IMG/VR virus record: IMGVR_UViG_3300025133_000528
Span: 1 to 26,304 of that record
Source: a virus
DNA: 26,304 nt
Reading direction: 5' to 3' (one strand)
Shown: positions 1 to 26,304 of the stretch, one piece after another
How the letters are laid out: each line of letters begins with the position of its first letter
How positions within the stretch are numbered: the first letter of the stretch is position 1
Program-made: the position numbers and the translations under genes
Notes under the pieces: generated by a model
Seen by the model: the letters and a program-made list of their open reading frames with translations, nothing else
The model's database searches: none
Told to the model about the DNA's origin: nothing

Positions 1-22
1 AATAGATTAACAGGAGATCCAC

Positions 23-868
23 ATGATTAACATTATTGGACTGGGCGATATGGGCTGTAAGCTCGCCGACGAATTCAAAAAACACGATAACTACGATGTC
101 TACAAGATCGGCATCGATCTGCCAAAGACAAAGAGATCTCGGGGAGTTAAAAAAGAAAAAAGCCTAGAAAACTACGAGAAGAATGTCCCACCGATGAAAC
201 ACTTTTTTAAGGAACTCACAGGACGCAGCATCTTCATAGTCAACGGAGGAGAGCCAATTGCCCTCGCATCCCTCAAGGTCCTAGAGCATGCAAGACCTTG
301 GTCCACAGCAGTGGTATATATCCAGCCTGATCTGTCAGCACTCAACAAAGAGAGCAAGAATGCAGAAAACCTTGTATTCGGTGTTCTGCAGGAATACGCA
401 CGTTCTGGCGCAATTGCAAAGATGATCATTATCAGCGCAAAAAAGGTGGAAGAAGCAATGGGTCAAGTCCCAATCATTGGTTATGAGGAGACTTTTATTA
501 ATTACATCTTCTCTTCCTTGAATTTGATAAACTACTTTGAACATTCCACCCCTGTTTTGAGCGTTGATTCTGACGCTGTTAATTGGTCGAGAATCATGAC
601 CATAAGCATGGTGTCTTTAACTGACTCTGCAGAGAAGCCATTCTTTGACTTGCAGGATGTTCGCGAGAGAATGTATTTCTGCGGAATTAATGAAGATGAA
701 CTAAGGAATGATAATAAATTATTAACGAGGTTGAAAGATCTCATAGACTCTCAGCGCGAGGGCGATCAGAGAACATCTTATAGGGTGTATTCTACGACTT
801 ACGATGAACCACACATCTTCTGTGTCCAGTCTTCTACTGTGATACAGAAACGATCTGAAAGTACTTGA
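23..868 (+). CDS. Possible tubulin/FtsZ-like protein with degenerate GTP-binding loops
   Basis: 281-residue protein, start supported by AGGAGA 5 bases upstream. The N-terminus has a glycine-rich loop after a beta strand (GLGDMGCK, residues 6-13). Later segments follow the FtsZ order: a second glycine loop and helix (NGGEPIAL, 74-81) where FtsZ has GGGTGTG, a strand (TAVVYIQP, 95-102), a strand and helix (AKMIIISAKK, from 132, like LIVIPNDKL), a long amphipathic helix (155-172) and SDAVNWSRIMTIS (183-195), resembling the FtsZ segment DFADVRTIMS. The second glycine motif is far from consensus, so GTP hydrolysis is doubtful. A Rossmann dehydrogenase-like fold (GLGxMG) is the main alternative. 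It lies directly upstream of the ssDNA-binding protein gene, whose promoter overlaps its stop codon. The gene is certain; the fold is an inference from my alignment by eye. Confidence 0.55.
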   Translation: MINIIGLGDMGCKLADEFKKHDNYDVYKIGIDLPKTKRSRGVKKEKSLENYEKNVPPMKHFFKELTGRSIFIVNGGEPIALASLKVLEHARPWSTAVVYIQPDLSALNKESKNAENLVFGVLQEYARSGAIAKMIIISAKKVEEAMGQVPIIGYEETFINYIFSSLNLINYFEHSTPVLSVDSDAVNWSRIMTISMVSLTDSAEKPFFDLQDVRERMYFCGINEDELRNDNKLLTRLKDLIDSQREGDQRTSYRVYSTTYDEPHIFCVQSSTVIQKRSEST

Positions 869-893
869 CAGTATTGATGATCTGTGGTATAAT
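865..893 (+). promoter_or_regulatory. Consensus sigma70 promoter for the ssDNA-binding protein gene
   Basis: TTGACA at 865-870, a 17-bp spacer and TATAAT at 888-893, all consensus. TG at 885-886 with one base before the -10 adds an extended -10. The -35 box overlaps the stop codon (866-868) of the preceding gene. Transcription should start near 900, giving a leader of about 55 nt that contains the 910-933 hairpin. Confidence 0.9.
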
Positions 894-909
894 AATAACA
901 ACAAACCAG

Positions 910-933
910 CACTAGGGGAAATTTGCCCTAGTG
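910..933 (+). promoter_or_regulatory. Leader hairpin upstream of the ssDNA-binding protein gene
   Basis: Perfect 8-bp inverted repeat CACTAGGG / CCCTAGTG with an 8-nt loop, in the leader between the promoter and the ribosome binding site (AGGAGA, 942-947). There is no U-tract, so it is not a normal terminator. T4 gp32 represses its own translation by binding a structured leader, and this hairpin is in the right place for a similar role. That function is inferred. Confidence 0.55.
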
Positions 934-954
934 ACTTTAACAGGAGAAAATAAC

Positions 955-1713
955 ATGTCTATTGATATGAGCAAAATGCGTGATCGCTTAAACACGCTTC
1001 AGACAAAAAGTAACGGAGGATCTTCCGCATTCTGGCGACCATCCGACGGCAATCAGACAATTCGTATTGTTGCCCCGCAAGATGGTGATCCTTTCAAGGA
1101 TTTCTTTTTTCATTACAACGTTGGTAACAACTCTGGCTTCTTGTGTCCCAAGAAGAATTACGGCGAAGAGTGCGCAGTGTGTGACTTTTCAAAGAAGTTG
1201 TACAAAGCGGGTGATGACGAGAGTGTGAAAATGGCTCGCGAACTCACAGCCCGTCAGCGTTTCTTCTCTCCCGTGTTAGTTCGCGGCGAAGAAAACTTGG
1301 GCGTTAAGATGTGGGGCTACGGCAAAATGGCTTATGAAACCTTGCTTAACCTCGTGTTGAACCCCGAATACGGCGATATCACTGATATCGAATCAGGAAC
1401 CGACTTGGACCTCCATTACGGTAAGGCTCCCGGTCAGTCATTCCCTCAAACCAAGTTGACGCCAAAGCGTTCAACCTCTACCGTTTGTGTGGAAGCAACC
1501 CCAGAAGCTTGTAAGGAGATTTTGGAAAGCATCCCTGATTTGGATAGTCTTTTCGACAAGAAAAGTTCTGCCGACGTTCAAGCGTGTCTTGACGAATATC
1601 TCTCTGATGACACATCTGCCGAATCCTCTTCTAAAGAGACGGCAAAGTTCGCTGCCCAGCAGAGTGGTGCAGCGTCTGTAGATAAGTCCTTCAACGACCT
1701 GTTGAACGCTTAA
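955..1713 (+). CDS. gp32-like single-stranded DNA-binding protein
   Basis: 252 residues from ATG 955, chosen over GTG 931 because AGGAGA lies 7 bases upstream and the 931 start falls inside the leader hairpin. Binds ssDNA at replication forks and recombination intermediates, and would work with the recombinase and helicase downstream. Residues H53, C64, C73 and C76 reproduce the His-x(n)-Cys-x8/9-Cys-x2-Cys zinc site of T4 gp32 (H64, C77, C87, C90). The basic/aromatic core is followed by an acidic, Ser-rich linker (about 205-235) and a short terminal helix, as expected for the C-terminal tail that recruits partner proteins. It is slightly shorter than T4 gp32 (301 residues). It has its own consensus promoter and a strong terminator, so it is probably a monocistronic, highly expressed gene. 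Confidence 0.9.
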   Translation: MSIDMSKMRDRLNTLQTKSNGGSSAFWRPSDGNQTIRIVAPQDGDPFKDFFFHYNVGNNSGFLCPKKNYGEECAVCDFSKKLYKAGDDESVKMARELTARQRFFSPVLVRGEENLGVKMWGYGKMAYETLLNLVLNPEYGDITDIESGTDLDLHYGKAPGQSFPQTKLTPKRSTSTVCVEATPEACKEILESIPDLDSLFDKKSSADVQACLDEYLSDDTSAESSSKETAKFAAQQSGAASVDKSFNDLLNA

Positions 1714-1717
1714 CTCA

Positions 1718-1750
1718 AAACACCCCCGGTAAAACGGGGGTGTTTGTTTT
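1718..1750 (+). terminator. Rho-independent terminator after the ssDNA-binding protein gene
   Basis: An 11-bp stem, AAACACCCCCG (1718-1728) with CGGGGGTGTTT (1735-1745), a 6-nt loop and a T-rich tail to 1750. It starts 5 bases after the stop codon and ends directly against the first base of the tRNA. Very strong by eye. Confidence 0.93.
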
Positions 1751-1825
<75 letters not shown>

Positions 1826-1854
1826 GAACTTTAAAACTATAATGGAGGTGCCCC

Positions 1855-2988
1855 TTGGCAACAAATAGAAAAAACGATAAATCAAAACTAGGCATCAAGG
1901 GACTTGCCGCCGTCCTCAATAAAAAGATGGGCATGACCGTGGCTCACACCATGGGCGACTCCAACCCTTCGGAAGTCGTCGATTGGATCCCCACCGGATG
2001 TACGTGGCTCGACGGTATCATTCGTCGCGGCAAAATCGCAGGAATCCCCGTAGGACGAATCACAGAAATTGCTGGCCTAGAAGGTTCCGGCAAATCTTAT
2101 ATGGCGGCCCAAGTCGCAGCAAGCGCCACAAAAAAGGGGTTTGAGGTCGTATATTTCGACTCCGAGGCAGCTTTGGACTTTGAATTTTTAAAACAAGCGG
2201 GTGTAGAAGAATCACTATTCTTGCGGGTAACACCACAATCAGTTGAAGATATGTTCGAGACAATCGATCTCATTCTTTCTCAGGGTGCAGAAAATACTTT
2301 ATTTATTTGGGACAGTCTGGCTAACACACCAACTAAATCTGATAATTCTGGTACATTCAATCCTCAAGAAACAATGGCTTTGAAGGCCCGAATCCTTTCG
2401 AAGGCAATGCAGAAATTGACCGTTCCCTTGAACGAATCAAACAGTACATTCTTGGTGTTAAACCAGCTAAAGACACACATTCCAAAACCTGGCGACCACA
2501 TCTCAGCTATGATAGACCCCTACGTCACCCCAGGCGGCAAAAGTATGCAATATGCAGCTTCTTTGAGGATCTATCTTACGGGAAGAAAATCAAAAGCCTC
2601 TTACATTCTCGACGATAACGGCTATCGCATCGGTTCGGAAGTAAAAGCACGAATTAAAAAGTCTCGCTTTGCATCTGAAGGTCGAGAGTGTTTCTTCAAA
2701 ATCCTATGGGGCGATGAAGTTCGCATCCAAAACGACGAAAGCATCTTTGAGGCAATCAGGGGATCCCAACGCCTAAAGAACGCTGGCGCCTGGTACACAT
2801 TGATTCATGCTGACGGCAAAGAAGATAAGTTTCAATCAAAGATGTGGCTTGATAAGATGAAGGAAGAGAAATTCCGAGCAACAGCCATGGAAATTTTTGA
2901 GCAAGAGATTGTTCTTAAGTTTGCAAACAGAGAAGGCCCTGCATCAGAGTTTTATGACTTAGATGCTGACGTTGGCGAATCACAATGA
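1855..2988 (+). CDS. uvsX: UvsX/RecA-family recombinase (TTG start)
   Basis: 377 residues. Start TTG 1855 is supported by GGAGG at 1844-1848 with 6-base spacing; the next in-frame ATG (1927) would remove conserved N-terminal residues and has no ribosome site. The protein forms ATP-dependent filaments on ssDNA and carries out strand exchange for recombination-dependent replication. Walker A is GLEGSGKS (74-81), the RecA-type catalytic Glu is E104 in FDSEAALD, and Walker B is LFIWDS (about 149-154). A downstream KTHIPKPGD segment lies where RecA has loop L1, with TPGGKSMQYAAS following it. Length is close to T4 UvsX (391). It overlaps the next gene by ATGA, so the two are translationally coupled. 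TATAAT at 1838-1843 has no convincing -35. Confidence 0.93.
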   Translation: MATNRKNDKSKLGIKGLAAVLNKKMGMTVAHTMGDSNPSEVVDWIPTGCTWLDGIIRRGKIAGIPVGRITEIAGLEGSGKSYMAAQVAASATKKGFEVVYFDSEAALDFEFLKQAGVEESLFLRVTPQSVEDMFETIDLILSQGAENTLFIWDSLANTPTKSDNSGTFNPQETMALKARILSKAMQKLTVPLNESNSTFLVLNQLKTHIPKPGDHISAMIDPYVTPGGKSMQYAASLRIYLTGRKSKASYILDDNGYRIGSEVKARIKKSRFASEGRECFFKILWGDEVRIQNDESIFEAIRGSQRLKNAGAWYTLIHADGKEDKFQSKMWLDKMKEEKFRATAMEIFEQEIVLKFANREGPASEFYDLDADVGESQ

Positions 2989-4079
2989 CGGAACATCTCG
3001 TGAAAAAGCAAAAAAGGTTATTGATCATCGATGGCCTAAACATCTACATGCGAAGCTACATCGCAAACCCTAGTATCTCTACCAACGGCGACCCCATTGG
3101 TGGCTGCAAGGGTTTTCTCATGTCTCTACAAAAGATCGCAAGGAACGTCAATCCAGACCGAATTGTTGTTGTCTGGGATGGCAACGGCGGATCCGCCAGA
3201 AAGAGAAAGCTCTGCCCAGGATACAAAGGAGGTCGAAAGCCAGTTCGACTAAACAGGGCCGTCAGAGATTTGCTGACTGAAGCACAGGAGCAAGCGAATA
3301 AGGCATGGCAATACACCAACACGGTTGATTATCTTGACCTGATGCCAGTGACACAAATTTGCATTAATGGCTTCGAAGCAGATGATATTATTTCTTATGT
3401 TAACAGCATGTCCTGTTTCCATGGATACACTCGCATTATCGTATCGACAGATAAGGACTTCTACCAGTGTGTGAGCAATGACGCCATCGCAGGGCAGACT
3501 GCGATTTATCGACCCAAGCAATTAACCAAGAAAGCCAAAGAAGCAGCCAAAGAAGCAGGCCTGCCTCCACGCGACTACGAGGTCATCACAGAAAAGAATT
3601 TGATTGAATCTACCGGCATTCATCCTTCGAATTTTGTTATCGCTCGCACGATGGAGGGAGACAAGTCAGACAACCTTCCGGGCATCCCAGGTGTCGGATT
3701 AAAGACTGTCGCTAAGAAGTTCCCATTTTTGAGGGAAGACAACGAATATTACCTGCAAGATATCTACGAGGAGTGTGAGAAAAACCTTGGCAAAGCAAAA
3801 ATATATGATACAATATTAGAGAACAAGAGCATCACGGATCTTAACTACCAGATGATGCAACTCGCTGCGCCTAACTTATCCGCGCAAGCAGGAAGGCAGA
3901 TACAATCGAGAATTAAAAGCCCACTTCAATTCAACAAGACCGCAATTGCCGCATCGATGATCGCCGACGGCTTTGGAACAGGAAATTGGGATGAATTGTA
4001 CGCCATGTGCCGCCGATTCATAAGCGCACAAAAGACCACAAACACAAAGAGGACAACCAACACATGCAAAAAGATTTAG
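2985..4079 (+). CDS. 5'-3' exonuclease / flap endonuclease (T4 RNase H type)
   Basis: 364 residues of the FEN/5'-nuclease family; removes RNA primers and 5' flaps from lagging-strand fragments. Metal-binding acidic residues appear in the family order: D16 (LLIIDGLN), VVVWDGN, GFEADDIISYV with E-x-DD, and STDKDFYQ. These are followed by the helix-3-turn-helix DNA clamp, EGDKSDNLPGIPGVGLKTVAKKF. A basic patch (ARKRKLCPGYKGGRK) fits the helical arch region. Length is larger than T4 RNase H (305), with an insertion between the acidic core and the H3TH that is rich in Lys and Ala. The start overlaps the recombinase stop (ATGA) and the end overlaps the helicase start by 16 bp. Confidence 0.9.
   Translation: MTEHLVKKQKRLLIIDGLNIYMRSYIANPSISTNGDPIGGCKGFLMSLQKIARNVNPDRIVVVWDGNGGSARKRKLCPGYKGGRKPVRLNRAVRDLLTEAQEQANKAWQYTNTVDYLDLMPVTQICINGFEADDIISYVNSMSCFHGYTRIIVSTDKDFYQCVSNDAIAGQTAIYRPKQLTKKAKEAAKEAGLPPRDYEVITEKNLIESTGIHPSNFVIARTMEGDKSDNLPGIPGVGLKTVAKKFPFLREDNEYYLQDIYEECEKNLGKAKIYDTILENKSITDLNYQMMQLAAPNLSAQAGRQIQSRIKSPLQFNKTAIAASMIADGFGTGNWDELYAMCRRFISAQKTTNTKRTTNTCKKI
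3787..3814 (+). promoter_or_regulatory. Possible internal promoter ahead of the helicase gene
   Basis: TTGGCA (3787-3792), 16-bp spacer, TACAAT (3809-3814) with a TGA extended -10, inside the 5'-nuclease gene about 250 bp before the helicase start. Five of six bases match in each box. Intragenic, so chance is a real alternative. Confidence 0.3.
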
Positions 4080-5434
4080 CAACATTCGCTCACTACGGCA
4101 AGTCATTTCAGGAGAAGCTCACAACTTTAATCCTCGATGACCGCCAATTTTCCGATCAAATCGGGGAGGTAATGGATGTTGGCTTTTTTGAGACAAAGTA
4201 TCTACAGGTCTTTAATCGCAAGATCTTTGAATACAAAGAGAAGTACGGCACACATCCCACCAAGTCAATTATAGAGACAATACTTAGGACAGAGCTTGAA
4301 GGCGAGAACGAACTTGTAAAAACTCAAGTTCGTGACTTTTTTGCTAGAACTTTTTCTACCGAGGCAGAACTTAAAGATGCAGATTACGTCAAAGAGAATG
4401 CTCTAGAGTTCTGTAAGAAACAAAAGCTCAAAGAGGCAATGATCAAAAGTGTGGAACTCTTGAAAGACAATTCTTTTGAGAAAATCAGAAGTACCCTTGA
4501 TGACGCACTTAAGTTAGGAACCGATACGGATTTTGGGTATGATTATTTACTGGACTTTGAGAAACGTTTTGAGTTGAGGGCCCGAAACCCCGTAACGACA
4601 GGTTGGCAAGAGATAGACGGCATCACCCACGGAGGACTTGGTAAGGGTGAGCTTGGTGTTGTTGTCGCCCCGACAGGTGCAGGCAAATCAATGGCCCTTG
4701 TTCACCTCGGAACCCAAGCGATTAAAAAAGGTTGCAACGTCATTCATTACACGCTAGAACTTCAGGACACAGTTATCGGCAACCGATACGACTCTTGCAT
4801 AACTGGCTACGGCCTTAACGCACTGCATGGCTTGAAAGACGAAATTTACGAAAAAATTAAAGATATGTCAGGCGGCCTAATAATTAAAGAGTACCCAACA
4901 AAGTCAGCATCGACACAGACTTTGCGAGCGCACTTGGAAAAACTCCGAAAACGCGACGTGCCCATAGACATGATCATCATGGATTATGGCGACCTTCTTA
5001 GGCCCGTGTCGACACAGAAAGAAAAGAGGAACGAGTTGGAATCAATCTATGAGGAGTTGCGAGGAATCGCACAGGAGTATGAATGTCCTGTATGGACCGC
5101 CTCTCAGACAAATCGATCAGGTATCAGTGCAGATGTGATCACCATGGAGTCGATTAGTGAGGCTTTTAATAAATGCTTCGTCGCCGACTTCATTTGTTCC
5201 ATTTCCCGCACAGCCGAAGATAAACAGGCCAACACTGCTCGTATGTACGTCGCCAAAAACAGAAATGGTATGGATGGACTGGTCTACCCCATGTATATGG
5301 ATACCAGAAACATCGAACTTAAAGTGCTCACAAACCAAGGAGATACGCCAGCATCCATCGCAGTTATCACCGCAAAAGAGCAGAGAGAAAAGATAAAAGA
5401 GAAATATAAAGAGTTTAAAGAAGAACAAAAGTAG
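4064..5434 (+). CDS. Replicative DNA helicase, DnaB/gp41 family
   Basis: 456 residues from ATG 4064 (AGAGGA about 10 bases upstream); an upstream in-frame ATG at 4007 would add a Lys/His-rich tail entirely within the preceding gene. Ring-shaped 5'-3' helicase that unwinds the fork and loads primase. An all-helical N-terminal domain (about 1-170) is followed by the RecA-like motor: Walker A APTGAGKS (K208), Walker B DMIIMDYGDLLRP, and the SQTNRSG and RTAEDK segments with arginines placed as in DnaB sensor and finger motifs. HYTLELQDT carries the Glu typical of DnaB motif H1a. Length matches T4 gp41 (475) and DnaB (471). No primase is visible in this window. Confidence 0.92.
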   Translation: MQKDLATFAHYGKSFQEKLTTLILDDRQFSDQIGEVMDVGFFETKYLQVFNRKIFEYKEKYGTHPTKSIIETILRTELEGENELVKTQVRDFFARTFSTEAELKDADYVKENALEFCKKQKLKEAMIKSVELLKDNSFEKIRSTLDDALKLGTDTDFGYDYLLDFEKRFELRARNPVTTGWQEIDGITHGGLGKGELGVVVAPTGAGKSMALVHLGTQAIKKGCNVIHYTLELQDTVIGNRYDSCITGYGLNALHGLKDEIYEKIKDMSGGLIIKEYPTKSASTQTLRAHLEKLRKRDVPIDMIIMDYGDLLRPVSTQKEKRNELESIYEELRGIAQEYECPVWTASQTNRSGISADVITMESISEAFNKCFVADFICSISRTAEDKQANTARMYVAKNRNGMDGLVYPMYMDTRNIELKVLTNQGDTPASIAVITAKEQREKIKEKYKEFKEEQK

Positions 5435-5442
5435 GCTATAAT
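5414..5442 (+). promoter_or_regulatory. Promoter for the ribonucleotide reductase gene
   Basis: TTTAAA (5414-5419), 17-bp spacer, consensus TATAAT (5437-5442). It overlaps the end of the helicase gene, like the other promoters here. The predicted start point near 5449 lies between the unused ATG at 5441 and the preferred start at 5471, which supports the latter. Confidence 0.6.
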
Positions 5443-5470
5443 GAACAATGCACACGAAGAGGAGAACGAG

Positions 5471-7900
5471 ATGTCTAAAGTTGAAACCGTTAATCGAGAA
5501 ACGAAAGAATATTTTGATGGTGATGAACTCGCCACCAATGTTTTTATAACAAAATACGCCCTACGGGACAAGAAAGGGGATTTTAAAGAGACAAACCCCA
5601 ATGACATGCACATCCGAATAGCCAGCGAATTCTCCCGCATTGAAGCCAAGTTCGGTGGCAAACAATTGAGCAAGGAAACCATTTTTGACGATATCAAGGG
5701 TTTTAAAAAGATTGTTCCGCAGGGATCTCCTATGTATGGTATCGGGAACAATTTTGTCAACGTATCTCTCTCAAATTGTGTTGTTGTCGATTCTCCCAAA
5801 GATAATATTTCCTCAATCATGGATTCAGGAAAAGACCTTGCTAACCTCTTTAAGCGCCGTTGTGGTGTTGGACTGGACATTTCGAACCTCCGACCCGAAG
5901 GTGCTGCTGTCGGCAATAGTGCGGGAACCACCACCGGTGCATGGTCCTTTGCTGACTTTTATTCTTATGTCTGCCGAATGGTAGGTCAGAATGGCCGCCG
6001 TGGTGCGTTAATGATCACGATGGACGTGCGTCACCCTGACATCGAGAGGTTCATTGAGATGAAGCATGACCTAACAAAGGTCACAGGCGCAAATATTTCG
6101 GTGAAGATCAGTGATGACTTTATGGAAGCAGTCGATGGCGACGAGAACTTTACGCTGAGTTATCCTGTCGGCCGCCAACGCCCAAAAATCTCTAAAGAGG
6201 TCCGAGCAGTTGATGTCTGGAATAAGATTGTGGAGTCTGCAACGAACACTGCAGAGCCCGGTATCTTAATGTGGGACAACATCACAAAGAATCTGCCAGC
6301 GCACGAGTATCCAGCATACAAGACCATCTGCACGAACCCTTGCGCCGAGATTCCACTATCGGCTTACGACAGCTGCAGACTCATCTCTGTTAATCTTAAA
6401 AATTTCGTCAAGGAACCATTTACCAGCAACGCTTCTTTTGACTTCGATGACTTCGGTCACACCGTGAGACACGCAATGCGCTTGTCTGATGATTTGGTTG
6501 AGCTAGAAATAGAGAAGATTGAGGCAATCATGGCATCTTGCGACACTAAGGACGAGAAGTCCCTGTGGCTCAAACTTCGTGACGCTGCATCAAATGGCCG
6601 CCGCACAGGACTGGGCACCCATGGCCTTGCCGACGCCCTTGCGTGCCTGTGCATGCGATACGACAGTGACGAAGCCATTAAAGTAATTGATATGATCTAT
6701 AGCACACTTAAGACTGAAGCTTATCGAGAGTCTTGCAAGCTTGCAATCGAACGCGGCCCATTCCCACACTTCTCTTGGGAATTAGAGAAGGACAATGCAT
6801 TCATTAAAGCACTCCCAGAAGAAATTAGGGAGATGATAAAAAAGAATGGAAGAAGAAATATCTCCATCTTAACCAACGCTCCTACAGGTTCAGTATCAAT
6901 TATGAGCCAGACAAGCTCAGGTCTTGAGCCAGTGTTTAGAAACTTCTATACACGTCGTCGCAAGATTGGCCACAACGATACTGAGACAAAGGTTGACTTC
7001 GTTGACGAGATTGGCGACAAGTGGCAGGAATATAAGGTATTTCACCACAACGTACAGGAGTGGAGAGAAGAAAACGAATTCCACACAGGCGAAACGATAG
7101 ATGAGATTCCAGACTTCTTTGTTGAATCAGATCAGATCGACTGGCTTCGCAGGGTGGAAATTCAGGAGACAATTCAGAAACATATCGATCACGCAATATC
7201 CTCTACCATTAATCTTCCAGCAGGTACGAAGCCAGAGGTCGTTGGCGAACTCTACAGAGAAGGTTGGAAGCGAGGACTAAAGGGGATCACCGTCTATGTT
7301 GATGGTTCTCGAACTGGTGTCCTTGTCACAGACACAGAAGAAGAGCCAGAAGGGTTCGTCCAACGCGATGCAGCTCCAAGGCCAGACTTGGTTGAGTGTG
7401 AGATCCACCGTACCACAATCAAGGGAGAGAAGTGGGTTGTCCTCACTGGCCTTGTGGAAGGAAAACCATATGAACTGTTCGCCGGATTATCTTCTAAAAT
7501 AACTTTGCCCAACAAACATACTCACGGAATCATCGTCAAGCATTCCCGCAAGACAACCAGATCTATCTACGACTTGGTTCTTGGAGAGGGAGACGACCAG
7601 TTGGTTATTAGTGATATCATCAATATATTCGATAATCCCAACAATGCAATCTTCACGCGCATGATCTCTCTTTCCCTCCGCCATGGCGCAAATGTTAAGT
7701 TTATTGTCGAACAAATGCAAAAAGATCAAGATACAGACTTTACTTCGTTCAATAAAGTGTTGTCAAGAGTACTTAAGAAGTATATAACTGACGGAGAAAG
7801 AGCATCAGATAAAACCTGCCCAAGCTGCGATGCCGACGGACTCATTTATCAGGATGGTTGTCTTGCATGTACTCAGTGCGGCTACGCTAAATGTGGATAA
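5471..7900 (+). CDS. nrdJ: Class II (B12-dependent) ribonucleotide reductase
   Basis: 809 residues from ATG 5471 (GGAG 6 bases upstream; ATG 5441 lies in the promoter -10). Reduces ribonucleotides to deoxyribonucleotides using adenosylcobalamin, so one gene supplies dNTPs aerobically or anaerobically. The N-terminal region has SNCVVVDSP and RRCGVGLDIS (substrate/allosteric segments). The active-site motif NPCAEIPL places N289, C291 and E293, and TNAPTGSVSIMSQTSSGLEPVF is the phosphate-binding segment. A TSCPD-like region follows (about 640-740), then a Cys-rich C-terminus (C783, C786, C797, C800, C803, C808) suited to shuttling reducing equivalents or binding zinc. There is no partner small subunit next to it, as expected for class II. 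It has its own promoter. Confidence 0.92.
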   Translation: MSKVETVNRETKEYFDGDELATNVFITKYALRDKKGDFKETNPNDMHIRIASEFSRIEAKFGGKQLSKETIFDDIKGFKKIVPQGSPMYGIGNNFVNVSLSNCVVVDSPKDNISSIMDSGKDLANLFKRRCGVGLDISNLRPEGAAVGNSAGTTTGAWSFADFYSYVCRMVGQNGRRGALMITMDVRHPDIERFIEMKHDLTKVTGANISVKISDDFMEAVDGDENFTLSYPVGRQRPKISKEVRAVDVWNKIVESATNTAEPGILMWDNITKNLPAHEYPAYKTICTNPCAEIPLSAYDSCRLISVNLKNFVKEPFTSNASFDFDDFGHTVRHAMRLSDDLVELEIEKIEAIMASCDTKDEKSLWLKLRDAASNGRRTGLGTHGLADALACLCMRYDSDEAIKVIDMIYSTLKTEAYRESCKLAIERGPFPHFSWELEKDNAFIKALPEEIREMIKKNGRRNISILTNAPTGSVSIMSQTSSGLEPVFRNFYTRRRKIGHNDTETKVDFVDEIGDKWQEYKVFHHNVQEWREENEFHTGETIDEIPDFFVESDQIDWLRRVEIQETIQKHIDHAISSTINLPAGTKPEVVGELYREGWKRGLKGITVYVDGSRTGVLVTDTEEEPEGFVQRDAAPRPDLVECEIHRTTIKGEKWVVLTGLVEGKPYELFAGLSSKITLPNKHTHGIIVKHSRKTTRSIYDLVLGEGDDQLVISDIINIFDNPNNAIFTRMISLSLRHGANVKFIVEQMQKDQDTDFTSFNKVLSRVLKKYITDGERASDKTCPSCDADGLIYQDGCLACTQCGYAKCG

Positions 7901-7912
7901 GGAGACAATATC

Positions 7913-8620
7913 ATGGCGAAAAAGAAAAAAGGTAAAAAAGTGAAACCCAAGAATAGGGAATTTAACCCGACCGAAGAGGAAGCTGAAAAGATTCTCACCG
8001 CACTCAAAGCACTTTACGCAGACGGCTCCGCCCTCTGGTGCGCAGCCGATGAAGAGAAGTTCGAAGGGATGCCGACAGTTTCCGAACTCACCAGCGCAAG
8101 TACTTATGGCGAGATCACAATGCAAGGCGTAACCACCGTGATGAGAAAGTTTGCAAAGAAATTTAAAGATCCCGATTGTGTATTTTATGACCTCGGCTGC
8201 GGACTTGGGAGGCTGGTTGGACAGGTAGCTCTTCTTTCCAACGCTAAGAAGTCTATAGGTGTGGAGCTGTGCCCAAATAGGATCGCTGCAGCTAGAAACC
8301 TTGCTGACTCCATTACTTTTCCAGCAACAAAGCCAACCTTTATAGAGGGCAACTTCCTAGAACAAGATTATTCCGATGCTACGATTGTTTATATCGACAA
8401 CACGATTTACCCGACCAAAGTACTGGATCAAGTTTTGTCTATTCTCCCTCCCGATTGCATCCTTATCTATCAGTCTGGGTGGCAATCCCACAGCGTACCA
8501 GCCTTCCCAGTGGAGACTACATATAATATAAAATACCGCGAATCAGGTAAGCTTAACACACTTCTTGCTTACCTGGGAACCCACTGCGCATGGCGCCCAG
8601 TAAAAGGTTTTGAATTTTAA
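7913..8620 (+). CDS. DOT1-like SAM-dependent methyltransferase
   Basis: 235 residues, a Lys-rich N-terminus (1-16) and a class I methyltransferase core. The motif pattern is closest to DOT1: STYGEITM (YGE at 65-67; DOT1 has VYGE), YDLGCGLG (92-99; DOT1 DLGSGVG), GVELCPNR with acidic E118, GNFLEQD (146-152; DOT1 GDFL) and YIDNTIY (160-166; DOT1 has VNN here). DOT1 methylates lysine on histone H3. In a bacterial virus the target must be another protein or small molecule, so substrate is unknown. It follows the RNR gene by 12 bases with GGAG upstream and shares its transcript. The SAM-binding fold is sure; the DOT1 kinship is an inference from motif order. Confidence 0.7.
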   Translation: MAKKKKGKKVKPKNREFNPTEEEAEKILTALKALYADGSALWCAADEEKFEGMPTVSELTSASTYGEITMQGVTTVMRKFAKKFKDPDCVFYDLGCGLGRLVGQVALLSNAKKSIGVELCPNRIAAARNLADSITFPATKPTFIEGNFLEQDYSDATIVYIDNTIYPTKVLDQVLSILPPDCILIYQSGWQSHSVPAFPVETTYNIKYRESGKLNTLLAYLGTHCAWRPVKGFEF

Positions 8621-8633
8621 CACAGCATTTTAG

Positions 8634-8662
8634 TTGACTTTTATACTAGAGTGTGATATAAT
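8634..8662 (+). promoter_or_regulatory. Strong sigma70 promoter before the co-chaperonin cluster
   Basis: TTGACT (8634-8639), 17-bp spacer, TATAAT (8657-8662) with extended TGA immediately before it. The TGTGATATAAT string repeats the TGTGGTATAAT of the 865-893 promoter. It should drive the 8696, 8804 and GroES-like genes. Confidence 0.85.
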
Positions 8663-8695
8663 ATGTACAGCCAGACGAGGGTTAAAAATCGCCCC

Positions 8696-8788
8696 ATGAC
8701 ATTCAAAGAAGAGTTGGATACATATGACAAGCTCTCACGAAATTCTAAATGGTCTGTTAAAAAAATAGCAGAACAATTCAACAAGTAG
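8696..8788 (+). CDS. Probable 30-residue protein, function unknown
   Basis: Short frame encoding a charged helical peptide (begins MTFKEELDTY, ends KKIAEQFNK), with no similarity I recognise. It is the only frame in an otherwise empty 183-base gap, starts about 27 bases after the predicted transcription start and stops 15 bases before the next ATG. The ribosome site is weak (GAGG, 15 bases upstream). An in-frame ATG at 8663 touches the -10 box and would lie upstream of the transcript. The KWSVKKIAEQFN stretch could be a small helix-turn-helix fragment. Possibly only a leader. Confidence 0.4.
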   Translation: MTFKEELDTYDKLSRNSKWSVKKIAEQFNK

Positions 8789-8803
8789 GCAAGAGGAGTT
8801 ATC

Positions 8804-9061
8804 ATGACTACAGAAAATAACGAGAATAAAGTAACAAAAGAAGAACGTATTGTAGACTACATTAAGTCAGTTGCTGCAATCGATGATGCACTTGAGCCTT
8901 TCAAGGAGCAGAAGAGAGCCTTGAAGACAAATTATGTCGAAAACAACTGGCTCGACAAGGACGAGATCAAGATGGCTATGAAAGCATATAAGATGATTAA
9001 AGATGATGTCGATCTTGATCAGCTTATGGATTTCTACGAGACTGTCGGGAGAAGCGTTTGA
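8804..9061 (+). CDS. Small helical protein, possibly GapR/DUF2312-like
   Basis: 85 residues with a clear ribosome site (AGAGGAG about 7 bases upstream). It is almost wholly helical and charged: a long helix with ID/ALEPFKEQK spacing, a turn (NNWLDKDEI) and a second helix (AMKAYKMIK), ending LMDFYETVG. The order, I-x-x-ID-ALEPFKEQ, then VxxxWLDKDEIK, then an acidic DxDxLMDFY tail, resembles the GapR/DUF2312 family that binds overtwisted DNA ahead of forks. That family assignment is an inference by eye. The stop overlaps the first base of the co-chaperonin ATG, so the two are coupled. Confidence 0.7.
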   Translation: MTTENNENKVTKEERIVDYIKSVAAIDDALEPFKEQKRALKTNYVENNWLDKDEIKMAMKAYKMIKDDVDLDQLMDFYETVGRSV

Positions 9062-9333
9062 TGAATATTCTTCCAAAGAACAAGCATATTCTAATTGAGC
9101 CAGTACCGGAAGAGGAGCAAGTACAGCCAGCTGTGCTACTCCCATCCGACTATCAAAAGAAGGCAGAATACGTCGTCGCTAAAGTACTGAAAGTACATGA
9201 CTCAGTTAAAAGCGAGATCACCGAAGGTTCTCTCGTCGTCGCAGAGCCGAATATGGTTAGGGAAGTCTCCATTGATGGCGACACCCACTATTTACTTCAA
9301 GCAAACTATGTACTTTGCGAAGTAAAGCTCTAA
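9061..9333 (+). CDS. GroES-like co-chaperonin
   Basis: 90 residues from ATG 9061 (GGGAGA 8 bases upstream; the TTG at 9058 is less likely). GroES caps the GroEL ring and closes the folding chamber. The pattern fits the GroES domain: LPKNKHILIEPVPEEE at the start (GroES PLxDRVLVxPxEEE), a hydrophobic VLLPSDYQ in the mobile-loop region that would contact GroEL (compare GIILP), KVLKVHDSV, EGSLVVAEPN, and VSIDGDTHYLLQANYVLCEV at the end (GroES VxIDGEEYLIxxExDILAV). Length matches GroES (97) rather than T4 gp31 (111). A GroEL gene lies at 22758-24329 in the same window, the likely partner. Coupled to the upstream small gene. Confidence 0.85.
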   Translation: MNILPKNKHILIEPVPEEEQVQPAVLLPSDYQKKAEYVVAKVLKVHDSVKSEITEGSLVVAEPNMVREVSIDGDTHYLLQANYVLCEVKL

Positions 9334-9390
9334 TAACACGGAGATTTCGCCTACTGGCGTCACGGGCTTTATGGTACACCGCACCAGCAT

Positions 9391-9411
9391 TTCTCAAGTG
9401 CCTCTTGAGAA
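9391..9411 (+). promoter_or_regulatory. Hairpin masking the ribosome site of the next gene
   Basis: Perfect 8-bp stem, TTCTCAAG (9391-9398) with CTTGAGAA (9404-9411), 5-nt loop, no T-tract. The right arm carries the only purine-rich ribosome site (GAGAAG, 9407-9412) for the ATG at 9421, so folding would hide it. It could act as a translational switch or RNA processing site after the GroES-like gene. Confidence 0.5.
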
Positions 9412-9420
9412 GCCGCCGTT

Positions 9421-9633
9421 ATGCCCAGACAGCCAAAACGAACAAAAAGAGAAACACTAAAGGTGTTGATGAGCGAGTATGTAATTCCAATTTTGGTTTT
9501 GATCATAATCCCATCAGCAATGCTTTCCTCTCTTTTTCTGGCTCCAGAGATCGTAGACACCATATATGACTCAATCTTATTCCTCACTTCATTACGACCA
9601 TGTGATCGTTGGTGGTTCCTTGGAGGCTCTTGA
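9421..9633 (+). CDS. Small single-pass membrane protein
   Basis: 70 residues: a basic N-terminus (RQPKRTKRETLK) followed by a strongly hydrophobic helix (about 20-40, EYVIPILVLIIIPSAML) and a short acidic segment (APEIVDTIYDS). This predicts an inner-membrane protein with the N-terminus inside. An internal ATG at 9469 would give a shorter form with AAGGTG only 3 bases upstream. Its last 68 bases overlap the next gene in another frame, so the C-terminus is constrained. It could be a small holin- or antiholin-like protein, but no motif proves it. The ribosome site lies in the 9391-9411 hairpin. Confidence 0.6.
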   Translation: MPRQPKRTKRETLKVLMSEYVIPILVLIIIPSAMLSSLFLAPEIVDTIYDSILFLTSLRPCDRWWFLGGS

Positions 9634-10393
9634 GTTTGCCCATCGAACAGGTTTGCCGATCCTATCCATAGGTCAGCCACCACCCGCTATATTCTTCTTT
9701 AAGTCTGAAAGGTGGAGGCACCTATCTTTTATGTTGTCTATGACGGGCCAACTGCCTTTCGCCGATAACATTTCCAAGCTTAGGATTAATGATGATAAGA
9801 CCATAAGCTGTTTTACTAACAATTCCAGAATTGTTGAAGTTTCGTTTGAAGTCGCTTACATCGTCGACGATCACAATATCGCCGGCCTCCCACTCCCAAT
9901 TGAGTCTGCGAAGAAAGAATTTTTGGTGTTGGACTGGGTTAGCGTCCGACGTGGCGGAAATCACCCCTACGACTATATCGAGGATGAAGACAGCAATTTT
10001 GTAAACAAGTTGGTTTTCTACCCTAGTCGGAGAGTGATGGGAAAGAGAGCCACGATCAAAGACGCATGTTCCATTTCGGTTCTAACAGACAAACAACTCA
10101 GAGATGTTGAATATTCAGAAACATATGTTTTCTTGAAGTCGAGAGATATGATGAAAACAGCGGGGATCCGAGGAACAAAAAATGGAACTCAAGCAATTAG
10201 CGGAAAGCCAGCATACCTATCACTTAAGCTCGAAGTTGCTGAAAGGGATGTGTTCCCTATGCACAAGAACGTTTATGAAAACACTGACTCTCTGCACTTC
10301 GATTTTGAACTTTACAACGAACCAAAGTCGGTGTATAATAGAAAATTAGAAAGGCTTTTAGTTGATGGAAGAGAAGAACCTAGAAGGCGTTAG
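9566..10393 (+). CDS. Rossmann-like conserved phage protein, function unknown
   Basis: 275 residues. The N-terminus reads YDHVIVGGSLEALEFAHRTGLPIL (residues 10-33): a strand, a glycine turn (GGS), a helix and a second strand, as in dinucleotide-binding Rossmann folds, but without the full GxGxxG and without other flavoprotein motifs I recognise. The middle and C-terminal half (DVEYSETYVFLKSRDMMKTAGIRG, then KLEVAERDVFPMHKNVYENTDS) look like a well-conserved, non-membrane protein domain. It overlaps the upstream gene by 68 bp and the downstream nucleotidyltransferase-like gene by 29 bp, so it is made with them. A redox or sugar-nucleotide role is only a guess. Confidence 0.75.
   Translation: MTQSYSSLHYDHVIVGGSLEALEFAHRTGLPILSIGQPPPAIFFFKSERWRHLSFMLSMTGQLPFADNISKLRINDDKTISCFTNNSRIVEVSFEVAYIVDDHNIAGLPLPIESAKKEFLVLDWVSVRRGGNHPYDYIEDEDSNFVNKLVFYPSRRVMGKRATIKDACSISVLTDKQLRDVEYSETYVFLKSRDMMKTAGIRGTKNGTQAISGKPAYLSLKLEVAERDVFPMHKNVYENTDSLHFDFELYNEPKSVYNRKLERLLVDGREEPRRR
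10311..10339 (+). promoter_or_regulatory. Internal promoter before the nucleotidyltransferase-like gene
   Basis: TTTACA (10311-10316), 17-bp spacer, consensus TATAAT (10334-10339), inside the end of the 9566 gene and 26 bases before the next ATG. Box sequences match the intergenic promoter at 19542 exactly, which supports real use. Confidence 0.55.
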
Positions 10394-11261
10394 AATCCTC
10401 AAGGAAAAGCGCAAATCCAAAAAGGGAAAATATGCTGTTGGAGAATTTCATCTCGCAGGTATTGTCCCCGTCACTGGCGCAAAGCTTGACTTTAACATGC
10501 CTTGGCACGACTCTTTAATGCCCGTTGGCCAAGATTATCTTGCCGTTGAGCATGCCGTCTTCGAATGCGCTTGTGCAGGTGTTAGCACTATTTGGGTCGT
10601 CTGCAAAGAGGGTACAACCCCTCTCATACGTCACCGTCTTGGTGACTGGGTGTATGACCCTGTGGAGGTAGACAAGGTTGCAAAGAACCCGCGTTCCACA
10701 CATTCAGATCATATCCGCCGCATACCAATCTATTACGTCAAGATTAAACCTATTGACTTTGAAAGACGAGAGAGTCTTGGCTGGTCCACACTTGTTGGCG
10801 CAATCAATTCCTTTAGAATGTCCTTTCGGGTAAGCAAGTGGCTCATCCCTGATAAATATTTTGTGTCCTTTCCCTATGGACTTTATGATCCCACCACTCT
10901 CCGCAAAAAGCGCCACATGCTTAGGTCCAGCAAATCCTATGTTGTATCCCACAACGGTAAGTCGGTAGCCGACGGCCTCCAGACTGCATTCACTTTCGAC
11001 CGCGACGTCTTTGTTTATGCTCGACGGGAAGTAAGAAAATATAAAACAGAGCTTGACGAAATTTTTAAATCTGTTATACTGGATGAGCCAATAGAGATCG
11101 AGATACCTTGGTATCACCAAATCGACAGTTGGGAAAACTATAGAGAGTATCTAACCTCAGAAAACCAACTGGTAAAACACACGGAGAACGCCAATGGCAT
11201 CGTCACCTTCCAGAAAAGAGAAGCACAAAGAAATTACAGAGGCGTGGGCTCCGAGACGTGA
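10365..11261 (+). CDS. Nucleotidyltransferase-fold protein (sugar-NTP transferase-like)
   Basis: 298 residues from ATG 10365 (TTG 10362 is also open; AGAAAGG about 11 bases upstream). The first 100 residues follow the GlmU/RmlA nucleotidyltransferase layout: AGIVPVTGAKL (family AxILAAGxGTRL), LMPVGQDYLAVEH (PLLPVxxKPLIEH), AGVSTIWVVCKE (AGxxxIxVVxxY) and IRHRLGDW. Family enzymes join a nucleoside triphosphate to a sugar phosphate. The signature GTRL arginine is missing (VTGAKL) and the PK lysine has become Q, so catalysis may be lost or altered. The C-terminal 200 residues are unfamiliar, with many basic and aromatic residues. It overlaps both neighbours (29 and 68 bp). It could supply a modified nucleotide or have become a structural protein. 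Confidence 0.65.
   Translation: MEEKNLEGVRILKEKRKSKKGKYAVGEFHLAGIVPVTGAKLDFNMPWHDSLMPVGQDYLAVEHAVFECACAGVSTIWVVCKEGTTPLIRHRLGDWVYDPVEVDKVAKNPRSTHSDHIRRIPIYYVKIKPIDFERRESLGWSTLVGAINSFRMSFRVSKWLIPDKYFVSFPYGLYDPTTLRKKRHMLRSSKSYVVSHNGKSVADGLQTAFTFDRDVFVYARREVRKYKTELDEIFKSVILDEPIEIEIPWYHQIDSWENYREYLTSENQLVKHTENANGIVTFQKREAQRNYRGVGSET
11053..11080 (+). promoter_or_regulatory. Possible internal promoter before the two small genes
   Basis: TTGACG (11053-11058), 16-bp spacer, TATACT (11075-11080) with TGT extended -10, inside the nucleotidyltransferase-like gene about 114 bp before the 11194 gene. Five of six bases match in each box. Confidence 0.4.
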
Positions 11262-11445
11262 GTTGCTCTACCGCCGTGGAGATCTTATTCTGGTCCTGTT
11301 GGCTATTGACGAGTATTCTCCTTTTGACGAAGTGCCCGGCATCGTAATTAGCGACACCCCCAAGACCTACAGCTTCGCCGAGGTGTTTTATAGCGGCCAC
11401 AAAAAATTTATACACGTTGAGAGGACTTCGAGGTACGTGAAATGA
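11194..11445 (+). CDS. Small beta-rich conserved phage protein
   Basis: 83 residues, GGAG 7 bases upstream. It opens with a basic segment (SRKEKHKEITEAW), then alternating strands: RRGDLILVLLAID, PGIVISDTPKTY, FAEVFYSGHKKFIHVER. This GDxV...GIV...YxVxxxG pattern is common in small SH3-barrel-like phage proteins of unknown role. Its first 68 bases lie within the preceding gene in another frame, and its stop overlaps the next ATG (ATGA). Confidence 0.75.
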   Translation: MASSPSRKEKHKEITEAWAPRRELLYRRGDLILVLLAIDEYSPFDEVPGIVISDTPKTYSFAEVFYSGHKKFIHVERTSRYVK

Positions 11446-11597
11446 AAACTCTCAGCCTACTCGTTGCACTTTTTACCTCCACGGCCAACGTGCCTGAAAA
11501 ACCCAAGCCGGACAAGCAGGAGCTTAAGAAAAAACAAAAGCTCAAGGATATCAAACAGGCACCAAGAATATCCCCCAACAATTCAGTTGACAAATAA
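11442..11597 (+). CDS. 51-residue secreted or membrane-anchored small protein
   Basis: Starts with a short signal-like segment, M-K-T then a hydrophobic run (LSLLVALFTSTA), followed by a Pro/Lys-rich, highly basic region (PEKPKPDKQELKKKQKLKDIKQ). No lipobox cysteine, so it is not a lipoprotein spanin. ATGA overlap with the upstream gene and GAGG about 9 bases before the ATG support expression. The dnaE-like gene's promoter overlaps its end. Periplasmic or envelope function is likely; no family recognised. Confidence 0.65.
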   Translation: MKTLSLLVALFTSTANVPEKPKPDKQELKKKQKLKDIKQAPRISPNNSVDK

Positions 11598-11615
11598 ATG
11601 GTTTTCGATTATAAT
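11587..11615 (+). promoter_or_regulatory. Consensus promoter for the DNA polymerase gene
   Basis: TTGACA (11587-11592), 17-bp spacer, TATAAT (11610-11615); both boxes and spacing are consensus. The stop codon of the upstream gene (11595-11597) lies in the spacer. The transcript should start near 11622, just before the AGGAGA ribosome site at 11639-11644, which rules out the upstream in-frame ATG at 11598 as the polymerase start. Confidence 0.9.
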
Positions 11616-11648
11616 AAAAAGATGCTACAGAAAAGTTCAGGAGAAAAA

Positions 11649-14600
11649 ATGACAGAAGTTAAGCGAACAGCACCGAAAGTAAAATACGTTGGACTCCACG
11701 CTCACAGTGTTGCCGGCTCCCCGTTCGATGCCCTTGGCTACCCACAAGAGCATATGGAATCTGCATATAAAAGCGGCATGGATGCCCTCGCTTTGACGGA
11801 CCATGGTAACATGAATGGACTCGCTTATCAGGTGCTTCACGCAAAGAAGATGCACTCTCAAGGTAAAGATTTCAAGCCGATCTATGGTTGCGAAGCATAT
11901 TTTGTTCCTAGTTTGAAAGAATGGCATGCCGAAAAGGAAGCCGCCGAACTAGATAAGAAGAGGGCAAAAAAAGATGCCGAAGCAACTGGAACAACAGTCG
12001 AGGATGAAGAAGCTAGTAAGAGTGCTGTTAAAGACATTCTTTCTCGTCGCAGTCATCTTGTTCTTATTGCCGCTAACCAGAAAGGTCTAAACAACCTCTT
12101 CAAGATGATCTCAGAATCATACACGCCCGAAAATTTTTATAGATATCCGAGGCTAGACTTCGAAACACTTGCGACCCACAGCGAAGGAATTATAGTTTCC
12201 AGCGCCTGCATGGGCGGCGTCTTCGCTAGTGACTACTGGAAGAACCGCGAGCAGGGCGAGGAGGCTGTTCTTGAAGCCATGCATAAGACCGCAACGCGCT
12301 TCAAAGAAATCTTCGGTGACAACTTCTACGGAGAAGTTCAGTGGAATGCAATCCCCGATCAACACGCCATCAATAAATTTGTAATCAAGGTTTGTGAAGA
12401 GTTGGGCATTGAGCTTGTCTCCACGTCTGACAGTCACTATCCGAACAAGGAAGCCTGGAAGGATAGGGAACTTTATAAGAAGCTCGGCTGGCTCCGCAAG
12501 GGCCTTGAAGAGGCGACCCTTCCTGACTCAATTGATGAGACTCGTTGTGAACTCTATCCAAAGAACGGTGACGAGATGGTTGAAGCTATTCGCAAATACT
12601 CCAACCCAGACAGTTGGATCTACCGCGAGAATGACAAGCCTGTATTTCCCACAGGCGTTGAGTATGATGAGGCACTGATGATTAGTAGCGTCGAGCGCAC
12701 ACACCAGATCGCCCACGAGAAGGTCGAAGCGTTCTTCCCAGACAGCACAGTGCGACTCCCAGAATTCGTTGTCCCTGCAGACTGCACTGCAGAAGAGGCT
12801 CTCCTCTCTTTCGCACAGGAAGGACTACGAACCAGAGGCTTCGCAGGAAATAAAACATATGAAGAAAGACTTCTTCAAGAATTCGATGTCATCTCCTCCC
12901 GCGGCTTTAGCAAATACTTTTTAACTATGAAGGCAATCTCGGACAAGGCCCAAGAGGTTCAACTCGTCGGCCCCGGCCGCGGCTCTGCTGCAGGTTCCCT
13001 CATCGCATACTGTCTCAACATTACTCAGATTGATCCCATCAAATACAACTTGCAGTTTGAGAGATTCTTGCGTAAGGATGCGGTTGATTATCCAGATATC
13101 GATTATGATGTCGCCGACCCAATGGAATTAAAAGACATGCTCATTGACGAGTGGGGAGACAACGTGGTCGTCCCAATCTCGAACTGGAACACCCTTCAAT
13201 TAAGATCGCTAATCAAGGACATCTCCAAGTTCTATAGCATCGACTTTTCCGAAGTGAACAACGTGACGAGTCGCATGCTGAGCGAGGCAACTCCAAGAGC
13301 AAAAGAGGCCAATGGTATCGCCTCCGGTGTTTACACCCCAACGTTCCATGAGGTGATGGAGTATTCAGACAGCTTGAAGCACTTCCTAGTTAAGTATCCA
13401 CACGTCAAGACTCACGTTTTGCGTATCTTCGGAAGCGTTCGCTCATGTTCCCGTCACGCTGGTGGTGTCCTTGTCGGTGAAAACCTTGACAAGCATATGC
13501 CACTCATCGCCTCTGGCGGTGTCCGACAGACCCCTTGGTCCGAAGGCATGAACGTTCGTCACTTAGAGCCGATGGGATTTATTAAGTTTGATATCCTTGG
13601 TCTGGCCTCTCTCCGAATGATTGAAGGTGCAATTCGCCACATCCTCAAGAGACACCATGGTAACACAAGCCCTTCTTTCGAGGATGTAAAAAGTTATTAT
13701 AATAAACACCTCGATCCAAGCACAATTGACTTCGAAGACCAATCGGTATGGGAGAAGATCTTTCACAAGGGAGCTTGGGCTGGAGTCTTTCAGTTCACTC
13801 AGCAGGGCGCCCAGAAGTTCTGTCAAGAAGTCAGGCCTCAGAACCTTGTTGACTTGGCAGCAATCACAGCAATCTATCGTCCTGGACCTCTGGGTGCAGG
13901 CGTCGCAAAGAAATACGTCAAGGCCTTGGAAGACCCTGATTCTATAGAATACGGACACCCTGTCATCAAAGAGTGTCTCGAGGAAACTCACGGATTCATC
14001 ATCTTCCAAGAACAATTATCCCTTTTGGCTCACAAGCTTGGGCGTGATGTCTCTCTTGACGAGGGCAACCTCCTGCGTAAGCTTCTAACCAAGAAGGGAA
14101 CAGGTAAGGGGGCAGAGACTCTTGAGGTGATTCGTCTTAAGTTTGTGGATGGCTGTGTCGATAAGGGAATTACGGGACAGCAGGCGATGGAGATTTGGGA
14201 GAGAATGGAATACTTCTCAGGCTACGGCTTCAATGCATCTCATGCTGTTTCTTATGCAACACTGTCTTATCAGTGCGCATGGCTCCTTCGCTACTACCCT
14301 GTAGAATGGGTCGCAGCCTTCCTTGACAAGGAACCTGAAGGACGCAAGGAAGCAGCCATCAATCTCACCAAAAGCCTTGGCTTTACTCTCGAACCTCTCA
14401 ACATAAATACCTCTGGAAAAGTTTGGGAGATTTCCGAAGATGGATCATCACTGATTCAACCTCTGACTTCAATCAAGGGCCTCGGAGATGCAGCCATCGA
14501 ACAGGTCTTCAATGGGCGCCCATACAATAAGATTGAGGATTTCCTTTTCAGCGAGAAGATAACATACAGCAAGCTAAATAAGAAAGCTCTGGATGTTCTT

Positions 14601-15119
14601 GTTCGAAGTCAGGCTTTAAATTCTCTCATGGACGACAGGTTTACTGGACTCAAGCACTATTGGTCTTCTGTCGCAGTTAACCGACCGAGAAAAGAGAAAG
14701 ATTTGGACGACAACATCGCGACCTATGGACCAGAGGGTGACTTTTCTATCGAGGAGAAAATCGAGTATCTCACCACCCTAACGGGCGTGTTTCCAATGCA
14801 TCTCGTCGTGGATGAAAAAGTCCAATCTCGTTTGCGAGACTATAGTGTACCGGCAATTTCTGAGTATGATCCTGATTTGAACTTGGTGTGGTTTATTCCA
14901 CGCAAGGTTATCTCAAGAAAAACGAAGAACAACAAAACCTATTGGATTGTGGAGGTCATTGACGAGAACAGCGTGTTGACTAAAATTAAATGCTGGGGCG
15001 TCAAGCCGGGCAAGGATAACATCCACCTGAATCGGCCCTATATGGCGAAACTAGACTATAGCGAACAGTGGGGCTTCTCATCGAGAAGTATTTACCACAA
15101 CTTCAGGCTGCTGGGATGA
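11649..15119 (+). CDS. dnaE: DNA polymerase III alpha subunit (C-family replicative polymerase)
   Basis: 1156 residues from ATG 11649. Bacterial-type replicative polymerase, here the apparent phage replicase. Order: PHP domain at the N-terminus (VGLHAHS with H17 and H19; LALTDHGN), which can carry phosphoesterase activity; palm with GPGRGSAAGSLIAYCLNI, then PDIDYDV giving catalytic D485 and D487 (E. coli D401, D403), and IKFDILGL giving D648 (E. coli D555); fingers with YRPGPLGAG and FQFTQQGAQKF; FNASHAVSYATLSYQ near 880; helix-hairpin-helix-like SIKGLGDAAIEQV; and a C-terminal OB-fold-like segment (KTYWIVEVIDENSVLTKIKCWG). Length equals E. coli DnaE (1160). No separate DnaQ-type proofreading exonuclease lies in the window. 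Strong promoter of its own. Confidence 0.95.
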   Translation: MTEVKRTAPKVKYVGLHAHSVAGSPFDALGYPQEHMESAYKSGMDALALTDHGNMNGLAYQVLHAKKMHSQGKDFKPIYGCEAYFVPSLKEWHAEKEAAELDKKRAKKDAEATGTTVEDEEASKSAVKDILSRRSHLVLIAANQKGLNNLFKMISESYTPENFYRYPRLDFETLATHSEGIIVSSACMGGVFASDYWKNREQGEEAVLEAMHKTATRFKEIFGDNFYGEVQWNAIPDQHAINKFVIKVCEELGIELVSTSDSHYPNKEAWKDRELYKKLGWLRKGLEEATLPDSIDETRCELYPKNGDEMVEAIRKYSNPDSWIYRENDKPVFPTGVEYDEALMISSVERTHQIAHEKVEAFFPDSTVRLPEFVVPADCTAEEALLSFAQEGLRTRGFAGNKTYEERLLQEFDVISSRGFSKYFLTMKAISDKAQEVQLVGPGRGSAAGSLIAYCLNITQIDPIKYNLQFERFLRKDAVDYPDIDYDVADPMELKDMLIDEWGDNVVVPISNWNTLQLRSLIKDISKFYSIDFSEVNNVTSRMLSEATPRAKEANGIASGVYTPTFHEVMEYSDSLKHFLVKYPHVKTHVLRIFGSVRSCSRHAGGVLVGENLDKHMPLIASGGVRQTPWSEGMNVRHLEPMGFIKFDILGLASLRMIEGAIRHILKRHHGNTSPSFEDVKSYYNKHLDPSTIDFEDQSVWEKIFHKGAWAGVFQFTQQGAQKFCQEVRPQNLVDLAAITAIYRPGPLGAGVAKKYVKALEDPDSIEYGHPVIKECLEETHGFIIFQEQLSLLAHKLGRDVSLDEGNLLRKLLTKKGTGKGAETLEVIRLKFVDGCVDKGITGQQAMEIWERMEYFSGYGFNASHAVSYATLSYQCAWLLRYYPVEWVAAFLDKEPEGRKEAAINLTKSLGFTLEPLNINTSGKVWEISEDGSSLIQPLTSIKGLGDAAIEQVFNGRPYNKIEDFLFSEKITYSKLNKKALDVLVRSQALNSLMDDRFTGLKHYWSSVAVNRPRKEKDLDDNIATYGPEGDFSIEEKIEYLTTLTGVFPMHLVVDEKVQSRLRDYSVPAISEYDPDLNLVWFIPRKVISRKTKNNKTYWIVEVIDENSVLTKIKCWGVKPGKDNIHLNRPYMAKLDYSEQWGFSSRSIYHNFRLLG

Positions 15120-15340
15120 CAAAGAGGTTCAACTCAGTGGTGGTTATCCACAAAACAAAATTAAAGATCGCCGAGAGAAGGACTCTGCGAACTGCGAAAG
15201 AAACAGAAGAAGCTCGCGAAGAGTTGCAAGAAAAATACAAAGATTCAGATTATGACGTTATTGTAACATATGGTGGCCCATTTGATGTGTTGAATTGGAT
15301 GCAGCTACGCGAACTCAAAACGCTAGAACTAAACGAATAA
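15116..15340 (+). CDS. Small coiled-coil protein coupled to the polymerase gene
   Basis: 74 residues. ATG 15116 overlaps the polymerase stop (ATGA), and no ribosome site is seen, so translation depends on coupling. A strand (FNSVVVIHKT), a long charged helix (about 18-45, with KETEEAREELQEKY) and a second strand (DYDVIVTYGGPFDVLNW). An earlier in-frame ATG at 15068 lies inside the polymerase gene. Function unknown; position suggests a polymerase partner. Confidence 0.65.
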   Translation: MTKRFNSVVVIHKTKLKIAERRTLRTAKETEEAREELQEKYKDSDYDVIVTYGGPFDVLNWMQLRELKTLELNE

Positions 15341-15349
15341 GGAGAATTT

Positions 15350-15625
15350 ATGAAAAAGAAATTAAAACTAAAAGCCACGGATGCCGGCACTGCAAAGTTT
15401 AAAAAAGGTGCAGACCGTGAGAAAATCAAGGCCCTATGGGGCACCACGGGCACCACAGACGAGGAGATCATCACCAACATGATGGAGAGGAACCTAGAAA
15501 TTTTCCTTGACAAACTCGAAGACGAAGAGTATTCTAAGAGAGTGGCCAAGAGAAGGCAACAAAAAGATAGAGAACTTCTCAAAGGTAAGTTTTTAATTCA
15601 CACAGATCCAAAAGATATCAACTAA
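15350..15625 (+). CDS. Small charged hypothetical protein
   Basis: 91 residues, AAGGAGA 4-5 bases upstream. A basic N-terminus (KKKLKLKA) and a mainly helical body (DEEIITNMMERNLEIFLDKLEDEEY) with a Lys/Arg cluster (AKRRQQKDRELLKGK). Nothing recognised; composition suggests nucleic-acid or protein binding. It sits between the polymerase-linked gene and dUTPase in one run of genes. Confidence 0.75.
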   Translation: MKKKLKLKATDAGTAKFKKGADREKIKALWGTTGTTDEEIITNMMERNLEIFLDKLEDEEYSKRVAKRRQQKDRELLKGKFLIHTDPKDIN

Positions 15626-15635
15626 GGAGAACGAT

Positions 15636-16112
15636 ATGATGTTAGAATACAGTAGAGTACGCAAAGGCGTCCACCCACCAGAACGAGCAAACCCCTCAGA
15701 CGCAGGTCTGGATCTATTCTTTAACCCCGAGGACGGTGACTCCATCACTATCGAACCCGGCACAAGCGCAGTCCTTCCGACTGGCTGTCGTTTCGGTGTG
15801 CCCCACGGTTACATGCTGGAGATTAAGAATCGCAGCTCTGTTGCGGCTAAGAGAAGTCTGGTTGTCGGAGCATGCGTTGTCGACTCCGGCTACGATGGCG
15901 AGGTCTTTGTGAACCTCCACAACATCGGCAAAGAATCACAAACCCTCAAAGCACACGACAAGATCGCACAGACAGTGATGATTCCAGTCGTCCATTTCAG
16001 GGCGCTAGAGACTCACAACGGCGATTTATATGATTGGTATCCAATCACAATTAGCGACCGAGGCGAAGGTGCTTTGGGCTCAACAGACGGAGGAAACAAT
16101 GAAAAAGCATGA
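15636..16112 (+). CDS. dut: dUTPase (deoxyuridine triphosphatase)
   Basis: 158 residues, GGAGA 5 bases upstream. Trimeric enzyme that hydrolyses dUTP to dUMP, keeping uracil out of DNA and feeding dTMP synthesis. Motifs in order: motif 1 SDAGLDLF, motif 2 NRSSVAAKR (RSS), motif 3 VVDSGYDGEVFVNLHN with the catalytic-region Asp and the uracil-binding Tyr, motif 4 HDKIAQTVMIPV, and motif 5 RGEGALGSTDGG, the P-loop-like arm that closes the site. Length is normal (E. coli 151). The end overlaps the adenine methyltransferase start by 14 bp. Confidence 0.95.
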   Translation: MMLEYSRVRKGVHPPERANPSDAGLDLFFNPEDGDSITIEPGTSAVLPTGCRFGVPHGYMLEIKNRSSVAAKRSLVVGACVVDSGYDGEVFVNLHNIGKESQTLKAHDKIAQTVMIPVVHFRALETHNGDLYDWYPITISDRGEGALGSTDGGNNEKA

Positions 16113-16578
16113 TATGAAAACCTTATTCAGCAGCAAGAGCATGGAGTGGGCAACCCCGCGAGAGTTTTTTCGTAAGCTGGATAAACAGTTCGGGTTTGAT
16201 TTAGATCCCTGCGCCCAAAGCCATAACGCAGTCTGCAGTAAGTACTACACGTCAGACGATGATGGCCTTATCCAAGACTGGAAGGGTGCAACTGCGTTTG
16301 TTAACCCCCCATATGGTCGAGGAATTAAACACTGGGTCAAGAAGGCATACGAAGAAGGATGCAAAGAAGACACCACTGTTGTCATGCTCATTCCAGCCCG
16401 AACGGATACCCGCTACTGGCACGACTATGTTATGAAGGCAGATGAGATTCGTCTCATTAAAGGGCGCCTTAAGTTTGGAGGAGGAAACAACTCAGCTCCA
16501 TTCCCTTCTGCCCTTGTTGTCTTCGGCAGCGACACCCGCGATCCCGTGGAAAACCCACCAGACTTGGCGGTGATGTGA
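16099..16578 (+). CDS. Phage DNA N6-adenine methyltransferase (Dam-like)
   Basis: 159 residues from ATG 16099, with GGAGG 5-6 bases upstream inside the dUTPase gene. The layout matches the compact phage Dam family: EWATPREFFRKLD at the N-terminus, FDLDPCAQSHN (a family signature with the acidic SAM contact), catalytic motif FVNPPYGR (NPPY) near residue 72, VVMLIPARTDTRYWHD, and IRLIKGRLKFGG. It transfers a methyl group to adenine, most likely to protect phage DNA from restriction. The recognition site cannot be read from sequence. The stop overlaps the next ATG. Confidence 0.9.
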   Translation: MKKHDMKTLFSSKSMEWATPREFFRKLDKQFGFDLDPCAQSHNAVCSKYYTSDDDGLIQDWKGATAFVNPPYGRGIKHWVKKAYEEGCKEDTTVVMLIPARTDTRYWHDYVMKADEIRLIKGRLKFGGGNNSAPFPSALVVFGSDTRDPVENPPDLAVM

Positions 16579-16865
16579 TGGTTCGCAAAATAAAGAGCGA
16601 CAAGAAAAGTAACAAACAGGTGCAGAAGGACTTGAAACAGAAGATGGGACTTTTTGACCAGCTTCCCGAAGAGTGTCTTGCCTGTGATGAACCCTTTGAT
16701 AGAAAAAACAGAGAACAAGTGATGTCTTGGAACGTGGTCGTGAAGAGGAACCCCGACGTCGTAAGACTATACTGTCCAGCCTGTTGGCAGAAGGCGGTTA
16801 GTGTTGTTGAAGACTTCGACAAGATGATTCGCGAAAGAGGAGAAAAGAATGACCACACGTCATAA
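16578..16865 (+). CDS. Zinc-ribbon conserved phage protein
   Basis: 95 residues; ATG 16578 shares its A with the preceding stop (GTG 16575 is possible). A Lys-rich N-terminal 22 residues precedes a four-cysteine zinc ribbon: ECLACDEPF and YCPACW about 30 residues later, joined by MSWNVVVKRN. The CxxC...CxxC spacing with the strand-forming MSWNVVV suggests a small treble-clef or ribbon fold that binds nucleic acid or protein. I do not recognise a function. Confidence 0.8.
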   Translation: MVRKIKSDKKSNKQVQKDLKQKMGLFDQLPEECLACDEPFDRKNREQVMSWNVVVKRNPDVVRLYCPACWQKAVSVVEDFDKMIRERGEKNDHTS

Positions 16866-17037
16866 GAACAAATTTGATGCGAAGGACAAGCTTAACCTTT
16901 CATATGTCTACTGGCTTCTTAATGAGGTGAGCTTGTGTACTCACGAGAACAACTTCAGTAGTTTTGAGATTTCCAAGTTGATACCAAAACTGGAAGACGT
17001 TCTCAATCATGTTTGTGATGATTCTGGGAGATACTAA
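16849..17037 (+). CDS. Small helical hypothetical protein
   Basis: 62 residues, GAGGAG 6-7 bases upstream, starting 17 bp inside the previous gene. Mostly helical (DKLNLSYVYWLLNEV, FEISKLIPKLEDVLNHV) with a basic start (RHKNKFDAKDK). It ends 1 base before the GMP-reductase-like ATG. No function recognised. Confidence 0.7.
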   Translation: MTTRHKNKFDAKDKLNLSYVYWLLNEVSLCTHENNFSSFEISKLIPKLEDVLNHVCDDSGRY

Positions 17038-17038
17038 G

Positions 17039-18076
17039 ATGAGAAAAGTATTAACGTTTGATGATGTCTCTTTGGTTCCAAAGTATTCTGATATAGCAAC
17101 CAGAGAGCAAGTGGATATATCCGTCGACCTAGATGCCCTATTATCGCTCGATATTCCAATAATTGGTGCACCCATGGATACTGTTGTCGGCGCAGATATG
17201 GCCACAGCCCTCGCCGACGCAGGAACCTTTGGGGTTCTACACAGATACAACACCATAGAAGAGCAAGTGGATATGATAACTCAAGTCATTTCATGCGCAG
17301 CCGATCCAACTTGCGACCAAAGCCCCATTGCTGCAGCCATTGGAGCAACAGGAGATTTTTTGGAACGTTCTGCAGAGCTTATCGGTGCAGGCGCAGAAAT
17401 TCTATGCATCGACGTCGCCCATGGGCACCACATACACGTTAAGCGAGCAATTGGAATTTTGCGAGGAAAGTTCGGATCGGAGATTCATATCATGGCCGGC
17501 AACGTCGCAACCGAGGAAGCGTTCATCGACATTTCCAACTGGGGTGCCGACAGCATCCGCGTCGGTGTCGGTGGCGGCGCCGCTTGCAGCACTCGAGTTC
17601 GAACTGGCCACGGAATACCGGTGCTGGAATCGATCCGCCGCTGCTCAGAATCAGAAGCTTCAGCCCTTCTCATCGCCGACGGAGGCATGCGACATAGTGG
17701 CGACATTACAAAGGCATTAGCTGCTGGCGCAGATTTGGTAATGGTGGGATCGCTATTAGCCGGAACCGACGAGACTCCCGGCGTCATCATCACCGACGAG
17801 AGAACCAAGAACAAGTATAAGGTCTACAGAGGCATGGCGTCAAGAGATGCTCAGGCCTCATGGCGCAGCAAAGTCTCTGTAGTTGAGGGCGTTTCTACAA
17901 CCGTTCCGTATAAAGGCCCCGTGTTTGATACGCTCGATGACCTGACTGCAGGGATTCGCAGTGGCCTCTCTTACAGTGGCTGTTCGAATCTAAACGAATT
18001 GAGACTAACGGCCACGTTTGTTCAGCAAACTCCTGCAGGACTCAAAGAGGGGAGCCCGCACATCTTGGGAAATTAA
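17039..18076 (+). CDS. guaC: IMP dehydrogenase/GMP reductase family enzyme, probably GMP reductase
   Basis: 345 residues from ATG 17039 (GGGAGA about 8 bases upstream). TIM-barrel enzyme of purine metabolism: LTFDDVSLVP at the start, IIGAPMDTV, GVLHRYN, DVAHGH, GNVATEEA, the catalytic loop VGGGAACSTR with C183, and DGGMRHSGDITKALAAGADLVMVGS. No CBS pair interrupts the barrel. After YRGMAS only about 14 residues precede EGVSTTVPYKG, so the long mobile flap with the Arg-Tyr pair of IMP dehydrogenase is absent. Length and Cys position (E. coli GMP reductase: 347, C186) also favour GMP reductase, which turns GMP into IMP with NADPH. A CBS-less IMP dehydrogenase is less likely. It would shift the purine pool from G toward A. 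Confidence 0.75.
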   Translation: MRKVLTFDDVSLVPKYSDIATREQVDISVDLDALLSLDIPIIGAPMDTVVGADMATALADAGTFGVLHRYNTIEEQVDMITQVISCAADPTCDQSPIAAAIGATGDFLERSAELIGAGAEILCIDVAHGHHIHVKRAIGILRGKFGSEIHIMAGNVATEEAFIDISNWGADSIRVGVGGGAACSTRVRTGHGIPVLESIRRCSESEASALLIADGGMRHSGDITKALAAGADLVMVGSLLAGTDETPGVIITDERTKNKYKVYRGMASRDAQASWRSKVSVVEGVSTTVPYKGPVFDTLDDLTAGIRSGLSYSGCSNLNELRLTATFVQQTPAGLKEGSPHILGN

Positions 18077-18077
18077 T

Positions 18078-18443
18078 ATGACGGATGAAAAAGAAAAAAA
18101 GATACATGAGTATGGGTGGCTCAACAGGAGAGTCTATCCGAGTCTATACTACGACTCAACCGACACCGTGTATGTGAATTTGATTATGAAACTGGAGTAC
18201 GAGAGGTTAAAGAAGACAGAGTTCTTCAGAGCAATCGTCGATGGCTTTATAAATGATAACAAACATATCGCCGCTTTTGTAGAAGAATACAAAGAGGCGA
18301 AGCAAATTGATCACAAGAGGAGCAGAAGAATGATTAAGAAAGAGAGGGAGAAGGCAGAAGAAATTGATAAAAGATTTTCACTTTCGCCCGAGGATATTGA
18401 AAACATATTTGATTTAATAGATGGAGGTGAGGTTGATGTCTGA
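18078..18443 (+). CDS. Possible ribbon-helix-helix regulator
   Basis: 121 residues from ATG 18078 (GGGA about 8 bases upstream). The segment TVYVNLIMKLEYERLKKTEFFRAIVDGFIND (about 30-60) has a short amphipathic strand followed by two helices, the ribbon-helix-helix layout, with KLEYERLKK as helix A and TEFFRAIVDGFI as helix B. A very basic helix follows (KRSRRMIKKEREK, about 95-110) and an acidic end (SPEDIENIFDLID). A DNA-binding role, perhaps with the next gene, is an inference. It overlaps the sigma4-like gene by 8 bp. Confidence 0.7.
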   Translation: MTDEKEKKIHEYGWLNRRVYPSLYYDSTDTVYVNLIMKLEYERLKKTEFFRAIVDGFINDNKHIAAFVEEYKEAKQIDHKRSRRMIKKEREKAEEIDKRFSLSPEDIENIFDLIDGGEVDV

Positions 18444-18726
18444 TGCACTAAACATATATATGGACGCCCCACCAGCCGAGCGAAAATGCGTCAGCGCATG
18501 CAAAGAGTACGGCGTATCATGTCCCAACACTTCTTGCCGCAGTTGGCTGGATTTTGAGGAAGACTTGAACTGTACCCATGTGGCGGTCGACAAGAACGAA
18601 GAGGGCCTAACTCTTCGAGAAATAGGAGAGCGACTGGGAATCAGCTTTGTGCGAGTTTGTCAAATAGAAAAGGGCGCCCTGTCCAAATTAAAGAAGAAGA
18701 TGAAAAATCCCGTTTCAGGTAAATAA
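18436..18726 (+). CDS. Sigma region 4-like HTH protein with a cysteine cluster
   Basis: 96 residues, GGAGG 8 bases upstream. Residues 58-86 (GLTLREIGERLGIS then VRVCQIEKGALSKLKKK) match the sigma70 region 4.2 helix-turn-helix, which reads the -35 box (compare LEEIGxxLGVTRERVRQIExxAL). The N-terminal half has C18, C22, C29, C34 and C46 (CVSACKE, SCPNTSCRSW, NCTHVA), a possible zinc or Fe-S site, and no sigma region 2. It is therefore not a full sigma factor. It may be a -35-binding co-factor, a middle/late transcription switch or an anti-sigma-like decoy. It sits at the end of the metabolic gene run, just before the acidic and lysis genes. Similar Cys-rich sigma4 proteins occur in some Deltaproteobacteria, from memory. 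Confidence 0.75.
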   Translation: MSDALNIYMDAPPAERKCVSACKEYGVSCPNTSCRSWLDFEEDLNCTHVAVDKNEEGLTLREIGERLGISFVRVCQIEKGALSKLKKKMKNPVSGK

Positions 18727-18739
18727 AAGGGGTTTTTCA
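18701..18739 (+). terminator. Possible terminator overlapping the end of the sigma4-like gene
   Basis: TGAAAAATCCC (18701-18711) pairs with GGGGTTTTTCA (18729-18739), an 11-bp stem with one G-U pair and a 17-nt loop. The T-run is in the right arm, so a core CCC/GGGG hairpin with TTTTT could work as a weak terminator. The stop codon (18724-18726) lies in the loop. Uncertain. Confidence 0.4.
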
Positions 18740-18742
18740 AAA

Positions 18743-18782
18743 ACGTAACACTAATTATAAACGTTATTCCACGTTATGTGGA
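18743..18782 (+). promoter_or_regulatory. ACGTTAT repeat cluster, possible operator
   Basis: ACGTAAC at 18743-18749 and the exact direct repeat ACGTTAT at 18761-18767 and 18771-18777, 10 bp apart (one helical turn). The second also forms a small stem TCCAC/GTGGA (18768-18782). There is no consensus -35 here, only TATAAA (18756) or TATTCT (18784) as -10 candidates, so this looks like a site for an activator or repressor before the acidic-protein gene. Confidence 0.45.
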
Positions 18783-18828
18783 GTATTCTTGAAAAATCGA
18801 TTTAAAAATATCAAGAGGAGATAGTACT

Positions 18829-19527
18829 ATGACTAAGAAACTTTTAAACGAATCAACAATTCGTCGTTTCATGACAATGGCTAATCTTTCTCCACTTTCC
18901 GAGTCCTTCTTGGACGAGAAGGTGAACGAGGAAGAAGAAATTACTGAAAACGAAGAAGTAGTTGAAGAAGCTGCTGAAGCTCAGAATGAAGGCGAAGACG
19001 CCATCGATGAAGCTGCAGAAGCAACCAATGAAGACGCAGAAGCAACTAACGAAGCTGCTGAAGTTCAAGAAGAGTCTTTAGCTCTCGCTGAAGAAGACGA
19101 AGAACTCATGGGTGACGAAGAAGCAGAAGAAACTATCGATGGCGACATCGAAATGGCTGACGCTGAAATCGACACTGACATGGACGGCGAAATGGACGCT
19201 GAACTCGACGCTGAAGAAACTGGCGAAGAAGATTTAGCTGCTCGCGCACAAAGCATCTTGACTGACTTAGCTGACTTGCTCACAAGCGCAGGTATCGAAA
19301 CAACTGTTACTGATACCGAAGACGACGTGGAAGCTACTGACGACATGGAAGCTGCTGACGATATGGAAGCTGCTGACGATATGGAAGTCGCTGCCGATAT
19401 GGAAGCAGACGCTGACGCCATGGGTGCCGAAGAAGAAGTAGAAGAACTCGAAGAAACTGCTGGATCATCGATTGATCAGTTGGTTCAGGAGATTTCTGCT
19501 AAAGTGATCGAACGCTTAAACAAGTAA
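18829..19527 (+). CDS. Highly acidic Glu/Asp/Ala repeat protein, possible virion or scaffold protein
   Basis: 232 residues, AGAGGAGA 7 bases upstream. A 30-residue basic N-terminus (KKLLNESTIRRFMTMANL, then LSESFL) looks like a docking or cleavable head peptide. Residues about 33-215 are extremely acidic, with Glu, Asp and Ala dominating, and a non-acidic patch (LAARAQSILTDLADLLTSAGIETTV, about 137-161). A C-terminal amphipathic helix closes it (SIDQLVQEISAKVIERLNK). Acidic low-complexity proteins of this type include phage head core or scaffold proteins and DNA mimics. It uses GAA for Glu far more than the genes around it. Possibly highly expressed, between the repeat cluster and a terminator. 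Confidence 0.75.
   Translation: MTKKLLNESTIRRFMTMANLSPLSESFLDEKVNEEEEITENEEVVEEAAEAQNEGEDAIDEAAEATNEDAEATNEAAEVQEESLALAEEDEELMGDEEAEETIDGDIEMADAEIDTDMDGEMDAELDAEETGEEDLAARAQSILTDLADLLTSAGIETTVTDTEDDVEATDDMEAADDMEAADDMEVAADMEADADAMGAEEEVEELEETAGSSIDQLVQEISAKVIERLNK
19321..19410 (+). repeat. Tandem 18-bp coding repeat (DDMEAA)
   Basis: Five in-frame units of 18 bases encode DDVEAT, DDMEAA, DDMEAA, DDMEVA and ADMEAD (residues 165-194 of the acidic protein). Units 2 and 3 differ by one base, which suggests recent slippage or unequal recombination, so copy number may vary. Confidence 0.85.
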
Positions 19528-19541
19528 TCTTGTTTTAATCC

Positions 19542-19589
19542 TTTACAAAAGCACTGCAATGTTGTATAATAGACTTGCAGTGCTTTTTT
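19542..19589 (+). promoter_or_regulatory. Overlapping terminator and promoter
   Basis: Terminator: AAAAGCACTGCAA (19547-19559) pairs perfectly with TTGCAGTGCTTTT (19575-19587), a 13-bp stem, with a 15-nt loop and a T-tract to 19589. Promoter: TTTACA (19542-19547), 17-bp spacer, TATAAT (19565-19570). The -35 ends on the first stem base, the spacer is the left arm and the -10 is in the loop. Initiation near 19577 would begin within the right arm, so the new transcript lacks the left arm and escapes termination. It ends the acidic-protein unit and starts the membrane-protein/endolysin unit. Confidence 0.85.
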
Positions 19590-19603
19590 GTATGGAGTAA
19601 AAT

Positions 19604-20014
19604 ATGACTGTTGTATATATAATCGTAGCCTTTATCGCTGGTATCGCTTTTCACAAAGTGTACAGTGCCCTCGCAATTATCTTCGGCCTCAAGAGCAATC
19701 TCTTGATGGTAGTGGAGAACGAACTATTAGAGTTTACACTCAATGTTTATAGCCGACTGATCATGTCACTGGAAACAGGGTATATCACCATGCAGTCTAC
19801 GGGCGTAAGCGAAGAGACTATTAAGAGAGTGAAAAACGAAGATGCGCACGATCTTCAAACGTGGAAGAAAGAAGTGATTCAGAAATTTGTTGAATCATAC
19901 CCCACGGTCTATAAAGAACAACTACAATTTGACAACTGGGAAGGTGCAATGCAGCAACTGTCTGCGTACAAGAACTTCCCAGAGGAGGTAACGAGAGATG
20001 AAAGCTCTAGTTGA
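19604..20014 (+). CDS. Phage inner-membrane protein with cytoplasmic domain
   Basis: 136 residues, GGAG 6-7 bases upstream. The N-terminal hydrophobic segment (about 2-30: VVYIIVAFIAGIAF then ALAIIFGL) spans or anchors in the membrane; the rest is soluble and helical with acidic patches (ENELLEFTLNVYSRL, KRVKNEDAHDLQTWKKEVIQKF). Overlaps the endolysin by 17 bp and shares its promoter, so a role at lysis or the envelope is plausible. No family recognised. Confidence 0.75.
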   Translation: MTVVYIIVAFIAGIAFHKVYSALAIIFGLKSNLLMVVENELLEFTLNVYSRLIMSLETGYITMQSTGVSEETIKRVKNEDAHDLQTWKKEVIQKFVESYPTVYKEQLQFDNWEGAMQQLSAYKNFPEEVTRDESSS

Positions 20015-20852
20015 AATAATCCAAATGATCCTCTCCCTACTCTTTGGGAGCAAGAAAGAAAAACTATTACAACCGAATGTTGAGTATAAAGAACTCGGCA
20101 TCGACAAAGAGGGTGAAGAGGTGGGAATTACAGCTCCCCTCTCTGACGAAGACCTCGAACACGCAAGAGAGCAGTTCGAGATAGACAACGCTCCAGCCAC
20201 AAGTATTGTATGCAACAATCACGACGTCACAATCGACTGGGAAGACACGATCCTGTGGACTCAGCCAGACGCACTAATGTGTAAATCAAATCAATACAAG
20301 CCAGTCAAGGGCAGCCGCGCCCAGACAATTGATAAGATTGTCGTTCATTGGGATGGCTGCTTGAATTCAAAGCAGTGCGCCAAAGTCTTAGCAGACCGTG
20401 GACTCTCAGCCCACTTCTGCATCGACAACGACGGCACGATTCACCAGCTCATGGATACGAACCATGTTGCATGGCATGCCCGTGGCGTTAATTCTAAGAG
20501 CATTGGCATCGAAATAAGCAATGCCGTCTACATGAAATACATGAAGAAATACACCCCACGCCGACCCATTGTTAAGGCCATGAAACTCCATGGAAAGACT
20601 TTTAAGAGCCACTTGGGATTCTACGATGTTCAGGTCGATGCGTTAAAAGAACTATTAAAATCACTTTGTGGGTTTTATAATGTGCCTTTAGAGTTCCCAA
20701 ACCGCAATGGCGAACTAATTAAAGGTGTAATTAAATCATCTTCGTTCGAGGGAGTGATATGTCACTACCATGTTACGGAGAATAAAACCGATCCTGCGTG
20801 TTTGGATCTGGCTAAAGTAATCGAGGAAATTAAAGATGACAAAAAGTTATGA
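19998..20852 (+). CDS. N-acetylmuramoyl-L-alanine amidase endolysin (Amidase_2)
   Basis: 284 residues, GAGG about 9 bases upstream. Cleaves the bond between MurNAc and L-Ala in peptidoglycan for lysis. The Amidase_2/PGRP core runs from about 110: IVVHWDG (H117, first zinc ligand), AHFCIDNDGTIHQLMDTNHVAWHARGVNSKSIGIEISN (substrate-groove motif), and CHYHVTENKTDPA (H256 and the KxDP motif, with D265 and C268 near the third ligand). The N-terminal 18 residues (LVEIIQMILSLLFGS) are hydrophobic and could be a signal-anchor, so export without a holin is possible. A variable acidic linker (40-70) follows. Start and end overlap both neighbours (17 bp each). Confidence 0.92.
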   Translation: MKALVEIIQMILSLLFGSKKEKLLQPNVEYKELGIDKEGEEVGITAPLSDEDLEHAREQFEIDNAPATSIVCNNHDVTIDWEDTILWTQPDALMCKSNQYKPVKGSRAQTIDKIVVHWDGCLNSKQCAKVLADRGLSAHFCIDNDGTIHQLMDTNHVAWHARGVNSKSIGIEISNAVYMKYMKKYTPRRPIVKAMKLHGKTFKSHLGFYDVQVDALKELLKSLCGFYNVPLEFPNRNGELIKGVIKSSSFEGVICHYHVTENKTDPACLDLAKVIEEIKDDKKL

Positions 20853-22683
20853 TGATTGGTTAACAGAAGAATTATTGGAAGTGCTGTTGGAATCAGCAGG
20901 AGCCTCCACAACGATTATTCAGACCCCGGCTGTAGGTGGTTCTACTTTTGGAGCCGCTTCTCCTTACCTCGATAGCGATATCACCGAGCCAGACTTGCTT
21001 CCCGAGGATGAAGAAGGGGCAGGAAAAAACGTCGACATGACCAAAGCCGAAGAATTTGTTTTGGTATTACCCAAGTATGTTCCAACGGAGGCATGGGGAG
21101 ATCCGAACTCACTCGAACGGAAGCAGGTCCAAGAAATTTTTAACACTATTGGCGGCGCCGCAACCATTGACGCCAAATTAGACTTCATCACTAATACCAT
21201 TAATAACCCCACCGGCAAGATCACTGGTGTCCGAAGAATTCTTGGGACCATCATTCTCTTGGAATCCTTTGCCGCAGTAATCAGAAGCTTCAACGAGGCT
21301 TCAGCCGGATTTGTTTTCGAAGGCTTCTTAGCAGCCCTCCTTAGAGGGTCACAAAAATCAGAACGTTCAGAGAAGGGGAACCTTCCCATTGAGGATTTGA
21401 TAGCCTTCAGCGAACTGCCTGGCCATCAGGGAACGCCCGTTAGTTTGAAATTGCTCAGCAACAAGACCAATGTTGAGGGCAGCTATACTAACCTCGTCGA
21501 CGCCCTGTTTGTTGATTATGCAAAAGAAGGTATGTTGTATATTGTCGCCAGAAAAGACGGCCAACAAATCGCGCTGGAACAGTTCCACTTGGATAGAAAC
21601 AATTTCCTTAACGCCATCGCTCGCCTTCCCAATGGCGAATTAAAAGAAGGTGCCGAAAAATTACTTGCAACAGATAAGTTGAGTGCAGCACAGGTTGCTC
21701 AAGCATTCAACAAACTCCCGTCTAACGCAAAGGGTTACAAAGCCAGATACAAACTCCTTCAACAGACAAGGGGTTATAGTCGCAGAAGCGCAGCTGCCTC
21801 ACAAACAACAGACGCCGGCGAAGAAGGCGAAACAAAAATAAACTGGGATGATGCCAATGTCGCCTTCCGCAACCCATCTAGGTGGGGCGATGAAAAGTTT
21901 GAAAAATTCTTTAATGAAGTAGAGCCTCTACCCGATGACCTCAAGCATGTATGGAACACAAGCAAGGAGCAAATGGATGCTACGTTCTTACAGGTCGTGA
22001 GAAAGCTTGGCAAAGTTTTGAGAGGCAAAGATGATACTAAGGAACCCACTGCTCTGATGGATCTTGTTACTCGGGAAATTCCCAAGTGGCTCGAAGCTGG
22101 TGCAGGCAAGATAAAACACCCAGAGTCTTACATGGGTGGAAAAACAAGGGTTGATTATTTATCCAAAGTAGACGGCGGCGAAGACAAGATCATGAAACTG
22201 CGGGACGCCCATAAAGTAGGTGCTATTGTAAGGTTGTTTGTCAAGGCTATTGCCAAAGCCGAGGGCGACATCGCCGAATCTCGACGCCTAGCAGGCCCCT
22301 ACACAGTGGAAGAGAACAAGGTAGCATGGCAAAAAATGGCTGAAGAAAGAGGCTTGCTCTGCGAAGCTGCCGGAGGCCACGGAACTCAATGGACCATCTC
22401 ACCCACTCAGCTAGATCAGATTCAGGGAATTGACTACAAGGTGTTGGGAACCCTGCCATACTCTTCCGATGCTGCAGCTAAAACCGCAGAGCAGTATATG
22501 GATGTTCTTTATGATGATTTGTATTTGTTCTTCAAGAGCGCACAGGACATGTCCGAGAATGCTAACGGATACTTCTTTACCAAAGAGCGAGGCTCCGGTA
22601 TCAGCAAGGGCAGGCAGGCCATCAAAGATGCAACTCAAGCAGAAGCTGAGCTTACTACGCAGGTAGACAAAGAAGATAAATAA
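20836..22683 (+). CDS. Large conserved phage protein with possible PD-(D/E)XK nuclease-like core
   Basis: 615 residues, overlapping the endolysin gene by 17 bp. An N-terminal helix and acidic linker (about 45-70) precede a folded region. Residues 159-208 suggest a PD-(D/E)XK core: FVFEGFLAALL (E162), LPIEDLIAF (D187) and PVSLKLLS (S203-L-K205), the acidic-acidic-(S/E)xK order of that fold, followed by GSYTNLVDALFVDY (216-229). The remainder is mixed alpha/beta, with KYKLLQQTRGYSRRSA and an acidic C-terminus. T4-like marine phages carry similar large structural-type proteins, from memory. Candidate roles are virion protein, nuclease or both. Function unproven. Its position after the lysis genes and before GroEL favours a late virion role. 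Confidence 0.65.
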   Translation: MTKSYDDWLTEELLEVLLESAGASTTIIQTPAVGGSTFGAASPYLDSDITEPDLLPEDEEGAGKNVDMTKAEEFVLVLPKYVPTEAWGDPNSLERKQVQEIFNTIGGAATIDAKLDFITNTINNPTGKITGVRRILGTIILLESFAAVIRSFNEASAGFVFEGFLAALLRGSQKSERSEKGNLPIEDLIAFSELPGHQGTPVSLKLLSNKTNVEGSYTNLVDALFVDYAKEGMLYIVARKDGQQIALEQFHLDRNNFLNAIARLPNGELKEGAEKLLATDKLSAAQVAQAFNKLPSNAKGYKARYKLLQQTRGYSRRSAAASQTTDAGEEGETKINWDDANVAFRNPSRWGDEKFEKFFNEVEPLPDDLKHVWNTSKEQMDATFLQVVRKLGKVLRGKDDTKEPTALMDLVTREIPKWLEAGAGKIKHPESYMGGKTRVDYLSKVDGGEDKIMKLRDAHKVGAIVRLFVKAIAKAEGDIAESRRLAGPYTVEENKVAWQKMAEERGLLCEAAGGHGTQWTISPTQLDQIQGIDYKVLGTLPYSSDAAAKTAEQYMDVLYDDLYLFFKSAQDMSENANGYFFTKERGSGISKGRQAIKDATQAEAELTTQVDKEDK

Positions 22684-22692
22684 ACAAAACAC

Positions 22693-22725
22693 TTTACAAA
22701 TTCCAGATAGTGGTTATAATATAAT
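22693..22725 (+). promoter_or_regulatory. Promoter(s) for the GroEL gene
   Basis: TTTACA (22693-22698), 16-bp spacer, TATAAT (22715-22720). A second TATAAT overlaps at 22720-22725, giving a 21-bp spacing that is too long, so the first is preferred. It lies 10 bases after the preceding stop and about 40 bases before the GroEL ATG. Confidence 0.75.
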
Positions 22726-22757
22726 AGTACCTAGTAAAACCTCGAAAGGCAATTTCA

Positions 22758-24329
22758 ATGAAGAAATATAATAACGGTAATGATCTTAGTGAAAAGATTC
22801 TTGCAGGCGTGAACAAGCTTGCAGACAATGTGGCATCCACAATGGGGCCAGGAGGAAGAAACGTAATCCTCCACCAGAAGGGCGGCAACCCCATCATCAC
22901 AAAAGACGGCGTAACTGTCGCCAAGTTTGTGGAGTTCGAAGATCCCTTTGAAAATGCTGCAGCACAAATTATTAAGCAAGCATCTGAGAAGACCAACACT
23001 GTTGCCGGCGACGGTACAACAACCGCCACAGTACTTGCTCGCGCAATCTTAACGAGCGCACAGAAATATCTCAAGGCAGGTTCTAACCCTGTGGAGCTTA
23101 AACGAGGTATCGACACAGCTGTTGACGTAGTAGTTGACGCAGTATCAGAACAAGCAAGGCCAATCTCCAGCGAGGAAGACATTGCAAACATCGCAACTAT
23201 CTCTGCAAACGGAGATACCAGTATTGGCGACTTAGTTGCCAAGGCTGTTGATTTGGTTGGTAAAGACGGCGCCATTACCATACAAGATGCTCGCTCTCAT
23301 GAGACATCACTGGATGTTGTCGAGGGTTTCCGATTCGACAGTGGCATCTGCGCCACGGCTTTTATCAACGATGAACGACGCGGAGTGTGCAAGCACGAGG
23401 ATGCACTGATTCTCGTTACCGACTCAGCCATCGAAACCGTGGAAGAAATTTTTCCAGTCTTAGAACTCGCCGCGAGAGAGAGTAGGCCCCTCATCATCGT
23501 TGCCGAGAACGTTGAAGGCCAAGCCCTCGCTGCACTAATCATGAACTCCGTAAGGGGAACTATGAAAGTGTCTGCAATCAAGGCACCGCGCTACGGGGAA
23601 GAGAGAAGAAATATTCTTAAAGACTTGGCCACATCAGTTGGAGCTACATATGTATCCCGCGAAAGCGGCATGCAGCTTTGCGAAACTAGGCTAGAACATC
23701 TCGGCCGAGCAAAGACTGTCGAAGCAAGCAAACATAACACCACCATCGTCGGCGGCTTTGGCGCACAAGACGAGATCGACAAGCGTATTGAAACACTGAA
23801 AGCGGAAATGTCTCAGACCGATGCCCTACATGAGTGTGAGAAGATTCAAGAGCGCATCACTAGGCTGTCTAGCGGCATCGCAATTATCCACGTCGGCGGC
23901 GCCACAGAGGTTGAGATGATCGAGAAACGCCACAGAGTCGAAGACGCACTCTCGGCCGTTGACTCAGCACAAGTTCAGGGCATCGTCGCCGGCGGAGGTA
24001 CAGCCTTGGTTCGCGCAACAAAATCCCTCAAGGGAATCAAGCTTCAGAGCGAAGACCAGATGCTTGGTGTTGAGATCATCAAGAGGGCAATTGAAGAACC
24101 ACTGCGACAAATGGTGACGAATGCAGGTCAATCGGCAGATGTCGTGATTGAGAAAGTTAAGTCTTTCACGTCCTCCACAAAGGGTTACAACGTGGCCACT
24201 TCAAAGTATGAAGACCTTATTTCCACCGGCGTACTTGATCCAGCCAAGGTAACAAAGACGGCACTAAGAAACGCTGCCTCTGCTTCTTCTGTTTTGCTCA
24301 CCGCAGACTTCGCAATTATTGAAAGTTAG
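22758..24329 (+). CDS. groEL: GroEL chaperonin (phage-encoded)
   Basis: 523 residues, GAAAGG 8 bases upstream. Double-ring ATP-driven protein-folding chamber. Signatures: TMGPGGRNVI (28-37), KDGVTVAK with catalytic D50, GDGTTTATVLA (84-94), RPLIIVAENVEGQALAAL in the apical region, KAPRYGEERRNILKD, ATEVEMIEKRHRVEDAL containing the hydrolysis Asp (E. coli D398), and VAGGGTALV. All three ATPase domains are present, so it is probably active. It lacks the C-terminal GGM tail and is shorter than E. coli GroEL (548). The N-terminus is unlike the usual AAKDVKFG. Partner GroES-like gene at 9061. Own promoter and a monocistronic look. Confidence 0.95.
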   Translation: MKKYNNGNDLSEKILAGVNKLADNVASTMGPGGRNVILHQKGGNPIITKDGVTVAKFVEFEDPFENAAAQIIKQASEKTNTVAGDGTTTATVLARAILTSAQKYLKAGSNPVELKRGIDTAVDVVVDAVSEQARPISSEEDIANIATISANGDTSIGDLVAKAVDLVGKDGAITIQDARSHETSLDVVEGFRFDSGICATAFINDERRGVCKHEDALILVTDSAIETVEEIFPVLELAARESRPLIIVAENVEGQALAALIMNSVRGTMKVSAIKAPRYGEERRNILKDLATSVGATYVSRESGMQLCETRLEHLGRAKTVEASKHNTTIVGGFGAQDEIDKRIETLKAEMSQTDALHECEKIQERITRLSSGIAIIHVGGATEVEMIEKRHRVEDALSAVDSAQVQGIVAGGGTALVRATKSLKGIKLQSEDQMLGVEIIKRAIEEPLRQMVTNAGQSADVVIEKVKSFTSSTKGYNVATSKYEDLISTGVLDPAKVTKTALRNAASASSVLLTADFAIIES

Positions 24330-24344
24330 TACTTGTAGTTACTA

Positions 24345-24362
24345 CTTATTCTTGTGAATAAG
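24345..24362 (+). promoter_or_regulatory. Hairpin overlapping the next ribosome site
   Basis: CTTATTC (24345-24351) pairs with GAATAAG (24356-24362), 7 bp with a 4-nt loop. Its right arm covers the first three bases of AAGGAG (24360-24365), so it could limit translation of the 24373 gene. GTAGTTACTAC immediately upstream (24335-24345) is a separate palindrome. No T-tract follows, so it is not a terminator. Confidence 0.45.
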
Positions 24363-24372
24363 GAGATAAATT

Positions 24373-24657
24373 ATGGAAGATAATCAGATTCAAATATTAG
24401 TGACGGAAGTTAAAGCAAGCTTTGATGTATTGTCTATAAAGATGGATGATATAAAGGAAAAGCAAGAAGAGATGACTTCCATAATTAACCGTGTAGAGAA
24501 GTCATTATACGAACCGGACGCTGGACTGTATGCTCGGGTGCGAGACTTAGAGCAGTGGAAGAGAAACCAGTCAAAGATGATGGCTATGGTCGGAACTGCA
24601 ACCCTAACTATGGTTATCTATTTTATAAAGACAGCAGTTGAATTCATAATACAGTAG
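24373..24657 (+). CDS. Coiled-coil protein with C-terminal membrane helix (holin-like)
   Basis: 94 residues. A heptad-like coil (IQILVTEVKASFDVLSIKMDDIKEKQEEMTSIINRVEKSL), then EPDAGLYARVRDLEQWKRNQSKMM and a hydrophobic helix (about 68-92: MAMVGTATLTMVIYFIKTAVEFII). The EPDxGLYxRVRDLEQWK plus C-terminal membrane helix layout resembles XhlA/holin-associated proteins of phages. A lysis or membrane-tether role is plausible; not proven. Follows GroEL by 43 bases. Confidence 0.65.
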   Translation: MEDNQIQILVTEVKASFDVLSIKMDDIKEKQEEMTSIINRVEKSLYEPDAGLYARVRDLEQWKRNQSKMMAMVGTATLTMVIYFIKTAVEFIIQ

Positions 24658-24668
24658 AGAGGCTTGAT

Positions 24669-25046
24669 ATGTCTGATAAGTTAATTCCCCAAAGAGTTTA
24701 TATTAAATACAGTGTTGATTTCAAGGAGGTTCCAGACCGAGTATCCATCATGCTCAACGAACTATCCAACAACCTTACCTCCTTGAGTGGCTATTTCCAA
24801 GCCGCCGCCTTGGATGCACCCACTAAACCAGCGATTGTGATGAATAATCTGGCGGAATATAATAGCTTGGTGCAAAAGATATTAATTAGGATAGGAGATA
24901 CCCACGAGATACTGGCGAATTATATGGAGATCCTTCAAGCAGCTGCCAAGATAGACGCTGAACACAGGAGGCAAGCACAGGAGCAAGAACAAGAAGACAC
25001 ACTCAAGGTGGTAAAGAGAGTTACCACCGTTGTGAAAGGTATCTAA
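24669..25046 (+). CDS. Helical hypothetical protein
   Basis: 125 residues, GAGAGG 5-8 bases upstream. A strand (RVYIKYSVDFKEVPDRVS), then long helices (LNELSNNLTSLSGYFQAAAL, LVQKILIRIGDTHEILANYMEIL) and a Gln/Glu-rich tail (HRRQAQEQEQEDTLKVVKRVTTV). Membrane-free. Ends one base before the next gene. No family recognised. Confidence 0.75.
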   Translation: MSDKLIPQRVYIKYSVDFKEVPDRVSIMLNELSNNLTSLSGYFQAAALDAPTKPAIVMNNLAEYNSLVQKILIRIGDTHEILANYMEILQAAAKIDAEHRRQAQEQEQEDTLKVVKRVTTVVKGI

Positions 25047-25047
25047 T

Positions 25048-25491
25048 ATGATAGAGTGTTCACTCCGCCCAATCCCTAAGAGTTCCTTTAAAAATTCACC
25101 AGAAGAACCCACCAAACACGGCCGATATTCATCATCCGTTTTCCACATCAGCGGCTACGGTGATAGCAAGTGGGTGGTGGGATGTTATCTGGACGTGGAT
25201 TTTGATAACCACCTTAAAGAGATGACGGAACAACAGTTCATAGATTCATGCGTTGCATTTTTGAATGAGCCGCCAAAGCGACAAAAGTTCCAGCGACAAA
25301 AAAAGAAGTCCCTCTATGGAAAGCTTGGTGTTCACGCTTACAAATTAAAAGAGCGCAATGGCCACCGTTTTGTCGAATTGCTGCTAATTACTGATGATCC
25401 TAAGAATGATAATTTCTGGGGCGAAGGTGTTAGCTATGCAGGGAAGCCAACTAGAAGAAGATCTTCAAAAGATCAAAACATTTCTCTCTGA
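25048..25491 (+). CDS. Basic conserved phage protein, function unknown
   Basis: 147 residues, AAAGG 7-8 bases upstream. Alternating beta segments (VFHISGYGDSKWVVGCYLDVDF, RFVELLLITDDPKN) and a Lys/Arg-rich centre (PPKRQKFQRQKKKSLYGK). The beta-rich frame with a basic face suggests nucleic-acid contact. It overlaps the following HExxH gene by 56 bp in another frame. Confidence 0.7.
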   Translation: MIECSLRPIPKSSFKNSPEEPTKHGRYSSSVFHISGYGDSKWVVGCYLDVDFDNHLKEMTEQQFIDSCVAFLNEPPKRQKFQRQKKKSLYGKLGVHAYKLKERNGHRFVELLLITDDPKNDNFWGEGVSYAGKPTRRRSSKDQNISL

Positions 25492-25792
25492 TAATGGGAT
25501 TAAGCTCCTGTTCTCATCTGACGCCGAAAACTACATTGACCACCACACCTCCGAAATTGTCATCGGTTGCCGCCAAACCCCCAAACATGTTGTTTACACA
25601 ATCCTTCACGAAATAGGTCATTACTTCTTGGACATCCACTTTGATAGTGAAACCAAATCATCCATTGTTATCGAGGAGGTCCTTGCCTGGGATCGCGGGT
25701 ACGACATTGGACAGACTTTGCAGATTAATATTGACGATGAAGATTGGAAAGAAATTATGGAAGACTGCATCCGCCAGTATATAGAACAATAA
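25436..25792 (+). CDS. HExxH zinc-metallopeptidase-like protein
   Basis: 118 residues from ATG 25436 (AAGGTG 6 bases upstream; the longer frame from 25394 lacks a ribosome site). HEIGHYFL carries the HExxH zinc and catalytic motif, about residue 63. About 20 residues later IEEVLAWDRGYDIG gives a glutamate placed as the third ligand of gluzincin/ImmA-like or small phage metallopeptidases. Before it, SEIVIGCRQTPKHVVYTIL supplies the strand and helix. No signal peptide, so it acts in the cytoplasm. A regulator cleaver (ImmA/IrrE-like) or a processing protease are options; substrate unknown. Confidence 0.75.
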   Translation: MQGSQLEEDLQKIKTFLSDNGIKLLFSSDAENYIDHHTSEIVIGCRQTPKHVVYTILHEIGHYFLDIHFDSETKSSIVIEEVLAWDRGYDIGQTLQINIDDEDWKEIMEDCIRQYIEQ

Positions 25793-25831
25793 AATTCCAT
25801 TACCCTTCTCCTCCACTACTTATAATAAGGT

Positions 25832-26017
25832 ATGGAAAACAAACTATATATAAAGGTTAAGTGCTCTATCTGCCGAGGGCAGAAACCATTTTCCTGCATG
25901 TATTGTGACGCCATCGGGGAGAGTTATATCGAAGCCTCTGATAGGACCATCATAAGAGTCGTCAAGGCCATTATCCCCTCCGAGATACTAGAAAAACTCA
26001 TGGACGAAGGAGAATAG
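25832..26017 (+). CDS. Small CxxC zinc-finger protein
   Basis: 61 residues. CSICRG (CxxC) and CMYCDAIG (CxxC) 9 residues apart resemble one half of a DnaJ-type zinc module. The rest is a short helix pair (IIRVVKAIIPSEILEKLMDEGE). The only ribosome-like site (AAGG) sits 1 base before ATG 25832, and TATAAT at 25821-25826 lacks a -35, so a near-leaderless start is possible. Function unknown; start less certain than most. Confidence 0.6.
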   Translation: MENKLYIKVKCSICRGQKPFSCMYCDAIGESYIEASDRTIIRVVKAIIPSEILEKLMDEGE

Positions 26018-26021
26018 CAGC

Positions 26022-26304
26022 ATGTTTGACGACAAAGAAGAGGAAGGAAGATTGATGGACGAGGCCTACACGGTATATTCAGAACTACTGGCTCGCGCCA
26101 TAAGATCTGGTGCTATGGAGGACCCCATAAAAATGGTAGGGCTATTCTTGGGCCTCAACATCGCCGAGAACATTATGTACCAAAAGCTTCTCGACAGTGG
26201 TTGTACGATTGGAGATATCGAGGAATCAAAGAAGAAAGTGACCACCGTTAGTCAGAGAATTATAGCTCAAGTAAAGGGAAAATTGGTCCTTCCTGACTCC
26301 GAAG
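26022..26304 (+). CDS. Partial gene, hypothetical protein (runs off window)
   Basis: GAAGGAGA (26006-26013) is 8 bases before ATG 26022. 94 codons remain open to the window edge. The visible part is helical and acidic, with AYTVYSELLARAI, MVGLFLGLNIAENIM and KKVTTVSQRIIAQVKGKL. No family recognised. Confidence 0.75.
   Translation, partial: MFDDKEEEGRLMDEAYTVYSELLARAIRSGAMEDPIKMVGLFLGLNIAENIMYQKLLDSGCTIGDIEESKKKVTTVSQRIIAQVKGKLVLPDSE

Follow-up and report, generated by a model that had tools for sequence, protein, structure and literature searches.

A T-tract hairpin around the -10 hexamer of a marine phage promoter: a predicted start-clipped terminator-promoter

Between two genes of an uncultivated marine phage, a hairpin with a T-tract and a sigma70-type promoter occupy the same 48 bp, which raises the question of whether one short stretch of DNA could end one transcription unit and start the next. 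The sequence in which it lies, hereafter the window, is a 26,304-base IMG/VR record, a fragment of a phage that encodes a DnaE-type polymerase, and a 62-kb contig from that phage matches it at about 99.5% identity. The reading we prefer, to which we give a probability of about 0.8, is that of a start-clipped composite terminator-promoter, predicted to end the upstream unit and to start the unit of p136 and an endolysin gene. It builds on what the computation shows: the anatomy and stability of the element, its conservation in relatives whose stem changes come in pairs, the recurrence of the layout around unrelated stems in other phages, and the loss of structure on clipping.

Anatomy of the element and its setting

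The flanking genes are both on the + strand, and the element occupies the 76-base intergenic gap between them, as follows.

18829..19527, + strand: upstream gene, acidic 232-aa protein, with no family match and conserved in relatives
19542..19547, + strand: -35 hexamer TTTACA, read directly, invariant in all seven distinct relatives
19547..19559, + strand: left hairpin arm AAAAGCACTGCAA, the last -35 nucleotide plus the first 12 of the spacer, from an inverted-repeat search, with paired changes in relatives
19560..19574, + strand: 15-nt loop TGTTGTATAATAGAC, from folding
19565..19570, + strand: -10 hexamer TATAAT, within the loop, read directly, invariant in the seven relatives
19575..19587, + strand: right hairpin arm TTGCAGTGCTTTT, from the inverted-repeat search
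19577 (19576-19579 plausible), + strand: predicted transcription start, placed 7 nt past the -10 from sigma70 promoter geometry
19584..19589, + strand: T6 tract, where the upstream transcript is predicted to end, T6-T7 in all relatives
19594..19597, + strand: GGAG, the ribosome-binding site for the gene that follows, not within the hairpin
19604..20014, + strand: first downstream gene, p136, 136 aa with a hydrophobic N-terminus
19998..20852, + strand: second downstream gene, N-acetylmuramoyl-L-alanine amidase (endolysin), Amidase_2 at 3.6e-22

The two hexamers, separated by a 17-nt spacer (19548-19564), score 11/12 with optimal spacing as a sigma70-type promoter, and the hairpin has the sequence make-up of an intrinsic terminator, a stable stem with a U-tract directly after it. 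Its two 13-bp arms are 100% complementary with 15 nt between them, and the T6 tract overlaps the final 4 nt of the right arm. A first-pass annotation of this DNA had described a perfect 13-bp stem with T-tract overlapping TTTACA-17-TATAAT, which direct reading found correct to the base. Its equation of the spacer with the left arm holds for the first 12 spacer nucleotides; the last 5 lie in the loop, and the arm also takes the last base of the -35. The -10 does lie in the 15-nt loop, as it had stated, but an inner 3-bp helix, GUU/GAC, can also close within that loop. Since only 5 of the 13 stem pairs are G-C and the loop is long, termination may be partial.

A polymerase arriving from the gene of the acidic protein would make the full hairpin and U-tract and would terminate at about 19584-19589, ending the transcript of that gene. 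A polymerase with host-type sigma70 is predicted to bind the -35 and -10 in the same DNA and to initiate near 19577. Because this start falls inside the right arm, the new RNA would lack the left arm, would form no hairpin and would continue into p136 and the endolysin gene, whose ORF overlaps that of p136. The predicted +1 removes all left-arm bases; the transcript modelled from it folds at -4.8 kcal/mol (z +1.3) with a clipped hairpin energy of 0.0, in agreement with the first-pass proposal that a start there drops the left arm and leaves the downstream transcript without the hairpin. With two units separated in this way by one short stretch, the promoter would not be silenced by its own terminator. 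A polymerase bound or paused at the element might further assist termination, as a roadblock of the kind that the first-pass annotation proposed, or might occlude the promoter.

Other features of the window may be recorded here. The 101-aa protein encoded at 18421-18726 has a Sigma70_r4 domain (2.5e-11) and an N-terminus rich in cysteine; it is conserved in the gene cluster clade-wide and is a candidate phage transcription factor. A perfect 11-bp inverted repeat at 1718-1745, AAACACCCCCG/CGGGGGTGTTT with a 6-nt loop, lies just past an ORF end at 1713 and is probably an ordinary terminator. At 16096-16102 the 62-kb contig carries about 380 extra bases, between dUTPase-like and methylase-like ORFs, a difference that is a recent insertion or deletion. 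In the phage record collection that we searched, there was no DNA match to 18829-20852 and no protein match to the 615-aa ORF.

Stability and conservation among close relatives

In its context the RNA of the element folds at -25.0 kcal/mol (z -4.9), and the bare 49-mer at -20.4 kcal/mol (z -5.6). When the hexamers were held fixed and the spacer and downstream bases were shuffled, a stem of at least 13 bp around the -10 arose in 3 of 200,000 shuffles. The window holds no other perfect inverted repeat of equal length, and the promoter is among the two best of 26 matches between 15.0 and 26.3 kb. The strongest argument against chance, however, is the conservation of the element with paired changes in relatives.

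Relatives were gathered by a scan with the DnaE-type polymerase of the window, and the comparison comprises seven distinct sequences, the window itself and L004, L005, L006, L007, L009 and L018, whose DnaE proteins are 80-100% identical to that of the window. The same element was found at the same junction in all six of the others, and both hexamers, the 17-nt spacing and the T6-7 tract are kept in 7/7. The stem has changed around them: the pair G10-C44 is A-U in three of the seven, the pair C16-G38 is U.G in three, and in L005, L006 and L018 the inner stem is rebuilt as a new helix around the -10. Across the alignment 93% of the cells are paired, against 32-66% when the 3' partners were slid by 1-3 columns as a control. 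Among these seven only one pair is altered on both sides, a change that may represent a single event on the DnaE tree, and for this reason the covariation taken alone is modest.

Two expectations of the first-pass annotation bear on these comparisons. Related phages do keep TATAAT, and TTTACA with it, under stem changes that preserve pairing, and more distant phages have wholly different stems around the -10. Homologues keeping one signal without the other, which it had named as evidence against its proposal, are absent among the seven closest sequences but occur at a minority of distant junctions.

The window, the 62-kb contig and a 190-kb relative contain one copy of the element each, with no repeated cassettes. 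No Rfam family was matched at the gathering score, the weak hits being to microRNA models that match any hairpin. A scan of viral contigs with the consensus of the element returned 7 contigs, all at the known junction, and a profile search with p136 returned no further contigs bearing the element.

Three registers in the wider DnaE clade

A deeper DnaE scan covered the best 80 of 579 confirmed relatives, and the same junction could be read in about 50 of them. There a T-tract hairpin and a sigma70 promoter usually co-occur, in one of three registers that were curated by eye. In register A the hairpin straddles the -10, which lies in the loop, as in the group of the window and in L083 and L084, as well as in L068, L071 and L135 with weaker -35s and in L081 and L087 with poor T-tracts. 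In register B (L014, L069, L086, L094, L095, L099, L108, L109, L118, L119, L120, L130, L131 and L139) the hairpin begins at or near the first base past the -10; the automatic A/B labels of L118, L119, L130 and L131, where one or two extra A-U pairs reached into the -10, were corrected by eye. In register C the terminator lies wholly 5' of the promoter (L096, L105, L111, L112, L116, L117, L121, L123 and L132). Some distant junctions have a terminator only, a few a promoter only and some neither, and in L010/L015, L073, L080 and L088, whose genes touch or almost touch at the junction, there is no element. A promoter scoring at least 9/12 is present in 34 of 51 distinct junctions, against a mean of 9.7 and a maximum of 21 for 87 permuted hexamer pairs.

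The stems of register A in L068, L071, L081, L083, L084, L087 and L135 are unrelated in sequence, and the -10 is still in the loop of each. Clipping at the predicted +1 removes every pair of a register A hairpin, with folding energies going from between -16 and -24 kcal/mol to about 0. In register B the predicted +1 strips about 6 pairs at the base of the stem, beside the U-tract, and the energies in the B clade go from between -15 and -21 to between -4 and -11 kcal/mol; most stem positions of that clade show at least two pair types (CG, AU, GC, GU). On the DnaE tree of 44 phages, with labels assigned by eye, the register changes 7 times, against 23.6 in shuffles. This clustering indicates that the register is inherited and rarely switched, and that the sequence of the stem drifts with its pairing kept. 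Junctions of register A are about 77-98 bp long and those of B and C about 112-128 bp, which makes space saving one plausible driver.

We also surveyed about 1.8 Mb of sequence from relatives, which held 1193 unique T-tract hairpins, using 22 permuted-hexamer controls and a folding-based hairpin finder, a strict perfect-stem finder having missed most B elements. The -10 lay inside the hairpin (A) in 12 cases, against 2.6 ± 1.3 in controls (maximum 5), and the start clipped the left arm (B) in 15, against 1.4 ± 1.5 (maximum 6); most of these A and B cases belong to a single orthologous junction and are not independent. A promoter past the T-tract (C) was found 20 times, against 7.4 ± 2.8 (maximum 12), and hairpins lying entirely within the new transcript were not significantly enriched (12 against 6.9 ± 3.2, maximum 14). 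The placement is narrow: in 8 of the 12 A elements the edge of the hairpin is 18 nt before the start of the -10, at the last base of the -35, and in 12 of the 15 B elements it is 6 nt after that start, at the first nucleotide past the -10. Elements elsewhere in the genomes were found at L090 1473 and L134 2562, both before a FEN-type exonuclease gene, and at L109 7940 and L068 12260. No A or B element was found in 62 kb of T4 or 50 kb of E. coli, and 50 kb of KVP40 gave one weak B element. The element of the window is not unique but represents one register among the three that this recurrent composite takes, and the interpretation of the first-pass annotation is supported.

Two promoter-in-hairpin structures, at L134 2553-2610 and L135 5806-5865 (5813), carry a ribosome-binding site in the right arm, beside the start codon, and these hairpins could act twice, terminating transcription and keeping read-through RNA from being translated. 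Further promoters were also noted. In the window an 11/12 promoter, TTTACA-16-TATAAT at 22693-22720, stands just before groEL (22758) and is kept at G002 117792 and G010 25658; the scans found no hairpin at this promoter. Many sigma70-type promoters of relatives have TGATCCC or GGGATCA in the spacer or just past the -10 (G010 36665, G001 41511, G001 37402, G002 98210, G002 125757, G006 40683 and G006 51496), and in some cases the motif forms an inverted repeat that flanks the -10. It resembles an operator or regulator site common to these promoters, and as composite elements these promoters were set aside, being probable operators that lack a T-tract.

Alternative explanations and known systems

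An inverted repeat centred on a -10 is also what a DNA operator could look like, with a dimeric regulator on half-sites flanking the -10 that represses or activates the promoter and with termination incidental. Symmetric changes from G/C to A/T in both arms would be expected of a changing dyad too, and the operator-like TGATCCC/GGGATCA motif does accompany other promoters of these phages. Yet none of the elements carries that motif, and in the relatives scanned there is a single copy per genome. The spacing of the arms varies (15, 16 or 23 nt), the pair that became U.G keeps the RNA stem and breaks the DNA symmetry, the T6-7 tract is conserved on one side only, and related phages have unrelated stems; we therefore regard an operator as very unlikely. 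A terminator alone, with the promoter match arising by chance from the AT-rich loop, seems to us very unlikely too. The clade does contain long-loop terminators without a promoter, as well as the terminator-only junctions, but such an accident would have to account for an 11/12 promoter at optimal spacing that is invariant in seven relatives, and for the promoters at 34 of 51 junctions where the controls average 9.7 (maximum 21), the permuted hexamers giving only frame-shifted matches to the same family.

The least probable of the alternatives weighed here is that the hairpin acts in another capacity, either as a promoter that works as a cruciform or as a hairpin in single-stranded DNA, for which phage N4 and plasmid F provide examples, or by protecting the upstream mRNA at its 3' end. 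Extrusion would be possible for a perfect 13-bp inverted repeat whose loop is AT-rich, but N4 promoters have 5-7-bp stems and 3-nt loops, a geometry unlike that of the element, which is a near-ideal duplex sigma70 promoter with a conserved one-sided T-tract. The 3' ends of mRNAs are often shielded by terminator hairpins as well, and protection of this kind is compatible with the start-clipped terminator-promoter that we prefer.

Each half of the element, a predicted intrinsic terminator and a sigma70-type promoter, is standard, and what differs from ordinary cases is that the same bases are shared in a fixed register. The T4-like phages have composite cassettes of a promoter and a stem-loop terminator, the promoter-early stem-loops (PeSLs), as cited in PMC4503421. 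Like our element, these are compact units between phage genes in which a strong promoter of sigma70 type is combined with a stem-loop terminator. However, PeSLs are repeated, recombination-promoting cassettes of plastic regions with the stem-loop upstream of the -35, whereas the element is single-copy at a conserved junction and its hairpin straddles the -10. PeSLs of T4-like phages are the subject of work by Arbiol (2010) and Comeau (2014), and were reportedly described in RB49. In the genome of RB49 (AY343333), a T4-like phage in culture, we found 15 register C arrangements, with the terminator followed by the promoter, 2 of register A and one or two of register B. The A cases are at (-)112351, between alt and ORF183c, and at (-)3179, between gene 39 and ORF005c; at (-)9459 and (-)15781 a hairpin directly follows the -10, and near 15781 there is an annotated hypothetical early promoter. 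Since RB49 has register A too, this register is not unique to the DnaE clade.

The other half of the proposal has a precedent in gene e of T4 (also soc, 49 and I-TevI), where a late promoter lies inside a hairpin that blocks the ribosome-binding site, and the short transcript from it, lacking the 5' arm, escapes the structure and is translatable (PMC3014915). A start within the hairpin that removes the 5' arm is what we predict for our element, with the differences that its hairpin is a predicted terminator that leaves the GGAG outside and that its promoter is sigma70-type, the T4 promoter being late (TATAAATA). Composite PeSLs and start-clipping in T4 gene e are thus known; their combination, a terminator disabled by internal initiation, in fixed registers and at a conserved junction, was not found described in the openly licensed papers searched, which is weak evidence of its novelty.

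We lean slightly towards a wider view, in which start-clipped terminator-promoters would be a regulatory design used generally by large dsDNA phages. A sigma70 promoter would offer three fixed slots for the hairpin: ahead of the -35, around the -10 with its edge at the end of the -35, or beginning directly after the -10. In each of them initiation would disable the hairpin; the slot would be inherited and rarely switched, with stems turning over freely. If the element works as predicted, initiation cancels the terminator by starting inside it, and adjacent units are insulated and restarted in less than 50 bp. The element would then serve as a compact part combining insulator and promoter, and transcription units in phage genomes could be annotated by a simple rule. 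Registers A, B and C at one junction would offer a natural series for asking how terminating, pausing and initiating polymerases on the same DNA influence one another.
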